NCBI RefSeq assembly: GCF_030295405.1
Contig: NZ_AP027080.1
Location: 620,001-684,000, forward strand
Source: Mesoterricola silvestris
GTDB lineage: Bacteria > Acidobacteriota > Holophagae > Holophagales > Holophagaceae
Direction of reading: 5' to 3'
DNA: 64,000 nucleotides
Shown: piece by piece, positions 1-64,000 of the stretch
Position numbering within the stretch: position 1 is the first letter of the stretch
Layout: each line of letters starts with the position of its first letter
Notes under the pieces: model-generated
The model's input: the letters and a program-made list of their open reading frames with translations, nothing else
What the model was told of the DNA's origin: nothing
Database searches by the model: none
Translations under genes and position numbers: made by a program

Positions 1-1025
1 TCGGGTTCCCCGGCCAGGGGGTGGTAGCACCAGAAGGTGTGGGGAAGGCGGACGGAGCGCTCCGCGTAGGCGTCCTCGGTGACCCCGGGGGGGTCCAGGA
101 AGGGGTCCGTGATCCGGTAGTCCATGGCCGACAGGCCCGTGGTGCCGGGGTAGGCGAGCCAGGCCACCTGGACGGGGGCGGGCCGGCGGGCGAAGAGCAG
201 GGGGCGGCCCCCGGCCATGTGCATGGTGAGGTCCACGAGGACATCGATGCCGTCCTCGCGGATGATCCGGGCCAGGTCCCCGTCCGGGAGCCCCGCGCAG
301 TCCCGCCACACGTCGCAGGAGGCCCGGAGCCGCTCCGTGACGGCGTCGGGGCGTTGCACGCTCGAGTAGGCGTGGATGGCGAAGGCGGCGCGGTCGTGGT
401 GCGCGAAGAGGGGCAGGGTGAAGAAGGCCTGGCAGTGGTACCGGAAATCCGGCGAGACGTACCCGATGCGCAGCCTGGGGCCGGGCCGGGGGGTGGGGGG
501 CTCCCCCCCCAGGTCCCGGGCGTGGACGCGGTCGAAGTTCCGGGCCTCCTGGAGGATGTCCCCGGCGGAGGCCTCCGGGTCGAAGGCGCGCAGGTAGGCC
601 AGGTTCCCCATGGGCACGGGGTCGGCCGGATCCAGGGCCTGGGCCTCCCGGTGGCAGGCCAGGGCCGCGTCGATGCGGCCCAGGTCCTTGAGGAGGTTGC
701 CCAGGGCCGTGTAGGCCAGGGGGTTTCCCGGCTGCGCCCGGAGAGCCTTTTGGAGGAGGTCGGAAGCCCGGCCGGTATCCCCCAGGGCCCTCGCGGCGAC
801 GCTGGCGTTGATCCAGGCCTCGGGGCAGTCCGCGTCCAGGTAGGCCGCGAGGGCGCCGGTAAGGTCGCCCAGGGCCATCAGGGCGTTGCCCAGGTTGTTG
901 GAGGCTTCGGGAAAGGGCGAAGCGGCCAGGGCCCTGCGGTAGGCCCGGACCGCTCCGGCGAGGTCACCGCGCGAGAGCGCCTCGTCCCCGAGGGAGCAGC
1001 TGGCGAGCGCCTCGGGGTCGGGCAT
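1..1025 (-). CDS. TPR-containing O-GlcNAc transferase-like (SPINDLY family) glycosyltransferase, C-terminus outside window
   Basis: I translated this reading frame from the minus strand. It opens at an ATG at 1025 and runs off the left edge with no stop, so about 341 residues are visible. Roughly residues 5-165 are tetratricopeptide repeats, with recurring A-A--Y--AL----P-A--NLGN-L patterns. From about residue 180 it matches the catalytic region of glycosyltransferase family 41: LRIGYVSPDFRYH, then DVLVDLTMHMAGGRPLLFA, RRPAPVQVAWLAYPGTTG and MDYRITDPFLDPPG. Bacterial members are mostly predicted cytosolic protein O-glycosyltransferases, and the substrate here is unknown. The start lies 6 bp after the stop of the upstream secreted-protein gene, so the two are probably co-transcribed. 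The family call is firm; the nucleotide-sugar end of the domain is not in the window. Confidence 0.85.
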   Translation of the reverse strand, partial: MPDPEALASCSLGDEALSRGDLAGAVRAYRRALAASPFPEASNNLGNALMALGDLTGALAAYLDADCPEAWINASVAARALGDTGRASDLLQKALRAQPGNPLAYTALGNLLKDLGRIDAALACHREAQALDPADPVPMGNLAYLRAFDPEASAGDILQEARNFDRVHARDLGGEPPTPRPGPRLRIGYVSPDFRYHCQAFFTLPLFAHHDRAAFAIHAYSSVQRPDAVTERLRASCDVWRDCAGLPDGDLARIIREDGIDVLVDLTMHMAGGRPLLFARRPAPVQVAWLAYPGTTGLSAMDYRITDPFLDPPGVTEDAYAERSVRLPHTFWCYHPLAGEP

Positions 1026-1031
1026 GGGGCC

Positions 1032-2159
1032 TCACTTGCTGGTGAGCGTCACGCTCCGGAGGTTGAAACCGCCGCGCTGGAGGTCCAGCACCTTCCCGGC
1101 GAGGTTCACCAGGAGCATGGTCTCCAGCTCGTCGCCGCCCTTCTTGGTGGCGCCCACGGGGGGGATGGTGCCGGCGAGCTTGCGCTCCCCGGTCCAGGTC
1201 ATGTTCACGTCGAAGCGCATGGTGCCCACGGGGAAGCCCATCTGGCCCGCGAGGTGGTCGATGCGGCCCTGGGCGTTGTACGAGACGGTGAGGGTGGCCG
1301 GGCCTTCCATGCCGCGGCTCTGGTTCTCGATGGTCACGCTGGTGGGGCGGGTGCCGGTGTAGTGGAAGGTCATGCGGGTGGTGATGCCCTGGGCGGAGTT
1401 GCTGTAGTTCATCTTCGTGGGCAGCTTGGTGGCCTTGTCGAAGACCACGTCCAGCTTGCCCCGCTTCCAGAATCCCAGGCTCTCGGCCATGCTCTGCTCG
1501 CGCTTCTTGGGATCGTAGGCGGAGGTGGGCGACTGGAAGGAGAGCATCTGCCCGCCGGCGCCGTCCTCGCGGCCCAGGGAGGCCTTGAAGAGGGTGCCCT
1601 TGACGTAGACCTCGCGCACGTCGTTCACGCACTGGCTGAACCACCCCAGGAAGGACACGGGGGCGTCCGCCGGGGGCGGATCCACCTTGGTGGTGTAGGC
1701 GTTCATCTCCTTGCTGTACAGGAAGCCCTTCAGGCCGGACCGGTAGTAGAGCAGGGTCCCGAAGTCGCCCTTGAGCTCGGTGCGGAAATCGGCGTTGGCG
1801 AAATAGGTGCCCTTCAGGGTCATGTTGACGGTGCCGCCCTTGGTGAGGCCGCCCTTGACGGCGCCCTGGCCGAGCTGGTCGACCTTCGCGTTGGCGGCGG
1901 CGGCGGTGAAGGCGATGGACAGGGACCCGTCCAGGTCCACGGCCCGCACGTCCTGGTAGGGCTTCCCGAACCACCCGGCGTTGACGGCGTCCAGGACCTG
2001 GTCCAGGTTCTGGCGCGCGAAGGTGGCCTCGATGCTTTCCTTGGCGGCGCCCTTGGGGGCGGGGGCCTTGGCGGCCTTGGGCTTGGCCTGGCCGTGGGCC
2101 AAGGCGGCTCCGCCGAGCACGATGAGGGTGGCCGTAAGGGCAGGAATACCGAATTTCAT
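1032..2159 (-). CDS. Secreted protein of unknown function (375 aa)
   Basis: The ATG at 2159 is preferred over a TTG two codons upstream because a GGAG sits 6 bases before it. The N-terminus MKFGIPALTATLIVLGG with ALAHGQ is a clear Sec signal peptide, followed by a Lys/Ala/Pro-rich linker to about residue 40. The mature part is rich in beta-strand patterns with alternating hydrophobic and Thr/Ser residues and two Cys-poor blocks. I recognise no named domain; the fold could resemble LolA/outer-membrane-carrier style beta sheets, but this is a guess. It lies between a zinc-ribbon gene (19 bp upstream) and the SPINDLY-type glycosyltransferase (6 bp downstream) on the same strand, so it belongs to a three-gene operon. 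Confidence 0.7.
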   Translation of the reverse strand: MKFGIPALTATLIVLGGAALAHGQAKPKAAKAPAPKGAAKESIEATFARQNLDQVLDAVNAGWFGKPYQDVRAVDLDGSLSIAFTAAAANAKVDQLGQGAVKGGLTKGGTVNMTLKGTYFANADFRTELKGDFGTLLYYRSGLKGFLYSKEMNAYTTKVDPPPADAPVSFLGWFSQCVNDVREVYVKGTLFKASLGREDGAGGQMLSFQSPTSAYDPKKREQSMAESLGFWKRGKLDVVFDKATKLPTKMNYSNSAQGITTRMTFHYTGTRPTSVTIENQSRGMEGPATLTVSYNAQGRIDHLAGQMGFPVGTMRFDVNMTWTGERKLAGTIPPVGATKKGGDELETMLLVNLAGKVLDLQRGGFNLRSVTLTSK

Positions 2160-2178
2160 GCACAACTCCGGATGAGGG

Positions 2179-2562
2179 CTATCGCCGTTCAGTGTGAGGC
2201 TTCTGGGCCTGAAGTTCCCGCTTCCGCCTGGAAAAGCAGGACGCGCAGAAGGCCGCGGCGGGATCGGTGGGGACGAAATCCACGTATTCCTGGGTTCCGC
2301 ATTCCACGCAGGTGATCTGGGTGAGGATCTGGGCTTCGTTCTTGCGCGCGGGCTTGCGCGCCGGGAGCGTCTTCTTGTAGCAGTGGGGGCAATTGAAGAA
2401 CTTCTCGTCCGGCGACAGCCGGAAGGTGCGCCCGCAGGTGGCGCAGACCTTCTCGCGGGTGGTGACGGCGGGCTTGGCCTCGCGCTTCTGGATCTTCACG
2501 ACGCCGGGGGAGGCCGGCTCGGCGGGGGGGGGATTGGGCTGGGCGGGGAGTCGTGGGGTCAT
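2179..2562 (-). CDS. Zinc-ribbon protein with CxxC-x17-CxxC domain
   Basis: This 127-residue protein has a Pro-rich N-terminus (to about residue 35) and two zinc-binding modules. The first is CATCGRTFRLSPDEKFFNCP plus HC, a CxxC...CxxC ribbon at about 42-63. The second is CVECGTQEYVDF...FCASC, whose two CxxC pairs are separated by exactly 17 residues; that is the CxxC-x17-CxxC small-domain type found in many environmental bacteria. The C-terminus is basic (SRRKRELQAQ). It is probably a nucleic-acid or protein-binding accessory factor, but no specific role is known to me. It is the first gene of the minus-strand operon that continues into the secreted protein and the glycosyltransferase. The ribosome site before ATG 2562 is weak. 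Confidence 0.7.
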   Translation of the reverse strand: MTPRLPAQPNPPPAEPASPGVVKIQKREAKPAVTTREKVCATCGRTFRLSPDEKFFNCPHCYKKTLPARKPARKNEAQILTQITCVECGTQEYVDFVPTDPAAAFCASCFSRRKRELQAQKPHTERR

Positions 2563-2649
2563 CTTCTGCTCTTCGGGTGACGGGCTTCCGTTGAAATCAT
2601 AACATCTCTATGGGCTCCCCCCCGGGGCGGGCGATGGCATCCTGGAGCC

Positions 2650-3585
2650 ATGGAAAACGCTTCCCGGCTCCTGCGACCCCTCCTGGACGGCAACCCCAGG
2701 GCCCTGGCCCGGGCCATTTCCTGGATGGAGAACGGCCACGCCGAGGCCAGGAGCCTCATGGCCAGCGTCTGGCCCCACCTGGGGCGGGCCATGGTCATCG
2801 GGCTCACCGGGGCCCCGGGAAGCGGGAAATCGACCCTCACGGACCAGCTGGCCCGGGCCCTGCGGGCCGAGGGCAAGCGGGTGGGGATCCTCGCGGTGGA
2901 CCCCACCTCCCCCTTCAGCGGGGGGGCCATCCTGGGGGACCGCATCCGCATGGGGCGCATCGCGGCCGACCCGGGCGTCTTCATCCGCTCCATGGCCACC
3001 CGGGGGGCCCTGGGGGGCCTGGCCCGGGCCACCCAGGACGCCATCGACCTGCTGGACGCCGCGGGGTGGGACGTGGTGATCGTGGAGACGGTGGGCGTGG
3101 GCCAGGACGAGGTGGACGTGGTGAGCTGCGTGGAGACCTGCTGCGTGGTCCTGGTGCCGGGCATGGGCGACGAGATCCAGGCCATCAAGGCCGGCATCAT
3201 GGAGGTGGCGGACATCTTCATCGTCAACAAGGCGGACCGGGACGGGGTGGAAAAGGTGGAGATGGAGATCCAGGCCATGAAGTCCCTGGGCTCCGTGAAG
3301 GCCTGGGACCCCCCGGCCCTGCGCACCGTGGCCTCCCAGGGGGAGGGCATCGCGGAGCTGCTGGGGAAGACCCGGGAGCACGGGGCCTGGTTGAAGGCCC
3401 ACGGCGGCTTCCAGGCCAAGGCCCGGGAGCGGGCCCGCATCCGCTTCGACGCCCTGCTGGCGGAAGAAGCGTCCCGAAGGGCCCGGGCCCGGGCGGGATC
3501 CCCCCGGGTGGAAGCGGTCATCCAGGCGATCGCCGACCGGTCCATGGACCCCTATGCGGCGGTGGATCAAGTACTTGGTTATTGA
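2650..3585 (+). CDS. meaB: Methylmalonyl-CoA mutase-associated GTPase MeaB (ArgK family)
   Basis: The protein (311 aa) is a G3E-family P-loop GTPase that guards and reloads the cobalamin of methylmalonyl-CoA mutase. Walker A GAPGSGKST is at residues 54-62. It is followed by VGILAVDPTSPFSGGAILGD, RIRMGRIAADPGVFIRSMAT, the Walker B stretch DVVIVETVGVGQDEVDV, and the guanine-specificity motif NKAD near 192. These are all MeaB hallmarks, and the length is normal for the family. A Gly/Asp-poor C-terminal dimerisation tail ends in DPYAAVDQVLGY. The mutase itself is not in the window. The gene is followed by a PilZ-like gene 30 bp on. GGAG precedes the start by only two bases, so spacing is tight. 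The presence of the gene implies a propionate/methylmalonyl pathway in the organism. Confidence 0.95.
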   Translation: MENASRLLRPLLDGNPRALARAISWMENGHAEARSLMASVWPHLGRAMVIGLTGAPGSGKSTLTDQLARALRAEGKRVGILAVDPTSPFSGGAILGDRIRMGRIAADPGVFIRSMATRGALGGLARATQDAIDLLDAAGWDVVIVETVGVGQDEVDVVSCVETCCVVLVPGMGDEIQAIKAGIMEVADIFIVNKADRDGVEKVEMEIQAMKSLGSVKAWDPPALRTVASQGEGIAELLGKTREHGAWLKAHGGFQAKARERARIRFDALLAEEASRRARARAGSPRVEAVIQAIADRSMDPYAAVDQVLGY

Positions 3586-3615
3586 GTTTTCCCACGCCCA
3601 CCACATAATCACCGC

Positions 3616-4785
3616 ATGCCAGCGGAATTCTTCCAACTCGACGACAGAGCGGCCATCCGGATGGTCTTCCAGCGGCTGTGCCGCTCCGGTGGCGATATCA
3701 CGATGAAGGTGGAGGGCCGGGACTGGACCTTCCCCATCTTCGAGGAGGTGGAGGGGCGGATCCTGGTGGGCATCACCGGGGCCGAGCGCGCCAAGTGGAA
3801 CATGAACGTCGGGGACCACTACCGCATGGCCGTCCTGGACCGGGGCCGCAAGTTCCAGGGCACGGTGGAGGTGGCCGGCTTCGGGCAGCTGGAGGGCTCG
3901 GACTGCGTCCACCTGGAGCAGCCCCGCAGCCTCAAGGGCCGGGACTACCGCGGGCTTTCGGACTACCTCCCGGAGAAGGACGTCGCCGCGGTGTTCACGA
4001 GCCCCACCAATGACTTCTGCGACGCCCGCGTGCGGGCCCTGGGGCAGGACGGCCTGCTGCTGCCCCTCTACGGCAGCGGGGCGGTGAAGGAGGGCCAGCT
4101 CAAGGTGGACACCCCCACCACCCTGGAGCTGGCCGTGGACCCGGACACCAAGTTCATCCTCAAGGCCGTGTGCGACACCATCGAGGAAGGGGTCGTGGGC
4201 ATCCGCTTCACGGAAAAGCACGACGCGCCCGCGCTCCGGACCTACCGGAACTGGCTGGAGGAGGCCATGGCCGCCCAGGCCCGCAAGGACCGGGAGCTCT
4301 TCCAGTCCCGGGGCCTCCGGGCCGACCGGTCCAAGGCGGGGGTCCAGAGGTCGGGCCCCACCCTCCAGGTGCTTTCGGACCGGGATCCCCTGGTGCTGGT
4401 CATCAGCGAACCCCCCTTCTCGGTGCGCATGGCCGAGGCCGTGGGCCGGAAGTTCGGGGTGGCCGGGCTGGATTTCGCCCGGGGCGAGGTGCGGCCCCTG
4501 GTCAAGCCCCTGGGGGTGGAGGACGGCGCCTGGGGGCGGGTGAAGCTGGTGGTGGTCCACCAGCGGCTGCGCGCCATGAGCGGCATGGAGCTGGCCGCCA
4601 AGCTCATCAAGGACGAGCGCTGCCCGGTGCCGGTCCTGGTGGCCGGTCCCGAGGAGGACGCCGCCCTCAAGCGGAACCGGGCCCTGGGCTTCGGGGCCGT
4701 GGACTTCCTGCCGGTGGATCCCTTCCGCATCCTGGCGGTGATCCAGGCCCTGGACCAGACCCTCAAGAGCTTCTACCCCTCGTAG
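3616..4785 (+). CDS. YcgR/PilZ-like protein with C-terminal pseudo-receiver domain
   Basis: The first ~110 residues of this 389-aa protein form a YcgR-type beta domain ([38 protein letters not shown]). Residues ~115-220 resemble PilZ but lack the canonical RxxxR and D/NxSxxG c-di-GMP motifs. Residues ~255-385 have receiver-like alternation ([11 protein letters not shown]..., [45 protein letters not shown]). The phospho-acceptor Asp position is His and the conserved Lys before the last strand is replaced. The order of domains matches the gene at 17522-18640, so the two appear to be paralogues. No Shine-Dalgarno is visible before ATG 3616. The 3' end overlaps the convergent dctA by 13 bp. The role is inferred to be signalling in motility or surface behaviour. 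Confidence 0.65.
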
Positions 4786-6098
4786 TTCACCCCGGGCTGC
4801 GCCGGGACGCGGGAGAGCTGGTACTCCTCCTCCTCCACGACCCGGGGGTTGTCCAGGAAGTAGTTGGCCCGGTCCAGGTCCAGCTCGCCCTCCCACTTGG
4901 ACACGGCCACGGAGGCCACGCCGTTGCCGATGAGGTTGGTGATGGCCCGGGCCTCGCTCATGAAGCGGTCGATGCCCAGCAGCAGGGCCAGGCCCGCCAC
5001 GGGGATGTTGCCCACCACGGAGAGGGTGGCCGCCAGGGTGATGAAGCCCCCGCCCGTGACGGCCGCGGCGCCCTTGGAGGTGAGCAGCAGGATGGCCAGG
5101 ATGTAGAGCTGCTGGGTGAGGGTGACGTGGGTGTTGGTGGCCTGGGCGATGAAGAGCGCCGCCAGGGTGAGGTAGATGGAGGTGCCGTCCAGGTTGAAGG
5201 AGTAGCCCATGGGGATGACCATGCCCACCACGGACTTGGAGCAGCCCAGGCGCTCCATCTTCTCCATCATGAGGGGCAGCGCGCTCTCCGAGGAGGAGGT
5301 GCCCAGCACGATGAGGATCTCCTCGCGGATGTAGCGCAGGAACTTGAAGATGTTCAGGCCCGAGTAGCGCATGACCGAGCCCAGCACGAGGATGACGAAC
5401 AGGAGGCTGGTGGCGTAGAAGCACGCGATGAGCTTGCCCAGGCTCACCAGGGAGTGGAGGCCGTACTTGCCCACGGTGAAGGCCATGGCGCCGAAGGCCC
5501 CGATGGGGGCCAGGCGCATGACCATGGCCACGAGGCGGAAAAAGACCTTGTTGAGGCCGTCCAGGAACTTCATGACGGGGATGCCGTCGTCCTTGACGAA
5601 GGCCAGGGCGCTGCCGAAGAGCATGGCGAAGAGCAGTATCTGGAGGATGTCTCCCTTGGCGAAGGCGTCGGCCACGTCCTTGGGGATGATGTTCATGATG
5701 AAGTCCACGGTGGAGAGGTGCGGGCCGTGGGTGTAGGCCGAGATGGCCTTGGCGTCCAGGGTGGCCGGGTTGATGTTCATGCCGGCCCCGGGCCTGACGA
5801 AGTTGGCGATCATGAGCCCGATGGCCAGGGCGATGGTGGTGAGCACCTCGAAGTACAGGAGGCCCTTGCCGCCCACGCGGCCCACCTTCTTCATGTCGCC
5901 CATCTTGGCGATGCCCAGCACCACCGTGAGGAAGATGATGGGCGCGATGAGCATCTTCACCAGCTTGATGAAGCCCTCCCCCAGGGGACGCATGGAAGCC
6001 GCGAACTCCGGACGGAAATATCCCAGCCAGGCCCCGACGAGCACAGCGATGATGACCTGGAGATAGAGGCTATGCCTGAGCTTTTGCAGTAACTTCAA
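4773..6098 (-). CDS. dctA: C4-dicarboxylate/cation symporter DctA
   Basis: The 441-residue protein is a dicarboxylate/amino acid:cation symporter (DAACS/SLC1 family) with about eight membrane segments and two re-entrant loops. Diagnostic stretches are [20 protein letters not shown], the serine-rich hairpin [36 protein letters not shown], and [20 protein letters not shown] with the conserved N-x-x-G-N pattern near the end. It is expected to import succinate, fumarate or malate with protons or sodium. The start is TTG at 6098: no ATG is available near the N-terminus, and CAGGAG lies 7 bases upstream. The gene follows the EamA gene by 70 bp on the same strand. Together with PckG downstream in the window it suggests growth on organic acids. 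Confidence 0.93.
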
Positions 6099-6168
6099 GG
6101 TATTCTCCTGAGAAAGGGATTCCCGATTAAGGTATCGGAAATCCTCCGGGATTCAGGAGTTGATTTTC

Positions 6169-7059
6169 TTAAATCCAGAAGAGCGCGGCCGCTCCTGCGA
6201 TCGATAGCACGGTGCCAGCCCACGCCCTGGGCGAGATCCGCTCCTTGAAGACGCCCATGGAAATGGGGAGGAGCAGGACGGGGGACAGGGACATGAGCGT
6301 CGCGGCCACGCCCATGGATGTGTGGGTTATCGCATACAGGGACAGCACGACGCCGATGACCGGCCCCGTGATGGCCCCCGCGAAGATGTAGGACGTGGCT
6401 TTCACGTCCTTCATGCGCCGGGCGTGGTCCAGGAACTGGCCCCGGAAAAGGAACCAGACACTTATGGCCACGGTGCCCGCCACCACCCGCACCAGGTTGG
6501 CCGACACCGGATGGAAGCCGCCCCGCATGCCCATTTCCGAAAGGATGAGGCCCACGGACTGGCCCAGGGCGCCACCGACGCCCAGGAGGACGCCCAGGGC
6601 GGCGTGCTTCGGCCGCTCGCTTTCCCCGTGGCCCTCCCCCACCACCCAGGCGATGCCGGCCAGGGTGGCCAGGATGGCCGCGACCTTGGGGAGCCCCAGG
6701 GACTGGGCCAGGAAGATCCGGGCCAGGATGGCGCTGAAGACGGGCGAAAGAGTCATGAGGAGCATGGCCACCCGGGCCCCCAGGAGCAGGAAGGCCTCGA
6801 AGAGCAGGGCGTCCCCCACGGCGAACCCGATGAGGCCGGAGATGGCCAGGGGCACCAGGCGGTGGGCGCCGGCGTTGAAGGGGAAGGCCGTGCCGAAGGC
6901 CGCCAGGTGGAACAGGACCAGCATGGCCAGGGCCATGAAGAGCCGGGACGCGTTCACCGCCTGGGATCCCACCCGGCGGCCCGCCACGGTGAAGCACACC
7001 GAATTGAAGGCCCAGCAAAGGGACGTCGCCAGGGCTGCCAATTCGCCTGCGTAGGCCAT
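6169..7059 (-). CDS. EamA/DMT-family membrane transporter
   Basis: The protein (296 aa) has ten predicted hydrophobic segments arranged as two tandem five-helix EamA repeats. The first runs from MAYAGELAALATSLCWAFN to about residue 135 (IAWVVGEG). The second runs from HAALGVLLGVGGALGQSVGL to the end (AGTVLSIAGAAALFWI). Typical motifs are FAVGDALLFEAFLLLGAR, MLLMTLSPVFSAILAR and AATLMSLSPVLLLPISM, followed by the conserved F-E/K-R-I before the last helix. Members export amino acids, nucleosides or other metabolites, and the substrate cannot be told here. The ATG at 7059 is the only good start of a much longer open frame whose upstream part is an artefact. It is divergent from cydA and upstream of dctA. 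Confidence 0.85.
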   Translation of the reverse strand: MAYAGELAALATSLCWAFNSVCFTVAGRRVGSQAVNASRLFMALAMLVLFHLAAFGTAFPFNAGAHRLVPLAISGLIGFAVGDALLFEAFLLLGARVAMLLMTLSPVFSAILARIFLAQSLGLPKVAAILATLAGIAWVVGEGHGESERPKHAALGVLLGVGGALGQSVGLILSEMGMRGGFHPVSANLVRVVAGTVAISVWFLFRGQFLDHARRMKDVKATSYIFAGAITGPVIGVVLSLYAITHTSMGVAATLMSLSPVLLLPISMGVFKERISPRAWAGTVLSIAGAAALFWI

Positions 7060-7118
7060 GCGGACTCCGGAACAGGCGCACAGGCGCCTGGCCTCATAAT
7101 ACGATGTTAGCGCCCAGC

Positions 7119-7148
7119 TTGTCGAAACCAAGCAACCCGGTCTACTAT
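7119..7148 (+). promoter_or_regulatory. Candidate sigma70-type promoter of cydAB
   Basis: A TTGTCG box at 7119-7124 is followed, after an 18-base spacer, by TACTAT at 7143-7148. This is 35 bases upstream of the cydA ATG in a locally AT-richer patch between divergent genes. The match is by eye only, so a start-site map would be needed to confirm it. Confidence 0.35.
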
Positions 7149-7182
7149 TTCCAGGTCGCAACATTGGGCGTGGGGTATTGAC

Positions 7183-8505
7183 ATGGATGGTCTTCTCTTC
7201 TGGCACCGGTTCCAGTTCGGGTTCACGGCGACCTTCCACTACCTGTTTCCCCAGCTGACCATGGGGCTGGCGCTCCTGATCCTGGTCTTCAAGGGGCTGG
7301 CCCTGTACCGGGGGGAGGAGCGGTTCAACGAGGCCGCCCGGTTCTGGATCCGCATCTTCGGCCTGACCTTCGGGGTGGGCGTGGTGACGGGGATCCCGCT
7401 GGAATTCCAGTTCGGAACCAACTGGGCGCGGTTTTCCCGGGACGCCGGCGGCGTCATCGGCCAGACCCTGGCCATGGAGGGCATGTTCGCCTTCTTCCTG
7501 GAGAGCACCTTCCTGGGCCTCCTGGTGTGGGGCGAGAAGAAACTGGGCCCGCGGCTCCACGCGGCGGCCGCCCTGGCCCTGTTCCTGGGGAGCTGGCTCT
7601 CGGGCTACTTCATCGTGGCCACCAACGCCTTCATGCAGCACCCGGTGGGCCACCGGGTGCTGGCGGACGGGACCCTGGGGCTGGAGCACTTCGGGGCCTT
7701 CCTCTTCAATCCCTGGGCCCTGGTGCAGTACGCCCACACCATGACCGGCGCGGTGGTGACCGGCGCCTTCGTGGTGGCGGCGGTGGGGGCCTTCTGGACC
7801 CTGCAGGGGATCCACGGGGCCCAGGCGCGGCTCTACCTCAAGGCCGGGGTGCTGGCGGGCTTCATCGGGGCCTGCGCGGCGGCCTTTCCCACCGGGGACC
7901 TCCAGGGCAAGCAGGTGGCGCGCCACCAGCCCGTCGCCCTGGCGGCCATGGAGGGGCGCTGGCAGAGCGGGCGCTACGCGGAAGTGAACCTCATCGGCCA
8001 GCCGGACGTGGCCCGGCAGCGCCTGGACAATCCGGTGCGCCTCCCTGGCGTCCTGAGCTTCATCGCCTACGGCTCCTTCTCCAGCGACGTGAAGGGCCTG
8101 GATGACTTCCCCCGGGACACCTGGCCGACGGAGCTGGAGCTGCTCTACTACGGCTTCCACATCATGGTGGGCCTGGGCACGCTCTTCATCGGACTCATGG
8201 GCCTTGCGGCGCTCCTCCTGTGGAAGGGGCGCCTGGAGCGCGCGCGGCCGCTGCTGTGGTGCCTCATGCTGGCCTTCCCCTTCCCCTTCATCGCCAATTC
8301 CGCCGGGTGGATGGTGGCCGAACTGGGGCGCCAGCCCTGGCTGGTGTTCGGGCTCCTGAGGACGGCCTCGGGCACCTCGGCGCTGGTGCACCCGGGCCAG
8401 ACGGTGTTCACGACCCTGGGCTTCGCCGGGCTCTACCTGGTGCTGGGCCTGCTCTACCTCTTCCTGGTGGCCCGGGAAGTGGCCAACGGCCCCGAAGCCC
8501 ACTGA
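7183..8505 (+). CDS. cydA: Cytochrome bd ubiquinol oxidase subunit I
   Basis: This is the heme-bearing subunit of the terminal quinol oxidase in the inner membrane, which reduces O2 to water with high affinity. Length is 440 aa, shorter than the E. coli protein, consistent with a short Q-loop (CIO-like) form. Heme ligands are visible: His19 in FTATFHYLFPQ, His185 in QYAHTMTGAVVTGAF, and Met377 in SAGWMVAELGRQPW, which also carries the family GRQPW signature. The QPVALAAMEG segment matches the quinol-binding region. cydB starts 10 bp after the stop. Upstream is a plausible promoter and no regulator gene, so oxygen control cannot be read from the sequence. Confidence 0.95.
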   Translation: MDGLLFWHRFQFGFTATFHYLFPQLTMGLALLILVFKGLALYRGEERFNEAARFWIRIFGLTFGVGVVTGIPLEFQFGTNWARFSRDAGGVIGQTLAMEGMFAFFLESTFLGLLVWGEKKLGPRLHAAAALALFLGSWLSGYFIVATNAFMQHPVGHRVLADGTLGLEHFGAFLFNPWALVQYAHTMTGAVVTGAFVVAAVGAFWTLQGIHGAQARLYLKAGVLAGFIGACAAAFPTGDLQGKQVARHQPVALAAMEGRWQSGRYAEVNLIGQPDVARQRLDNPVRLPGVLSFIAYGSFSSDVKGLDDFPRDTWPTELELLYYGFHIMVGLGTLFIGLMGLAALLLWKGRLERARPLLWCLMLAFPFPFIANSAGWMVAELGRQPWLVFGLLRTASGTSALVHPGQTVFTTLGFAGLYLVLGLLYLFLVAREVANGPEAH

Positions 8506-8515
8506 GGAGACGGTC

Positions 8516-9562
8516 ATGGAAATGCTCTGGTTCTGGATGGTTTCGGTGGTGGTGGCGCTCTACGCCGTCATGGACGGCTTCGATTTCGGCGCGGGGGCCC
8601 TGCATCTCTTCGTGGCGCGCGACGACCGGGAGCGCCGGGAGGTGCTGGCGGCCATCGGTCCCCTTTGGGACGGCAACGAGGTCTGGCTCCTGGCCGGCGG
8701 GGGCCTGCTCTTCCTGGGCTTCCCCAGGGTCCTGGCGGCGGGCTTCTCGGGGTTCTACCTGGCCATGTTCATGGTGATCTGGACCCTGATCATCCGGGGC
8801 ATCTCCATCGAGTTCCGCTCCCACGTGGCGGACCGGCTCTGGCGGGCCTTCTGGGACGGGGCCTTCGCCCTGGCCAGCGCCCTCATGCCGGTGCTCCTGG
8901 GCGCGGCCCTGGGCAACGTGGTGCGGGGGGTGCCCCTGGACGGCTCGGGCTTCTTCAACATCCCCCTCTTCACCCACTGGGGGGTGGGGAACCCGGTGGG
9001 GATCCTGGACTGGTACACGCTCCTCACGGGCCTCCTGGTGCTGGCCACCCTCACGGCCCACGGGGCGCTCTTCCTGGCCTGGAAGACCTCGGGCGCCGTG
9101 CACCGCCGGTGCATGGCCGCGGCGCGGCCCCTGTGGGCGGTCGTGGCGGTGCTGGCCCTGGCCGCCACCTTCGCCACCGCGCGGGTGAACCCCGACGTCT
9201 ACGCGCGGCTGCCCCACGCGCCCCTGGCCTGGGCCGGCATGGCGCTGTTCCTGGCGGGCCTGGGGACGGTGGCCGCGGGGCTCGCGAAGGGGCGCCCGCT
9301 GGCGGCCTTCCTGGGTTCGGGCGCCTTCATCGTGGGCCTCCTGGCGGCCACCGCCGCCTGCGTGTGGCCCGTGATGCTCCGGAGCACCCTCGACCCCGCC
9401 TTCAGCCTGGACGCCCACAACGCCAACGCCGGGGCCTACGGCCTCCGCACGGGGCTGAGGTGGTGGGTGCTGGCCTTCCCCATCGTCATCGCCTACTTCG
9501 CCATGCTCTTCCGCATCCACCGGGGCAAGGTGGAGGCCGCCGCGGACGGGGAAGGCTACTGA
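8516..9562 (+). CDS. cydB: Cytochrome bd ubiquinol oxidase subunit II
   Basis: The 348-residue protein is the second membrane subunit of cytochrome bd. The N-terminus has the family pattern ALYAVMDGFDFGAGALHLF, followed by GPLWDGNEVWLLAGGGLLF and RGISIEFRSH, all conserved in CydB. The C-terminal half carries LKSTL-like MLRSTLDPAFSLDAHNA. About eight to nine hydrophobic helices are evident. The gap from cydA is 10 bp with GAGGAG before the ATG. No cydX-like small gene and no cydCD assembly transporter follow; the next gene is a porin 96 bp downstream. Confidence 0.95.
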   Translation: MEMLWFWMVSVVVALYAVMDGFDFGAGALHLFVARDDRERREVLAAIGPLWDGNEVWLLAGGGLLFLGFPRVLAAGFSGFYLAMFMVIWTLIIRGISIEFRSHVADRLWRAFWDGAFALASALMPVLLGAALGNVVRGVPLDGSGFFNIPLFTHWGVGNPVGILDWYTLLTGLLVLATLTAHGALFLAWKTSGAVHRRCMAAARPLWAVVAVLALAATFATARVNPDVYARLPHAPLAWAGMALFLAGLGTVAAGLAKGRPLAAFLGSGAFIVGLLAATAACVWPVMLRSTLDPAFSLDAHNANAGAYGLRTGLRWWVLAFPIVIAYFAMLFRIHRGKVEAAADGEGY

Positions 9563-9658
9563 CGGGTTCCGCGTGACCCGAGAATGACCAGGGATTTCAC
9601 GGAGCCTTAACGCGCGCCTGGGAACCTTCTCCTGCCGACCTACGGTAATGGAGAAGAC

Positions 9659-10891
9659 ATGATGAAGCGCATGGCGCCCCTGGCCCTCGCCCTGGCCACG
9701 ATCCCCGCAGCCGCCCAGGCCCCCACGGTGGGGGGACTGGTGCAGGTGTGGTACACGCAGATGATGGACAGCAACCTCCGGCTCAACGGCGTGGGCAACT
9801 ACTACAACCTCCGCAGCGAGTTCAAGGAGAACGGCTTCAACCTCCGGCGCACCGAGCTGAGCCTCAAGGGGCCCATCCTCCCCGGCGTGGAGTACCAGGT
9901 GATGATCGATCCCTCCATCAACACCACCTCCGCCAACGCCGCCAACAGCAACGGCTCCTACAACCCCACGGTCCTCCAGGACGTCTTCATCACCTACACC
10001 TTCATGGGCGCGCAGGTGAAGGTGGGCCAGTTCAAGACCCTCCAGACCTACGAGGGCAACGTCAGTTCCTCGGAGCTGCTGTTCGCGGAGCGCAGCCAGC
10101 TGGGCCGGGTCTTCGGGGACAAGCGGGACCGGGGCCTGGTGGTGGCCATGCCCTTCGGCGACCCCAAGGAATTCGGTGGCCGGGTCTCCCTGGGCGCCTT
10201 CAACGGCATGTCGGACCTGGCTTCGGGCAAGGCCGGCGATTCCAACGCCGCCAAGGACTTCGTCCTGCGCCTGGACTTCAACGTCGGTTCCGCCCACACC
10301 TTCGGCGCCTACACCCTGCAGGGGAGCACGGACCAGACCGACAAGGGCGCCCTCCTGGCCAAGACCTTCGCCGGCGCCAACGCCCCCACCGCCGCCCAGG
10401 TGCTCGACAACAAGGACAAGACCACCAACCTGGGCGCCTTCTACGTCTACAAGGCGGGCCCCCTGCACCTGTCCGCCGAGTACCTCACGGGCCTCCTGGG
10501 CCGCCGCGGCCCCTCCGTGGGCGCCCAGGCCGGCGCCGCGGGCCGCGAGCACCTGGACCAGAAGTTCACCGGCTACTACCTCACCGGCGCCTACAGCTTC
10601 GGCCCGCACACCGTCCTGGCCCGCTACGACCTGCTCAACTACAACAGCGGCGACCAGTGGTACGCCGCCGCCAGCCCCTACATCAACGCCGGCGTGGACC
10701 TCAGCCCCAAGTTCACCGAGACCACCCTGGGATACACCTACGCCTTCAGCCCCGCCAAGGTGAAGGCCGCGAACCTGAAACTGAACTACATCCTCCGCAG
10801 CAAGAACTTCCTCAAGCCCCTCGCCTCCGCGGGGCAGACCTCGGAGCAGGGCGGGGACACGGTGGTGCTGGCGTTCCAGGTGGCGTTCTAG
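9659..10891 (+). CDS. Outer-membrane porin (phosphate-selective porin O/P-like), paralogue 1
   Basis: This protein has 410 residues. The signal peptide MMKRMAPLALALATIP ends at AAAQA, followed by a beta-strand-rich barrel with alternating aromatic and polar residues and a terminal Phe (VVLAFQVAF), as expected for outer-membrane insertion by BAM. Motifs such as WYTQMMDSNLR, NGFNLRRTELSLKG, QVKVGQFKTLQTYEG and REHLDQKFTGYYLTGAYSF resemble O/P-type porins. GGAGAAG lies just before the ATG. The second copy at 13514-14794 shares WYTQMMD, REHLDQKF, YNSGD, TETTLGY and ILRSKNFL, so these are paralogues separated by ycaQ and rsmI. The solute specificity is unknown. Confidence 0.8.
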   Translation: MMKRMAPLALALATIPAAAQAPTVGGLVQVWYTQMMDSNLRLNGVGNYYNLRSEFKENGFNLRRTELSLKGPILPGVEYQVMIDPSINTTSANAANSNGSYNPTVLQDVFITYTFMGAQVKVGQFKTLQTYEGNVSSSELLFAERSQLGRVFGDKRDRGLVVAMPFGDPKEFGGRVSLGAFNGMSDLASGKAGDSNAAKDFVLRLDFNVGSAHTFGAYTLQGSTDQTDKGALLAKTFAGANAPTAAQVLDNKDKTTNLGAFYVYKAGPLHLSAEYLTGLLGRRGPSVGAQAGAAGREHLDQKFTGYYLTGAYSFGPHTVLARYDLLNYNSGDQWYAAASPYINAGVDLSPKFTETTLGYTYAFSPAKVKAANLKLNYILRSKNFLKPLASAGQTSEQGGDTVVLAFQVAF

Positions 10892-10968
10892 TTCAAGGTT
10901 CCGACCCATCCCAAGCGTCGCTCCAGAAGCCACAAGATAGCCAGGCCATGAAAACCACGGTGCGGCTC
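10892..10968. other. Short unremarkable spacer after porin 1
   Basis: This spacer lies between the porin stop and the hairpin repeat. I see no gene, no clear terminator with a T-run and no promoter here. The repeat that follows may act as the transcription end. Confidence 0.4.
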
Positions 10969-11144
10969 ATCTGCCGGGAACAGGCTGAGTTCGACGGCTG
11001 ATCCCCTTCATCCTGTTCATCCGATTTCATCCCTGTTCCAGCAGGGCCAGAGCCGGGATGGGTCGGCGAATGCGGGTCAACTGCGCGCCGACCCACCTCA
11101 ACACTGACCCTGCGGGAACGGGGATGAAATCGGATGAAGGGGAT
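10969..11144. repeat. Dispersed hairpin repeat, copy 1 (core orientation A)
   Basis: The left arm (11001-11047) reads ATCCCCTTCATCC...ATTTCATCCC...GCAGGGCCAG. The right arm (11104-11144) is its reverse complement, apart from a 9-base tandem TCCTGTTCA found only on the left. Homology with copy 2 at 27308-27492 starts upstream of the arm (GCCGGGAAC, GGCTG, TCGACG), so those flanks are in the same orientation. The 53-bp core (GATGGGTCGGCG ... CGCGCCGACCCACCTC) instead matches the reverse complement of the copy 2 core, with about 10 mismatches and no gaps. The element lies between the convergent porin and ycaQ genes. It has no coding sign and no transposase; it is REP/MITE-like in size. Confidence 0.85.
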
Positions 11145-11213
11145 GATCATTCCCCGAAGAGCCGCCAAATTGGACTTCCGCTTTTTTTATACGGGGTGGG
11201 TCGGAAGGTTGGG

Positions 11214-12389
11214 CTAGATGGCGCCCGGCCCGGTCCATTGCACGTCCCGGGCGCCGATGCGGGCGGCGAGGGTCTCGGCGGCTCGGGATACGGCGGCTTT
11301 GCGGGCCCGGGTGGCGCGGATGCCCTTTTCGAACCAGAGCCCCTTGATCTCCAGGACGCCCTTGTCCCGGTGGAACTTGGGATCCAGCCGGCCCACCAGG
11401 GCCTCGCCCTCCAGGATGGGCAGGACGTAGTAGCCGTACTGCCGCTTCGCCTCGGGGACGAAGGCCTCGAAACGGAAATCGAAATCGAAGAGGCGCAGGG
11501 CCCGGGCCCGGTCCCGGAGGATGGGGTCGAAGGGGCAGAGGAGGACGGTGCGGTCGGAGGGCTCGGCGAGGCGGGCCTTCCAGTCCTCCACGGCGAAGGC
11601 CGGGCGGCCGTCCTCGGTCTCCACGGGGCGGACGCGGCCGGCCTTGGCGGCGGCGGCGCACCACCGGGCGGCTTCGGCGGGTTCCAGGGCGTCGTAGTAG
11701 GCGGCCAGCTCCCGGGGGGTGGCCACCCCCAGGCGCTCCAGGGCGGTGGAGCAGGCCCACTCGCGATGCTTGGCCAGGGTGGTGGCGGGCAGGGCGTGGG
11801 CGGCGGGGAAGACCCGCTCGGGGAGGTCGTAGACCTTGTGGAAGTTCACCCGCCGGGCCACGGCCAGTTCGCCGGCGTGCCACAGGAATTCCAGGGCGGC
11901 CTTCTGGGGCTTCCAGCCCCACCAGGCGCTGGCGCCCTTGTCCTGCTTGTGCTCGAAATCGGCGCTGCGCAGGGGGCCCTCGGCGCGGATGCGCTCCAGC
12001 ACCAGGTCCAGGAGCTCATCCACCCTGTCCCCCACCCGCTCCCGCCACCAGGCGTTCTGGAGGATCCGCGCGCGGCTGCGGGGGAAGCGCACCTTCCAGT
12101 GGGGGTACCAGGCCAGGGGGATGGCCGAGGCGTCGTGGGTCCAGTGCTCGAAGAGGCGGCGTTCGCCCAGGAAGAGGGCGTCGAAATCCGCGGGGGCGTA
12201 GCCTTCCAGGCGGCTGCCCAGGATGAGGTGGTGGGCCCGCTCCACCACGTTGATGGAATCCATCTGCACGTAGCCCAGCTGCCGGATCAGGGTGTCCAGG
12301 TCCGCCGGGGGCGGGCCCAGGAGGCCCTGGGCCGCCAGGAGGAGGCGCCGGGCCTGGGCTTGGGTGACGGGTTCGGGTTTCCGGGGCAT
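11214..12389 (-). CDS. YcaQ-type winged-helix DNA glycosylase
   Basis: The protein (391 aa) belongs to the HTH_42/YcaQ family, whose E. coli member unhooks interstrand cross-links as a DNA glycosylase. Supporting stretches are LIRQLGYVQMDSINVVERAH near the N-terminus, LGSRLEGYAPADFDALF, LFEHWTHDASAIPLAWYPHW, and the C-terminal LLCPFDPILRDRARALRLFDF followed by YGYYVLPILEGEALVGRLDPK. These are the usual family blocks. The start chosen is ATG at 12389 (MPRKPEP); the open frame extends further upstream but runs into rsmI sequence. It diverges from rsmI with about 58 bp between starts. Confidence 0.85.
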   Translation of the reverse strand: MPRKPEPVTQAQARRLLLAAQGLLGPPPADLDTLIRQLGYVQMDSINVVERAHHLILGSRLEGYAPADFDALFLGERRLFEHWTHDASAIPLAWYPHWKVRFPRSRARILQNAWWRERVGDRVDELLDLVLERIRAEGPLRSADFEHKQDKGASAWWGWKPQKAALEFLWHAGELAVARRVNFHKVYDLPERVFPAAHALPATTLAKHREWACSTALERLGVATPRELAAYYDALEPAEAARWCAAAAKAGRVRPVETEDGRPAFAVEDWKARLAEPSDRTVLLCPFDPILRDRARALRLFDFDFRFEAFVPEAKRQYGYYVLPILEGEALVGRLDPKFHRDKGVLEIKGLWFEKGIRATRARKAAVSRAAETLAARIGARDVQWTGPGAI

Positions 12390-12447
12390 GGGCGCGTCCA
12401 GGCGGTGGGAGAAGGTCAAGTCTGCCAGAATATCCCCGGAGGCCCCC

Positions 12448-13302
12448 TTGGCTGGACATCTCATCCTCGTGCCCACCCCCCTCGGCAACCTGGGGGACCT
12501 GACGGAAAGGGGACGGGAAGCCCTTTCCCAATGCGACCTGGTGGCCTGCGAGGACACCCGGCGCACCGGGGGGCTCCTGGCCCACCTGGGGATCGAGAAG
12601 CCCCTGGCGCGCTTCGACGACCACGCCCCCCTGGAAGCCCGGGAGCGGGTGGCCCTGGCCCTGGCCGGGGGGCGCACCGTGGCCTACTGCTCCGACGCGG
12701 GCATGCCCGGCGTGAACGACCCGGGCTTCGAACTGGCGCGGCTGGCCCGGGAGGCCGGGGCCCGGGTGACGGTGCTGCCGGGCCCTTCGGCGGTGACCCT
12801 GGCCGTGGTGGCCTCGGGCCTGCCCAGCCACGCCTTCAGCTTCTGGGGCTACCTCCCCTCCCGCAGCGAGCCCCGCAGGGCGGCCCTGCGCCGGCTGGCG
12901 GCCAAGGAGGAGACGGTGGTGGTCTTCGAAACGCCCCATCGCATCCATGAAACATTGCTAGAACTGGAAGAGGTGGTTCCCGACCGGGAGATCGCCCTGG
13001 GCCGGGAACTTACCAAGCTCCATGAAACCTGGTACCGGGGCACCCCCGCCCAGGTGCAGGCGGCCCTGGGTTCGGAGGGCCGGGGCGAGATGGTGCTGGT
13101 CATGGCGGGCGCCGATGCCAAGCGCACCGTTTCCGAAGATTTGGAAGCCGGCGAAGACCTGGACGGCCTCCCGGAGTGGGCCCAGCGGTACCTGGAGGCC
13201 GCCCGGGAAGGGGGCATGACCCTGCGGGAGGCGGTCAAACCCCTCGCCCGGCACCTCGGCCTCCCCGCGAGCGATGTGTACCGCATGGCAATTGAACGGT
13301 AA
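12448..13302 (+). CDS. rsmI: 16S rRNA (cytidine-1402-2'-O)-methyltransferase
   Basis: RsmI 2'-O-methylates C1402 of 16S rRNA using S-adenosylmethionine and is a tetrapyrrole-methylase-fold enzyme. The start is TTG at 12448: CCGGAGG lies 5-6 bases upstream, and the protein then begins MAGHLILVPTPLGNLGDLT, exactly where family members start. This gives 284 residues, the usual length. Motifs are VACEDTRRTGGLLAHL, FDDHAPLEARE, VAYCSDAGMPGVNDPG, VTVLPGPSAVTLAVVASGLP, FWGYLPSR and VVFETPHRIHETL. The C-terminal tail EGGMTLREAVKPLARHLGL is the small helical domain. Upstream in-frame ATGs would add residues with no family match. Confidence 0.95.
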   Translation: MAGHLILVPTPLGNLGDLTERGREALSQCDLVACEDTRRTGGLLAHLGIEKPLARFDDHAPLEARERVALALAGGRTVAYCSDAGMPGVNDPGFELARLAREAGARVTVLPGPSAVTLAVVASGLPSHAFSFWGYLPSRSEPRRAALRRLAAKEETVVVFETPHRIHETLLELEEVVPDREIALGRELTKLHETWYRGTPAQVQAALGSEGRGEMVLVMAGADAKRTVSEDLEAGEDLDGLPEWAQRYLEAAREGGMTLREAVKPLARHLGLPASDVYRMAIER

Positions 13303-13513
13303 GCTCGACTTAAGTGGTCAACCATTCTGAAAAAGATGGGTGAAAATGCGCGATTCTTGATCTTTTGGTCAAGATTTGTGGTTTCCTTTCTTCCTAGATG
13401 CTCAACCCCGATCACCGAAGGCCCGGTTTCCAGTCCAGGCACGGAGCCCTGGGTTCGGGCCGTTCCGCAGTCCAACGGGTTCTTTCACCCCAACCCCTCA
13501 CAGGAGCCAAGCC
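13303..13513. other. AT-richer leader region before porin 2
   Basis: This 211-bp gap holds a short imperfect hairpin at 13356-13373 (CTTGATC TTTT GGTCAAG) followed by a T-rich stretch. It could end rsmI transcription or be a regulator site for the porin. No confident promoter boxes are visible. CAGGAG at 13501-13506 is the porin ribosome site. Confidence 0.4.
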
Positions 13514-14794
13514 ATGAGGATTTCCCGCACCTTCGGCATCGCCGCCGTTCTCGCCGCCGCCGGATTCGCCGCCCAGGCCCAGGACGTCAAGGTCAACATC
13601 CTGACCGAGTTCTGGTACACCCAGATGATGGACACCAACCTGCGCAACAACGGGGCGCAGAACGTGGTGGCCAACTACTACGCCCTCGATTCCCGGTTCA
13701 CCGAGAACACCTTCAACATCAAGCGCGCCGAGATCTACTGCAACTACAAGATCAACGACGAGTGGGCCGGCTACATCATGTTCGACCCCAGCCTGACCAA
13801 CACCTCCTCCGCCGCCAACTCCGCCACCACCAACTCCGGCGTCGCGCTGCAGGACTGGGTCATCACCTGGACCCCCAAGGGCACCGGCTTCACCGCCAAG
13901 CTCGGCCAGATGAAGATGCCGACCACGTACGAATCCACCCTGATGTCGGCCCGGGACATCTACTTCTTCGACCGGGCCCAGATCAGCCGCCTCCTGGGCG
14001 AGCGCCGCGACCGCGGCGTCATCGCCACCTACAGCTACGGCAGGGCCGATGCCTTCAAGGGCAACGTCACCGCCGCCATCTCCAACGGCACCACCGACGA
14101 CGGCACCGCGGGCAAGACCGCCGTGGACCAGAACGCCCAGAAGGACTACACCTTCCGTTTCGACGGCAGCTTCACCCCCGCCCACAAGTTCGGCATCTGG
14201 TACCGCACCGGCCAGACCAACCTGAAGTCCTCCACCACGGTGGCCGCCACCTTGCCCGCCAACTGGACCGCCGCCGGCGTCACCAGCGCCCAGCTCCTGG
14301 ACAACCGGGACAAGACCACCGCCACCGGCCTGTTCTACTCCTTCAACAACCAGAACTGGCACGTGCTGGGCGAGGCCGCCACGGGCCTCGTGGGCCGCCG
14401 CTTCCCGACCCTCTTCGCCGCCGCCGCCGCCCCCAGCCGCGAGCACCTGGACCAGAAGTTCCAGGCCTACGCCGTCACCGCCGTCTACAAGATGGGCGCC
14501 CACCAGGTCGGCGCCCGCTACGACATGTTCAACTACAACTCCGGCGACGACTACTACGGCGCGGTCAACCCCTACAAGCCCACCACCGGCCTCAACGCCG
14601 GCGGCGACTTCTCGCCCAAGTACACCGAGACCACCCTCGGCTACAACTACGTGTTCAATCCCTCCAAGAACACCTACGGCAAGCTGAAGATCGACTACAT
14701 CCTCCGCAGCAAGAACTTCCTCCGCTCCATCGCCGGCCAGTCCGGCGCCCAGGGCGGCGACACCCTCATGTGCTCCATTCAGGTCGGTTACTAG
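13514..14794 (+). CDS. Outer-membrane porin (phosphate-selective porin O/P-like), paralogue 2
   Basis: The mature start is ATG 13514, which has GGAG 7 bases upstream and opens a signal peptide (MRISRTFGIAAVLAAAGFA, then AQA). The longer open frame upstream is not supported. The 426-residue protein is a beta barrel with repeated aromatic belts: EFWYTQMMDTNLRNNGAQN, NTFNIKRAEIYCNYKINDEW, GQMKMPTTYEST, REHLDQKFQAYAVTAVYKMG and KLKIDYILRSKNFLRS. Conserved blocks place it with the porin at 9659-10891. Codon use is the same as its neighbours. The protein ends in a hydrophobic strand plus aromatic (CSIQVGY). A strong terminator follows 18 bp after the stop. Confidence 0.8.
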   Translation: MRISRTFGIAAVLAAAGFAAQAQDVKVNILTEFWYTQMMDTNLRNNGAQNVVANYYALDSRFTENTFNIKRAEIYCNYKINDEWAGYIMFDPSLTNTSSAANSATTNSGVALQDWVITWTPKGTGFTAKLGQMKMPTTYESTLMSARDIYFFDRAQISRLLGERRDRGVIATYSYGRADAFKGNVTAAISNGTTDDGTAGKTAVDQNAQKDYTFRFDGSFTPAHKFGIWYRTGQTNLKSSTTVAATLPANWTAAGVTSAQLLDNRDKTTATGLFYSFNNQNWHVLGEAATGLVGRRFPTLFAAAAAPSREHLDQKFQAYAVTAVYKMGAHQVGARYDMFNYNSGDDYYGAVNPYKPTTGLNAGGDFSPKYTETTLGYNYVFNPSKNTYGKLKIDYILRSKNFLRSIAGQSGAQGGDTLMCSIQVGY

Positions 14795-14812
14795 GCCTTT
14801 CGGAGATCTGAA

Positions 14813-14856
14813 GGGCCCGGACACCCCCCCCGAACCCGGGGGTGTCCGGGCCTTTC
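14813..14856 (+). terminator. Rho-independent terminator after porin 2
   Basis: A 15-bp perfect stem (GGCCCGGACACCCCC pairing with GGGGGTGTCCGGGCC) spans 14814-14828 and 14838-14852 with a 9-base loop, followed by TTTC. It lies 18 bp after the porin stop codon. The T-run is short but the stem is very stable. Confidence 0.8.
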
Positions 14857-15052
14857 GGGTCCCCCGCGCCGGAAAATCCCGGTTTTTCTGCAATCGGACA
14901 AAAGCATGTTGTGGTTGTTAAAAAGCATCGCGGATATGCTTTCAAAAGATTGAATTCCGAAGCCTACAACCCGGGGGTTGGCCCGAAGGGCCCAGCGCTC
15001 CCAGCGGGTCCGTCCATCCACCCTTCCTCTTCATGTGTTGAAGAAAAAGCCC

Positions 15053-15910
15053 ATGACCGGTCCTGACACCAAGAACGTCCAAACCCACACCAGCGGCCCG
15101 CTGCGCCTGGTGATCCTCAAGCGGGATCCCATTCCGGCCAAGGCCATGCCCTCCAACGAATCGTGGACCCTCATGCTGCCCACCAGCCCCATCCGGGTCT
15201 GCACGGGCGAGGACATCGAGGAGGGGGTGATCCCCCGGGGCAGCCTCGCGCTCCTGATGCCGGGCTTCGGCCACACGTTCAAGCGCCATCACCCGGATTC
15301 CCCCTTCGGCTTCACGGCCCTGCAGATGGACGGCCCCTTCCCGGAGCCCCTGGTCTCCATCCTCCAGCACCCGCCCCGCAAGTGGCAGGAGCAGAGCTTC
15401 GCGGTGCTCCGCAGCCAGAGCCTCAAGCAGCTCTTCGGCATCTTCAGCCAGGAGATCTCCAACCCCGACGGCCTCCAGCTCATGACCCGGGAGCTCTTCC
15501 TCATCCTGCTGGGCGCCGAGCTGAACCGCCTGTGCGAGAAGGAGGACCGCGCCCGGTTCCCCTACCGCCTCAGCCGCTCCACCCTCCAGCTGGTGCTGGA
15601 CCACATGGAGGCCCACCTGGGCGCCCCCAACAGCGTCCCCGAAATGGCGAAGCTGGCCCGCTGCACGCCGGACCACTTCATCCGCCTCTTCCGGGAAGCC
15701 ACCAGCACCACGCCCCACCAGTACCTCATCGAGCGCCGCCTCCAGCGGGCCGTGCAGCTCCTCTCCGACGGCGAGCGTCCCCTCGACGTGGCGGAATCCC
15801 TGGGCTTCTACGACGCATCCGCCTTCACCCGCGCCTTCAAGCGGCGCTTCGGGGTGCCGCCCAGCAAGTACGCCCAGGAAGCCTACGACAGGCAGTTCAA
15901 GAAGAACTGA
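15053..15910 (+). CDS. AraC-family transcriptional regulator
   Basis: Length is 285 aa from the ATG at 15053; an upstream TTG in frame is less likely. The N-terminal ~170 residues are a sensing domain with a cupin-like AraC pattern (LVILKRDPIPAK, GEDIEEGVIPRGSLALLMPG). The C-terminal ~100 residues hold two helix-turn-helix motifs typical of AraC/XylS: VPEMAKLARCTPDHFIRLFR and PLDVAESLGFYDASAFTRAF, then RRFGVPPSKYAQEA. The ligand and targets are unknown. It is preceded by a small hairpin (14922-14942) and followed by the convergent amidase gene, with which it shares 14 bp at the 3' ends. Confidence 0.9.
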   Translation: MTGPDTKNVQTHTSGPLRLVILKRDPIPAKAMPSNESWTLMLPTSPIRVCTGEDIEEGVIPRGSLALLMPGFGHTFKRHHPDSPFGFTALQMDGPFPEPLVSILQHPPRKWQEQSFAVLRSQSLKQLFGIFSQEISNPDGLQLMTRELFLILLGAELNRLCEKEDRARFPYRLSRSTLQLVLDHMEAHLGAPNSVPEMAKLARCTPDHFIRLFREATSTTPHQYLIERRLQRAVQLLSDGERPLDVAESLGFYDASAFTRAFKRRFGVPPSKYAQEAYDRQFKKN

Positions 15911-17486
15911 GGTCCAGCGTCGGCAGGTATTTTGGCGCCCGGCGGGCCTTCGTGGCCTGCTCGAAGGCGTAGCCCAGCTTGAGCAGCACCGGTTCGCTCC
16001 AGGCCCGGCCGAAGAACGACAGGCCCACCGGCAGGCCCATCACGAACCCGGCGGGGACCGTGAGGTGGGGGTACCCGGCCACGGCGGCGGGGGTGGCGCA
16101 GCTGGTGCCGTAGTTGTCGCCGTTGACCAGGTCGGTGACCCAGGCGGGGGTGCCGGTGGGGGCGATGATGGCGTCCAGGCGGTGCGTGTCCATGGGGCCG
16201 TCGATGCCCGCGCGGGAGAGGGTGCGGCAGGTTTCCAGGGCCTTGAGGTAGGCGGAATCCGTGAGGGGGCCCTTGGCCTGGGCCTCGTACAGGAGCTCCT
16301 GGCCGAACAGGGGCATCTCCTTGGCCTTCATGCGCTCATTGAAGGCGATGAGGGAGGCCATGTCCACCACGGGGCCCGTGACGCCCCGGCCCTGCAGGTA
16401 GGCCCGGAGGCCGGCCTTGAACTCGTAGAGCATGGCCTCCAGTTCGGGCTTCTCGTAATCGGCGGTGGGCACGTCCACGGGGTCCACCAGCACGGCGCCG
16501 GCGGCGGTGAGGGTCTTGAGGGTGGTCTCCATGAGTTCCAGAACGCCGCGGTTGCCGGAGAAGAAATTGCGCGCGACGCCCAGGCGCGCGCCCTTGAGGC
16601 CGCCGGCATCCAGGAACACGGTGTAGTCGGGGTAGGCCTTGCAGCCCGCGGTGGCGGGGTCCCGGGGGTCGGGGCCGGCCATGGCGCCCAGGAGGATGGC
16701 GGCGTCGCGCACCTTGCGGGTCATGGGACCGGCGGTGTCCTGGGTGTGGGAGAGGGGGATGATGCCGGCGCGGCTCAGGAGCCCCACGGTGGGCTTGAGC
16801 CCCACGATGCCGCAGGAGGTGGCGGGGCTGACGATGGAACCGTCGGTCTCGGTGCCCACGGCCGCCGCGCAAAGGCACGCGGCCACGGCGGCGCCGGATC
16901 CGGAGGAGGAACCGGAGCAGTTGCGGTCCAGGGCGTAGGGGTTCCGGGTGAGGCCGCCCCGGCCGCTCCAGCCGCTGATGGAGTGGCTGGAGCGCAGATT
17001 GGCCCATTCGCTGAGGTTCGTCTTGCCCAGGATCAGGGCGCCGGCGGCCCGAAGGCGCGCGACGATGGGGGCGTCCACGGGGGCCTTGGCCCCCTCCAGG
17101 GCCAGGGAGCCCGCGGTGGTCTGCATGCGGTCGCCGGTGTCGATGTTGTCCTTGAGCAGCACCGGGATGCCGTGGAGCGGGCCCCGGGGGCCCTTCTCCC
17201 TGCGCTCCCGGTCCAGGGCCCGGGCGATGTCCAGGGCCTCGGGGTTGACCTCCAGCACGGCGTGGAGGCTGGCGCGGTCCAGGGTGCGGATGCGGGCCAG
17301 GTAGTGCCTGGCCAGGCCTTCGGAGGTCCAGCGCCCGGTGCGCATGCCTTCGGCCATCTGGTCCAGGGTGGCTTCGTCCAGGGCCACGCCCCCGGGCGCG
17401 GAACGCCGGGGGGGGGCGGCGAGGGCGGCGCCCGTGGCCAGGGCGAGGCCCAGGAATCGGCGGCGATCGAAGGTGAACCGGGTCAT
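15897..17486 (-). CDS. Amidase-signature family hydrolase with Tat-type signal
   Basis: The 529-residue protein starts MTRFTFDRRRFLGLALATG, a twin-arginine signal (RRRFLGLA), so it is probably exported folded to the periplasm. The body is the amidase-signature family: GPRGPLHGIPVLLKDNIDT gives the catalytic Lys, and NCSGSSSGSGAAVAA gives the Ser-cisSer pair. ETDGSIVSPATSCGIVGLKP and GIIPLSHTQDTAGPMTRKVR follow in the expected order, so the Ser-cisSer-Lys triad is intact. These enzymes hydrolyse amides or aryl-amides, and the substrate is not predictable. It overlaps the 3' end of the convergent AraC-type gene by 14 bp; the PilZ gene lies 35 bp upstream on the same strand. Confidence 0.88.
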   Translation of the reverse strand: MTRFTFDRRRFLGLALATGAALAAPPRRSAPGGVALDEATLDQMAEGMRTGRWTSEGLARHYLARIRTLDRASLHAVLEVNPEALDIARALDRERREKGPRGPLHGIPVLLKDNIDTGDRMQTTAGSLALEGAKAPVDAPIVARLRAAGALILGKTNLSEWANLRSSHSISGWSGRGGLTRNPYALDRNCSGSSSGSGAAVAACLCAAAVGTETDGSIVSPATSCGIVGLKPTVGLLSRAGIIPLSHTQDTAGPMTRKVRDAAILLGAMAGPDPRDPATAGCKAYPDYTVFLDAGGLKGARLGVARNFFSGNRGVLELMETTLKTLTAAGAVLVDPVDVPTADYEKPELEAMLYEFKAGLRAYLQGRGVTGPVVDMASLIAFNERMKAKEMPLFGQELLYEAQAKGPLTDSAYLKALETCRTLSRAGIDGPMDTHRLDAIIAPTGTPAWVTDLVNGDNYGTSCATPAAVAGYPHLTVPAGFVMGLPVGLSFFGRAWSEPVLLKLGYAFEQATKARRAPKYLPTLDLSSS

Positions 17487-17521
17487 GGGGGCTCCGCTTT
17501 TGGGAGCAGTCTACACCGGGT

Positions 17522-18640
17522 TCAGGCCTCCGCGGGGGCCATGGGGCTGTCGCCCCCGTGGGAATGGCGCCGGATGATGCCCTGGGCCAGGCGCTGCAGG
17601 AAGAGCGCCCGGGAGGGGTTCCACACGATGGCGCTGGAGGCCTTCCATTCCGCCGAAAGCTCGAAGAGGGTCGAGCCGTCCACCTGGGTGCCCAGGAGCA
17701 GGACGGGGATCCTGGCCAGGGCCAGTTCCACCAGGGCCTTCAGGAGGCGGCGCTCGTCGAGGCCGGTGCCCCTCACGTGGAAGATGGCCAGGGGCGGGGC
17801 CGCGGCCAGGGCGTCCTTGATGGCCTGGGCGGAGTAGGGGAGGCGGATCACGGGCTGCACGGGGGCCAGGGCCTCCCGGAGGGCCGTCTCCAGGGCCGGG
17901 TCGGAACTGACCAGCAGGATGCCGGTGGGCCCCGCGGGCTTGGGCTGGGCGGCCCTTTCGTTCAGCTCGAGGCGCTGGGCCAGGCGCTCCCGCTCCTCCT
18001 CCCGGCGCAGGAAGATCCACCGGGAAAGGGGCTGTTCCGTGCGCTCGGGAAGGGCCGGGCGAAAGGCCAGGCCGAGGGTGCGCGCGCCCAGGTGCCGCAC
18101 CTCGGCCCGGGTCTCGATCTGGATCTCGGGGGAAAGGGGGATGGACAGGAGCAGGACGGTGCCCGGGCCCATCGTCGCGGGATCCACGTCCCGCTGGGCA
18201 TGGACCTTGGCCCCCGTGGCGCTGATGTCCACGAGGCTCCCCTGGAGCAGGTCCCCCTTGACGGTGCTGTAGGTGACCACGACCCGGCCCACCCGCTCCA
18301 CCCGGTACGAGTCCCGCTGGTCGTTCTCCACCAGGGTCCGGGGCAGGGAGAGGCGCACCGTGCGCCGCCCGTCCAGGATGCCCAGGCCGAGCACCTCCAC
18401 CCGGGCCTCGTAGAAGCCCAGGCCGTCCGGGAACCGGATGGTGATGTCCGGGGCCCGCAGGCCGAAGGTGGCGTCCTCGCGGCTCATGGTGGCGAGGATG
18501 TGCAGCTCCCCGTTCTGGATGGCCAGGAAGCTGGATTCGAAGCGGAGGTAGGGCGTGGCCAGGATCAGGAGCTCCCGGCGGGCGCAGGCCTGGGCCAGGA
18601 CATCCTGGATCTCGCCGGATTTCTTGAGGGTCTCAGCCAC
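17522..18640 (-). CDS. PilZ-domain protein with N-terminal YcgR-like and C-terminal pseudo-receiver domains
   Basis: The start is GTG at 18640, with GGAG 6 bases upstream. This 372-aa protein begins with a YcgR-type beta domain (about 20-110). A canonical PilZ domain follows: RDSYR fits RxxxR and DISATG fits DxSxxG, so it should bind c-di-GMP. After a charged linker (RREEERERLAQRLELNERAA), residues ~240-360 look receiver-like (TGILLVSSDPALETALREAL, PPLAIFHVRGTGLDE, PVLLLGTQVDG), but the acidic phospho-acceptor is missing. Architecture and layout match the gene at 3616-4785. It diverges from a radical SAM gene and lies close to a diguanylate cyclase. The role is inferred as a c-di-GMP effector. 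Confidence 0.72.
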   Translation of the reverse strand: MAETLKKSGEIQDVLAQACARRELLILATPYLRFESSFLAIQNGELHILATMSREDATFGLRAPDITIRFPDGLGFYEARVEVLGLGILDGRRTVRLSLPRTLVENDQRDSYRVERVGRVVVTYSTVKGDLLQGSLVDISATGAKVHAQRDVDPATMGPGTVLLLSIPLSPEIQIETRAEVRHLGARTLGLAFRPALPERTEQPLSRWIFLRREEERERLAQRLELNERAAQPKPAGPTGILLVSSDPALETALREALAPVQPVIRLPYSAQAIKDALAAAPPLAIFHVRGTGLDERRLLKALVELALARIPVLLLGTQVDGSTLFELSAEWKASSAIVWNPSRALFLQRLAQGIIRRHSHGGDSPMAPAEA

Positions 18641-18726
18641 GGGCCGCTCCGATGGGTTCCTATCGTGCCATTGTTGTCGATTCGTGCGGGCGCGTCACCT
18701 GTGTTGAAATGGAATCCGGGGGGACC

Positions 18727-20376
18727 ATGGGGGGCAAGACCGGAAAGGACGGGGGCGGCGCGCTCCTTCTCTACAGCGCGCCCAGGAGCGGGTACGGGGA
18801 CGAGTGGATGACCTTCCTCCCCATCGGCCTGGGCTTCCTTCAGGCCATGCTCAAGTCCCGGGGCCACGCCTGCCGCCTGGCCAACCTCAGCGGCAAGGGG
18901 CGCAAGGAGATCCTGGTCTACCTGCGCCGGCACGATCCGGCCGTCATCGGCGTGTCCATGTTCACGTTCAACCGCAAGCGCAGCTCGGACCTGCTGGCCC
19001 TGGCCCGGGAGGCCTGCCCGGACGCGGTGCTCCTGGCGGGGGGGCCCCACCCCACGCACCTGGCCCGGGAGGTCTTCGAGGACTGCCCGGCCCTGGACGC
19101 CATCGTCAAGGGCGAGGGGGAGATCCCCCTGGCCGAGGTGATGGCCCGGGGCGCCGATTGGCGCACGGCCCCGGGGCTCATCCTGCGGGACGGGGAGACC
19201 CCCAGCGCCCCGCCCATGGAGGACCTGGACGTCATGGGCGCCCCCGTGGAGCACTTCCAGGCGGACTTCCTGGACGACCCGGGCCAGCTCTCCTACCTCA
19301 GCACCAGCCGGGGCTGCCCCGCCACCTGCAACTTCTGCAACACGCCGGAATTCTGGGGCAGCTCCGTGCGCTTCCGGAGCCCCGAGGCGGTGCTCCGGGA
19401 GATGACCCTCCTGCGCCGGCGCCACGGCCTCACCTACTTCAGCTTCCGGGACGACACCTTCACCGCCAACCGCGGGCGGATCCTCAAGCTCATGGACCTC
19501 ATCCGGGGCTCGGGCATGCACCCCCTGTGGAACTGCCAGAGCCGGGTGAACCTGGTGGACGAGGACCGGCTGGTGGCCATGAAGCGGGCCGGGTGCGAGT
19601 TCATGCAGTTCGGGGTGGAGCACGGCAGCGAGCGCGTGCTTCAGCTCCTGGACAAGGGCACCAACATGCGCCAGGCCCTCAAGGCCCTCACCCTTGTGCG
19701 CAAGGTGGGGATGAACCTGGGCATCTACCTCATCACGGGCATCCCCGGCGAGGAATGGGCGGACGTGGAGATCACCTGCGACCTCATCCGCAGCGCCCTG
19801 CCCCACGACGTGCAGGTTTCGCCCCTGGCGCTGTACCCGGGGACCCGGCTTTTCGACACGTACCGCGCCGAGGGCCGCATCAGCCCGGACTTCTTCCGGG
19901 GCTCGGGGGACGCGGAGGTCTTCGCGAGGGTGGACGGCCACACCGAGAAGGCCCTGCGGCGCCTCGCGCAGGTGGCCGAGGGCGTCCGGCGCAAGGCCAT
20001 CTACACCCCCGCGCAGTTCCGGGAGCAGAAGGCCTGGCTGGGGTTCTGCGCCGTCACGAACCTCCTGTGCGGCGAGGCCGCGGAGGAGGAGGGGCGGATG
20101 CAGGAGGCCCAGGCGGAGTACGACGAGGTGGTGGCGAAGGAGCCCGGGAACCCCTGGGGCTTCCTGAAGCGGGCCCTGCTCTTCCACCGCACGGGCCGCG
20201 CCGCCCTGGCCCGGGCGGACCTGGCCGAAGTGCTGGCCCTCGCCCCGGGGAACCCCGAGGCCCTGGAACTGGCCCGGGCGTGGGGCGCGGGCAAGGGCTG
20301 GAAGGCCTCCCAGGGACCCGCAGCGGTGATGAAGGGGTCGGAGGCGTTCCTGGAGCGCAGGGACCCCGCGAAGTAG
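18727..20376 (+). CDS. B12-binding-domain radical SAM protein with C-terminal TPR-like tail
   Basis: The ATG at 18727 is chosen because homology-like sequence starts just after it; ATGs at 18652 and 18709 are in frame but unsupported. Residues ~10-150 fold like a cobalamin-binding Rossmann domain (YGDEWMTFLPIGLGFLQAML, AVIGVSMFTF, LLAGGPHPT, IVKGEGEIPLAE). The radical SAM core starts near 195 with STSRGCPATCNFCNTPEFWG, giving the CxxxCxxC 4Fe-4S cluster, then FRDDTFTANRGRI and EFMQFGVEHGSERVLQLLDK. The last ~100 residues resemble TPR helices (AQAEYDEVVAKEPGNPWG, LAPGNPEALELAR). Family members include methyltransferases and ring-forming enzymes; the reaction is unknown. Its neighbours suggest no pathway. 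Confidence 0.75.
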   Translation: MGGKTGKDGGGALLLYSAPRSGYGDEWMTFLPIGLGFLQAMLKSRGHACRLANLSGKGRKEILVYLRRHDPAVIGVSMFTFNRKRSSDLLALAREACPDAVLLAGGPHPTHLAREVFEDCPALDAIVKGEGEIPLAEVMARGADWRTAPGLILRDGETPSAPPMEDLDVMGAPVEHFQADFLDDPGQLSYLSTSRGCPATCNFCNTPEFWGSSVRFRSPEAVLREMTLLRRRHGLTYFSFRDDTFTANRGRILKLMDLIRGSGMHPLWNCQSRVNLVDEDRLVAMKRAGCEFMQFGVEHGSERVLQLLDKGTNMRQALKALTLVRKVGMNLGIYLITGIPGEEWADVEITCDLIRSALPHDVQVSPLALYPGTRLFDTYRAEGRISPDFFRGSGDAEVFARVDGHTEKALRRLAQVAEGVRRKAIYTPAQFREQKAWLGFCAVTNLLCGEAAEEEGRMQEAQAEYDEVVAKEPGNPWGFLKRALLFHRTGRAALARADLAEVLALAPGNPEALELARAWGAGKGWKASQGPAAVMKGSEAFLERRDPAK

Positions 20377-20520
20377 GTTGTTGGAAATTCCCAAGCCCTT
20401 GCGCGTCCGGGCAGTGTATTTTTAAGGAACATCACGAACGTCCTCGTTCCTTCCCCCCGGCCCCCCCTCCGACCCACCAGGGGTAGCCTCACCTGCGCGC
20501 CCGGTAGACCGGATCCCCCC

Positions 20521-23500
20521 ATGTCTTTGTTCCGAACCGTAGTGGCCTGCCTGCTTGCCCTGGGTTTCGCCCGGGCCGAGGCCCCGGGCCGGTACCTCTT
20601 CAAGACCTACGGACCCGAGCAGGGCTTCGTGGAGCCCGGCCTCACCAGCATCGCCCAGGACTCCGAGGGCTTCATCTGGATCGGCGCGGATTCCGGCCTG
20701 GTGCGGTACGACGGCGTGGCCTTCCGCAAGTGGACCGCCGAGGACGGCCTGGCCTCCACCGCCGTGAACCGGGTCCTGCGGCGGCGGGGAGGGGGCATCT
20801 GGGTGATCACCGAAGGCGGCCTGATGAAGTTCCACAAGGGCGTGTTCACCCCGGTGCTCCACCAGGGGCGCACCTTCCGGCCCATCCGGGGCTCCGCGGT
20901 GGACCTGGACGGCGACGGGGTGCTGTGGGCCCTGGGGGTGGACGGGCTGTACCGGCAGGGGGGGGAAGGGATGGAACGGGTGGCCGAAGTGCCCAGCGGA
21001 CAGGGCCACGCCCTGGCCTGCCGCACGGCGACCGCCTCGATCTTCGCGGTGGTGGGTGGCCAGGTGTGGGAGCGGCGCAAGGAGGCCCCCTGGGTGCGCT
21101 ACACCACCCAGGACGGCCTGCCCGTGGATGGCATCGAGACCCTCGCCGTGGACGGGGAGGGCCGGCTCTGGGTGGTGGGGCGGCGCCTCCTGCGGTACCA
21201 GGATCCGGGGGAGGCCGCCTTCCGGGACGCCTCCTCTTGGCTGCCCGCGCCGCCCTTCGCATCCTGCATCATCAGCCGGGAGCCGGACGGGACCGTGGGC
21301 ATCCCCACCAATGCCGGTCTGCTGCGCCTGAGGGGGGACGACCACGAAGTGATCGACCAGGCCGCGGGCCTCCCCTGCCGGTGGACGGCCTCCTCCCTCC
21401 GGGACCGGGAAGGGAACCTGTGGGTGGTGGGGCCGACGGTGTACCGCCAGCTGGGCCGGGGCCAGGTGCGCACCTTCACCGCCGAGGACGGCCTGCCCTC
21501 CGACCTGGTGTGGCAGGTCTTCCGGGACCGCTCGGGGCGGCTTTTCGCGGGCACCAGCGAGGGCCTGGCGCTCCTGGGCGAAAGGGGCTGGTCCCGGGTT
21601 CCGGGCACCGACGGGCTCAACGTCACGAGCCTCGTGCAGGACGATTCGGGGGCGCTCCTCATCGGGTCCACCAACGCGCCGCTGCGCACCCTCGAACCCC
21701 GGGGCGCCGCCGCCACCGAGAACTTCCACCGGAGCCTCCGGGCCGGGGGCCTCGCCCCTCCGCAGCGCTCCCAGTCGGTGGCCTGCGGCAGGGACGGCAT
21801 CCTTTGGCTGGCCGATCCCAGCCGGGGCGTGTTCCGCATCGATTCCCGCACGAGGGAATCCAGGCTGGACTACGGCCCGGCCCAGGCCGGGATCCCCACC
21901 TTCGTGGCCTGGCACCTGGTGGCCGACGGCGAGGGGCGCATCTGGGGCGCCACCAGCGCCGGGCTGATCCTCCACGACGAGGGGGGCTGGCACCGCTTCG
22001 GCCAGGCCCAGGGCCTCAAGGTGGATCCCCTCAACGGCATCGCCCTGGCCCAGGACGGCACCGCATGGGTCCTGTACCGGGAGCCCCGGGGCGCGGCCCG
22101 GGTGGCCTACGCCGGGGGCGCCATCCAGGTGCTGGAGAGCCTGGACGCGGGAGGCCGCCTGGCCTCCAACGTGGTCTACGCGGGGGGCGTCGACGCCCGG
22201 GGCCGGCTCTGGCTGGGCTCGGACCGGGGCGTGGAGATCGTGTCCGGCCCCTCCACCTTCCTCCTGGGCCGGGGCAGCGGCCTCGCCGGGGACGACTGCA
22301 GCCAGAACGCCATCCTGGTGGACCGCAACCAGGATGTGTGGGTGGGCACGTCCACGGGCCTCTCCCACGTCCTGGACGGGAGGAGGCCCCGGGACCTGCC
22401 GCCCCTGGTCACGACCATCACCCAGGTCACCCGGGGCCGGCACAGGGCCGACGTCCAGGGACCCGTGAGCCACGCGGACGCCACCCTGGAATTCCGGTTC
22501 GCCTCGCAGACGTACGTGAACGAGAAGGCGGTGGTGTACCAGGTGCGCCTGGGCGGGCTCGAGGACGACTGGCGGTCCACGGACGTGCCCCAGGCGCGCT
22601 ACGCCGCCCTCCCCGGGGGCCGGTACACCTTCGAGGTGCGCGCTGCCTATCCGGGCATGGCCTTCGGCCCCGCGGCCACCTTTGCCTTCGAGGTCCTGCC
22701 GCCCTGGTGGCGCACCTGGTGGTTCACGACCCTGGAGGTCCTGACCGCCCTGGGCGCCGTGACCCAGGTGATGAACTGGCGCCTGCGCACCCTGGCGCGC
22801 CAGAAGGAGCGGCTCGCGGGCCTCGTGGACAAGGCCACGGGCGATCTCCTGAAGGCCAACCACGCCCTGGAGAAGGCCAACCTCGCCCTTAAGGCCCAGA
22901 GCCTTTCCGACCCCCTGACCGGGCTCCACAACCGGCGCTTCCTGTCCGTGGTGGTGGACGACGACACCGCGAAGGTGCAGCGCTCCTACCGGGACTGGAC
23001 CCCGGGCCAGGCCCTTCCCAACAACGACCTCCTCTTCCTCATGGTGGACCTGGACCACTTCAAGGTGGTCAACGACAACTTCGGGCATCACGTGGGGGAC
23101 CAGGTGCTGGAGATCGTGGCCCAGGTGCTGCGCAAGGCCGCCCGGGAAACCGACGGGGTCATCCGGTGGGGCGGGGAGGAGTTCCTGGTCATGGCCCGCA
23201 ACTCCACCCGGGCCGAGGCCCCCTTCCTGGCCGAGCGCATCCGCAGCCTCATGGCCGAGCAGTCCCTGACCCTGGAAAGCGGCGAGGTGGTGCGGTGGAC
23301 CTGCTCCGTGGGCTACGCGGCCTACCCCTTCAGCCTGCGGGACACCACCTGGATGGGCTGGGAGAAGGTGGTGGAGATCGCCGACGCCTGCCTCTACCTG
23401 GCCAAGCGCGCCGGCCGCAACGCCTGGGCCGGCGCCGAGGCCCTGGAAGGCCTGGACCGCGCCGCCCACGGGCCGCGGCTGCCCTGGGAACTGTCCGAAC

Positions 23501-23565
23501 TGCAGCGGGAAGGGGTCGTGGACGTGGTCACGAGCCTTTCTGGCGCGCTGCCACCCAGGCCATGA
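20521..23565 (+). CDS. Beta-propeller (Reg_prop/Y_Y_Y) sensor diguanylate cyclase
   Basis: The protein (1014 aa) starts with a Sec signal (MSLFRTVVACLLALGFARA). Residues ~30-640 hold repeated propeller blades with the I/W-x-G-T/A-x-x-G-L signature (IWIGADSGLVRYDG, LFAGTSEGLALLGE, IWGATSAGLILHDE, VWVGTSTGLSHVLDG). About 650-725 is a Y_Y_Y domain (VVYQVRLGGLEDDW ... RYTFEVRAAYPG). A membrane segment lies at ~735-755, then a coiled coil and a C-terminal GGDEF domain with GGEEF at ~884-888. RETD lies five residues upstream of it, a product-inhibition I-site. It therefore senses a periplasmic signal and makes c-di-GMP. The 3' end overlaps mutS by 38 bp. Confidence 0.9.
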   Translation: MSLFRTVVACLLALGFARAEAPGRYLFKTYGPEQGFVEPGLTSIAQDSEGFIWIGADSGLVRYDGVAFRKWTAEDGLASTAVNRVLRRRGGGIWVITEGGLMKFHKGVFTPVLHQGRTFRPIRGSAVDLDGDGVLWALGVDGLYRQGGEGMERVAEVPSGQGHALACRTATASIFAVVGGQVWERRKEAPWVRYTTQDGLPVDGIETLAVDGEGRLWVVGRRLLRYQDPGEAAFRDASSWLPAPPFASCIISREPDGTVGIPTNAGLLRLRGDDHEVIDQAAGLPCRWTASSLRDREGNLWVVGPTVYRQLGRGQVRTFTAEDGLPSDLVWQVFRDRSGRLFAGTSEGLALLGERGWSRVPGTDGLNVTSLVQDDSGALLIGSTNAPLRTLEPRGAAATENFHRSLRAGGLAPPQRSQSVACGRDGILWLADPSRGVFRIDSRTRESRLDYGPAQAGIPTFVAWHLVADGEGRIWGATSAGLILHDEGGWHRFGQAQGLKVDPLNGIALAQDGTAWVLYREPRGAARVAYAGGAIQVLESLDAGGRLASNVVYAGGVDARGRLWLGSDRGVEIVSGPSTFLLGRGSGLAGDDCSQNAILVDRNQDVWVGTSTGLSHVLDGRRPRDLPPLVTTITQVTRGRHRADVQGPVSHADATLEFRFASQTYVNEKAVVYQVRLGGLEDDWRSTDVPQARYAALPGGRYTFEVRAAYPGMAFGPAATFAFEVLPPWWRTWWFTTLEVLTALGAVTQVMNWRLRTLARQKERLAGLVDKATGDLLKANHALEKANLALKAQSLSDPLTGLHNRRFLSVVVDDDTAKVQRSYRDWTPGQALPNNDLLFLMVDLDHFKVVNDNFGHHVGDQVLEIVAQVLRKAARETDGVIRWGGEEFLVMARNSTRAEAPFLAERIRSLMAEQSLTLESGEVVRWTCSVGYAAYPFSLRDTTWMGWEKVVEIADACLYLAKRAGRNAWAGAEALEGLDRAAHGPRLPWELSELQREGVVDVVTSLSGALPPRP

Positions 23566-26068
23566 CCTCCAGGGGGGTCATGCGGTTCAGGTCCAGGGCG
23601 GCCAGCTCCTCCCGCAGGGGATCCGGTTCGGGCTCGAAGAGGGGCAGCGCGGGCTGCACCGGGGCCTGGCGCCGGGAGCGCTTCTCCTCCAGGGGCTTTT
23701 CCGGGGTTTCCGCCAGGATCCGCTGGGCGGCGGCGATGACGGACCTGGGAAGGCCCGCCAGGCGCGCCACCTGGATGCCGTAGCTGCGGTCCGCGGGGCC
23801 CTCGGCGATGCGGTGCAGGAAGAGCAGGTGCTCCTCCCATTCCTGCACCTCCACGTGGAGGTTCTGGATGCGGGGGTCGTCGGCGAGCCGCGTGAGCTCG
23901 AAGTAGTGGGTGGCGAACAGGGTGCGCGGCTCGCCGCCCTTGAGGTCGCGCAGGTGCAGGGCGATGGCCTCGGCCAGGGCCAGGCCGTCCCGGGTGCTGG
24001 TGCCGCGGCCGATCTCGTCCAGGATCACGAGGCTGGCGGGGGTGACCTGGTTGAGGATCCGGGCGGTCTCGGTCATCTCCACCATGAAGGTGGACTGGCC
24101 CTTGGCCAGGAAATCCGAGGCGCCGATGCGGGTGAAGATCCGGTCCACCAGGGAGAACCGCATGAGCTCGGCGGGCACGAAGGAGCCCACCTGGGCCAGC
24201 ACCGCCAGGAGGGCCGCGGTGCGCAGGAAGGTGGACTTGCCGCCCATGTTGGGGCCGGTGACCACGGCCATGGAGCTTCCGGCGGGAAGGCGCAGGTCGT
24301 TGGGGATGCACTCGCGGCCCAGGCGGGCCTCCAGCATGGGGTGCCGGGCGCCGGCGAGGATCAGCTCCCGGTCCTCGCTCACCTCGGGCCGGGTCCAGCC
24401 CGAAAGGCGCGCGCGCTCCGCGAAGGCGCAGAGCACGTCCACCTTGGCCACGGCCCTTGCCAGGCGCGTGAGGGCCCCGCGGTCCTCCAGGACCCGGGCC
24501 AGGAGGCGCTTGAACTGGGCCTCCTCCAGGCGCAGCAGGTCGGATTCCGCGGAAAGCAGCCGCTGCTCGAAGGCCATGAGCTTCTCGGTGGTGAAGCGCT
24601 CGGCGTTGGCGAGGGTCTGCTTGCGGATGAAGTGGGCGGGGGCCGAGGCCAGGTTGGCCTTGGTGATCTCGAAGTAGTACCCGAAGACCCGGTTGTACTT
24701 GATCTTGAGGCTGTTGATGCCCGAGGCGGCGCGCTCCTCCTCCTCCAGCTCGAGCATCACCTGCTTGGCGTCCCGGGCCAGGCGGCGCACGGCGTCCAGT
24801 TCCGGGTCCACGCCGTCCAGGATGGTGTTGCCCTTCTCCAGTTCCAGGGGCGGAGCCTCGGCGAGGCAGCGGCGCAGCTCCGCCACCAGCTCGCCGCAGG
24901 TGGGGGTGTCCCCGGGCCACACGTCCAGTTCCTGGGATTCCTGGAACCAGCCCCCCTCCTGGATGAGGTCGGGAAGCTTGCCCGCCCGGGCGAGGCCGTC
25001 CCGCAGCTGGGCCAGCTCCGGCGGGGTGGCCAGGCCCAGGGCCACGCGGCCCAGGATCCGGTCCAGGTCCGGCACCGAGGCCAGCACCTTCTGGATGGGC
25101 TCCCGGTGGCGGTCCTCGGTGAACCACGCCACCTGGCGCCAGCGCAGCTCCAGGCCGGCCCGGTCCCGCAGGGGCTGGTCCAGCCAGGCCCTGAGGAGGC
25201 GCGAGCCCAGGCGGGAGCGGCACTGGTCCATGAGCTCCAGGAGGCTGCCGGCGCGGGATCCGTCCAGGGTGTTGGCGAAGACCTCCAGGTGCCGCGCGGA
25301 GGTGGCGTCCAGGAGGGGCCCGGCGGCGCCCAGCTCCAGGTTCACGCCCTGGATGTGCGCGGGCCGGCCCTTCTGGGTGGCCTCCACCTGGTCCAGGAGG
25401 GCCCCCAGGGCGCCGATGGCCGCGGGGTAGGGATCCAGGCCGACCCCCTCCAGGTGGGTCCACCCGAAGAAGGCCAGTATCTGGGTGCGGGCCCGGGCGG
25501 CCTCGAAGCGCCACACCGGAAGGCGGGTCCGGGCCGCCTCCAGCTCGAAGGGATCGGGGCTGCCCTCGGCCAGGATCAGCTCCTGGGGGCCCAGGCGCTC
25601 CAGGGTGGAGGCCAGGAGGGGCAGGCCCTCGCCGGGGATGACCCGCAGCTGGCCCGAGGCCAGCTGCAGGAGGGCGATGCCCCAGCTCTCCCCCACCCGG
25701 TGCGCGGCCGCCAGCCACCTTCCGTCGTCGTCCAGCCAGGTGCCGGGGGTGATGATGCGGGTGATGGCCCGGGGCAGGAGGCCCTTGACCTCCTCGGGCT
25801 TGGCGGTGGGATTGGCGATGGCCGCGGAATAGCCCGCCGCCAGGAGCTTGGGCAGGTAGCTTTCCAGGGCGAAGTGGGGCACGCCGCACATGGGCGTCTC
25901 GAACTCCGTCCCCCGGCCCCGGAGGGTCAGGGCGATCTCCATGACGGGCGCAGCCTTCACGGCGTCCTCCCCGTGGAGCTCGTAGAAGTCGCCCATGCGG
26001 GTGAAAAGGATCGCATCGCCGGCCTCGCGCTTGAGGGCCGCGACCTGCGTGAGCATGGGAGTGGACAT
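23528..26068 (-). CDS. mutS: DNA mismatch repair protein MutS
   Basis: MutS (846 aa from the ATG at 26068) recognises base mismatches and small loops. The N-terminal domain includes the mismatch-contacting F-x-E: AILFTRMGDFYELHGEDA. The core and clamp follow, then the ATPase: Walker A GPNMGGKSTFLR near 604, then DEIGRGTSTRDGLALA (Walker B with signature) and LFATHYFELTRLADD. Downstream comes the helix-turn-helix/tail ending in a Pro-rich linker and a C-terminal LNRMTPLEVMAWVAARQKG that resembles the dimer segment. The reading frame extends upstream beyond the start but that part is not protein-like. It converges on the propeller cyclase with 38 bp of coding overlap. Confidence 0.97.
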   Translation of the reverse strand: MSTPMLTQVAALKREAGDAILFTRMGDFYELHGEDAVKAAPVMEIALTLRGRGTEFETPMCGVPHFALESYLPKLLAAGYSAAIANPTAKPEEVKGLLPRAITRIITPGTWLDDDGRWLAAAHRVGESWGIALLQLASGQLRVIPGEGLPLLASTLERLGPQELILAEGSPDPFELEAARTRLPVWRFEAARARTQILAFFGWTHLEGVGLDPYPAAIGALGALLDQVEATQKGRPAHIQGVNLELGAAGPLLDATSARHLEVFANTLDGSRAGSLLELMDQCRSRLGSRLLRAWLDQPLRDRAGLELRWRQVAWFTEDRHREPIQKVLASVPDLDRILGRVALGLATPPELAQLRDGLARAGKLPDLIQEGGWFQESQELDVWPGDTPTCGELVAELRRCLAEAPPLELEKGNTILDGVDPELDAVRRLARDAKQVMLELEEEERAASGINSLKIKYNRVFGYYFEITKANLASAPAHFIRKQTLANAERFTTEKLMAFEQRLLSAESDLLRLEEAQFKRLLARVLEDRGALTRLARAVAKVDVLCAFAERARLSGWTRPEVSEDRELILAGARHPMLEARLGRECIPNDLRLPAGSSMAVVTGPNMGGKSTFLRTAALLAVLAQVGSFVPAELMRFSLVDRIFTRIGASDFLAKGQSTFMVEMTETARILNQVTPASLVILDEIGRGTSTRDGLALAEAIALHLRDLKGGEPRTLFATHYFELTRLADDPRIQNLHVEVQEWEEHLLFLHRIAEGPADRSYGIQVARLAGLPRSVIAAAQRILAETPEKPLEEKRSRRQAPVQPALPLFEPEPDPLREELAALDLNRMTPLEVMAWVAARQKGS

Positions 26069-26109
26069 CCGGAGAACCTCGAAACATCCAGGATACCGGG
26101 GATGGGGCC

Positions 26110-27258
26110 TCAGGACTTCCGGAAGGCCAGGGCCACGCTCACCAGCCCCAGGGCGCCGGAGCCGCCCCACACCGCCCAGGGGCCGCCCCACCCGTAGGCC
26201 ACCAGGCCCAGCCAGGGCCCCACGGTGAGGGCCACGGTCCACACGAGGCTGTAGAGGCCCAGGTACTGCCCGCGGCGGTCCGGGGGCGCCAGGGAGGCCA
26301 CGGCGTCGGTGGAGGCGGGGAGGAAGACCATCTCCCCGAGGCTCCACACCACCGTGGCCACCACCAGCAGGGGCAGGGGCCGCATCCACGCGAGGGAGGC
26401 GAAGCCCAGGGTGATGAGGCCGGCCCCCAGGGCCAGCTGGTGGCCGTGGCTCCAGTGGGCCAGGCGGTGGTTCACGGCCACCTCCAGGAGGAGGATGAGC
26501 CCCGTGTTCAGGGTGAAGAGCAGGCCGAAGACCTGGGTGCCGCGGCCCAGGCCCTGGACTACCCACAGGGGCAGGGCGCCGTGGATCTGGGTGAAGACGG
26601 CCGTGGCGGGCAGGATGGCGGCCAGGAGCCACAGGAGGCGCCGGTCCTTCCAGCCCGGGAGGCTGGGCAGGGCGGGGGCCGGCTCGGGGGGCGGGGAGGG
26701 CACGAAGGCCAGGAGCACGCCCAGCCCCAGGAAGGTGGTGAGCCCGTCGATCCAGAAGAGGGCGTCGTACGAGGCGTGGGCGATGAAGCCGCCCAGGGCC
26801 GGCCCCACCGAGATGCCCAGGTTGGACGCGAGGCGGTGGAGCACGAAGGCCTGCTTGCGCTTCTCCCCGGGCACCAGGTCGGTGATGAGGGCCATGGAAG
26901 CCGGGTAGTAGGCCTGGGTCGCCGCCGACCACAGGGCGATGACCGGCAGCAGGAACGCCCGGGAATGGACGGAGGGGATCGCCATCAGCAGGGCCGCGGA
27001 CAGCCCCAGGCTGAGGGCCAGGGTCAGCCGGTGCCCGAACCGGTCCGAGAACCACCCGCTGAAGGGGCTCGCCGCCAGGGCCCCCAGCCCGTACACCGCG
27101 AAGGCCGTGGCGGCCTGGGCTTCGGTCCACCCGCGCCCCCCCACCAGGTACAGCGCGAGGAAGAACACCGCCATCGTGCCCATGCGGTTCACGAGGGTGC
27201 TGAGGGCCAGCACCCACATTCCGCGGGGAAGGCCCTTGAGGCCGCGCCAAGGATTCAT
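26110..27258 (-). CDS. MFS transporter (drug-efflux-like)
   Basis: The 382-residue protein has twelve hydrophobic segments. Motif A-like GLGALAASPFSGWFSDRFGH lies between helices 2 and 3, and ALITDLVPGEKRKQAFVLHR lies in the region where MdtH/Tet-type exporters are conserved. The second half repeats the pattern with ALVLA-type helices (TQVFGLLFTLNTGLILLLEV). The start is ATG 27258; upstream in-frame extension enters a repeated hairpin element and is rejected. The gene is downstream of that element and 41 bp upstream of mutS on the same strand. The substrate is unknown. Confidence 0.85.
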   Translation of the reverse strand: MNPWRGLKGLPRGMWVLALSTLVNRMGTMAVFFLALYLVGGRGWTEAQAATAFAVYGLGALAASPFSGWFSDRFGHRLTLALSLGLSAALLMAIPSVHSRAFLLPVIALWSAATQAYYPASMALITDLVPGEKRKQAFVLHRLASNLGISVGPALGGFIAHASYDALFWIDGLTTFLGLGVLLAFVPSPPPEPAPALPSLPGWKDRRLLWLLAAILPATAVFTQIHGALPLWVVQGLGRGTQVFGLLFTLNTGLILLLEVAVNHRLAHWSHGHQLALGAGLITLGFASLAWMRPLPLLVVATVVWSLGEMVFLPASTDAVASLAPPDRRGQYLGLYSLVWTVALTVGPWLGLVAYGWGGPWAVWGGSGALGLVSVALAFRKS

Positions 27259-27511
27259 CCCATCAGCTTCGCCCCGGGATGGACGGGTTGTCCAGAACCG
27301 GGTTGTCCATCGCCGGGAACCGGCTGGGCTCGACGCCTGATCCCCTTCATCCTGTTTATCCAATTTCATCCCCGTTCCCGCAGGGCCAGCGATGAGGTGG
27401 GGCGGCGCGTCGTTGATCTGCATGCGCCGACCCATCCGGGCACTGGCCCTGCGGGAACGGGGATGAAATTGGATGAATAGGATGAAGGGGATGCTGGAAG
27501 ACGGAGGGGGG
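27259..27511. other. Intergenic gap holding the second dispersed hairpin repeat
   Basis: The gap separates two minus-strand genes. Apart from the repeat at 27308-27492 it has only short GC-rich flanks. No promoter for the MFS gene is evident, so the repeat could lie inside the untranslated leader of that gene. Confidence 0.4.
27308..27492. repeat. Dispersed hairpin repeat, copy 2 (core orientation B)
   Basis: Arms at 27340-27389 and 27443-27492 pair over 50 bases with only two mismatches, both G-T wobbles, and no gap. The symmetry centre is 27416. Pairing continues into the core (GGTGGGGCGGCGCG against ATGCGCCGACCCATCC), so nearly all 153 bp can form one long hairpin. It is a homologue of the element at 10969-11144: the left flank is in the same orientation but the core is inverted. 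It lies between the tandem MFS and aminotransferase genes rather than at a convergent junction. Confidence 0.88.
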
Positions 27512-28783
27512 CTAGCTCCGGGCGCAGACCCTTTCTAGGGCGTCGATGAGGGGCTGGATGGCCTCCTCCTTCATGGAGCAGAAGGCCAGGCGGATGTACT
27601 TGTCGCCGTGGCTCACCACCCCCACGCTCTCCTCGGCGATGAGCTTCTGGCGGATGGCGTCGGCGTTGAGGCCCGCGCGCAGTTCCAGGAGGCAGAAGCA
27701 GCCGGCGTTGAAGGGATAGACGGTCCAGTGGGGAACGGGCTTGTCCAGGGCCTTGCGCAGGACGTCGTAGCGGCGGCCCAGCACCTGGCGCATCTTCTCG
27801 AACTCGGCCTCGTGGCGGGCGTCGGCCAGTTCCAGTTCCATGAGGTACTGGCTGAGGCCCACGGGACTGCCGATGCCGGAGCGGATGAGGCCCATGCACT
27901 TGTCCACCAGGATGGCGGCGGATTCCTTGTCCACGCCGAAGGAGAGGAAGCCCACGCGGCCTCCGAAGAAGCTCAGCTCCTTGGTGACGCCGTCGCACTT
28001 CAGGGGGATGAGGTTGGGGCTGCGGCCGATGAGTTCGAAGAAGAGGCTCTTGGTGGTGGCCTTCTCGTCGAAGACGAGGCCGTGGTAGGCGTCGTCGCAG
28101 AAGACCACCACGGTGCGGTCCTTGGCGGCGTCCACCAGCACCTGGGCGATGGCCTTCATCTCGGCGGGGGTGGGGCTGTAGCCGCTGGGGTTGCTGGGGA
28201 AGTTCAGGAGCACCTGGACCTTGCCCTTCACGGCCGCGAGGGTGTCGCGCAGGCCCTCGACGTTGAAGCCCATGGCCGCGTTGTAGAAGGGGAAGCGCCG
28301 GAAATCGCCTTCCAGGCGGATGTTGAAGATCTGCTCGTAGTTGTCCCAGTAGAGGTCGGCCAGCACCAGGGTGTCGCCCTTGCCGAAGAAGAGCTCGGCG
28401 CCCATGGTCAGGGCGTGGCAGATGCCGGCGCTCACCACGGGAAGGCCCACGGCCTCCATGCGGGCGTCCTCCTTGACCAGCTTGTCGTGCCAGGCCTTGC
28501 GGGCGGGCTCGCGGCCCTGGATGGGGGAGTACAGGAAGGCGTCCTTGGGGTTGAGGCCCGCGAGCTTCTCGGCCATGGGGGCCAGGGGGAGCGGGTTCCC
28601 GGCGCCGTCGGTGATCTGGCCGATGGTGGCGTTGATGGCGCAGCCCTTGCTCTGGCCGGCCTGGTAGGGGATCCCCTTGGGGAAGAAGGAACGCTGTCCG
28701 AGGGGGGAGAGGGCCCCGGCGATGGCCGGGTTGATGGCCTTGAGGCGATCGTTGCGATCCTGGGCTTCGGGATGGATGGACAC
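27512..28783 (-). CDS. Class I/II (fold-type I) PLP-dependent aminotransferase
   Basis: The 423-residue protein has the fold-type I architecture. NATIGQITDGAGNPLPLAPM and FLYSPIQGREPARKAWHDKL lead into the cofactor domain. LLNFPSNPSGYSPTPAEMKA carries the conserved Asn-Pro pair, VVFCDDAYHGLVFDE carries the Asp/Tyr that hold PLP, and DGVTKELSFFGGRVGF carries the Schiff-base Lys near 267. SHGDKYIRLAFC contains the substrate-carboxylate Arg. Such enzymes transfer amino groups between amino acids and 2-oxoacids; the donor is not predictable. The C-terminal Cys-rich CFCLLELRAGLNAD is ordinary for the family. An unrelated promoter region separates it from pckG, which diverges. Confidence 0.88.
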   Translation of the reverse strand: MSIHPEAQDRNDRLKAINPAIAGALSPLGQRSFFPKGIPYQAGQSKGCAINATIGQITDGAGNPLPLAPMAEKLAGLNPKDAFLYSPIQGREPARKAWHDKLVKEDARMEAVGLPVVSAGICHALTMGAELFFGKGDTLVLADLYWDNYEQIFNIRLEGDFRRFPFYNAAMGFNVEGLRDTLAAVKGKVQVLLNFPSNPSGYSPTPAEMKAIAQVLVDAAKDRTVVVFCDDAYHGLVFDEKATTKSLFFELIGRSPNLIPLKCDGVTKELSFFGGRVGFLSFGVDKESAAILVDKCMGLIRSGIGSPVGLSQYLMELELADARHEAEFEKMRQVLGRRYDVLRKALDKPVPHWTVYPFNAGCFCLLELRAGLNADAIRQKLIAEESVGVVSHGDKYIRLAFCSMKEEAIQPLIDALERVCARS

Positions 28784-29069
28784 GGCCTCTCCTCGATGAT
28801 TTAGGGCGGGTGGCAGGAGCTTATGATCCGCCCGCCGGGTGCCGCTGGAGAATGATTTAAGTCACACAGGCCCGGGCCGGGGCCCAGAAGCCCATGGGAC
28901 AAGGGGTTGATGCGGTTCCAGCATACCAAGAAGGGGGGGGGCGGCATACCGGGGCCCTTCTTCCGCATTGCGGGGGGAAAACCCCATGTCTAGACTGATT
29001 TCAATCAGCTGTTTGAGGGAATAGCGGGCCTTTCCGGCTTTCCCGGGACATGCTACTGGAGACTGGCAT
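28784..29069. other. Divergent intergenic region between aminotransferase and pckG
   Basis: This 286-bp gap must hold the promoters of both genes. It includes an AT-rich patch at 28850-28862 and a small palindrome at about 28995-29008 (CTGAT TTCA ATCAG) upstream of pckG. A CTGGAG ribosome site lies 8 bases or so before the pckG ATG. I could not pick convincing -35/-10 pairs. Confidence 0.4.
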
Positions 29070-30917
29070 ATGAGCGCCGTGCTGAACGTCCCTGACTACG
29101 TGCACAACAAGAAAGCCGTCGCCTGGATCCAGGAGGTCGCCGACCTCTGCCAGCCCGACCGGATCCATTGGTGCGACGGCTCCCAGGAGGAGTACGACGA
29201 TCTGTGCGGGCAGCTGGTGAAGAGCGGGACCTTCCAGAAGCTGAACCCCGCCAAGCGCCCCAACAGCTACCTGGCCCTTTCCGACCCCAGCGACGTGGCC
29301 CGGGTGGAGGACCGCACCTTCATCTGCTCCGCCCGCAAGCAGGACGCGGGCCCCAACAACAACTGGATCGCCCCCAAGGTCATGAAGGAGAAGCTCAGGG
29401 GCCTGTTCAGCGGATGCATGAAGGGCCGGACCCTCTACGTCATCCCCTTCAGCATGGGCCCCCTGGGCTCCCGCATCGCCCACATCGGCATCGAGATCTC
29501 CGACTCGGCCTACGTGGCCGCGAACATGCGCATCATGACCCGCATGGGCCGCAAGGTCTGGGACGTCATGGGCAAGGGCGATTTCGTGCCCTGCCTGCAC
29601 TCCGTGGGCGCCCCCCTGGAGCCCGGCCAGAAGGACGTCCCCTGGCCCTGCAACAAGGTCGACAAGTACATCGTGCACTTCCCCGAGGAGCGCGCCATCT
29701 GGTCCTTCGGCTCCGGCTACGGCGGCAACGCCCTGCTGGGGAAGAAGTGCTTCGCCCTGCGCATCGCCAGCTGCATGGCCCGGGACGAGGGCTGGCTCGC
29801 CGAGCACATGCTCATCCTGGGCGTCGAGAAGCCCGGCGGCGAGAAGACCTACGTGGCCGCCGCCTTCCCCAGCGCCTGCGGCAAGACCAATTTCGCCATG
29901 CTCCAGGTCCCCGGCGCCTTCGAGGGCCACAAGGTCACCACCGTGGGCGACGACATCGCCTGGATCAAGCCCGGGCCCGACGGCAGGCTCTACGCCATCA
30001 ACCCCGAGGCGGGCTTCTTCGGCGTGGCCCCCGGCACCGGCATGAAGTCCAACCTCAACGCCATGCTCTCCATGACCGAGAACACCATCTTCACCAACGT
30101 GGCCCTGACCCCCGACGGCGACGTGTGGTGGGAAGGCATGACCGAGGAGGTCCCCGAGAAGCTCACCGACTGGCAGGGCCAGCCCTGGACCCCCGGATGC
30201 GGACGCAAGGCGGCGCACCCCAACAGCCGCTTCACGGCCCCCGCCAGCCAGTGCCCCTCCATCGACCCCGAGTGGGAGAACCCCAACGGCGTGCCCATCA
30301 GCGCCTTCATCTTCGGCGGCCGCCGCGCCACCACGGTGCCCCTGGTCGTGCAGTCCGTGAACTGGAACTTCGGCGTCTACACCGCCGCCACCATCGGCAG
30401 CGAGATGACCGCCGCGGCCGCCGGCAACATCGGCGAGGTGCGCCGCGATCCCTTCGCCATGCTGCCCTTCTGCGGCTACCACATGGGCGACTACTTCAAT
30501 CACTGGCTGCAGATGGGCCGCGACATCAAGAACCCGCCCCGCATCTTCTGCGTCAACTGGTTCCGCAAGGACGCCGACGGCAAGTTCGTGTGGCCCGGCT
30601 ATTCCGAGAACATGCGCATCCTCAACTGGATCGTGGACCGGGTCCACGGCCGCGCCTACGCCGCCGAGTCCCCCCTGGGCTGGGTCCCCCGCTACGAGGA
30701 CCTGCACCTGGAGGGCCTGTCCAACTTCGGCGAGGAGGGCTTCCGCGCCGCCATGGCCATCCGCCGCGACGAATGGCGCCACGAGATCCTCCTGCACGAG
30801 GAGCTCTTCGAGAAGCTCTACGACAAGCTTCCCAAGGAGTTCTTCCACATGCGCCAGCTCCTGCTGAGCTCCCTGTGGCGCTCCCCCGAGAGCCTGGGAC
30901 TGGCCCCGGAGCGGTAG
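29070..30917 (+). CDS. pckG: Phosphoenolpyruvate carboxykinase (GTP)
   Basis: PckG (615 aa) interconverts oxaloacetate and PEP with GTP, the entry step of gluconeogenesis. The full GTP-type length is present. Motifs are [14 protein letters not shown] near the N-terminus, [15 protein letters not shown], the substrate loop [20 protein letters not shown], the P-loop [13 protein letters not shown] near 268-280, [20 protein letters not shown] with metal ligands, and [20 protein letters not shown]. The C-terminal NWFRKD region is intact. It shares no similarity with the ATP-type PckA. Its position near dctA and meaB fits organic-acid-based carbon flow. A strong bidirectional terminator follows directly. 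Confidence 0.97.
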
Positions 30918-30925
30918 GGGCCGGA

Positions 30926-30978
30926 AAAGGCCCCGGTCCGTCGGCGCAGCCAGGCTGCGTCGGCGGACCGGGGCTTTT
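30926..30978. terminator. Bidirectional terminator between pckG and TIG lipoprotein
   Basis: The stem GCCCCGGTCCG (30930-30940) pairs with CGGACCGGGGC (30964-30974), and an inner stem CGCAGCC/GGCTGCG closes the loop. A run of four A precedes and four T follow, so it can stop transcription from both converging genes. Confidence 0.88.
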
Positions 30979-30992
30979 GCGCGGGTGATCGT

Positions 30993-33209
30993 TCAGGGCA
31001 GGGGGACCGGATCGCTGGTGCCCAGGGGGGTCACCACCTGGAGGTTCCCGGTGGAACCCGCGGGGAGGTCCACCCGGAGGATGGCGTCGCTGCTTTCGCC
31101 GGGGAGGGGGGTCAGGGGCGTCCCGTTCAGCAGGACCTCCTGGGCGCCGGTGAGGGCCGACCCGGTCAGCGTCACCCGGAGGTCGGGGGCGCCGGGCACG
31201 GGCGTGTGGGTCACGGTGGCGATGACGGGCCGGGTCAGGTCGCCCAGGAGCTGGATGCCCCGGGTCTTCGCGAAGCCGGAGGTCAGGAGGGCCTTGAACA
31301 GGCCTCCGAGGGTGGGAGGCGTGGCGGTGATCCCGTCGAGGGTCGCCTGGTCCTCATCGTTCAGGAGGATGTGCAGGGTCACGGCCACGCGGTCGCCATC
31401 CTGGACCACGCTGTAGAGGCCGGTCGTCTCGGTCACGTCGAAGCCGGCCATGGGCTCCGTGTTGCCGGAGGCGACGATGGGGCCCGCCTCCGTGGCGGAG
31501 GGACCGTGGGTCAGGATGGAGAAATCGAACCACTCGCCGGAAGGGTGGCCTGAAAGGGTGACCTTGGGATCGGCCTCGAAGATCCCACCGGAAAGGGCGT
31601 GGTCCTTGTAGTAGATGCCTGAATTCGGCGCGTCGGGATCCGTCCAGTAGTGGGGCCGGAAGAGGTAGACGCCGTTGTCCGGGGTCACGCCGTCGTACGC
31701 GTAGTTCTGGGTGGAAACCAGGATCTGCACGTTGGCCGGAGGGACGCCGAGGGCCTTGATCCGGTCCTGGATCGCCCGGGGAAGCACTTCGAGGAAGGCC
31801 GGCGGGAGCAGGAGGCTCAGGCTGTAGGAGGCGACGAACTTGCCGTCCCGGAGACCCGGGTTGTCGCCGCCGGGATTGTAGGCGTGGAAGACCGGAGACA
31901 GGGGCAGGCTCAGGTCCTGGTAGATGGCCGACCGCCGCGCGTCCGGATAGTTCAGCCATTGCTGGCCCAGGAGATCAGGCGCCTTGGTCACCGTGAGGGT
32001 ATGGGGGGCGATGGCCCGGCGGGAGGGGAGCATGACGAACTCCGGGGACGTGGCCATGGGGGGCGTGCCCGTGATCACGCCGATGGAGCCTCCCACCTGG
32101 GCATCGTCGGGGATCCGCACCCGAAGGCTGGTGGAGGAGTCCAGGCTGTAGCGCGAAGCCGGCAGCTCCAGGCCGCCGTAGGTGATGCCGGTGATCCCGG
32201 CGAGGCCGGTGCCGGTCACCGTGACCTCGGTGCCGGGAATGCCCTGGTCGGGTTCGATGGCGGCGATGGAGGGAGGAAGCTGCGGGGCCTCCACCGTGAA
32301 GATGGCCGCATACGTGGCCGGGGAGGTGCCTCCGGGCGTCAGGACCAGGACCGCGCCCGTGGCCGCCCCCGCGGGCACCGTGGTGGTGATGCGGGTCCCG
32401 TCGGCGTTCACCTGGAAGGCGTCCGCGGCGAGGCCCCCGAAGCGGACCTCGGTGGCGCCGAGGAAGGCGGAGCCGGTGAGGGTCACGGCGGTGCCGGGGA
32501 CGCCCGTGGCGGGGGCGAGGGATTCGACGTGGGGCATGGCCGGCCCGGGCAGGACGACGGTGAAGTCGCCGCTGGAATTCGCCACGGTCCCCGTGATCCC
32601 GGTGATGGAGATCAGGCCGGTGGAGGCCCCTTCGGGGACCGTCGCCTCGACGGTGTTGCCGTCCACCACCTTGTGGGAAGAGGCGGGCACGCCGCCGAAG
32701 GTCACGGCGGTGATCCCGAGGAATCCCGAACCCGTGAGGGTGACGACCGTGCCCGGGATGCCCTCCTGGGGGCTGAAGGAGGTCAGCACCGGGGGGGCGG
32801 GCATCTCCTTGACGGTGAAGGGCGAGGGGGACGTGCCGACCTGGGCGCCCTTGCGAACGCTCACGCTCACGGCGCCGGAGGGGAGGGTGGCGGGAAGCGA
32901 GGCGTTGATCCGGGTATCGCTTTCCACCGTGAAGGCCAGGGCCTGGGTGCCGCCGAAGAGGACCTGGCCGGCCCCGGTGAAGCCGGTGCCCGTGATGATG
33001 ATGTCCTTGTCGCCGGGGAACCCGCTGTCGGGGGCGATGGAGGTCACCGCCGGGGCCGTCGCGGCCTGGGCCTGGGTGGAGCCGCCGCCGCGCCTGCTGC
33101 AGGCGGTGCCCAGGAGGAGGAGGGGGCCCAGGGCCAGGCAGGGGAGGAAGGTCCAAATGCGGCTTCGCCCAGGGGGCAGACCCTCGGGGAGGGGATGGCG
33201 GGAATTCAT
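30993..33209 (-). CDS. Lipoprotein with tandem IPT/TIG domains and an unrecognised middle domain
   Basis: Start ATG 33209 has AAGGGG 8 bases upstream. The 738-residue protein has a lipoprotein-type signal (CLALGPLLLLGTAC, Cys at ~37), so it is anchored to the membrane. Four IPT/TIG repeats cover ~55-400 (VTSIAPDSGFPGDKDIIITG, GTVVTLTGSGFLGITAVTFGG, GTAVTLTGSAFLGATEVRFGG, GTEVTVTGTGLAGITGITYGG). About 405-640 is a non-TIG region with many aromatic residues (GQQWLNYPDARRSAIYQDLS, VYLFRPHYWTDPDAPNSGIY, GEWFDFSILTHGPSATEAGP). A final TIG-like repeat (ITGSALTGAQEVLLNGTPL style) ends it. The middle part is not recognised. It may bind ligands or surfaces. Confidence 0.75.
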   Translation of the reverse strand: MNSRHPLPEGLPPGRSRIWTFLPCLALGPLLLLGTACSRRGGGSTQAQAATAPAVTSIAPDSGFPGDKDIIITGTGFTGAGQVLFGGTQALAFTVESDTRINASLPATLPSGAVSVSVRKGAQVGTSPSPFTVKEMPAPPVLTSFSPQEGIPGTVVTLTGSGFLGITAVTFGGVPASSHKVVDGNTVEATVPEGASTGLISITGITGTVANSSGDFTVVLPGPAMPHVESLAPATGVPGTAVTLTGSAFLGATEVRFGGLAADAFQVNADGTRITTTVPAGAATGAVLVLTPGGTSPATYAAIFTVEAPQLPPSIAAIEPDQGIPGTEVTVTGTGLAGITGITYGGLELPASRYSLDSSTSLRVRIPDDAQVGGSIGVITGTPPMATSPEFVMLPSRRAIAPHTLTVTKAPDLLGQQWLNYPDARRSAIYQDLSLPLSPVFHAYNPGGDNPGLRDGKFVASYSLSLLLPPAFLEVLPRAIQDRIKALGVPPANVQILVSTQNYAYDGVTPDNGVYLFRPHYWTDPDAPNSGIYYKDHALSGGIFEADPKVTLSGHPSGEWFDFSILTHGPSATEAGPIVASGNTEPMAGFDVTETTGLYSVVQDGDRVAVTLHILLNDEDQATLDGITATPPTLGGLFKALLTSGFAKTRGIQLLGDLTRPVIATVTHTPVPGAPDLRVTLTGSALTGAQEVLLNGTPLTPLPGESSDAILRVDLPAGSTGNLQVVTPLGTSDPVPLP

Positions 33210-33428
33210 TACGGGCCCCTTGTATGACTGAAATATTGAAAGGAGACATCGTTCGCCCGCTGTAGCGGGCAATGACGGCTGCTTAAACGTGGTGCGTTCC
33301 CATCCTCTGTCCACAAAAAACAAACGATTTATTTTTTAGAAGCGGACAAATGACCTCATGGCTTGCACTTAGAAAACTTTAGTTGAAAAGAGTCAGATCT
33401 TGCCTAAGCTTGATTCCGGAGGCATTTC
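33210..33428. promoter_or_regulatory. AT-rich divergent region before clpB
   Basis: A small perfect hairpin sits at 33255-33270 (GCCCGC TGTA GCGGGC). The DNA from about 33310 to 33410 is strikingly AT-rich for this genome and includes CTTGCACTTAGAAAACTTTAG, where a heat-shock or housekeeping promoter of clpB could lie. I see no CIRCE element. GGAGG stands 6 bases before the clpB ATG. Confidence 0.45.
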
Positions 33429-36002
<2,574 letters not shown>

Positions 36003-36842
36003 CTACTCGATGTCGATGTTCCCGTCGACGGTGCGGAAGGTGATCTTCTGGTCCCGGCCGGGGATGGCGCAGGTGAAGCGGTTCCGCTTGTTCCCGGCGT
36101 AGACCGCGCCGGGAAGGTTGGCCCGCACCCGGCCGTCCACGGCCTTGGCCTCCAGGTTGCCCTTGGCCTGGCCCAGCTTGACCTTGATGGAACCGTCCAC
36201 GGTGCGGAAGGCGAGGCCCTCGCCCCATCCGTCCAGGCCTTCGGCGGTGATGGAGCCGTCCACGCTGTGGACGTCCACGCCGCCCTCCACCTGGCTGAGG
36301 GCGATGTTGCCGTCCACGGTGCCGCCCTTGATGCGGGCCTTGAGGTTCCGGGCCGTGATGGTCCCGTCCACGGCCCTGGCGTGCACTTCGCCGCTGATGT
36401 CCTGGAGGCGGATGGGGCCGTCCACGGTGCGGCACCCGGCGTAGCCCTCCAGCTCCTGGATCCCGACGGCCCCGTCCACGGTGCGCACCTCCACGTTCAG
36501 CCTGCGCGGCACCATGAGGGTGAGGTTGCACACCGGGTCGTGGTAGCGCCCGAAGAACAGGAACCGGATGCGGCGGCGCTTCATGCGGTCCACCTCGATC
36601 TCGAGCCCGTCGGCCACCCGGCGCACCTCCAGCTTGGCTTCGCCGCGCATCCGGCCCGTTTCGAATTCCGCCACCAGCTGCACCTCGGGCCGGTCCCACC
36701 CCTTGATCTCCACCTTGCCGTCGCCCTGGGTGATGCGGAGGTTGGCGCCCATGGCCAGAGGCTCGGTGCGGGTTTCGGTGCGGAAGGGGGGGGCCGCGGC
36801 GAGGGCGGCGCAGAGGAGGAAGGGGATGGGCAGGAGTCTCAT
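36003..36842 (-). CDS. DUF4097-like secreted protein with eight VDG beta repeats
   Basis: This protein has 279 residues and a signal peptide (MRLLPIPFLLCAALAAAP). The body is a repetitive beta helix: RTVDGAVGI, RTVDGPIRL, RAVDGTITA, GTVDGNIAL, HSVDGSITA, RTVDGSIKV, KAVDGRVRA and RTVDGNIDI occur about every 18-25 residues, which is the pattern of the DUF4097/GIN-type adhesin-like family. The role is unknown; such proteins occur on the outside of the membrane and near regulators. A basic stretch (MKRRRIRFLFFGR, ~85-97) precedes the repeats. It ends one base from the clpB stop on the opposite strand (convergent). The call as a repeat protein is secure; the function is not. Confidence 0.72.
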   Translation of the reverse strand: MRLLPIPFLLCAALAAAPPFRTETRTEPLAMGANLRITQGDGKVEIKGWDRPEVQLVAEFETGRMRGEAKLEVRRVADGLEIEVDRMKRRRIRFLFFGRYHDPVCNLTLMVPRRLNVEVRTVDGAVGIQELEGYAGCRTVDGPIRLQDISGEVHARAVDGTITARNLKARIKGGTVDGNIALSQVEGGVDVHSVDGSITAEGLDGWGEGLAFRTVDGSIKVKLGQAKGNLEAKAVDGRVRANLPGAVYAGNKRNRFTCAIPGRDQKITFRTVDGNIDIE

Positions 36843-36953
36843 GGGGTCACCTTGGGTTTCAAGGGTAGGACCGGATGCGCGACCAGGAACCCGCGAATAC
36901 GCCGGCGCCGGGCCTCCACCGGTGAACGCCCGGCGGGGCCCGGTGAACGGGGC

Positions 36954-39575
36954 CTAGACCGAGAGGAGTTCCCGGATCTTGGCGAGCCGGGCCTGCCTTT
37001 CCGCGGCGCCCGCGCGCATCTTGTTCACCGCGGCCTCGGGGGCCTTGGTTACGAAGGATTCGTCGGCCAGGCGCGCCAGGGAGGCCTCCAGTTCCTTTTC
37101 CAGCTTGTCGCGTTCCTTCTCCAGCTTGGCCTTCTCGGCGGCGGGATCCTTGAGGCCGGCCAGTTCCAGGGCGACGGTGCCGCCCGTGACCACGCCCACG
37201 GCCCGCGTGGGGGCGTGGATGTCGCCCCCGGAGAAGGTCAGGGACTCCAGGCGTCCGATGCTCTTGAGGCCCTCGGCGAAGGGCTCCAGGGCCGTGAGGG
37301 TGCAGAAGGCGGGCACCCGCCGGGCGGGATCCACGCCGTTGTCGGCCTTGAGGCGCAGGAAGGCGGTGAGGACTTCCTGGAAGCGGGGCACCAGGTCGGG
37401 GTCGCCGCCCTCGACCCCCAGGAGGGGATCGTCCAGGGGCCAGCTGCGGGCCGCAAGGAGCTCGGGCTCGCCCTGGGGGAGGCGGCCTTCCATGACGGCG
37501 GCGTGGATCTCCTCGGTGAGGAAGGGCACCACCGGGTGCAGGGCGCGGAGGAGGATGTCCAGGAAGTGCAGGATGGCGGCCTTCTGGGCGGCGGTGCCGT
37601 TCTGCAGGGTGACCTTGGCCAGCTCGATGTAGGTGGCGCAGAAGTCGTCCCACACCAGGTGGTAGAGCGTCTCGGCGGCCTCGTGGAAGCGGAATTCCTC
37701 GATGGCCCGGGTGGCCAGGCCCAGGCTTTCGCGCATGCGGCGGATCATCCAGTACTCGGCCTCGCCCAGGTCGGGCTTCACGGCGAGGGTGACGTCCGGG
37801 GTGAGGTTCATCTGCACGAACCGCGCGGCGTTCCAGAGCTTGTTGCAGAAGTTGCGGCTGGCCTCCAGGCGCGAGACGGACAGGGAGATGTCGGTGCCGG
37901 GGGCGGCCATGGCCGCCAGGGAATAGCGCAGGGCGTCCGTGCCGTAGTCGTCCATGGTCTGCAGGGGGTCGATGACGTTGCCCTTGGACTTGGACATCTT
38001 GGCGCCGTGCTCGTCCCGCACGAGGGCGTTGAAGTACACGTCCCGGAAGGGCACCTCGTCCGTCCAGGTGAGCCCGGCCATGACCATGCGGGCCACCCAG
38101 AAGAACAGGATGTCGTACCCGGTGATGAGCACGCTGGTGGGGTAGTAGCGCTTGAGGTCCCCGGTCTCGTCGGGCCAGCCGAAGACGCTGAAGGGCCAGA
38201 GGGCCGAGGAGAACCAGGTGTCGAGGGTGTCGGGGTCCTGGGTGAGGGCCGTGGAGCCGCAGGAACCGCAGGCGGCGGGGGCCTCCTCCTCCACGTTGAG
38301 GTGCCCGCAGGCGTCGCAGGTCCAGGCCGGGATCCGGTGGCCCCACCAGAGCTGGCGGGAGATGCACCAGTCCTGGATGTTCACGAGCCAGTGCTCCCAC
38401 ACCCCCGCCCACCGCTCGGGGGTGAAGCGGATGCGGCCGTCGCGCACGGAGGCCAGGGCCTTGGCGGCGGCCTCGTCGACCTTCATGAACCACTGCTCCG
38501 AGACCAGGGGCTCCAGGACGGCGCCGCTGCGGTCGCTCACGGACACCTGGTGGGTGTAGGGCTCGATCTTCTCCATGAGCTCCAGCGCCTCGAGGTCGTG
38601 GATGACCTTCTTGCGGCAGTCGAAGCGGTCCAGGCCCGCGTAGGCGGGGCCGGCGGCGGCCGTCATCTTGGCGTCGAAGCCGATGACGGTGATGCTGGGC
38701 AGGCCCAGGCGCTTGCCGGCGGCGTTGTCGTTGGGGTCGTGGGCGGGGGTGAGCTTCACGCAGCCCGTGCCGAACTTGGGGTCCACGAAGCTGTCGGCCA
38801 CGATGGGGATCTCCCGGTCCGTGAGCGGCAGCTTGACGGTCCTGCCCACCAGGTGGCCGTAGCGCTCATCCTCGGGGTGCACGGCCACGCCGGTGTCGCC
38901 CAGCATGGTCTCGGGCCGGGTGGTGGCCACCACCATGAAGCCGCTGCCGTCGGCCATGGGGTAGCGGATGTGCCAGAGCTTGCCGTGGCGCTCGACGTAC
39001 TTCACCTCCAGGTCGGAAAGCGCCGTCTGGCTCGCCGGGTCCCACTGGATCATGCGGGGGCCCTTGTAGATGCGGCCCGCCTTGTAGGACGCCGCGAAGA
39101 CCTTGCGCACGGCCCGGTTGAGGTCGGGGTCCATGGTGAACCGCTTGCGGGTCCAGTCCACGGAGGCCCCCAGCCGGCGCAGCTGGTTCTCGATGGCGCC
39201 CTGGTTCTCGTCCTTCCAGGACCAGAGCCGCTCCAGGAAGGCCTCCCGGCCCACGTCGTGGCGGGTCTTGCCCTCGGCCTCCTTCAGCTGGCGCTCCACC
39301 ACCACCTGGGTGGCGATGCCGGCGTGGTCCACGCCGGGCACCCACAGGGCGTCGTAGCCCTGGGCCCGCTTGAAGCGGGTGAGGATGTCGTGCAGGGTGA
39401 ACACCAGGGCGTGGCCCATGTGCAGGTTGCCCGTGATGTTGGGGGGCGGGATGACGATGGACCAGGGCTTCTTTCCGCTCCCGGGCTGGGCCTCGAAGAT
39501 GCGGGAGGACTCCCACCGCTCGTACCACCGGTGCTGGGCGGTCTTGAAATCGAAGGCCTTGTCCATCTCTTGCAT
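36954..39575 (-). CDS. valS: Valyl-tRNA synthetase
   Basis: ValRS (873 aa) charges tRNA-Val and edits misactivated threonine. The class I signatures are NITGNLHMGHALVFTLHD (HIGH-type HMGH near 51-54) and KMSKSKGNVIDPLQTMDD (KMSKS near 525). An editing domain lies between them (TTRPETMLGDTGVAVHPEDE, and the zinc-ribbon-like CDACGHLNVEEEAPAACGSC). The C-terminal arm is a coiled coil (KAKLEKERDKLEKELEASLA) that contacts tRNA. The ATG at 39575 has AGGA about 8 bases upstream. It lies 53 bp downstream of mfd, perhaps in one operon. Confidence 0.97.
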   Translation of the reverse strand: MQEMDKAFDFKTAQHRWYERWESSRIFEAQPGSGKKPWSIVIPPPNITGNLHMGHALVFTLHDILTRFKRAQGYDALWVPGVDHAGIATQVVVERQLKEAEGKTRHDVGREAFLERLWSWKDENQGAIENQLRRLGASVDWTRKRFTMDPDLNRAVRKVFAASYKAGRIYKGPRMIQWDPASQTALSDLEVKYVERHGKLWHIRYPMADGSGFMVVATTRPETMLGDTGVAVHPEDERYGHLVGRTVKLPLTDREIPIVADSFVDPKFGTGCVKLTPAHDPNDNAAGKRLGLPSITVIGFDAKMTAAAGPAYAGLDRFDCRKKVIHDLEALELMEKIEPYTHQVSVSDRSGAVLEPLVSEQWFMKVDEAAAKALASVRDGRIRFTPERWAGVWEHWLVNIQDWCISRQLWWGHRIPAWTCDACGHLNVEEEAPAACGSCGSTALTQDPDTLDTWFSSALWPFSVFGWPDETGDLKRYYPTSVLITGYDILFFWVARMVMAGLTWTDEVPFRDVYFNALVRDEHGAKMSKSKGNVIDPLQTMDDYGTDALRYSLAAMAAPGTDISLSVSRLEASRNFCNKLWNAARFVQMNLTPDVTLAVKPDLGEAEYWMIRRMRESLGLATRAIEEFRFHEAAETLYHLVWDDFCATYIELAKVTLQNGTAAQKAAILHFLDILLRALHPVVPFLTEEIHAAVMEGRLPQGEPELLAARSWPLDDPLLGVEGGDPDLVPRFQEVLTAFLRLKADNGVDPARRVPAFCTLTALEPFAEGLKSIGRLESLTFSGGDIHAPTRAVGVVTGGTVALELAGLKDPAAEKAKLEKERDKLEKELEASLARLADESFVTKAPEAAVNKMRAGAAERQARLAKIRELLSV

Positions 39576-39628
39576 TTTGCGGATCCTAAAGGGTCCATTT
39601 TGTCAGACTGGAAAGGGTCAGGCCACCT

Positions 39629-42600
39629 TTAGAATGCGGCCCAGGCCCCGAGGATCTCCTGGGCCTGGCGTATGGCCGCGTCCCCCGGGGCCGGAGCGGC
39701 GACGAGCACCGTCCCGTCCGGGTTGAACTGGCCCCCCTTCTGCTGGCGCACCCAGGCCATGAGCTTTCCGGGGTCCACGGGGGTCTGGGGGGAGAGGCGC
39801 AGCTTCAGGCGGCCCTTCTCGGCCGACACCTCGCCCACGGCCAGGGCCTGGGCGAGGATCTTCACCCGCAGCAGCTCGAAGAAGCGCGCGCTCTCCTCGT
39901 CCTGCTCCGGGATCCGGCCGAAGCGGTCCTCCAGCTCCAGGCGGTACAGCTCCAGGTCCCGCTCCGTGCGAAGGCGCGAGGCGCGCTTGTAGGCCACGAG
40001 GCGCTCCGATGCCTGGTCCACCCATTGGCGGGAGAGCTGGGCCGCGCCCAGTTCGAGCTTCACCTCGAAGGTGCCGCTGGGCTGCCCCTGGAGCTCCTGG
40101 AGGGTCTCCTCCAGCAGCTTGATGTAGAGCTCGAAGCCGATGTCGTGGATGTGCCCGGACTGCTCCCCGCCCAGGATGTTGCCGGCCCCGCGCAGCTCCA
40201 GGTCCTGGGCCGCGACCCGGAAGCCCGAGCCCAGCTCCGAGAAGTCCTCCAGGGCCTGGAGGCGCTTGCGGGCGTCCTCGCTGATCTCGCCCTTGCCGGG
40301 GATGAGGAGGTAGGCGTAGGCGGGCACGTCGCTGCGCCCCACCCGTCCGCGGAGCTGGTAGAGCTGGCTCAGGCCGAAGGTGTCGGCGCGGTGCACGATG
40401 AGGGTGTTGGCGTTGGGCACGTCCAGGCCGTTCTCCACGATGGTGGTGGCCACCAGGACGTCGATGCGGCCCTCCATGAAGCCCAGCATGGCGGCCTCCA
40501 GGGCCTCGTCGGTCATCTGGGCGTGGCCCACCCCGACCCGCGCGTCGGGCACCAGTTCGCGGATGCGGGTGGCCACGGTGACGATGGACTCCACGCGGTT
40601 GTGCACCACGTACACCTGCCCGCCCCGGCGCAGCTCGAACTGGATGGCGGTGGCGATGAGCTCGTCGGACCAGGGGGCCACCACGGTCTCGATGGCCAGG
40701 CGGTTCCGGGGCGGGGTCTCGATGAGGCTCATCTCCCGCAGGCCCGTGAGGCTCATGTGCAGGGTGCGGGGGATGGGGGTGGCGCTCATGGCCAGCACAT
40801 CCACGTTGGCGCGCATCTTCTTGAGGCGCTCCTTGTGGCTCACCCCGAAGCGCTGCTCCTCGTCGATGACCACCAGGCCCAGGTCGCTGAACTTCACGCG
40901 GGCCCCCAGCAGCTGGTGGGTGCCGATGACGATCTCCACCTTGCCGGCCTCCACGTCCTGGAGGATGGCCTTGGTCTCGGCCGCGTCCACGAAGCGGTTG
41001 AGCATTTCCACCCGCACCGGGAAGGCCGAGAAGCGTTCCTTGAAGGTGCGGAAATGCTGGAAACAGAGGATGGTGGTGGGACACAGCACGGCCACCTGGC
41101 GCCCCTCCAGGGCCACCTTGGCCGCGGCCCGCATGGCCACCTCGGTCTTGCCGAAGCCCACGTCCCCGCAGAGGAGCCGGTCCATGGGCACGGGCCGCTC
41201 CAGGTCGGCCTTGATGGCCTCGGTGGCCTCGATCTGGTCGGGGGTCGGCTCGAAGGGGAAGGTGGCCTCGAATTCCGCCATCTCCGGGCCGTCCGGGGGG
41301 TAGGCGTGGCCCGCCTCCAGCTTGCGCTGGGCGTAGAGCTTGAGCAGTTCCTCGGCCATGTCGCGGATGGCCTTCTTGGCCCGGCGCTTGACCTTGGCCC
41401 AGGAGGCGCCGCCCAGCTTGTCCAGGGGCGCCAGGCCTCCGTCGGGCGATACGAAGCGCTGGATGAGGTCGGCCCGCTCCAGGCTCACGTTGAGCTTGCC
41501 GCCGTCGGCGTAGCGGAGCTGGACCACTTCCTGCTCCTCGCCGCCGATGTTCAGGGCGCCGAAGCCCAGGAACTCCCCGATGCCGTGGTCCAGGTGCACC
41601 ACCCGGTCCCCGGGCTTGAGGTCCCGAAGGTCCGAAAGGAAGGGCGCGGAGCGGCTGCGCTTGGGGGGGGCGGCCAGGGCCTTGCGCCCGAAGACCTCCC
41701 GTTCGGTGAGCACCAGGATACGGGGCTCCTTAAGGAAGGTGCCCGCCGACAGGGGCAGGTGCACGGTGCGGCATCCCGGCTGGGTTCCGAAGGACACCGG
41801 CAGCTCATACTCCTGGAAGATCTCGCCGAACCGGTCCCGCATGCCCGGGGTGGAGCCCGCCAGGAAGATGTGGTGGCCGGAGAGGGCCAGCTCCTGGAGG
41901 TGCTCCGCCAGGTCCCCGAGCCGGCCATGGAACTCCCGCGGGGGCGTGGCCTGCAGGGCCACGGTGGCCTCGCTCTGCCATTCCGTGAGCAGGAGGGTGG
42001 TGCGGCTGGGGTCGGTCTCCAGGAACCGGTCCTCGAATTCCGGGCACACCACGCCGCCCCGGCGCAGCACGGCCAGGCTTTCCTGGATGCGGGCCCGCTC
42101 CCGGTCGGCCACGGCGGCCTCCCACTGGGGTTCCAGGCGCACCCGCAGGCACGGGGGCACCCAGTGCGCCAGCTGGCCCTTGGGCTGGGCCAGCATGGGG
42201 TAGAACAGCTCCTCGCCCGGGAAGTGCCCCTGGGAGGCCAGGCGGGAGCGCCGGAACTCCAGGTCGTCCTCGGGCTCGGGGGTGAGGGAGGCGCGGCTCT
42301 CCACCGCGGCCAGGAGGGGGTCCCCATTGCCGCGCTCGCCTTCGAAGCGCGGGTAGAGGGTGATGGCCTGGAGCTGGTCCCCGCTGCGGCGCTGGGATTC
42401 GGGATCGAAGGGGCTGAGCCGCTCCAGCTCGTCCCCGAAGAACTCCAGGCGCAGGGGCGCGTCGAGGTGGTCCGGCCAGAGGTCCACCACCAGGCCCCGG
42501 GCGCTGAACTCCCCGGGGCTCCCGGCCAGCTCCGTGCGGCGGTAGCCCAGGGCCACCAGGGTCTCCAGCAGGAGGTCCCGGGGCACCTCGGTGCCCTGGG

Positions 42601-43027
42601 CCAGCTCGAGCTTCTGGCGCTGGAACCAGGTGGGGTGGGGCAGCCGCTCCAGGGCCGCCAGGGGGCCCGTGACCAGCACCTGCACCCGGTGCTCCAGGAG
42701 GCCGATGAGGGTGGCCAGGCGGTCCCGGGTGACCACGAAGGGGGGGCTGGACTCGCCGCCGGCGAAGGGGGCGAAGCCGGGGAAGTGCGCCACCCGCGCG
42801 TCCGGGAGGGCCACGGCCAGGTCGTGGGCCAGGGTCTGGGCCTCCAGTTCCGTGGGGGCGTCCACCCAGAGGGTCTTCTGCCGGCCCTCCTCCGTGGTCC
42901 ACCGCGCGAGGATGAGGGCGAGGGCGGTGGGGGAGGTCCAGCGGAACCTCGCCCCCGGATCCTCCAGGGCCCGGGCGTCCAGGAGGCGGAGGAGGTCGTT
43001 CAGGGCGGCGCGGTCTTGACTGCTCAT
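39629..43027 (-). CDS. mfd: Transcription-repair coupling factor
   Basis: Mfd (1132 aa from the ATG at 43027) pushes or removes RNA polymerase stalled at lesions and recruits UvrA. The N-terminal UvrB-like region (GFAPFAGGESSPPFVVTRDR) is followed by the CarD-like polymerase-interaction domain (GDRVVHLDHGIGEFLGFGAL). The superfamily-2 translocase follows, with GDVGFGKTEVAMRAAAKVAL near 620, LLGARVKFSDLGLVVIDEEQ and SATPIPRTLHMSLTGLREMS. Motif VI is QLRGRVGRSDVPAYAYLL. The C-terminal TRCF domain ends DAAIRQAQEILGAWAAF. Another in-frame ATG at 43063 exists; neither has a strong ribosome site. It diverges from recQ. Confidence 0.96.
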   Translation of the reverse strand: MSSQDRAALNDLLRLLDARALEDPGARFRWTSPTALALILARWTTEEGRQKTLWVDAPTELEAQTLAHDLAVALPDARVAHFPGFAPFAGGESSPPFVVTRDRLATLIGLLEHRVQVLVTGPLAALERLPHPTWFQRQKLELAQGTEVPRDLLLETLVALGYRRTELAGSPGEFSARGLVVDLWPDHLDAPLRLEFFGDELERLSPFDPESQRRSGDQLQAITLYPRFEGERGNGDPLLAAVESRASLTPEPEDDLEFRRSRLASQGHFPGEELFYPMLAQPKGQLAHWVPPCLRVRLEPQWEAAVADRERARIQESLAVLRRGGVVCPEFEDRFLETDPSRTTLLLTEWQSEATVALQATPPREFHGRLGDLAEHLQELALSGHHIFLAGSTPGMRDRFGEIFQEYELPVSFGTQPGCRTVHLPLSAGTFLKEPRILVLTEREVFGRKALAAPPKRSRSAPFLSDLRDLKPGDRVVHLDHGIGEFLGFGALNIGGEEQEVVQLRYADGGKLNVSLERADLIQRFVSPDGGLAPLDKLGGASWAKVKRRAKKAIRDMAEELLKLYAQRKLEAGHAYPPDGPEMAEFEATFPFEPTPDQIEATEAIKADLERPVPMDRLLCGDVGFGKTEVAMRAAAKVALEGRQVAVLCPTTILCFQHFRTFKERFSAFPVRVEMLNRFVDAAETKAILQDVEAGKVEIVIGTHQLLGARVKFSDLGLVVIDEEQRFGVSHKERLKKMRANVDVLAMSATPIPRTLHMSLTGLREMSLIETPPRNRLAIETVVAPWSDELIATAIQFELRRGGQVYVVHNRVESIVTVATRIRELVPDARVGVGHAQMTDEALEAAMLGFMEGRIDVLVATTIVENGLDVPNANTLIVHRADTFGLSQLYQLRGRVGRSDVPAYAYLLIPGKGEISEDARKRLQALEDFSELGSGFRVAAQDLELRGAGNILGGEQSGHIHDIGFELYIKLLEETLQELQGQPSGTFEVKLELGAAQLSRQWVDQASERLVAYKRASRLRTERDLELYRLELEDRFGRIPEQDEESARFFELLRVKILAQALAVGEVSAEKGRLKLRLSPQTPVDPGKLMAWVRQQKGGQFNPDGTVLVAAPAPGDAAIRQAQEILGAWAAF

Positions 43028-43085
43028 GGAACCAGTGTGCCCCAAGGAAGAAGCAGTGAACATGAATGCCGGGCGGGACCGGCAT

Positions 43086-43114
43086 TTGGCATCCGGGCCC
43101 CGAGGCCTGACAAT
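43086..43114 (+). promoter_or_regulatory. Candidate promoter of recQ
   Basis: TTGGCA (43086-43091) and GACAAT (43109-43114) are separated by exactly 17 bases. They stand 20 bases before the recQ ATG in the divergent mfd-recQ gap. The boxes match five of six and four of six consensus positions. Confidence 0.5.
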
Positions 43115-43134
43115 GGAGTCTTGCCCGGTGGTCC

Positions 43135-44856
<1,722 letters not shown>

Positions 44857-44964
44857 CCCCCCTCGGGTTGAACCGTTAACCTGCCTTGGGGTTGTCAATT
44901 TTATCAGCACATTCCAGGCTTCTCCCCTCCCTGGGATGGTCTCCTTTTCGCAAGGAATACGGAA

Positions 44965-46527
44965 ATGGTCGCTCGATACTGCTGGTCGTTGGTGACAGTC
45001 GCCTGCATCGTTGGAACGGTGGGGTGCCACAAAAGCAACAGCCCCGCGGCCTCGTCGGTACCGGTCATAACCTCCTTCACGCCGACGCAGGGCCTGACCG
45101 GCTCCAAGATCGAAGTCTCGGGCTCGGGCTTCGACGGGACCACCACCGTGAGCGTCGGCGGCGTCACCGCGGACTGGAAGCGCAACAACAACAATTCCCT
45201 GACCGTGACGGTCCCCGACGGGGCCATGTCCGGCGTCATCGGCGTCGTGAACTCCCTGGGCAGCGGCGGCAGCACGACCACCTTCAGCGTCATCCCCACC
45301 GTCACGGCCATCAGCCCCACCAGCGGCTCCCCGGGCACCACCGTGACCCTCACCGGCACCGGCTTCACCGGATCCCAGGTGGTCAAGTTCGGAACCGGCC
45401 CCGCGGCCAATTTCTACGTCAACAGCGCCACCCAGATCCAGGCGGTGGTCCCCCTGGGCTCGTCCACCGGCCCCATCTCCGTCACCACCGTCAACGGCAG
45501 CGTCTCCCTCACGGCCACGTCGCCCACCTTCACCTATTCGGGCGGAGGCGTCACGGCCCCCGTGCTCACCTCCTTCACCCCCGCCCAGGCCGCCGTGGGC
45601 GATTACGTGGTCCTCGCGGGTTCCGGGTTCACCGGCGTCGCCGGCGCCTCCATCGGCGGGGTCAGCGCCTACTTCACGGTCACCAGCGACACGGCCATGA
45701 GCATCCAGGTTCCCGCGGCCGCGGCCTCCGGCTTCATCCAGCTCACGGGCGTCCTGGGCTCGGCCACGTCGGACACGCGCTTCCTCGTGACCCCGACCCT
45801 GTCCAGCTTCAGCCCCGCCACCGGCCCCTCCGGCACGCTGGTCACCCTCACGGGCACCGGATTCTCGGGCGCCACGTCGGTGACCTTCGGCAACGCGGTG
45901 GAATCCAAGTTCATCGTCATCGATTCCAACACCATCAAGGCCAACGTCAAGGCGGGCTCGGCCACGGGCCCCATCACGGTGACCACCAACGGCCTGACCG
46001 CCGCCAGCTCCACCAGCTTCACCTTCGTCCCCGACGCCGTCAACGCGCCCGTCATCACCGGGCTCACCCCCGTCAAGGCCGCCGTGGGCGACACGGTGAC
46101 CCTCACCGGCAGCGGCTTTACCGGCGTCTCGGACGTCACCGTGGGCGGCGCGGACGCGCCGAAGTTCGCGGTGACCGACGCGGCCACCCTCACGGTCACG
46201 GTGCCCAGCGCCGCCGCCACGGGCTTCATCACCGTCACCAACGCCCTGGGCGCCACCGCCTCCCCGGTGATCTTCACCGTCACCCCCACCGTCACCGGCC
46301 TCTCCGCCCTGTCCGGCAAGGTGGGCTCCACCCTGACCCTCACCGGCACCGGCTTCATCGGCGCCGAATCCGTGACCTTCACCGGCGGCCCCGCCGCCAA
46401 CTACGTGGTGGTGGACGCCAACACCATCACCGTCACCGTCCCCGACGGCGCCACCACCGGCGTCGTGAGCGTCTCCGCCTTCGGCACCACCGCCTCCAGC
46501 TCGGCCGTCTTCACCGTTTTGCCCTAG
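44965..46527 (+). CDS. Lipoprotein with six tandem IPT/TIG domains
   Basis: The 520-aa protein begins MVARYCWSLVTVACIVGTVG-Cys, a lipobox-type signal. The body is six ~80-residue IPT/TIG immunoglobulin-like repeats, each starting like VITSFTPTQG, VTAISPTSGSPGTTVTLTG, VLTSFTPAQAAVGDYVVLAG or VITGLTPVKAAVGDTVTLTG and carrying G-S-G-F--------V--GG. Repeat units are similar enough at DNA level to look recently amplified. Such proteins are usually surface or periplasmic structural modules. AAGGA lies 8 bases before the ATG. It is a homologue in style of the TIG lipoprotein at 30993-33209, without the unrecognised middle domain. Confidence 0.82.
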   Translation: MVARYCWSLVTVACIVGTVGCHKSNSPAASSVPVITSFTPTQGLTGSKIEVSGSGFDGTTTVSVGGVTADWKRNNNNSLTVTVPDGAMSGVIGVVNSLGSGGSTTTFSVIPTVTAISPTSGSPGTTVTLTGTGFTGSQVVKFGTGPAANFYVNSATQIQAVVPLGSSTGPISVTTVNGSVSLTATSPTFTYSGGGVTAPVLTSFTPAQAAVGDYVVLAGSGFTGVAGASIGGVSAYFTVTSDTAMSIQVPAAAASGFIQLTGVLGSATSDTRFLVTPTLSSFSPATGPSGTLVTLTGTGFSGATSVTFGNAVESKFIVIDSNTIKANVKAGSATGPITVTTNGLTAASSTSFTFVPDAVNAPVITGLTPVKAAVGDTVTLTGSGFTGVSDVTVGGADAPKFAVTDAATLTVTVPSAAATGFITVTNALGATASPVIFTVTPTVTGLSALSGKVGSTLTLTGTGFIGAESVTFTGGPAANYVVVDANTITVTVPDGATTGVVSVSAFGTTASSSAVFTVLP

Positions 46528-47099
46528 CTTCCTAATCATACGTGTCCCAGACCTTCGCCCCGGTTCGTCCTCGCCGGCTAAGCCGGCGAGGACGGGGATG
46601 ACAGAACGGACACAAAGTCGGTGCTCCGCCCATTCGCTTCGTTGAGCGGAGCGGAAGCCGGAACGGAAAGCCTCTCCTGGAGGTCCCTGGCGAGGAGCGG
46701 CTCCCACGTTTTCATGGATCCGCTTCGCGATAGACCTTTCGGCGCCGGTGGGCGCCGACGCTGCCTGGTGCGCACCTCCCCCAACCCATTGAAGCCATCC
46801 CGACCCCAGATCCGCTGACCCCGGTTTCAAGCGTTTGCCGCTTAACGCATTCAGCATTCGGCGCGAGCCAGCATCCTGGTCGAAACTCGCGAAGAGAGCC
46901 CCCCAGGTGGGTCGGGGCCAATGGGTGACAACACAGTCCCATGGATGAAAGGAGCGCTTTCCGTTGCTGCGGGCTTGGCCCGCAGCAACGACCCGGGCCG
47001 AACGTCGGGGACACGTGCGATTACCCAGCCGACCATTTTCTTGGCGACTTTTCCCTGGGGCCGACTAGAATTCCACAGGAATCAATCCCGGAGGCCTCC
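46528..47099. other. 572-bp gap without genes, with several hairpins
   Basis: I find no convincing gene here; the short frames that cross it lack ribosome sites and family-like sequence. Visible structure: a 14-bp perfect hairpin at 46566-46594 (CGTCCTCGCCGGCT A AGCCGGCGAGGACG), an imperfect one at 46623-46652, a palindrome GGTGCGCACC at 46767-46776, and a 13-bp perfect hairpin at 46962-46990 (CGTTGCTGCGGGC TTG GCCCGCAGCAACG). GGAGG near 47090 is the ribosome site of the next gene. The first hairpin may end the TIG gene; the second could be a leader structure. Confidence 0.6.
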
Positions 47100-47681
47100 A
47101 TGGCAGCGAAGAAGATCCTGATGCTCGTCGGTGATTTTGTCGAGGACTACGAAGTGATGGTCCCCTTCCAGATGCTCCTGATGGTGGGCCACACCGTCCA
47201 CGCCGTGTGCCCGGACAAGAAGCCCGGGGACTTCGTGCGCACCGCCATCCACGACTTCGAGGGCGACCAGACCTATTCCGAAAAGCCCGGCCACCGCTTC
47301 ACCCTGAACGCCTCCTTCGCCGAGGCCCGGGCCGAGGACTACGACGCCCTGGTCATCCCCGGGGGCCGCGCCCCCGAGTACCTGCGCCTCAACCCCAAGG
47401 TCCTGGACCTGGTGCGGGCCATGGCCAAGGCCGGCAAGCCCATCGCCGCCATCTGCCACGGCCCCCAGATCCTGGCCGCCGCCGGCGTCCTGGAAGGCCG
47501 CCCCTGCACCGCCTACCCCGCCGTGGGCCCCGAAGTGACCGAGGCCCGCGGGAAATTCGTGGACATCCCCGTGGACAAGGCCCACGTGGACGGCAACCTC
47601 GTGACCGCCCCCGCCTGGCCCGCCCACCCCGACTGGATCGCCAAATTCCTCAACGTCCTCGGCACCCGCATCGAGCTCTGA
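47100..47681 (+). CDS. DJ-1/PfpI family protein (class I glutamine-amidotransferase-like)
   Basis: The ATG at 47100 has GGAGG 6 bases upstream and starts [20 protein letters not shown]; an upstream in-frame extension crosses hairpins and is rejected. The 193-residue product has the DJ-1/PfpI flavodoxin-like fold with [15 protein letters not shown], the nucleophile elbow [20 protein letters not shown] (Cys near 120) and the acidic Glu in GDFVEDYE that pairs with it. Family members are deglycases, chaperones or proteases. The downstream region converges on the RND gene and holds the large inverted repeat. Confidence 0.88.
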
Positions 47682-47719
47682 GGCCGGGTGGGTTTGGATT
47701 TCCCGGAGGGGCCGAGGCG

Positions 47720-48116
47720 TCCCCGCCGGGGGCCGCAGGTTTGTTCCACCGGGTTCCAGGCCTGAACCGCGACCCAAAGGGGTCCCATCCCCGGGCCCCG
47801 ACCCACCGGTAGCGCATTCGCAGCAGCGAGCTGCTGCGAATGCGCTGGCCGTTGTCCATTGATGGAGGGGGGGATGAGTGGGGAGGGGGCTCCCTTTCGG
47901 AACGGCCTCCGGGTGCGGTCCAGGTGGGCCGTATGCCGCGAAGAGCGCGTCCCACCTCCTCGACAACACGTTCTCAATGGATCACGGCAAGCGCAATCGC
48001 AGCAGCTTGCTGCTGGGATCGCGCTACCGATGGGTCGGCGCCCGGGGATGGGACCCCTATGGGTCGGGGCTCAGGACGGGAACCCGGCGGAACAAACCTG
48101 CGGCCCCCGGCAGGGA
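47720..48116. repeat. About 397-bp symmetric inverted repeat with nested hairpins
   Basis: The centre of symmetry is 47918. Bases 47731-47846 pair with 47990-48105 over 116 positions with about 13 differences and no gaps, and weak pairing extends to the ends given. Each arm ends inward in its own hairpin: 47811-47846 is a perfect 17-bp stem (AGCGCATTCGCAGCAGC GA and its complement), and 47990-48025 is an imperfect mirror. Inner pairing GGCCGTTGTCCATTGA continues ~16 bases, then ~100 bp is unpaired. It fills the gap between the convergent PfpI and RND genes (stops 47681 and 48184). No ORF is credible. Confidence 0.88.
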
Positions 48117-48183
48117 TCGCTTGGACGGGAGGCAAGGGAAAGGCGCCCGCAGCATGGCCGCGGGCGCCTTCGGTCTGCCGGCC

Positions 48184-51100
48184 CTACTTCCGCAGCGCGG
48201 TCCGGATCCTTTCCCAGGCCTTCTTCCAGGTGAAGGCGTCCAGGAGGTCGAAGAAGACCGGGATGACGATGAGGGTGAGGAGGGTGGAGGTGATGATGCC
48301 GCCCACCACGGCACGGGCCATGGGGGCCCGCATCTGGGCGCCGGCGCCCAGGGCCAGGAAGAGGGGGAGCATGCCGCCCACCATGGCGAAGGTGGTCATG
48401 AGGATGGGCCGGAGACGGGTGGTGCCGGCCTCGATGAGGGCGTCCTTGCGGCTCATGCCCTCCTCCCGGATGTTCTGCAGGGCGCGGTCCACCAGGAGGA
48501 TGGCGTTCTTGGTGACCAGGCCCATGAGGAGGATGAGGCCGATGCTCGTCATCATGCTCTGGGCGTCGCCCGTGATGAGCAGCATCATCACCAGGCCCAC
48601 CATGGAAAGGGGGAGGCTCAGCATGATGGTGATGGGGAGCTTGAAACTCTCGAACTGGCTGGCCAGGACGAAGTAGATGAAGGCCACGGCCATGAGCATG
48701 GCGGTGCCCATGTAGCCGGCGGTCTCCTTGTTGTTGCGGGCGGAGCCGGTGAAGGCCACCTCCACGCCTTCGGGGAGGGTGCCCTTCTTCTTCAGGGCGG
48801 CCAGTTTCACGTTGGCGTCGGCCACCACCTCGTTGAGGGTCCGGCCCTCCTTGTTGGTGGAGATGAGGATCTGGGACTGCAGGGCGCGGCGCTGGAGCTT
48901 GGCGGGGGCCGTGGTCTCCTCGAAGCGGGCCACGTTGCTGAGCTTGACCTGGAGGTTGTTGCCGGCCTTGTCCTTCTTGGTGGAGCCCACGGTCATGCCT
49001 TCCAGCAGGTCGCCCCGGGAGCGGTTGGCGTCCGAAAGGCGCACGGTGACGTCGTACTGCTCGCCGGTGCCGGGGTCCTCGAACTTCGCCACGTCCACGC
49101 CGTCCACCAGGGGGCGCACCAGGTTGGCCACGGCCATGGGGGAGACCCCCAGGTCCGAGGCCCGCCGGCGGTCCACGGCCAGGCGCAGTTCGGGCTTGCC
49201 CAGGTCCTTGCTGCTGGACACGTCCACCACGCCGTCGATGCCCTTCAGCAGGTCCCGCACGATGGGCTCGGCCTGCTCCATGGCCCTGCGGTCGGGGGAC
49301 ATGACGGCCAGGGCGATGGGCTTGCTGTCGCCGAAGTCCGAAACGGCGGAGATGTCGGTCTCCACCCCGGGCACGGCCCGGAAGCGGTCCCGCAGCTCGC
49401 GGCGGATGTAGACCATGTCCCGGCGGCGGCCTTCGGAAAGCTTGACGTAGATGGTGCCCTCGGTGATGGTGCCGTTCAGGCCGGTGCCGATGGTGGTGTA
49501 GACGTGCTCGACCTCCTTGTTCTCCTTGCCGTCGGGGCGGGTGGAGATGATCTGCTCGAGCTGGGCCGCCTTGCGGCGGGAGGCCTCGAGGCTGGCGCCG
49601 GACTCCACCTTGAAGCCCACCTGGAAGTCGCCGCGGTCGTAGTCGGGCATGAAGTCGCCGCCCAGGAGGGGCATGAGGACGATGGCCAGGGCGAAGCTCG
49701 CCAGGCCGATGCCCAGCACCGTCCAGCGGTGGCCCATGGCCCAGGTGATGGCGCTCTTGTAGGCCTTCTCCCAGCCGTCCAGCTTGTCGTTGAACCAGTC
49801 CACGGTCTTCATGATGAAGTGGCGGTGGCCGTGGTGGGACTCCTGGTAGCCCTTCTCGTGCTCGGGATCGGGCCACACGGCGCTGAGCATGGGATCCAGG
49901 GTGAAGCTCACGAAGAGCGAGACGGCCACGGCGAAGGCGACGGTGATGCCGAAGGAGAAGAAGAACCTGCCCACGATGCCGCCCATGAAGGCCACGGGGA
50001 TGAACACCGCCAGGATGGACAGGGTGGTGGCGATGACGGCGGGGCCGATCTCCGCGGTGCCCTCCCGGGCCGCGGTGATGTGGTCCTTGCCCATTTCGGC
50101 GTGGCGGGTGATGTTCTCCCGCACCACGATGGCGTCGTCGATGAGGATGCCGATGGCCAGCGAGATGGCCATGAGGGTCATGGTGTTCAGCGTGAAGTCC
50201 AGGACCTTCATGATGGTGAAGGTGCTGATGACGGACACGGGGAGCGTGAGGCTGGTGATGATCGTGGACCGCCAGCTCTTGAGGAAGTAGAAGACGATGA
50301 TGACGGTGAGGATGCCGCCCAGGACGATGGAGACCACGACGTCGTCGACGGAATCATTGATGAACTTGGAGTTGTCCTTGGCCTTCACGGTCGTGACGCC
50401 CATTTTCGCGAGGTCGGGCTTCAGGCGCTCCACGGCGGCGTCCACGCTGCGCACCATGGCCACGGTGTTGCCGCCGATCTGCTTCTGGATTTCCAGGGCC
50501 ACGGCGTCGGTGCCGTCCATGCGGGCCAGGCTGCGCTTCTCCTTGATGCCGTCCACCAGGGTGGCCACTTCGCGGAGCTCGATGGGCCGGCCCTTCTGGT
50601 TGCCCACGACGACGCTGTTGAAGTCCTCCACCTTCCGGGCCTTGGCGTCGACCCGGACGCTGATCTCGCGGGTCTCGGTGAGGAGGTTGCCGCTGGGGAT
50701 GGCCATGGTGTCCTGGCCCAGGGCGTTCATGACCTGGGGCAGGGTGAGGCCCAGGGACTCCAGCTTCTGGGGATCCACCTGCACCAGGATGTTGCGGGTG
50801 GAGCCGCCCACCACCTCGGCCTTGCCCACGCCGGGGATGTTCTCCAGGCGGCGCTTGAGGAACTCGTCGGCGATGCGGGTGACCTCGCGGTTGCCCATGC
50901 CCTTGTGGGCGTCGTCGGGCTTGACGATGAGGCTCAGGACGGGGAGCTGGGCGGGGTCGAACTTCTGGATGATGGGTTCCTTGATGGTGTCGGGCAGGTT
51001 GCGCCGGATCTGGCCCACCTTGCTGCGCACGTCGTCCAGGGCCTTGTCCACGTCGCGCTCGATCTCGAACTCGACGGTGACGGTGCCCAGGCCGTCCTGG

Positions 51101-51351
51101 CTGGTGGAGCTGATCTCCCGCACCTTCTCGATGGGGTTGACGGCCTCCTCGATCTTCTTGATGACGTCCTGCTCGACGGCGTCGGGGCTGGCGCCGGGGT
51201 AGACGACGCTGATGGTGACCACCGGCATGTCGACCTTGGGGAAGCTGTCGAGGCCCAGGCCCTTGATGGAGAAGAGGCCCAGGACCACGAGGGCCAGCAT
51301 GACGCAGGTGGTCAGCACGGGCCTCTTGATGGATAGATCGGAAAGGAACAT
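48184..51351 (-). CDS. RND efflux transporter, inner-membrane pump subunit (AcrB/MdtC-like, HAE1 type)
   Basis: The 1055-residue protein is a resistance-nodulation-division pump driven by protons. It has the twelve-helix layout with two large periplasmic loops. Diagnostic stretches are MFLSDLSIKRPVLTTCVMLA, VDMPVVTISVVYPGASPDAV, AISLAIGILIDDAIVVRENI in helix 4 (the proton-relay Asp-Asp), and a second half with LMGLVTKNAILLVDRAL. The fold and length match HAE1 drug exporters. The gene follows the membrane-fusion gene with 3 bp between them and ends at the 397-bp inverted repeat. The substrate is unknown. Confidence 0.95.
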   Translation of the reverse strand: MFLSDLSIKRPVLTTCVMLALVVLGLFSIKGLGLDSFPKVDMPVVTISVVYPGASPDAVEQDVIKKIEEAVNPIEKVREISSTSQDGLGTVTVEFEIERDVDKALDDVRSKVGQIRRNLPDTIKEPIIQKFDPAQLPVLSLIVKPDDAHKGMGNREVTRIADEFLKRRLENIPGVGKAEVVGGSTRNILVQVDPQKLESLGLTLPQVMNALGQDTMAIPSGNLLTETREISVRVDAKARKVEDFNSVVVGNQKGRPIELREVATLVDGIKEKRSLARMDGTDAVALEIQKQIGGNTVAMVRSVDAAVERLKPDLAKMGVTTVKAKDNSKFINDSVDDVVVSIVLGGILTVIIVFYFLKSWRSTIITSLTLPVSVISTFTIMKVLDFTLNTMTLMAISLAIGILIDDAIVVRENITRHAEMGKDHITAAREGTAEIGPAVIATTLSILAVFIPVAFMGGIVGRFFFSFGITVAFAVAVSLFVSFTLDPMLSAVWPDPEHEKGYQESHHGHRHFIMKTVDWFNDKLDGWEKAYKSAITWAMGHRWTVLGIGLASFALAIVLMPLLGGDFMPDYDRGDFQVGFKVESGASLEASRRKAAQLEQIISTRPDGKENKEVEHVYTTIGTGLNGTITEGTIYVKLSEGRRRDMVYIRRELRDRFRAVPGVETDISAVSDFGDSKPIALAVMSPDRRAMEQAEPIVRDLLKGIDGVVDVSSSKDLGKPELRLAVDRRRASDLGVSPMAVANLVRPLVDGVDVAKFEDPGTGEQYDVTVRLSDANRSRGDLLEGMTVGSTKKDKAGNNLQVKLSNVARFEETTAPAKLQRRALQSQILISTNKEGRTLNEVVADANVKLAALKKKGTLPEGVEVAFTGSARNNKETAGYMGTAMLMAVAFIYFVLASQFESFKLPITIMLSLPLSMVGLVMMLLITGDAQSMMTSIGLILLMGLVTKNAILLVDRALQNIREEGMSRKDALIEAGTTRLRPILMTTFAMVGGMLPLFLALGAGAQMRAPMARAVVGGIITSTLLTLIVIPVFFDLLDAFTWKKAWERIRTALRK

Positions 51352-51354
51352 GGC

Positions 51355-52464
51355 TCACTTCCCCTTTTCGGTTTCGAGCTGGAGGCGGGTGCCGTCGGCC
51401 ACCAGGTCGCGGCCCTGGGCCACGACCTGGGCGCCCACGGGAAGGCCGTCCACGGAGCGCCAGCCGCCCTGGTCGGGGCCCACCAGGATCCGTCTGCGCC
51501 GGGCGACGCCGTTCTCCGCCACGAAGACGTCGGCGTCCCGGCCCACGGCGGTGAGGATGGCGCTGGGCAGGGCGGGGCGCCGGACCTCGCCGTCGCCCAG
51601 GATCACGCCCTCGGCGAAGAGCCCGCTCTTGAGGCGGCCGTCGGCGTTGGGCACCTCCATGCGCACCCGCAGGGTCCGGCCGTCCTGCATGACCGAGCCG
51701 CTCACCTGGGTGAGGGTGGCCTCGAAGGGCTGGTCGAAGCCGGCGATGCGGAAGGATGCCTTCATGCCCTGCTTCACCGCGGCCACGGCCTCGGCGGGAA
51801 GGTCCGCCTGGATCTCCAGCTTGCGGTTGTCCACGACGGTGAAGGCGGTCTGGCCCGGGGCGAGCATCTCGCCGGGCTGGATGAGGCGCTGGGCCACCTC
51901 GCCCGCGAAGGGGGAGGTGATGCGCGACTTCCTCAGGCGGCTCTTGGCCAGGCCCAGGTTGCTGTCGGCGGCGCGGACCATGGCCATGGCGGCGTTGTAG
52001 TTGGTCTCGGCCTGTTGCGCGGACTGGCGCGTGACGCTGCGCTTCTCCAGGAGGCTCTGGGCGCGCTCGTTGTCGCGGCGGGCCTGCTGGGCCTGGGCCT
52101 GGGCCTGGGCGAGCTGGGCTTCGGCGGCCTGGACGGACAGGAGGAGATCGTCCTCGTCCTGGGCGGAGAGCACGGCGCCGGCTCCCACGCGGTCCCCCTC
52201 CTGGACGATGACCCGGGTGACCCGGCCGGACACTTCGGCCTTGAGCTCGGCGCGGTTCACGGCCAGGAGGGTGCCGGTGAAGGCGATGGCCCCCCGGAAG
52301 GAATGGTTCTCCACGCCCGCGAGGGTGACGGGGACGAGGCCCTCCTGCTTCTGGGCGCGTTGGCGGACGATCTCCGCGTGCTTGCGGTACTGGTGGACGC
52401 CGATGGTCCCGGCGATGAGGACGGCGGGCAGGGCCGCGTAGACGAGAATTCTGGGGCTGCTCAT
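51355..52464 (-). CDS. RND efflux periplasmic adaptor (HlyD/AcrA family)
   Basis: The protein (369 aa) is the membrane-fusion subunit of a tripartite efflux system. The N-terminal anchor is SSPRILVYAALPAVLIAGTI. The biotinyl-lipoyl half-motif is LKAEVSGRVTRVIVQEGDRV, followed by a coiled-coil hairpin (~90-160: QAAEAQLAQAQAQAQQARRD). The second lipoyl half is ITSPFAGEVAQRLIQPGEML, and a beta-barrel domain with FDQPFEATLTQVSG and a C-terminal membrane-proximal domain (DVFVAENGVARRRRILVGPD) follow. It ends 3 bp before the pump gene and starts 26 bp after the TolC gene. Confidence 0.93.
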   Translation of the reverse strand: MSSPRILVYAALPAVLIAGTIGVHQYRKHAEIVRQRAQKQEGLVPVTLAGVENHSFRGAIAFTGTLLAVNRAELKAEVSGRVTRVIVQEGDRVGAGAVLSAQDEDDLLLSVQAAEAQLAQAQAQAQQARRDNERAQSLLEKRSVTRQSAQQAETNYNAAMAMVRAADSNLGLAKSRLRKSRITSPFAGEVAQRLIQPGEMLAPGQTAFTVVDNRKLEIQADLPAEAVAAVKQGMKASFRIAGFDQPFEATLTQVSGSVMQDGRTLRVRMEVPNADGRLKSGLFAEGVILGDGEVRRPALPSAILTAVGRDADVFVAENGVARRRRILVGPDQGGWRSVDGLPVGAQVVAQGRDLVADGTRLQLETEKGK

Positions 52465-52490
52465 GGGTTACCTCGTGGGATCCGGGACGA

Positions 52491-53801
52491 TCAAAGGGGA
52501 GGGAGGCCGCAGGAGCGGCGGTAGTCGAAGAGCGCGGTCCAGACGCCCAGCTGGGCCCGGCGGCGCTGGCTCTCCTGCTGGCGCTCGGTGCGCTCGGCCT
52601 GGAGGAGGTCCAGGGACGTGATCAGGCCCTGGTCGTAGGATTCGCGGCTGTTGCGCAGGGCCTCCAGGGCAGCGTTGTAGGCCGATTGGGCCGCGTCGTG
52701 GAAGGCCAGGGCCTTCGCCATCTCGCGTTCGGCGCTGCTGCGCTCCACGGCGATGGCCCGCTCCTTGTCGATGCGGGCCTGGGCCACCTGCTCCAGCTGG
52801 GCCCGGTTCTGGGCGCGCTTGCCGGAGGCCCGGAGCCCGTCGAAGACCGGGAACTTCATGGTGACGTTCACGCGCCAGGTGTCGTAGGGCTCGTGGAAGA
52901 GATTGGGGGTCTTGTTGGCCTGGTACCCGTACGAGGCGTTGAAGTCGAACTTGGGCCTCAGGTCGGACTTGATGATCTGGTCGTTGGCGCGGTACATGGC
53001 CTCCTGGGTCCGGAACTGGGAGATTTCGCTGCGTTCGCCGGTGGACACGGGAAGGCGGGTGTCGGGGGCGCCCGGGTCGCTCAGCTTCAGGGGGGTCCGG
53101 GGATCCAGGCCCAGCTGGCCGTTGAGCAGTTCCATGGCGCGCTTGTAGGTGGCCTCGGCCTGGAGGTTCTCCGGCACCACGCCCAGGTACTCGCTCTCGG
53201 CCCGGAGCCGGTCCAGTTCCGTGGCGCTCTGGGCCTCCAGCTTGGCCTTCACGTCGCTGAGGAACTGCTCGGCGGTCCTGAGGCGGGTCTGCACCACCTC
53301 CAGCTCCGCCTGGGCCGCCAGCACCCCGATGTAGGCCTTGGCCACCCCGTGGAGGGTGTCCAGCTCGGCGGTGGTGTAGGCGAAGGCGGCCTCCTTCTCC
53401 CCCATCTGGGCGATCTTCACCGCCGTGCCCAGCTTGCCCCAGTAGAAGAGGGGCTGGGAGACGTTGGCCGAGGTGGTGTAGACCGTCGTGGGGGACACGA
53501 GGCTGGAGGGCGCCATGCCGAAGGCCCCCACGACGCTGCCCAGGTTGCTGTTGAGCAGGGACACGTCGCGCACGCGGGTGAAATCGCCGTTCAGGGAGAG
53601 CTGGGGCAGGGCATCGGCCCGGGTGCTGGTGATGAGCCCGCGCCGCTCGTCCACGCGGGCCTTGGAGGCCTGGAGCAGGGGATTCTCGGCCCGGGCGCGG
53701 GCCAGGGCCCCGGCCAGGTCGAAGGCCAGGGGCGGCGCCTGGGGCGGGGTGGGGGGAAGCTGGGCCACGTCGGCCGCGGGGGGGAAGAACACCATGGTCA
53801 T
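52491..53801 (-). CDS. TolC-family outer-membrane efflux protein, apparently without a signal peptide
   Basis: The 436-residue protein has the two repeated helical halves of the outer-membrane efflux family (FDLAGALARARAENPLLQAS ... SAATELDRLRAESEYLG and SAYNAALEALRNSRESYDQG). Residues ~275-320 (ASYGYQANKTPNLFHEPYD) are beta-barrel-like. The frame starts ATGACC at 53801, and the ATG overlaps the tetR stop as ATGA. AGGAG is 7 bases before the second ATG at 53795, so that may be the true start. In both cases the N-terminus (MVFFPPAADVAQLPPTPPQA) is Pro-rich with no basic n-region or long hydrophobic core, unlike family members. The upstream frame is TetR sequence, so no signal is hidden there. 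Confidence 0.85.
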   Translation of the reverse strand: MTMVFFPPAADVAQLPPTPPQAPPLAFDLAGALARARAENPLLQASKARVDERRGLITSTRADALPQLSLNGDFTRVRDVSLLNSNLGSVVGAFGMAPSSLVSPTTVYTTSANVSQPLFYWGKLGTAVKIAQMGEKEAAFAYTTAELDTLHGVAKAYIGVLAAQAELEVVQTRLRTAEQFLSDVKAKLEAQSATELDRLRAESEYLGVVPENLQAEATYKRAMELLNGQLGLDPRTPLKLSDPGAPDTRLPVSTGERSEISQFRTQEAMYRANDQIIKSDLRPKFDFNASYGYQANKTPNLFHEPYDTWRVNVTMKFPVFDGLRASGKRAQNRAQLEQVAQARIDKERAIAVERSSAEREMAKALAFHDAAQSAYNAALEALRNSRESYDQGLITSLDLLQAERTERQQESQRRRAQLGVWTALFDYRRSCGLPPL

Positions 53802-54460
53802 GCTCCTGGGAACGCTTCGGGGACCGCGAGGCCCCGGAGGCTGAATTCGGTGATGTGCCGGGCCACGGCCTTGAAATCCTGGGGATAGTCGGGTTCTTTC
53901 CGGATCAGGCGGACCAGCTTGAGGTTGTTGTGGAGGTGGACCACCTGGGCGAGGATGCTGTTCATGTACTCATGGGCCTGGAGGGTCTCCAGGTCGGGCC
54001 GGAGCACCCGGATGCAGGCCAGGAGCCGGTCCATGGTGGGCCGCAGGTGCTCCAGGATCAGGTCGGCCACGTCCTGGCGGGGCGACTGCAGCTCCCGGGT
54101 CACCAGGAGGAGGCTGGCCCGGTCCAGTTCGGTTCCGTCCGCGCAGGCGAGGAGCTCGTCCATGAGGCCCTCGACGATCTCCCCCAGGGTGGCCATGGCC
54201 AGGCGCCGGTCCTCGGGTCCCCCGGTGCCGGCCGGCATGGGGGGAGCCATCTCCGGGCGGGACCGGAAGATGTGCCTCAACGCTTCGGCGTAGAGGCCGG
54301 TCTTGCCGCCGAAGTGGTACTGGACCAGGGCCGAATTGGCCTTGGCCCGCTGGGCGATCTCCCGGATGCCCGTCGCGTCGAAGCCCTTCTCCGCAAAGCA
54401 GAGGATGGCGGCTTCGATGAGGCGGGTCCGGGAGGAGGTTTCCGGGTCGTGCTGGGTCAT
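53798..54460 (-). CDS. TetR-family regulator of the efflux operon
   Basis: The 220-residue protein starts with the TetR HTH (SSRTRLIEAAILCFAEKGFD ... IREIAQRAKANSALVQYHFG with the recognition helix). The C-terminal helical ligand domain (RASLLLVTRELQSPRQDVAD, DLETLQAHEYMNSILAQVVH) resembles the CecR/YbiH subgroup. It is the first gene of the tetR-tolC-mfp-pump operon, coupled to tolC by an ATGA overlap, so it is very likely its autoregulator. Palindromes at 54477-54498 and 54503-54535, just upstream of its start, look like its operators. The inducer is unknown. Confidence 0.92.
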   Translation of the reverse strand: MTQHDPETSSRTRLIEAAILCFAEKGFDATGIREIAQRAKANSALVQYHFGGKTGLYAEALRHIFRSRPEMAPPMPAGTGGPEDRRLAMATLGEIVEGLMDELLACADGTELDRASLLLVTRELQSPRQDVADLILEHLRPTMDRLLACIRVLRPDLETLQAHEYMNSILAQVVHLHNNLKLVRLIRKEPDYPQDFKAVARHITEFSLRGLAVPEAFPGA

Positions 54461-54476
54461 GGGGGCCTCGAAGGAA

Positions 54477-54498
54477 CTTAATCAATCGGATGATCAAG
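54477..54498. promoter_or_regulatory. Candidate TetR operator 1
   Basis: CTTAATCA ATCGGA TGATCAAG is a palindrome with eight-base arms and one mismatch. It lies 17 bp before the tetR ATG and shares TTAATCAATCG with operator 2. Both sites lie within a 60-bp AT-rich patch of the divergent promoter region. Confidence 0.7.
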
Positions 54499-54502
54499 CT
54501 TC

Positions 54503-54535
54503 CTTGATCTTAATCAATCGTTTGATTGGGTCAAG
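54503..54535. promoter_or_regulatory. Candidate TetR operator 2 (AATCAATCGTTTGATT)
   Basis: AATCAA TCGT TTGATT at 54512-54527 is a perfect six-base-arm palindrome, inside a looser CTTGA...TCAAG pair (54503-54535). The sequence style matches known CecR/YbiH-type TetR operators. It lies between tetR and the divergent small gene, so it may repress both. Confidence 0.75.
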
Positions 54536-54592
54536 GACTTTGTTCCGGGAGGCCCGTTCCGTGCTATTCCTGTAAGGCATGAGGAGCGCGTG

Positions 54593-54931
54593 ATGCTGTT
54601 CTACATCTCTCTGTACGTCCTGGCGGCCATCCTGCTCTTCCAGGGCACCCAGCTCCTGGGCGAACTGTCCGAGCCCCGGGAGGCCCTCCCCTCCGAGGTG
54701 AGGCCGGCCTCGCCCTGGGCCGCCCGATGGGGCGGTTTCCTGGTCACCTACGGGGCCGCCATGATCCTCACCGGGATCCTGAGCCACGGCTACGACTGGT
54801 TCCAGGGCTCCCTGGGCCTCCTGAGGGGCTTCGGCGTGGCCATCGAGACCCTGTTCGGCCTCTGGCTGGTCTTCGGGCGCAAGGTGGACTACACCCCCGC
54901 CCCCGGCGCTCCGGCCCCCGCCCACCACTGA
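54593..54931 (+). CDS. Small membrane protein of unknown function
   Basis: GAGGAG lies 4 bases before ATG 54593, which decides the start over a GTG one codon upstream. The 112-residue product has a hydrophobic N-terminal segment (MLFYISLYVLAAILLFQG), a loop, and two further helices (GGFLVTYGAAMILTGILSHG and GFGVAIETLFGLWLVFGR), then a Pro/Ala/His tail. I recognise no family. It is the first gene leaving the TetR operator region, and the next gene follows 11 bp later, so the two are probably co-transcribed and may be under TetR control. Confidence 0.65.
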   Translation: MLFYISLYVLAAILLFQGTQLLGELSEPREALPSEVRPASPWAARWGGFLVTYGAAMILTGILSHGYDWFQGSLGLLRGFGVAIETLFGLWLVFGRKVDYTPAPGAPAPAHH

Positions 54932-54942
54932 AAAGGACCCCG

Positions 54943-55506
54943 ATGACCGCGGCACCCAAGGCCCCCAAGAAGGAAAAGGAAAAGCGCCAGACGCCCGAAG
55001 AGCGCCTGGAGGCCATGCGGTACAACCACATGATGTACGGCCCCACCGAGGGGGAGCTGAAGCTGGCCCCGAAGAAGATCGACTACGGCATCTCCTACAT
55101 CAAGCACCCCAAGTTCCAGAGCCTCCTCACCGCCTTCAAGCGGGGCGCCGAGTTCAAGTTCGACGTCACCGCCACCGGCAAGGTCTACACCATCGCCACC
55201 GACGGCTCCCACATCACCGTCAACGGCAAGGTCCTGTTCTACTCCCGGATGCTGAACCGGTACGAGAACAACCTCCTCCTCAACAAGGCCACGGCCATCC
55301 AGAACGCCACCTCGGACCCCCTGGTGCACCTGGTCTTCGCCGTCCTGCGCAGCTTCCCCGAACTCGCCGGCTACCAGGTGAACTACCTGAACAAGAAGTT
55401 CTGGAACGGCAGCGAGGTCCTCGACACGGGCCAGGTGGAGGAGGACGCCAACCTCCTCATCGGCTCCTTCAAGCACAACAACACCCTCGAAAAGCCCCGC
55501 AGGTAG
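54943..55506 (+). CDS. Hypothetical soluble protein (187 aa)
   Basis: The N-terminus is Lys-rich (KAPKKEKEKRQTPEERLEAM), then a likely globular part with repeated aromatic strands (IDYGISYIKHPKFQSLLTAF, FKFDVTATGKVYTIATDG) and a helix-rich end (LVHLVFAVLRSFPELAGYQV). No cysteine or catalytic motif stands out. It follows the small membrane protein by 11 bp. The stop at 55504-55506 lies 4 bp before the large 432-bp inverted repeat. I do not recognise it; a search of protein families would be the first check. Confidence 0.65.
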   Translation: MTAAPKAPKKEKEKRQTPEERLEAMRYNHMMYGPTEGELKLAPKKIDYGISYIKHPKFQSLLTAFKRGAEFKFDVTATGKVYTIATDGSHITVNGKVLFYSRMLNRYENNLLLNKATAIQNATSDPLVHLVFAVLRSFPELAGYQVNYLNKKFWNGSEVLDTGQVEEDANLLIGSFKHNNTLEKPRR

Positions 55507-55510
55507 ATTC

Positions 55511-55942
55511 GGGCGGGTTCCAGTTCGGCGCGCCGCGGGTTCGGTGACGCAGGCAAGCTGCGTCACCGGAGGGCTCACCGCTGCGAGTTGTGGTGGAGTG
55601 TTCGCACACTCCGGCTTCATTGGGGGGGTGGGCGGCGGGAGGAGCTCCTCTCTCCGGGAAGGCCTATCCATCGGGGGTACGCTGCGAGTGGTCCTGGCGG
55701 AGGGTGGATTCGCGCCGACGCTGACTGGTCAACGTCGGCGCGAATCCATCTTCAAGGCCCGCGACTCGCAGCGTGGCCCTGACGCGTAGGTCCATCCGGA
55801 GAGCCTCCGCCTCCGGTTCACCACCCCGCGCAGCGAAGCCGGAGTGTGCGAACACTCTTCCACAACCCGCAGCGGTGAGCTTTCCGGTGACGCAGCTTGC
55901 CTGCGTCACCGAACCTGCGGCGCGCCGAACGGGAACCCGGCC
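55511..55942. repeat. 432-bp perfectly symmetric inverted repeat filling a convergent intergenic gap
   Basis: The symmetry centre is 55726.5 along the whole length, with no insertion or deletion. The outer 108 bases (55511-55618) match the reverse complement of 55835-55942 with about 8 differences. A middle ~80 bases per side are diverged, and the inner ~40 bases pair again (CGCTGCGAGT and the perfect 14-bp stem at 55707-55720/55733-55746). Each arm contains two more hairpins: GGTGACGCAG-GCAAG-CTGCGTCACC at 55543-55567 and GGAGTGT-TCGC-ACACTCC at 55595-55612, mirrored at 55886-55910 and 55841-55858. It spans the gap between stops at 55506 and 55943. Mirror ORFs of 81 codons on both strands are a consequence of the symmetry. 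Confidence 0.92.
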
Positions 55943-58066
55943 CTAGATCCGGGCCAGGGTGCGGTAGGCTTCGAGGAAGTGGGTGGACTGGGGGAGGATT
56001 TCGTCCTCGAGGGCGGGGTGGTAGGCGACCCAGGTGTCTTGGGCGGCGAGGCGCTTGACGGGGGCGTCCAGTTCGAAGAAGAGGTCGTCGGCGATGCGGG
56101 CGGCGAGTTCGGCGCCGTAGCCCCACTGGAGGGTGTCCTCGTGGGCCACCAGGACGCGGCGGGTCTTCTTGACGGTGGCGACGATGGCGTCCCAGTCGTA
56201 GGGGTTCAGGGTGCGCAGGTCGAGGATCTCGACGCTGAGGCCCTCGGCCTCGGCCTGGCGCGCGGCCTGGACGGCTCGGTACACGGTGCTGCCGTAGGTG
56301 ATGACCGAGAGGTCGGTGCCTTCGCGGACGGTGCGGGCCTTGCCGAAGGGGATCATGAAATCGGGGCCGGGGTCGTTGCCCTTGTTGTGGGTCTGGCGGT
56401 AGAGGTGCTTGGGCTCCAGGAAGAGGACCGGGTCGTCGCAGCGCATGGCGGTGCGCAGGAGGCCCGCGGCGTCCAGGGCCCGGCTGGGGTAGACCACCCG
56501 CAGGCCGGGGATGTGGGTGAAGGAGCTCTCCCCGCACTGGCTGTGGTAGACGGAGCCGCCCATGAGGTAGCCGCCGATGGGCACCCGGATAACCACGGGG
56601 GCCTTGAAGTGGTTGTCGCTGCGCCAGCGGATCGTGGCCAGCTCGTCCCGGATCTGCTGCATGGCGGGCCAGATGTAGTCCATGAACTGGATCTCCACCA
56701 CGGGCTTGAAGCCCCGGGCGGCGAGGCCGATGGCGCGGCCCACGATGGTGGCCTCGGCCAGGGGGGAGTTGAAGACCCGGTTCTCGCCGAAGATGCGCTG
56801 CAGGCCGTGGGTGGCCTTGAAGACGCCGCCCTTGCCCTTGAGCTCGTCCAGGATCTCGGGGCGGCTGGCGTCGGCCACGTCCTCCCCGAAGGCCAGGATC
56901 AGCGGATTGGCCGCCATCTCCTGCTTCAGGGTGATGTTGATGAGATCGATCATGGTCTTCGCGCCGGTGCCCTGGTCCCCGGCGTGGGCCTCCCGGTCGA
57001 AGGCGGCCGACGTGGGATCCACCTCCTCGCTGTAGAGGTGCCGGGAGCCGGTGCCGCTCTCGGGGGGCGGCGCGTCCGCGGCCTCCTCCCAGGCCCGGTC
57101 CACTTCGGCGTCCACCTCGGCCTTGAGGGCCTCCAGCTCCCCGGGGGTGAGCAGGCCCTCCCGCAGGAGGCGGGCGGGATAGGTGGCCAGGGGGTCCCGC
57201 CGGGCCTCGTCTTCGCGCTGGGCGGGGGTCTTGTAGAGCTGCTCGTCGTCGGAAAGGGAGTGGGAGTAGGGGCGCACCACCCGCGCGCGCACCAGGGCGG
57301 GACCCTTGCGGGCCCGGGCATGGGCCACGGCCTCGCGCACGGCCTCGTAGCTGGCCACCGGGTCGCAGCCGTCGACGCCGTCGATCACCTTCAGGCCCTG
57401 GGCCTCCCAGCCCTTGAGGAGGGCGGCCACGTTGGCGCCGGGGTACTGGACCTCGGTGGGCACGGAGATGGCGTAGCCGTTGTCCTCGATGAGGTAGACC
57501 AGGGGGACCTGGAGGTTCACGGCGCTGTTCACGGATTCCCAGAACTCGCCCTCGGCCACGGTGCCGTCGCCGCTGGTGACGAGCACCACCTCGTCGGAGG
57601 TCATGCCCAGGCGCCCCTGGAGGCCTTCGCGCTCCGCGCGCAGGAGGGCCTCGGCCGCGCCCACCGCCTGGAGGAACTGGGTGCCGGTTGGACTCGAAGT
57701 GGTGAAAATATTGATCCTATGATCCGACCAGTGGCCCGGCATCATGCGGCCGCCGGTGGCGGGGTCCAGGCGCGATCCCACGGACCCCATGAACATGTCC
57801 CGGGCGGACACGCCCAGGGCGTAGGACAGGGCCCGGTCCCGGTAGTACAGGAAGAACCAGTCCTTGCCCGGCACGAGGCAGAGGGCGGCGGCGGCCTGGA
57901 GGGCCTCGTGGCCCGCGCCGTTGATCTGGAAGTACACCTTGTTCTGGCGCTTGCCCATGATCTCCCGGTCGTCGATGCGCCGGGAGGCGTAGATGGTGCG
58001 GAAGAGGCCGACCCTCTGTTCGCGGGTAAGACTGGTAATGTCGGGGACCGTCTCGGTTTTCGCCAC
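55943..58066 (-). CDS. Fused 2-oxoacid dehydrogenase E1 (alpha and beta in one chain)
   Basis: The 707-residue protein joins E1-alpha and E1-beta of a branched-chain 2-oxoacid or related dehydrogenase. The alpha half has the thiamine diphosphate site [20 protein letters not shown] with [13 protein letters not shown] (about 163-205). After a linker near 330-370 ([20 protein letters not shown]) the beta half begins ([20 protein letters not shown]) with [12 protein letters not shown] and [20 protein letters not shown]. The start is GTG at 58066 with AGAGGAG 6 bases upstream. No E2 or E3 gene is adjacent. The fusion is known in several phyla; the substrate is likely branched-chain, by family. An inverted repeat operator lies upstream. 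Confidence 0.9.
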
Positions 58067-58105
58067 AGGCGCTCCTCTCGCCGATACCCGGCGGGCGAGA
58101 TGAAC

Positions 58106-58127
58106 TTAACACAACCAAAGTTGTCAA
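58106..58127. promoter_or_regulatory. Candidate operator upstream of the E1 fusion gene
   Basis: TTAACACAACCAAAGTTGTCAA holds the palindrome ACAAC CAAA GTTGT (58111-58124) in the only AT-rich patch of the leader. Reading on the minus strand a TTGACA box overlaps its start, so it could be a regulator site or part of the promoter. No linked regulator gene is in view. Confidence 0.5.
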
Positions 58128-58157
58128 CAATGCGGGTTCATGTCAAACCGTAGATGA

Positions 58158-58220
58158 GCACAGACCGCTCGCCCTCCCGGACGGGAGATTCCGGGGCGCC
58201 TCCGGGGCGCCGGTCTGTGC
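58158..58220. terminator. Hairpin between glcF-like and E1 genes
   Basis: GCACAGACCG (58158-58167) pairs with CGGTCTGTGC (58211-58220), with further GC-rich pairing possible inside. It lies directly after the minus-strand glcF-like stop codon, but there is no real T-run on that strand. A terminator is the likeliest role. Confidence 0.5.
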
Positions 58221-58222
58221 GG

Positions 58223-59503
58223 TCAGGGGGCGGCGGCGTAGGCCTCGTCCAGGATCTGGCTCACGTGCCGCACCCGCACCTCCAGCCCCTTGCGCCGGGC
58301 GCCGTAGGCCAGGTGCATCATGCAGGCGGGGCACTCGGTGGCCAGGGTCTGGGCGCCGGTCTTCTGGACGTTGCCCATCTTCCGGTCCAGCACGCCGGTG
58401 GCCTCCCCGTGGTGCAGGAAGGTGTAGCTCCCGGCGGCGCCGCAGCACCAGTCGGCCTCGGGCAGTTCCTTGAACCTGACCCCCGGGACGGACTTCAGGA
58501 GCTTGCGGGGCTGGGCGGTGATCTTCGCGAAGCGGTTGGAGAGGTGGCAGGGGTCGTGGTACGTGACGGTGGCGTCCACGGGGCGCAGGTCCCCCTCCAG
58601 GCCGATGGCCGCGAGGTACTCGCTGAAGCTGCGGATCTTCGCGGAAAGGGCCGCGGCCCTGTCCGCGTAGACGGGGTCGTCCTGGAGCAGGTGGCCGTAC
58701 TCCTTCAGGTGGGTGCTGCAGCTGCCGCAGTCGGAGACGATGGCCTCCAGGCCCTCGGCCTCCTCCGCCATGTGGTCGATGTTCTTGCGGGCGATGTCCC
58801 GGGCGGCGTCCAGGTCCCCGTAGGCATGGGCGGGGCGTCCGCAGCAGGTGTTGTCCATGAGGGTGATGGCGCAGCCGTTGCGGGCCAGGACCCGCAGGGT
58901 GGCCCCCACCACCTCCGGGAATTCGAAGCTCAGGCCGCAGGAGGCGAAGTAGCCGACGCGGTGCTTCACCTGGCCGGGCCGGGGCACACGGTCCTGGTCG
59001 CCCCGCAGGAAGGGGCGGGCCTCCATGGGGGGCAGCATGGCTTCGGTCACCTGGAAACGGCGGTCCACGAGGCGCAGGGCCCCGGATCTCTCCACCACCT
59101 TCACCAGGCCGTGGCGCTTGGCCCAGAGCGCGAGGCGGCCCGCGCTCTCCAGGCGCTTGTTGTCGGCCAGGATCCGCCGGAAGAGGAAGCGCTGCCACGC
59201 GGGCTGGCCGTGGCGCTTGAGGTAGGCGTGGCGGATGGCCAGCACGGTCTCGTCCGTGCGGATCGCCGGGAAGCAGTGGGCGGTGCACCCCCGGCACAGG
59301 AGGCAGTCCTCCAGGGCCGCGGCCACCTCGGGGGTGAGCTCCATCTCCCCCAGGATCAGGGCGCGCCCAATGGCCTGGCGGCCGCGGCCCAGGGAATGCT
59401 CGGAGCCCGTGGTGCGGAACACGGGGCACCCGGCCTGGCAGAAGCCGCACCGGTTGCACTGGGCGATGGCGTCGTAGAGGGGGAGGAGTTCGGGGGTCGC
59501 CAT
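58223..59503 (-). CDS. glcF: Glycolate/lactate oxidase iron-sulfur subunit (GlcF-like)
   Basis: The 426-residue protein has two 4Fe-4S ferredoxin motifs: CNRCGFCQAGCPVF near 16-29 and CLLCRGCTAHCFPA near 68-81. Two CCG (cysteine-rich) domains carry CCGRPAHAYGDLDAA and WCCGAAGSY, the hallmark of GlcF/heterodisulfide-reductase-type subunits. It passes electrons from the FAD subunits to the quinone pool. The ATG at 59503 lies one base after the glcE stop. The gene completes a glcDEF-like operon that is separate from the downstream E1 gene. The substrate may be glycolate or lactate. Confidence 0.88.
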   Translation of the reverse strand: MATPELLPLYDAIAQCNRCGFCQAGCPVFRTTGSEHSLGRGRQAIGRALILGEMELTPEVAAALEDCLLCRGCTAHCFPAIRTDETVLAIRHAYLKRHGQPAWQRFLFRRILADNKRLESAGRLALWAKRHGLVKVVERSGALRLVDRRFQVTEAMLPPMEARPFLRGDQDRVPRPGQVKHRVGYFASCGLSFEFPEVVGATLRVLARNGCAITLMDNTCCGRPAHAYGDLDAARDIARKNIDHMAEEAEGLEAIVSDCGSCSTHLKEYGHLLQDDPVYADRAAALSAKIRSFSEYLAAIGLEGDLRPVDATVTYHDPCHLSNRFAKITAQPRKLLKSVPGVRFKELPEADWCCGAAGSYTFLHHGEATGVLDRKMGNVQKTGAQTLATECPACMMHLAYGARRKGLEVRVRHVSQILDEAYAAAP

Positions 59504-59504
59504 G

Positions 59505-60812
59505 TCAGATCCCTCCCACGAAGCGCCCGGGGTTGCAGAGCCCCAGGGGGTCGAATTCGCGCTTGAGCCGCTTCATCATGTCCAGTCCGCCCGAGGGCGT
59601 CCCCCAGGCGTCGAGCCGGGCTTTCAGGTGGGGGGGGGCCGCCTCCAGCACCAGGTTCCCTTCGGCGGCCTCCGCTTCCCGGCGCAGGCCCTCCAGGGCC
59701 ATGGCCACCTCCCCGGGGCGCGGATCGGGGCCGGGCACCAGCAGGGCCCGCAGGACCCCGGTGGCCGCGTGGGCCGTGACCGCCGCCCGGAATCCGGCCT
59801 CCCGGGCCATGCCCTCCGTGGCCGCCACCAGGGTGGCGGTGGCGGAAAGCGGCACGGAGATGCGGCAGAGGATGGGTTCGAAGGCCCCCTCCAGCACCTC
59901 CCGGATACCCTCCCAGGCCCGCACCGCCGCGGCGTCCCGGAGCACCTCGGCGGTGCCGCCGGCCTCCTGGATGAAGGCGCCGAACTCCCGCGCCTGGCGT
60001 TCCACCGTCTCGGGGCTTCCGGCCAGGGACACCGCCAGGACGCAGGTGTCCGGGGCCATGTCCAGGCGCCGCGCGGCCTCGGGGTTCAGGAACTCCAGGG
60101 CCTCGGGCAGGAGGAAGGAGCCCAGGGTCCTGCCCACCACCGCCCAGGCCCGGGCCGGGTCGGCGAAGCGGCCCAGGACGGCGGCGCGCCGCGCGGGCAT
60201 GGGCAGGAGCTTGAAGGTCACCTCGGTGATGATGCCCAGGCTGCCCAGGCTGCGGATGAAGAGCTTGTTCATGTCGTAGCCCGACACGTTCTTGATGACG
60301 CGGCCCCCGCAGTGGATGCGCTCGCCGTCGGGGAGCACCACCCGCAGGCCCAGCACCCAGTCCCGCAGGGTGCCGTGCTGGAGCCGCCCGGGACCGGTCT
60401 GGCCGGCCGCGACCAGGCCGCCCAGGGTGGCGCGGCGGAGGCCCGGCGGGTCCAGGGGCAGCACCGTGCGGTCCTTGGCCACCAGCTCCTGGAGGGCTTC
60501 CAGGCGCATGCCGGCCTCGGCGGTGATGCAGAGGTTGGCGGGGTCCCATTCCACCACCCGGTCCAGGCGGTCCAGGTGCACCCGCACATCGGCGCGGGCC
60601 GGCGCGTTGCCCAGGCCCATGGCGGTGCCGCCCCCGGCGGGGATCATGGCGGCGCCGGCCACGGCGCAGGCGCGGACCACCTCCGCCACCTCGTCCTGGG
60701 TTCCGGGGCGCACGGCCAGGGCGGGCCTCACCCCATCCACGGGTTCGCCGGGGCCGAACACCAGGCCCGGGCCCACGATGGCTTCCAGCCGGGAGCGCAG
60801 TTCAGCGTTCAC
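59505..60812 (-). CDS. glcE: FAD-binding subunit (GlcE-like)
   Basis: The 435-residue protein has the PCMH-type FAD-binding domain (VRPGTQDEVAEVVRACAVAG, MIPAGGGTAMGLGNAP, TLGGLVAAGQTGPGRLQHG, GLRVVLPDGERIHCGGRVIK with NVSGYD). The substrate cap is short compared with GlcD, and the tail RLKREFDPLGLCNPGRFVGG is typical. It overlaps the upstream glcD stop by 11 bp and is followed by glcF after one base, so translation is coupled. Confidence 0.88.
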   Translation of the reverse strand: MNAELRSRLEAIVGPGLVFGPGEPVDGVRPALAVRPGTQDEVAEVVRACAVAGAAMIPAGGGTAMGLGNAPARADVRVHLDRLDRVVEWDPANLCITAEAGMRLEALQELVAKDRTVLPLDPPGLRRATLGGLVAAGQTGPGRLQHGTLRDWVLGLRVVLPDGERIHCGGRVIKNVSGYDMNKLFIRSLGSLGIITEVTFKLLPMPARRAAVLGRFADPARAWAVVGRTLGSFLLPEALEFLNPEAARRLDMAPDTCVLAVSLAGSPETVERQAREFGAFIQEAGGTAEVLRDAAAVRAWEGIREVLEGAFEPILCRISVPLSATATLVAATEGMAREAGFRAAVTAHAATGVLRALLVPGPDPRPGEVAMALEGLRREAEAAEGNLVLEAAPPHLKARLDAWGTPSGGLDMMKRLKREFDPLGLCNPGRFVGGI

Positions 60813-62199
60813 ACGCCACCTCCTTGGCCGGGAACATCTTCCCGGGGTTGGACAGGTTGGCCGGGTCGAAGGCCGCCTTGACCCGGCGCTGGGCCTGGAT
60901 ATCGGCCTCAGTCATCACCAGGCGCATGGCCTCCAGCTTCTCCAGGCCCACGCCGTGCTCGCCGCTGATGGTGCCGCCCAGCTCCGCGCAGAGGGTGAGG
61001 ATCTCCATGCCCGCCTTGAGGACCCGGGCCTTCATGTCCGCGTCCCTCCAATCGAAGAGGATGAGGGGGTGGAGGTTGCCGTCGCCGGCGTGGAAGACGT
61101 TGGGAATGCGCAGGTCGTACTTCCCGGCCACCTCGGCCACCTTCTTCAGCACCTGGGGCAGGGCGGTGCGGGGCACGGTCCCGTCGCACACCAGGAAGCT
61201 GGGGGCGAGGCGCGCCACGGCGCCGAAGGCTCCCCGGCGCCCGGCCCACAGCAGGGCCCGCTCCGCGTCGTCCTTGGCCACGCGGACCTCCCGGGCGCCG
61301 TGGGCCTTGCACAGTTCGCCGATGGCCGCGGCCTGGGACTCCAGGTCGTCCTTGAGCCCGTCCACCTCGATGAGCAGGAGGGTGGCGCAGTCCATGGGAA
61401 GGCCGCAGTGGAGGGAGGCCTCCACGGCATGGATGACCAGCTGGTCCATCATCTCCAGGGTGGCCGGGACCATGCCCGCGGCCACGATGGCGGAAACGGT
61501 CTCGCTGCCTTCCTCGATGCTGTCGTAGATGGCCAGGAGCGTCTTGACGCCCTCGGCCTGGCGCACGATCTTCACCAGCACCTCGGTGCAGATGCCCAGG
61601 GTCCCCTCGCTGCCCACGAACAGGCCCGTGAGGTCCAGGCCCGGGGTATCGGCGGCCTTGCCCCCGAAGGTCTCCACCCGGCCGTCGGGGAGCACCACCG
61701 TGAGGCCCAGGACGTGGTTGGAGGTTACGCCGTACTTGAAGCAGTGGGGCCCGCCGGCGTTCTCGGCCACGTTGCCGCCCAGGGTCGCGGCCTTCTGGCT
61801 GGCGGGGTCGGGGATGTACTGGTAGCCCAGGGGCGCCAGGGCGTTGCCCAGCTCCAGGTTGAACAGCCCCGGCTGGGCCCGGGCCCGGAGGTTGGGCACG
61901 TCGATCTCCAGCACCCGGTTCATCCGGATCATCTCGATGACCACGCCTCCGGCGAAGGGGACGGTGCCGCCGGTGAGGTTGGTGCCCCCGCCCCGGGGCA
62001 CGAAGGGCTTGCCGTGGCGGTTGCAGGCCTGGACCACCCGCGCCACCTCCTCCGTGGATTCCACGAACACCACCGCCTCGGGGCGGTGCTCCTCCAGGTA
62101 GCCGTCGTACTGGTAGAGCTGGAGGTCCACCGCGGAAGCCAGGACGTTGGTACGGCCGACGATCTCACGGAGATCCCGGATGAAGGCATGCTCGCTCAT
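60802..62199 (-). CDS. glcD: FAD-linked oxidase catalytic subunit (GlcD-like)
   Basis: The 465-residue protein is the large flavoprotein of the glycolate/D-lactate dehydrogenase group. FAD-domain stretches are VVFVESTEEVARVVQACNRH, VPRGGGTNLTGGTVPFAGGV, TLGGNVAENAGGPHCFKYGV and GLFVGSEGTLGICTEVLVKI; the C-terminal half carries VFHAGDGNLHPLILFDWRD and GTISGEHGVGLEKLEAMRLV, which hold the substrate site. The ATG at 62199 has GAGGAG about 8 bases upstream. It is the first gene of the operon. GlcD oxidises a 2-hydroxyacid to a 2-oxoacid; this could feed malate or glyoxylate metabolism here. Confidence 0.9.
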   Translation of the reverse strand: MSEHAFIRDLREIVGRTNVLASAVDLQLYQYDGYLEEHRPEAVVFVESTEEVARVVQACNRHGKPFVPRGGGTNLTGGTVPFAGGVVIEMIRMNRVLEIDVPNLRARAQPGLFNLELGNALAPLGYQYIPDPASQKAATLGGNVAENAGGPHCFKYGVTSNHVLGLTVVLPDGRVETFGGKAADTPGLDLTGLFVGSEGTLGICTEVLVKIVRQAEGVKTLLAIYDSIEEGSETVSAIVAAGMVPATLEMMDQLVIHAVEASLHCGLPMDCATLLLIEVDGLKDDLESQAAAIGELCKAHGAREVRVAKDDAERALLWAGRRGAFGAVARLAPSFLVCDGTVPRTALPQVLKKVAEVAGKYDLRIPNVFHAGDGNLHPLILFDWRDADMKARVLKAGMEILTLCAELGGTISGEHGVGLEKLEAMRLVMTEADIQAQRRVKAAFDPANLSNPGKMFPAKEVACER

Positions 62200-62385
62200 C
62201 GCTCGCGCTCCTCAGGTGGGTCCCGCGGGCGGGGGGCCCCGGGATTCTAGTGCTCGCTGGTTTCTGGATTGGGCTGAGCGATTCTAGCGGGAGGCGGGGA
62301 ATTGTCGATCCTTATCCTTCGACGATTTCCCCCCCGGAACCGCCGGGTGGGCCGGGATTCCGGGGGGGGGCCTGGGAAGGGCCGG
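62200..62385. other. Intergenic region before glcD and after the beta-barrel gene
   Basis: The 186-bp gap includes a hairpin-like block at 62298-62336 (GGGGAAT TGTCGA ... TCGACG ATTTCCCC) that could end the beta-barrel gene. ATTCTA boxes at 62244-62249 and 62281-62286 read TAGAAT on the minus strand and could be -10 elements of the glcD promoter. A related CGGGATTCTA lies at 63590-63599 upstream of the beta-barrel gene. These are weak matches by eye. Confidence 0.45.
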
Positions 62386-63519
62386 TCAGAAGCTGGTGCC
62401 GAGGCTCCAGGTGAGGCTGGTGGCGTCCCGGAAGGCCTTGCCGTCCCGGTCCTTCACGTCCCGGTCCAGGCTGTCGCGGCGCAGTTCCAGGCGGGTGAAG
62501 GTGGCGTGCCACCGGCGTTCCAGGCCCAGGGAACCGGAGTTGGCCCGGAGGTCGGGGGCGGGGCCCCCGGGGAGGGCCCGGGCCACGGAGGGGTCCGCCC
62601 CGAGGCGGAGGCCGGTGTCGTCCCGGAGGGTCTCCAGGCGGAGGTAGGCGCTCCAGCGGTCGTTGAACGCGTACTTCCCGATGGCGCCCAGGCCGGTCCA
62701 GGTGGCCTTGGGGCCGTCGGGGAGGGCCTCCCGGCCGTGCTCGGCCTCCCACTGGAGGGTGGCGGGGCCCCACACCCACTGGCCGGCGAAGGAGAGGCGG
62801 GTGCGCTTCCGGCCCTCGGCCCCCGGGATCGCGGCGGCGCCGGTGCCGTCCTGCTCGGCGCCGGAGAAGGCCATGAGGGTGGCGAACCGGTCCGCGGCGC
62901 CGCCATGGTTGTAGGTGAGGCCGGCGCCCGCGGTCTTGCCGCGGTTGTTGTCCTGCACCCGGTCCTCGCCGTTGAACACCCACACGTCGGAGCTCCAGGA
63001 GGCGCTGAAGGCGTGGCGCCAGTTCAGGCCCAGCTGCGCGCAGGGGATGGCGTAGGTGAACAGGAGGCCCCGGGAGGCGGGGGTGTCCTGGGTGGCGTCC
63101 AGGACCTCCATGCCCATGGCCGTGTACATCCGCCCGACCTTGAGGGTCTCGCTGCCGCCGGTCCAGGTGACCATGGCCTCGGGCCAGGCCAGGGACCCGG
63201 TTTCCGACGGGGTGGTGCCCGAAACGAAGGTCATGGCGTTGAGGACCTTCGCGGTCTGGCCGCCCAGGATCGTGAACTTCAGGCCGAACCCCTCGGGGAG
63301 GGCCACGTCCGCGCCCAGCTGCAGGCCGTCCAGGGCGAGCTGGCCCTCGCCGGCGTCCACGGAGCGCAGGAAGAGGGTGCCGTCGGGGGTCTGGCGGTCC
63401 GAGGCCGCGGCCGAGGCCCACACGGCGCCCCGCCATTTGATGGCGGGCCCCGCGGCCGGGGGCGCCTGGGCGGCGAGGCCCAGGGGGGCGATGAGCAGGA
63501 AGGCGAGGCGCGTGCGCAT
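62386..63519 (-). CDS. Putative outer-membrane beta-barrel porin (OmpL/BBP2-like)
   Basis: Start ATG 63519 has GGAGAA 5-6 bases upstream, and an open frame continues upstream without support. The 377-residue protein has a signal peptide (MRTRLAFLLIAPLGLAAQA) and a barrel made of aromatic-bounded strands (FGLKFTILGGQTAKVLNAMT, MVTWTGGSETLKVGRMYTAM, LNWRHAFSASWSSDVWVFNG, WQWEAEHGRE-like repeats), ending with a C-terminal Phe (SLTWSLGTSF). Strand patterns resemble the beta-barrel porin-2 family, and the role is unknown. It is followed by the glc operon and preceded by the ammonium transporter, on one strand. Confidence 0.65.
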   Translation of the reverse strand: MRTRLAFLLIAPLGLAAQAPPAAGPAIKWRGAVWASAAASDRQTPDGTLFLRSVDAGEGQLALDGLQLGADVALPEGFGLKFTILGGQTAKVLNAMTFVSGTTPSETGSLAWPEAMVTWTGGSETLKVGRMYTAMGMEVLDATQDTPASRGLLFTYAIPCAQLGLNWRHAFSASWSSDVWVFNGEDRVQDNNRGKTAGAGLTYNHGGAADRFATLMAFSGAEQDGTGAAAIPGAEGRKRTRLSFAGQWVWGPATLQWEAEHGREALPDGPKATWTGLGAIGKYAFNDRWSAYLRLETLRDDTGLRLGADPSVARALPGGPAPDLRANSGSLGLERRWHATFTRLELRRDSLDRDVKDRDGKAFRDATSLTWSLGTSF

Positions 63520-63645
63520 GGGTTCTCCAGGGGGAAACAACGGGCAGTCCAAGGGCGGGGGGTGCGTGCTCCGCCGCGCCCTCCCGCCCCGGGATTCTAT
63601 CGGGAGGCCCTTGGGGGCCAGGCATTAAAATAGTGCAGGTACGGC

Positions 63646-64000
63646 CTACAGGGCGTCGGTGTAGGCCACTTCGCCGTGAAGCCCCATGTCCAGGCCGGTC
63701 TCCTCGACGCCGTCCTCGACCTTCACCCGGGTGATGCGGTCGATGATCCAGAGCATGCCGTAGGTGAACACGAAGGCCCAGGCGCTGGAAATGGCCACGG
63801 CCGCCAGCTGCTTGTAGAAGAAGCCCGTGCCACCGCCGGTGAACAGGCCGTTGGTGACGATGGCGGGGTTCCAGGACTTGTCGGCGAACATGCCCAGGAA
63901 GATGATGCCGATGAAGCCGCCCACGCCGTGGACGCCCCACACGTCGAGCGCGTCGTCCCAGCCCAGGCGGTTCTTGAGGGCCACGGCGTAGTAGCAGATG
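63646..64000 (-). CDS. amt: Ammonium transporter, C-terminal part (rest beyond window)
   Basis: About 118 residues reach from the right edge to the stop at 63646. The sequence ICYYAVALKNRLGWDDALDV then WGVHGVGGFIGIIFLGMFAD is the conserved Amt/Rh end, with the second pore His of the twin-His pair in GVHGVGG. It is followed by a helix (AVAISSAWAFVFTYGMLWII) and the cytoplasmic tail DRITRVKVEDGVEETGLDMG, which binds GlnK in family members. The tail ends with EVAYTDAL. The frame opens at the edge, so no start is visible; a glnK gene may lie upstream. Confidence 0.93.
   Translation of the reverse strand, partial: ICYYAVALKNRLGWDDALDVWGVHGVGGFIGIIFLGMFADKSWNPAIVTNGLFTGGGTGFFYKQLAAVAISSAWAFVFTYGMLWIIDRITRVKVEDGVEETGLDMGLHGEVAYTDAL

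Follow-up and report, generated by a model that had tools for sequence, protein, structure and literature searches.

Palindromic Repeats Behind Stop Codons of Mesoterricola silvestris, a Probable Family of REP/BIME/MITE-Like Non-Autonomous Mobile Elements

Introduction

REP, REPIN, and BIME sequences are intergenic hairpin repeats that often occur as inverted pairs, form mosaics, and lie near the 3′ ends of genes, between convergent and unidirectional genes, some of them being species-specific (PMC3733652, PMC3116915). A bias of published REPs to convergent and unidirectional gaps has been documented, and the phyla listed in the same study for GTAG or CGTC repeats do not include the Acidobacteriota (PMC3733652).

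Three further kinds of DNA element invite comparison. Bacterial MITEs (such as RUP, NEMIS/Correia, ERIC, and Nezha) are short, non-coding, and bounded by inverted repeats, form strong RNA hairpins, and have many copies beside genes. IS5-family elements that target CTAG may also be considered, as may bidirectional intrinsic terminators, which share position and hairpin-forming ability with the element described here. This element is a palindrome between two tail-to-tail genes of the acidobacterium Mesoterricola silvestris. It lies in a window of 64,000 nucleotides, namely bases 620001-684000 of the 4.99-Mb single-contig genome (referred to as G000; relatives are referred to as G001 to G005), and the part read has a G+C content of 68%.

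Materials and Methods

Genes were called here with a dicodon model trained on GC by codon position, rather than taken from the reference annotation, and one missed gene was noted. Each gap was scored against its own reverse complement, and a score of at least 60 was taken as a symmetric palindrome. The enrichment test covered 1.26 of the 4.99 Mb (about a quarter of the genome), with 59 convergent, 87 tandem, and 65 divergent gaps of 150 bp to 1.5 kb. Loci of the family under study (F1, see below) beyond the first 1.26 Mb were picked because they bear F1, and therefore inform its anatomy, not the enrichment. Final family assignments were made with nhmmer models, which replaced an assignment by word rules.

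Results and Discussion

The Palindrome at the Window Junction

A first-pass annotation of the window had described an inverted repeat of about 397 bp at a convergent junction, with arms of 116 bases. The repeat is real, but the arms were drawn too short: the inverted-repeat search of the window found arms of 143 nt that are 88% complementary without gaps and 111 nt apart (Table 1). Gapped self-alignment gives a span of 47717-48120 and a score of 220, compared to a top score of 41 in shuffles of 80 sampled gaps. As RNA, the sequence is predicted to fold at -332 kcal/mol vs. -195 +/- 6 in dinucleotide shuffles (z = -21), and 0 of 100 shuffles folded as well. The stem-loop ascribed to each arm is present, and the diverged centre of about 100 bp corresponds to the variable centre between the arms; the first bases (AG) of the left-arm hairpin complete a GTAG tetranucleotide. 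Among the Rfam 15 covariance models, none matched the window above its gathering score.

The palindrome is flanked tail to tail by a DJ-1/PfpI gene (plus strand, stop at 47681) and a gene for an RND-type efflux pump (minus strand, 48184-51351), a name that rests on the translated sequence and on matches to paralogues. The PfpI gene lies between two elements, with an F2 pair on its upstream side and this F1 pair on its downstream side.

Table 1. Features of the window palindrome and related elements (window coordinates)
Feature	Position	Strand	Evidence
Left arm, F1 half-module pointing inward	47720..47862	+	Inverted-repeat search; nhmmer F1> 47677-47905
Right arm, F1 half-module pointing inward	47974..48116	-	Inverted-repeat search; nhmmer F1< 47939-48154
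Variable centre, unconserved among copies	47863..47973	.	Inverted-repeat search and copy comparison
Conserved outer box CCCCGCCGGGGGCCGCA (family consensus CCCTGCCGGGGGCCGC)	47721..47737	+	Half-module consensus of 42 halves
Left-arm conserved inner box GCCCCGACCCACCGGTAGCGC	47795..47815	+	Pattern search of own genome (66 copies)
Right-arm conserved inner box GCGCCGACCCATCGGTAGCGC	48021..48041	-	Genome pattern search
Left-arm hairpin	47811..47846	+	Perfect 17-bp stem, 2-nt loop; stem covaries across copies
Right-arm hairpin	47990..48025	-	Inverted-repeat search; stem covariation across copies
Terminator-like hairpin of pump gene, outside palindrome	48140..48170	-	Inverted-repeat search; G004 junction
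F2 pair in tandem gap upstream of PfpI gene	46519..47035	.	nhmmer F2> F2<
F2 member at other convergent junction (first element of the first-pass annotation)	55511..55942	.	Inverted-repeat search; nhmmer
F3 element in tandem gap	27302-27495		nhmmer
F3 element at convergent junction, CTAG and terminal inverted repeat at both ends	10888..11217	.	Pattern search 630888+ and 631193-631217-; nhmmer

Four Families and the Anatomy of the Half-Module

The window palindrome belongs to a family, tentatively referred to as F1, with about 40 loci in its own genome. The second palindrome reported for the window, at 55511, is also real (arms of 118 nt, 90%) and belongs to another family, F2, with a similar number of loci. 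Two additional families, F3 and F4, consist of palindromes of about 150-200 bp within larger gaps, in the same type of location. It had been suggested that the two window elements have a common architecture rather than a common sequence. A common plan and place do hold across families, but each element also has its own sequence relatives, in F1 and F2 respectively.

Both F1 and F2 are built as pairs of inward-facing half-modules. All 43 of the simple two-half elements point inward and 0 outward; they comprise 22 F1 pairs, 16 F2 pairs, and 5 F1/F2 mosaics, four of which were read by nhmmer as F2> F1< and one as F1> F2<. F1 thus shows the inverted pairs at high copy number that characterize REPs and REPINs, and the mosaics represent the mixing of modules that characterizes BIMEs. 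What unites the families is the inward half-modules with hairpins, the site just behind stop codons, and the F1/F2 mosaics; a short TGGGTCGGC-like core is common to F1 and F3. A model of one half per gene end was rejected, since tandem gaps contain full pairs as well as single halves that are often mis-oriented.

Within an F1 half-module the order is CCCTGCCGGGGGCCGC, spacer, GGTTCC, spacer, CGACCCA-GGGGT-CC, spacer, GCGCCGACCCA-CGGTAGCGC, hairpin, and GCCGT. Identity among all halves is about 90% in conserved columns and 34% in variable columns, and reaches 44% between partner arms in the variable columns. In these columns, 10 of 42 halves have their own partner arm as closest relative, where chance would give about 1. 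Hairpin stems differ between copies by matched pair changes. Most F1 halves have a GTAG that overlaps the first bases of the 36-nt hairpin; the tetranucleotide lies within a larger conserved box.

Conserved boxes whose order is fixed but whose spacers vary freely may be read as a DNA-architecture site, e.g., for binding of gyrase or a nucleoid protein at converging genes, for which BIMEs are a known precedent. Such a role is very improbable for F1; the absence of the elements from sister species (see below) argues against it being essential. The same box-like conservation exceeds what would be seen in a decaying transposon and so counts against a mobile origin; the boxes could have a function.

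Concentration at Convergent Junctions

Of the convergent gaps in the 1.26 Mb, 34 held a symmetric palindrome, vs. 9 tandem gaps and 0 divergent ones. By the family models, modules occupy 52 of 128 convergent gaps vs. 20 of 643 tandem and 5 of 128 divergent gaps in the same region (Fisher p = 3e-29 for convergent vs. tandem, and 3e-13 for convergent vs. divergent). Enrichment at convergent gaps, on which the first-pass annotation had staked its proposal, is thus borne out. The 40 F1 gaps, which include loci outside the 1.26 Mb picked for their F1, split into 24 convergent, 15 tandem, and 1 divergent. In tandem gaps, the median distance of F1 is 15 bp to the stop and 100 bp to the following start.

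So strong a bias in place would fit a bidirectional 3′-end structure that is selected by the host, and kept or rebuilt, to block or terminate convergent transcription or to protect mRNA 3′ ends. Conserved boxes with random spacers and covarying stems would also fit, as would one terminator-like match with a T-rich tail in the right arm (48114-48097), a weak match of a kind of which shuffles average 0.4. We nevertheless consider such a structure rather unlikely. Full pairs also sit in tandem gaps, the F1/F2 mosaics persist with halves of unlike sequence, and mismatches between F1 arms show no excess of G-T over A-C (193 vs. 184, with families there assigned by word rules and a few of them wrongly). 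The pump gene, moreover, has its own terminator-like hairpin outside the palindrome, matched at the same place in the congener G004, which is without the palindrome. Bidirectional intrinsic terminators differ from F1 in this respect, as the window F1 sits beside an existing terminator-like hairpin, and also in that F1 is about ten times larger, forms a dispersed family, and is absent from sister species.

Distribution Among Relatives and Empty Sites

A search of 41 genomes for the F1 box, allowing up to 2 mismatches, gave 66 matches in G000, 6 in G005, and 2 in G002; the 38 other relatives had none. The element had no match in the plasmid collection searched, and one exact match to an Actinomycetota metagenome bin in a pattern scan of species genomes was judged to be due to chance.

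The congener G004 (about 91% protein identity to G000) allows orthologous junctions to be compared. At the window junction, the gap measures 502 bp in G000 vs. 49 bp in G004, with 96.5 and 94.6% protein identity for PfpI and the pump respectively. For 14 module-bearing convergent junctions with G004 orthologues, the median own gap is 413 bp, while the G004 gap is at most 111 bp in 10 of the 14 and at most 21 bp in 7 of these ten (examples are -4, -4, -4, 0, 3, and 21 bp). Module-free convergent gaps are about equal in length in the two genomes (medians -4 and 0 bp). The elements are therefore insertions missing from the same junctions of a congener, not a conserved trait of convergent junctions. 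They are non-coding and polymorphic between relatives, as MITEs are. That the G004 junctions manage without the element, many of their stops overlapping or abutting, also argues against a structure selected by the host. Short F1-like scraps survive in G004 at 406984 and 789061 (gaps of 111 and 108 bp); part of the absences in that genome thus reflect loss, not sites that never received an insertion.

G005 and G000 have F1 in common at two junctions, with scrambled spacers and a replaced stem, where the flanking genes are about 90% and 83% identical. A third junction is occupied by F3 in G000 (4283322-4283560) and by an F1-type element in G005 (score 256, contig L222 1366-1962). The arms of this G005 element look nearly perfect, spacers included. 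An exchange of this kind could be taken as support for a host-selected 3′ structure; with about 40% of convergent gaps occupied, however, a swap of F3 and F1 at one junction between two species is unremarkable. It is unlikely that selection acts on a long symmetric palindrome as such, not on its sequence, at convergent junctions of this lineage, with unrelated mobile families being recruited, swapped, and homogenized between arms. In G005 and G002, the draft contigs (L116, L117) break off within the pump gene, 20-40 codons short of the window junction, as though assembly had been interrupted by the palindrome.

TAG Stops, F3, and a Resident IS5-Family Element

The genes beside the elements tend to end in TAG. 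TAG stops make up 35 of 63 beside F1 (p = 1e-5), 28 of 38 beside F2 (p = 1e-8), and 41 of 69 beside F3, compared to 238 of 869 at unoccupied gene ends. The bias persists when convergent gaps (module-adjacent share 0.59 vs. 0.38, p = 9e-4) and tandem gaps (0.65 vs. 0.24, p = 2e-4) are taken separately, and weakens when the comparison is with unoccupied convergent gaps 60 bp or longer (p = 0.07). The tetranucleotide CTAG is rare (0.33 per kb vs. 3 expected), and 128 of its 412 occurrences in the 1.26 Mb are at stop codons.

In F3, the terminal repeat CCCAANGTTCCGACCCACCCC directly adjoins CTAG, with 34 pattern matches vs. 1 for the control, and F3 is flanked by CTAG on both sides in G000 where G004 has a single CTAG at 702548. 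With CTAG thus duplicated, both stops are restored. Target choice at CTAG stop codons is thus a good explanation of the junction bias of F3.

The genome also harbors an IS5-family element (DUF4096 and DDE_Tnp_1) that sits at a gene end with CTAG on its flanks, the G004 counterpart being an empty site with one CTAG. Its two copies, outside the window in the same genome (138958-140465 and 840079-841586), are 1.5 kb long and 88.7% identical, and both have the terminal repeat GGGCTGTCGGCAAACC, CTAG on both sides, a PDDEXK_3 passenger ORF, and an F3-like segment. IS-like ends were also seen on six small convergent-gap elements of the genome (902467, 957940, 1040604, 1055322-1055630, 1088359, and 1155672-1156071), which lie mostly beside TAG stops and are likely MITEs of the IS5-family element. 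F3-type small elements have the same target as IS5-family elements and in some cases a similar terminal repeat, and F3 resembles MITEs in its terminal repeats and in CTAG at both ends.

Could F1 itself be a MITE mobilized by a transposase of the IS5 family, with CTAG or related stop codons as the target? This more specific form of a mobile origin is suggested by the CTAG-flanked resident element with its empty site in G004, by the F3 repeat adjoining CTAG, by the TGGGTCGGC core that F1 boxes have in common with F3 ends, and by the TAG-rich neighbors of F1. It is a possibility that we consider rather unlikely. For F1, a TAG bias is all that is observed; CTAG is not enriched beside it, the base before TAG being G in 20 of 35 cases. 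The resident IS repeat GGGCTGTCGGCAAACC mismatches the F1 outer consensus, and neither a terminal repeat nor a target duplication of F1 was found. F1 therefore differs from IS5-family elements in having ends unlike the IS terminal repeat, its link to them consisting of the short common core and the TAG-stop bias only.

Searches for a Mover

RAYT genes (PF01797, Y1 transposase) gave 0 matches in G000, G001, G002, and G005. Among the genomes G000 to G005, PF01797 matches were confined to G003 and G004, both of which are without the F1 box; these two carry Y1 transposase genes of the IS200-like type, of which several are interrupted by in-frame stops. This distribution makes it quite improbable that F1 is a classic GTAG-tagged REPIN whose RAYT transposase has since been lost from the lineage. 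Such an origin would account for GTAG preceding the inner hairpin in most copies, for inverted pairs that, like REPINs, carry the tags on the outside, and for a location bias equal to that published for REPs (PMC3733652). GTAG, however, is replaced by GTAC in a subgroup of F1 and is missing from the F2 consensus. Moreover, REPs measure 20-40 bp, whereas an F1 element spans about 400 bp, has arms of 140 nt, and bears several boxes that lie outside its hairpin. Thus F1 differs from REPs in size, in a host without a RAYT gene, and in the inconstancy of GTAG.

As to other transposases, the IS630-type DDE_3 domain (PF13358) is absent from the genome of M. silvestris, and PF01609 is represented there by a single IS, present in two copies, with ends unlike those of F1. 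No autonomous relative was seen among the F1 loci examined. A 3.7-kb gap between F1 copies (1514384-1518100) was considered as an autonomous element and rejected, as its 854-aa ORF is not transposase-like. A direct duplication may surround the ORF (membrane-permease-like), since the two F1 copies there, 3 kb apart, have their outer flanks in common. The searches for a target-site duplication, an exact terminus, or a terminal repeat of F1 found none; the outer edge fades into the gene ends, and comparison with G004 failed to reveal a target duplication as intergenic divergence is too high. Compared to MITEs, F1 accordingly has no defined terminal repeat, target duplication, or autonomous parent in these data, and its inverted symmetry spans nearly the whole element.

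A Probable Mobile Origin and Its Implications

Taken together, F1 is probably a lineage-specific set of non-autonomous mobile palindromes of the REP/BIME/MITE kind that inserted behind stop codons and were tolerated there. The observations that carry this are the multi-copy family, the inward half-module pairs, the empty junctions of the congener, the TAG-rich neighbors, and the F1/F2 mosaics. F1 works like a REP/BIME or a MITE, yet departs from each on one point, having no RAYT in the first case and no autonomous parent in the second. It is a variant of this broad kind, and a member of neither the REPs nor a named MITE family.

We infer that F1 rose to many copies within the lineage that comprises G000, G005, and G002, settling directly behind stop codons, probably by transposition. 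Its junction bias may reflect a target preference at TAG-containing stops combined with selection against harmful insertions: insertions in convergent gaps, or near the stop in tandem gaps, would persist because neither a gene nor a promoter is broken. After insertion, the likeness of the arms may have been kept by copying between them (template switching) or by selection. The inserted palindrome probably forms the long hairpin 3′ end of transcripts that enter it from either side.

The genome of M. silvestris thus offers a compact and well-sampled case of small palindromic DNA colonizing gene ends, with four families in one genome, and extends REP/BIME-like biology to an acidobacterium without RAYT. 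A bias to TAG or CTAG stops can explain why repeats gather between convergent genes without invoking a function, and whether they have a selected role or reflect targeted insertion becomes a directly testable question.

Follow-up and report, generated by a model that had tools for sequence, protein, structure and literature searches.

The 432-bp gap between two convergent genes, at positions 55511-55942 of the window (the whole 64-kb stretch of DNA that was analysed), is a palindrome. We conclude, with a probability of about 0.82, that it is a copy of a MITE-like, non-autonomous transposon, which is built as a long palindrome and uses CTAG as its target. Palindromes of about 0.4-0.5 kb are normally held to be unstable. 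The family described here explains about 100 copies of such palindromes in one bacterial chromosome.

The symmetry reported in the preliminary description, where every position x pairs with 111453-x without a gap, holds for the whole segment. More precisely, 165 of the 216 pairs are Watson-Crick around the centre 55726.5. This centre has no match in the window; the runner-up shows 102 pairs, and the mean is 61.9 (sd 9.6). The banded conservation was also recovered, with 8 mismatches in 108 pairs for the outer band (55511-55618), 38 in 80 for the middle one (55619-55698), and 5 in 28 next to the centre (55699-55726). The edges are those first described. The palindrome begins 4 bp past the TAG of the left gene (55504-55506) and ends flush with the CTA of the right gene, which starts at 55943. 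Nested hairpins are seen in both arms. Folded as RNA, both strands of 55507-55942 give very strong structures (plus strand, -387.7 kcal/mol, z -28.7; minus strand, -357.7 kcal/mol, z -22.9). The features in the window are the following:

54943-55506 (+): left neighbour gene, 187 aa, convergent
55503-55510 (+): left flank GTAGATTC, which holds the TAG stop of the left gene (55504-55506); candidate target-site copy
55511-55726 (+): left arm, a unit of about 214 nt read from the outer end to the centre; match to covariance model R1 at 55511-55630, 96.0 bits
55542-55568 (+): apical hairpin (helix 1) of the left arm, CGGTGACGCAG-GCAAG-CTGCGTCACCG; the best-conserved part of the family
55597-55614 (+): second hairpin (helix 2) of the left arm, GGAGTGTTCGCACACTCC or one base to either side; G-T pairs in many copies
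55700-55753 (no strand): central inverted repeat, where the inner arm ends meet (CGCGCCGACG, then C or T, then TGA)
55727-55942 (-): right arm, the inverted unit of about 214 nt, with zero spacer to the left arm; R1 match at 55823-55942, 99.4 bits
55885-55911 (-): apical hairpin (helix 1) of the right arm
55943-55950 (+): right flank CTAGATCC, which holds the stop (CTA) of the right gene; candidate target-site copy
55943-58066 (-): right neighbour gene, 707 aa, convergent; by eye, its sequence resembles a fused dehydrogenase E1 alpha/beta
46538-47018 (no strand): second family copy, with arms at 46538-46652 (+) and 46902-47018 (-)

The two flanks of the palindrome agree at 6 of 8 bases and take in both stop codons, which is what a single CTAG site that had served both genes would leave. 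Mirror-image open frames of 81 codons are present at 55544-55789 (+) and 55664-55909 (-). They are a product of the palindrome's symmetry and were not taken as genes.

Searching the genome and its relatives for the arm, as first proposed, revealed that the window palindrome is a member of a family whose copies are dispersed. Blastn against the Mesoterricola silvestris genome (one contig, 4,994,678 bp) gave at least 120 matches, in at least about 40 places when the best 40 of 98 candidates were scored. The unit of the family is the arm of about 214 nt. Its loci consist of two facing arms separated by 0-85 nt, or of one arm with a diverged partner. The R1 model was built on the outer 117 positions of the arm. 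All 150 candidates scored with it in the same genome pass, so the arms number at least 150. When parsed, 149 of these matches correspond to at least 97 loci, 52 of which are joined pairs of 342-514 bp. A second search of the fetched loci with the model recovered 167 arms, a lower bound. Likewise, a 20-mer pattern of the ends has 133 matches in this genome against 9 for its reversed control; in five congeners, its counts are no higher than the control. The R1 model counts 9, 8, 3, 0, and 0 arms in five congeneric genomes. Rfam covariance models gave no match above the gathering score, only sub-threshold chance matches.

Copies are about 65-75% identical to one another, so the family is either old or fast evolving. 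Gene prediction places no gene inside nearly all of them. By eye, 18 of the 22 loci with two well-matched arms have GTTGA as the inner end on one side and GCTGA or an equivalent on the other. This suggests that the two arms are inherited together. With these inner ends (the L026-L058 pairs), a T-G pair arises in the central hairpin on one strand, and the other strand has a C-A mismatch there. Very short versions, reduced to the ends or to the ends plus one apical hairpin, were seen at four loci (L211 ~1434-1475, L060 2513-2654, L101 8454-8549, and L107 2701-2810). They are probably internal deletions of the palindrome.

The preliminary description had named orthologous gaps in relatives that lack the symmetry as an observation against its reading. 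Such gaps were found at sister loci. The closest complete congener, whose matching stretches at orthologous loci are mostly 84-92% identical, lacks the element at the places of six sister copies. There, the gaps measure 7, 32, 36, 47, 87, and 126 bp; the place orthologous to the second copy of the window (46538-47018) has only 32 bp. These empty places indicate a gain in the lineage of M. silvestris and not an artefact. At single loci, the event may instead be a loss in the relative. One locus, L035, reads CCTAG-element-CTACCGATGGC in M. silvestris and CCTAGCGTGGC in the relative. Here, CTAG is duplicated around the insert, with one later base change. The window copy has no clean empty site in the two congeners compared there; G004 carries a different gene, and in G005 the site falls on an assembly gap (NN).

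Gene positions for the placement of the family came from a simple finder based on codon usage. Of 96 elements, 58 lie between convergent genes and 4 between divergent ones. Among the outer ends that face the 3' end of a gene, 123 of 131 lie at -3 to +38 bp, counted from the end of the stop codon. Another 36 outer ends face a gene start, and all of them are at least 52 bp away. Of the 127 genes with a stop codon adjoining an arm, 89 use TAG (95 of 275 elsewhere, p=3e-11), and in 59 the stop forms part of a CTAG (47 of 275 elsewhere, p=2e-9). TAG is a common stop in this high-GC genome, with about a third of the background stops.

CTAG lies no more than 44 nt outside 71 of the 167 arms, where 1.6 would be expected. 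There is a spike of 20 arms with CTAG exactly 22 nt ahead of the first model base, and the best-preserved ends at this spike read CTAG-GAGCCYGGCTACGTAATC. CTAG is rare. The window holds 14 sites, of which 7 are stop codons and 2 are inside genes. This concentration in stop codons means that a CTAG target alone steers insertions to the stops. Spans from CTAG to CTAG show matching inverted ends in 8 of 334 pairs; seven other palindromic 4-mers gave 0-9 of 4,900-75,700. Of the palindromic tetranucleotides, CTAG alone flanks inverted ends much more often than chance predicts. For the 66 arm pairs, CTAG is found on both sides in 10, on one side in 33, and on neither in 23. With CTAG on both sides in just 10 pairs, the duplication is either not a universal feature of the insertions or has since decayed. 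The window also holds a CTAG-flanked element of a different family, likewise between convergent genes (10888-11217). It reads CTAG-TTCAAGGTTCCGACCCATCCC...GGGGTGGGTCGGAAGGTTGGG-CTAG, and it contains a nested inverted repeat of 61 nt that is 84% complementary.

Taken as a transposon, the element would consist of two inverted arms of about 214 nt, each with hairpins of its own. Insertion at CTAG, with duplication of the site, would be the work of a transposase supplied in trans. Where one CTAG is common to two facing genes, the insertion would leave both of them with a separate copy of the stop. In that case, the element fills the gap exactly and leaves both genes unbroken.

The transposase would most likely belong to a CTAG-targeting IS family, of the IS5 or the IS701 type. 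This assignment is inferred; the only sequence found to share the ends of the family is another palindromic element. This other element is young, about 270 bp long, and has CTAG on both sides; its ends, GAGCCTGTCTACGTAATA, are nearly matched by the best-preserved ends of the family. Nearly identical copies of it occur in two species of the genus (L208 962-1236; G004 211718-211991, 744171-744444, 1595900-1596173, 3215142-3215415, and 4453937-4454210). In M. silvestris, the young element abuts an IS5-type IS that is itself flanked by CTAG. The IS5-type IS has two copies in this genome, both with CTAG flanks and with different ends (GGGCTGTCGGCAAAC).

No IS701-type (DDE_5) transposase was found in the M. 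silvestris genome. The congener G004 has intact IS701-type copies flanked by CTAG. It also has a family member, CTAG-TTCGACTGTGGCGTC...GACGCCACAGTCGAA-CTAG, whose arms enclose a degraded transposase of the IS701 type (DDE_5). In the same genome, one copy of the young element lies exactly between two IS701-type copies, with CTAG joining all of them. No autonomous copy was found in which the family's arms occur with an intact transposase, and a search of lone arms for distant partner ends returned no element with an intact transposase. One candidate for an autonomous parent in G004, defined by its outermost matching ends at a distance of 2,140 bp, was rejected because it is the young palindromic element with another IS nested inside. 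By its ends and its encoded protein, inspected by eye, the nested IS appears to be IS630-like.

The hairpins of the arms show a strong pattern of compensatory change. In an alignment of 150 arms fitted to the model, 98.1% of the helix 1 cells are paired, and 10 of the 11 pairs of this helix have changed on both sides. An independent alignment of 71 arms gave 96.3% and 7 of 11. Helices 1 and 2 jointly pair in 89.2% of cells in the model-fitted alignment, against 27-51% when the partner is slid. Within helix 1, G-T pairs do not outnumber A-C (6 G-T and 10 A-C among about 1650 cells). At 10 of 33 loci, the arms differ from each other, yet both hairpins are perfect. This is the pattern expected from template switching inside a hairpin (PMC8794818). 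Given the near absence of G-T intermediates and the perfect hairpins in differing arms, template-switch correction explains helix 1 as well as selection does. The Watson-Crick perfection of the apical hairpin through double changes fits both, and it can be accounted for without selection on RNA. The preliminary description had read the banding as a sign of selected hairpins. The compensatory change in the apical hairpin agrees with that; the scarcity of G-T intermediates leaves template switching equally good. For the transposon, we suggest that the perfect hairpins would be kept mainly by replication template switching inside the hairpin and not by functional selection.

Helix 2 behaves differently, with 85 G-T against 12 A-C in gene-sense orientation. 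This strand-specific, RNA-like signature fits an RNA role. Nevertheless, it may rest on few ancestral changes common to many copies. At unpaired columns, the arms of a locus are 72.7% alike, against 65.0% between loci (0 of 2000 permutations). Gene conversion between arms had been suggested before; the greater likeness within loci fits either some arm-to-arm homogenisation or shared descent of each pair.

The main alternative is a functional element of gene 3' ends. The arm would be a structured RNA that ends transcription or protects the mRNA, and the pair would serve two convergent genes, maybe domesticated after transposition. The placement of 123 of 131 ends at -3 to +38 bp of the stop, with 58 of 96 elements between convergent and 4 of 96 between divergent genes, agrees with it. 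So do the RNA fold, which is very strong at -387.7 kcal/mol (z -28.7), and the pairing kept in helix 2, with its 85 G-T against 12 A-C in gene-sense orientation. At locus L119, moreover, the relative shows by eye a hairpin with a T-rich tail in the element's place. However, the concentration of CTAG at stops already explains the position, the relative lacks the element at the same gene pairs, and 36 arms face a gene start. Helix 1 lacks the G-T excess, and that of helix 2 may stem from few ancestral changes. The region has no T-tract terminator either; a search of 55400-56050 for an intrinsic terminator (GC-rich hairpin plus T tract) found 0. We regard this explanation as unlikely. A combination of both is similarly doubtful. 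It supposes that a CTAG-targeting palindromic family colonised stop codons and supplied bidirectional 3'-end hairpins that now work as transcript ends (domesticated terminators). For the transposon itself, a secondary role as a bidirectional 3'-end hairpin would be plausible from its structure and place.

A REP/BIME-type repeat mobilised by a RAYT (Y1 transposase) is a very improbable identity for the family. In its favour, the palindromes are dispersed, intergenic and close to gene 3' ends, and they come in inverted pairs. Nevertheless, a Y1_Tnp (PF01797) search of the M. silvestris genome gave no match, and the units have 214 nt instead of 20-40 nt. Duplication of CTAG, moreover, is characteristic of DDE transposases and not of Y1 enzymes. 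The weakest explanation, a local inverted duplication (a recent birth of this kind had been proposed) or an assembly artefact at one gap, would account for the near-perfect outer 108 bases, but it is excluded by the dispersal of the same two-arm structure at about 97 loci with 25-35% divergence, and the structure is present in congeneric genomes too.

The CTAG-targeting transposon implies a simple placement rule. A target concentrated at stop codons results in harmless insertion and in hairpins at gene ends. About 167 related hairpin arms in one genome are a good set for separating selection from template-switch repair of stems.

We compared the family with known systems; a literature search on Holophaga repeats or on MITEs between convergent genes found nothing relevant. 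REP, BIME, and REPIN sequences are also palindromic, intergenic, and located mainly at gene 3' ends. The family differs from them in its size, the absence of RAYT, and the target duplication. PATEs of Haloquadratum derive from IS605-type elements and have neither terminal inverted repeats nor target duplication (PMC3119063). The two share the lack of a transposase, a high copy number, palindromes near the ends, and heterogeneous copies. Nevertheless, the inverted ends and CTAG flanks of the family fall outside the definition of PATEs.

The target duplication of IS5 has been reported as CTAG (PMC10379815). The two CTAG-flanked IS5-type copies in M. silvestris, one of them abutting the young palindromic element, resemble the family in this respect. 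However, their ends are GGGCTGTCGGCAAAC, and no intact IS with the family's ends was found. Members of IS701 make duplications of 4-5 bp (PMC8024623). The CTAG-flanked intact copies in G004 and the degraded DDE_5 gene between family arms there are points of likeness with this family of IS. In contrast, M. silvestris has none, and the ends differ from those of most copies.

Membership in MITEs, as a broad class, is supported by four of the five features tested. The copies are short and without a transposase gene of their own (342-514 bp in joined pairs). They have terminal inverted repeats, as two inverted arms with conserved ends (GAGCCYGGCTACGTAATCGYACGTGTCCCGGAC). Target-site duplication is seen in the empty site of L035 and in the CTAG flank counts. 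Finally, about 97 dispersed loci and six short orthologous gaps represent many copies with empty sites in relatives. The fifth feature concerns ends in common with an autonomous transposon of a known IS family; here, the likeness of the ends is to another palindromic element, a degraded IS701-type gene lies inside one G004 member, and the IS5-type IS has other ends. As with MITEs, an IS with the same target is present in the genome. However, the inverted repeats of this family make up nearly the whole element (~400-510 bp), and each arm has its own covarying hairpins. Its copies are also diverged, with about 65-75% identity, and its position at stop codons is a consequence of the CTAG target.
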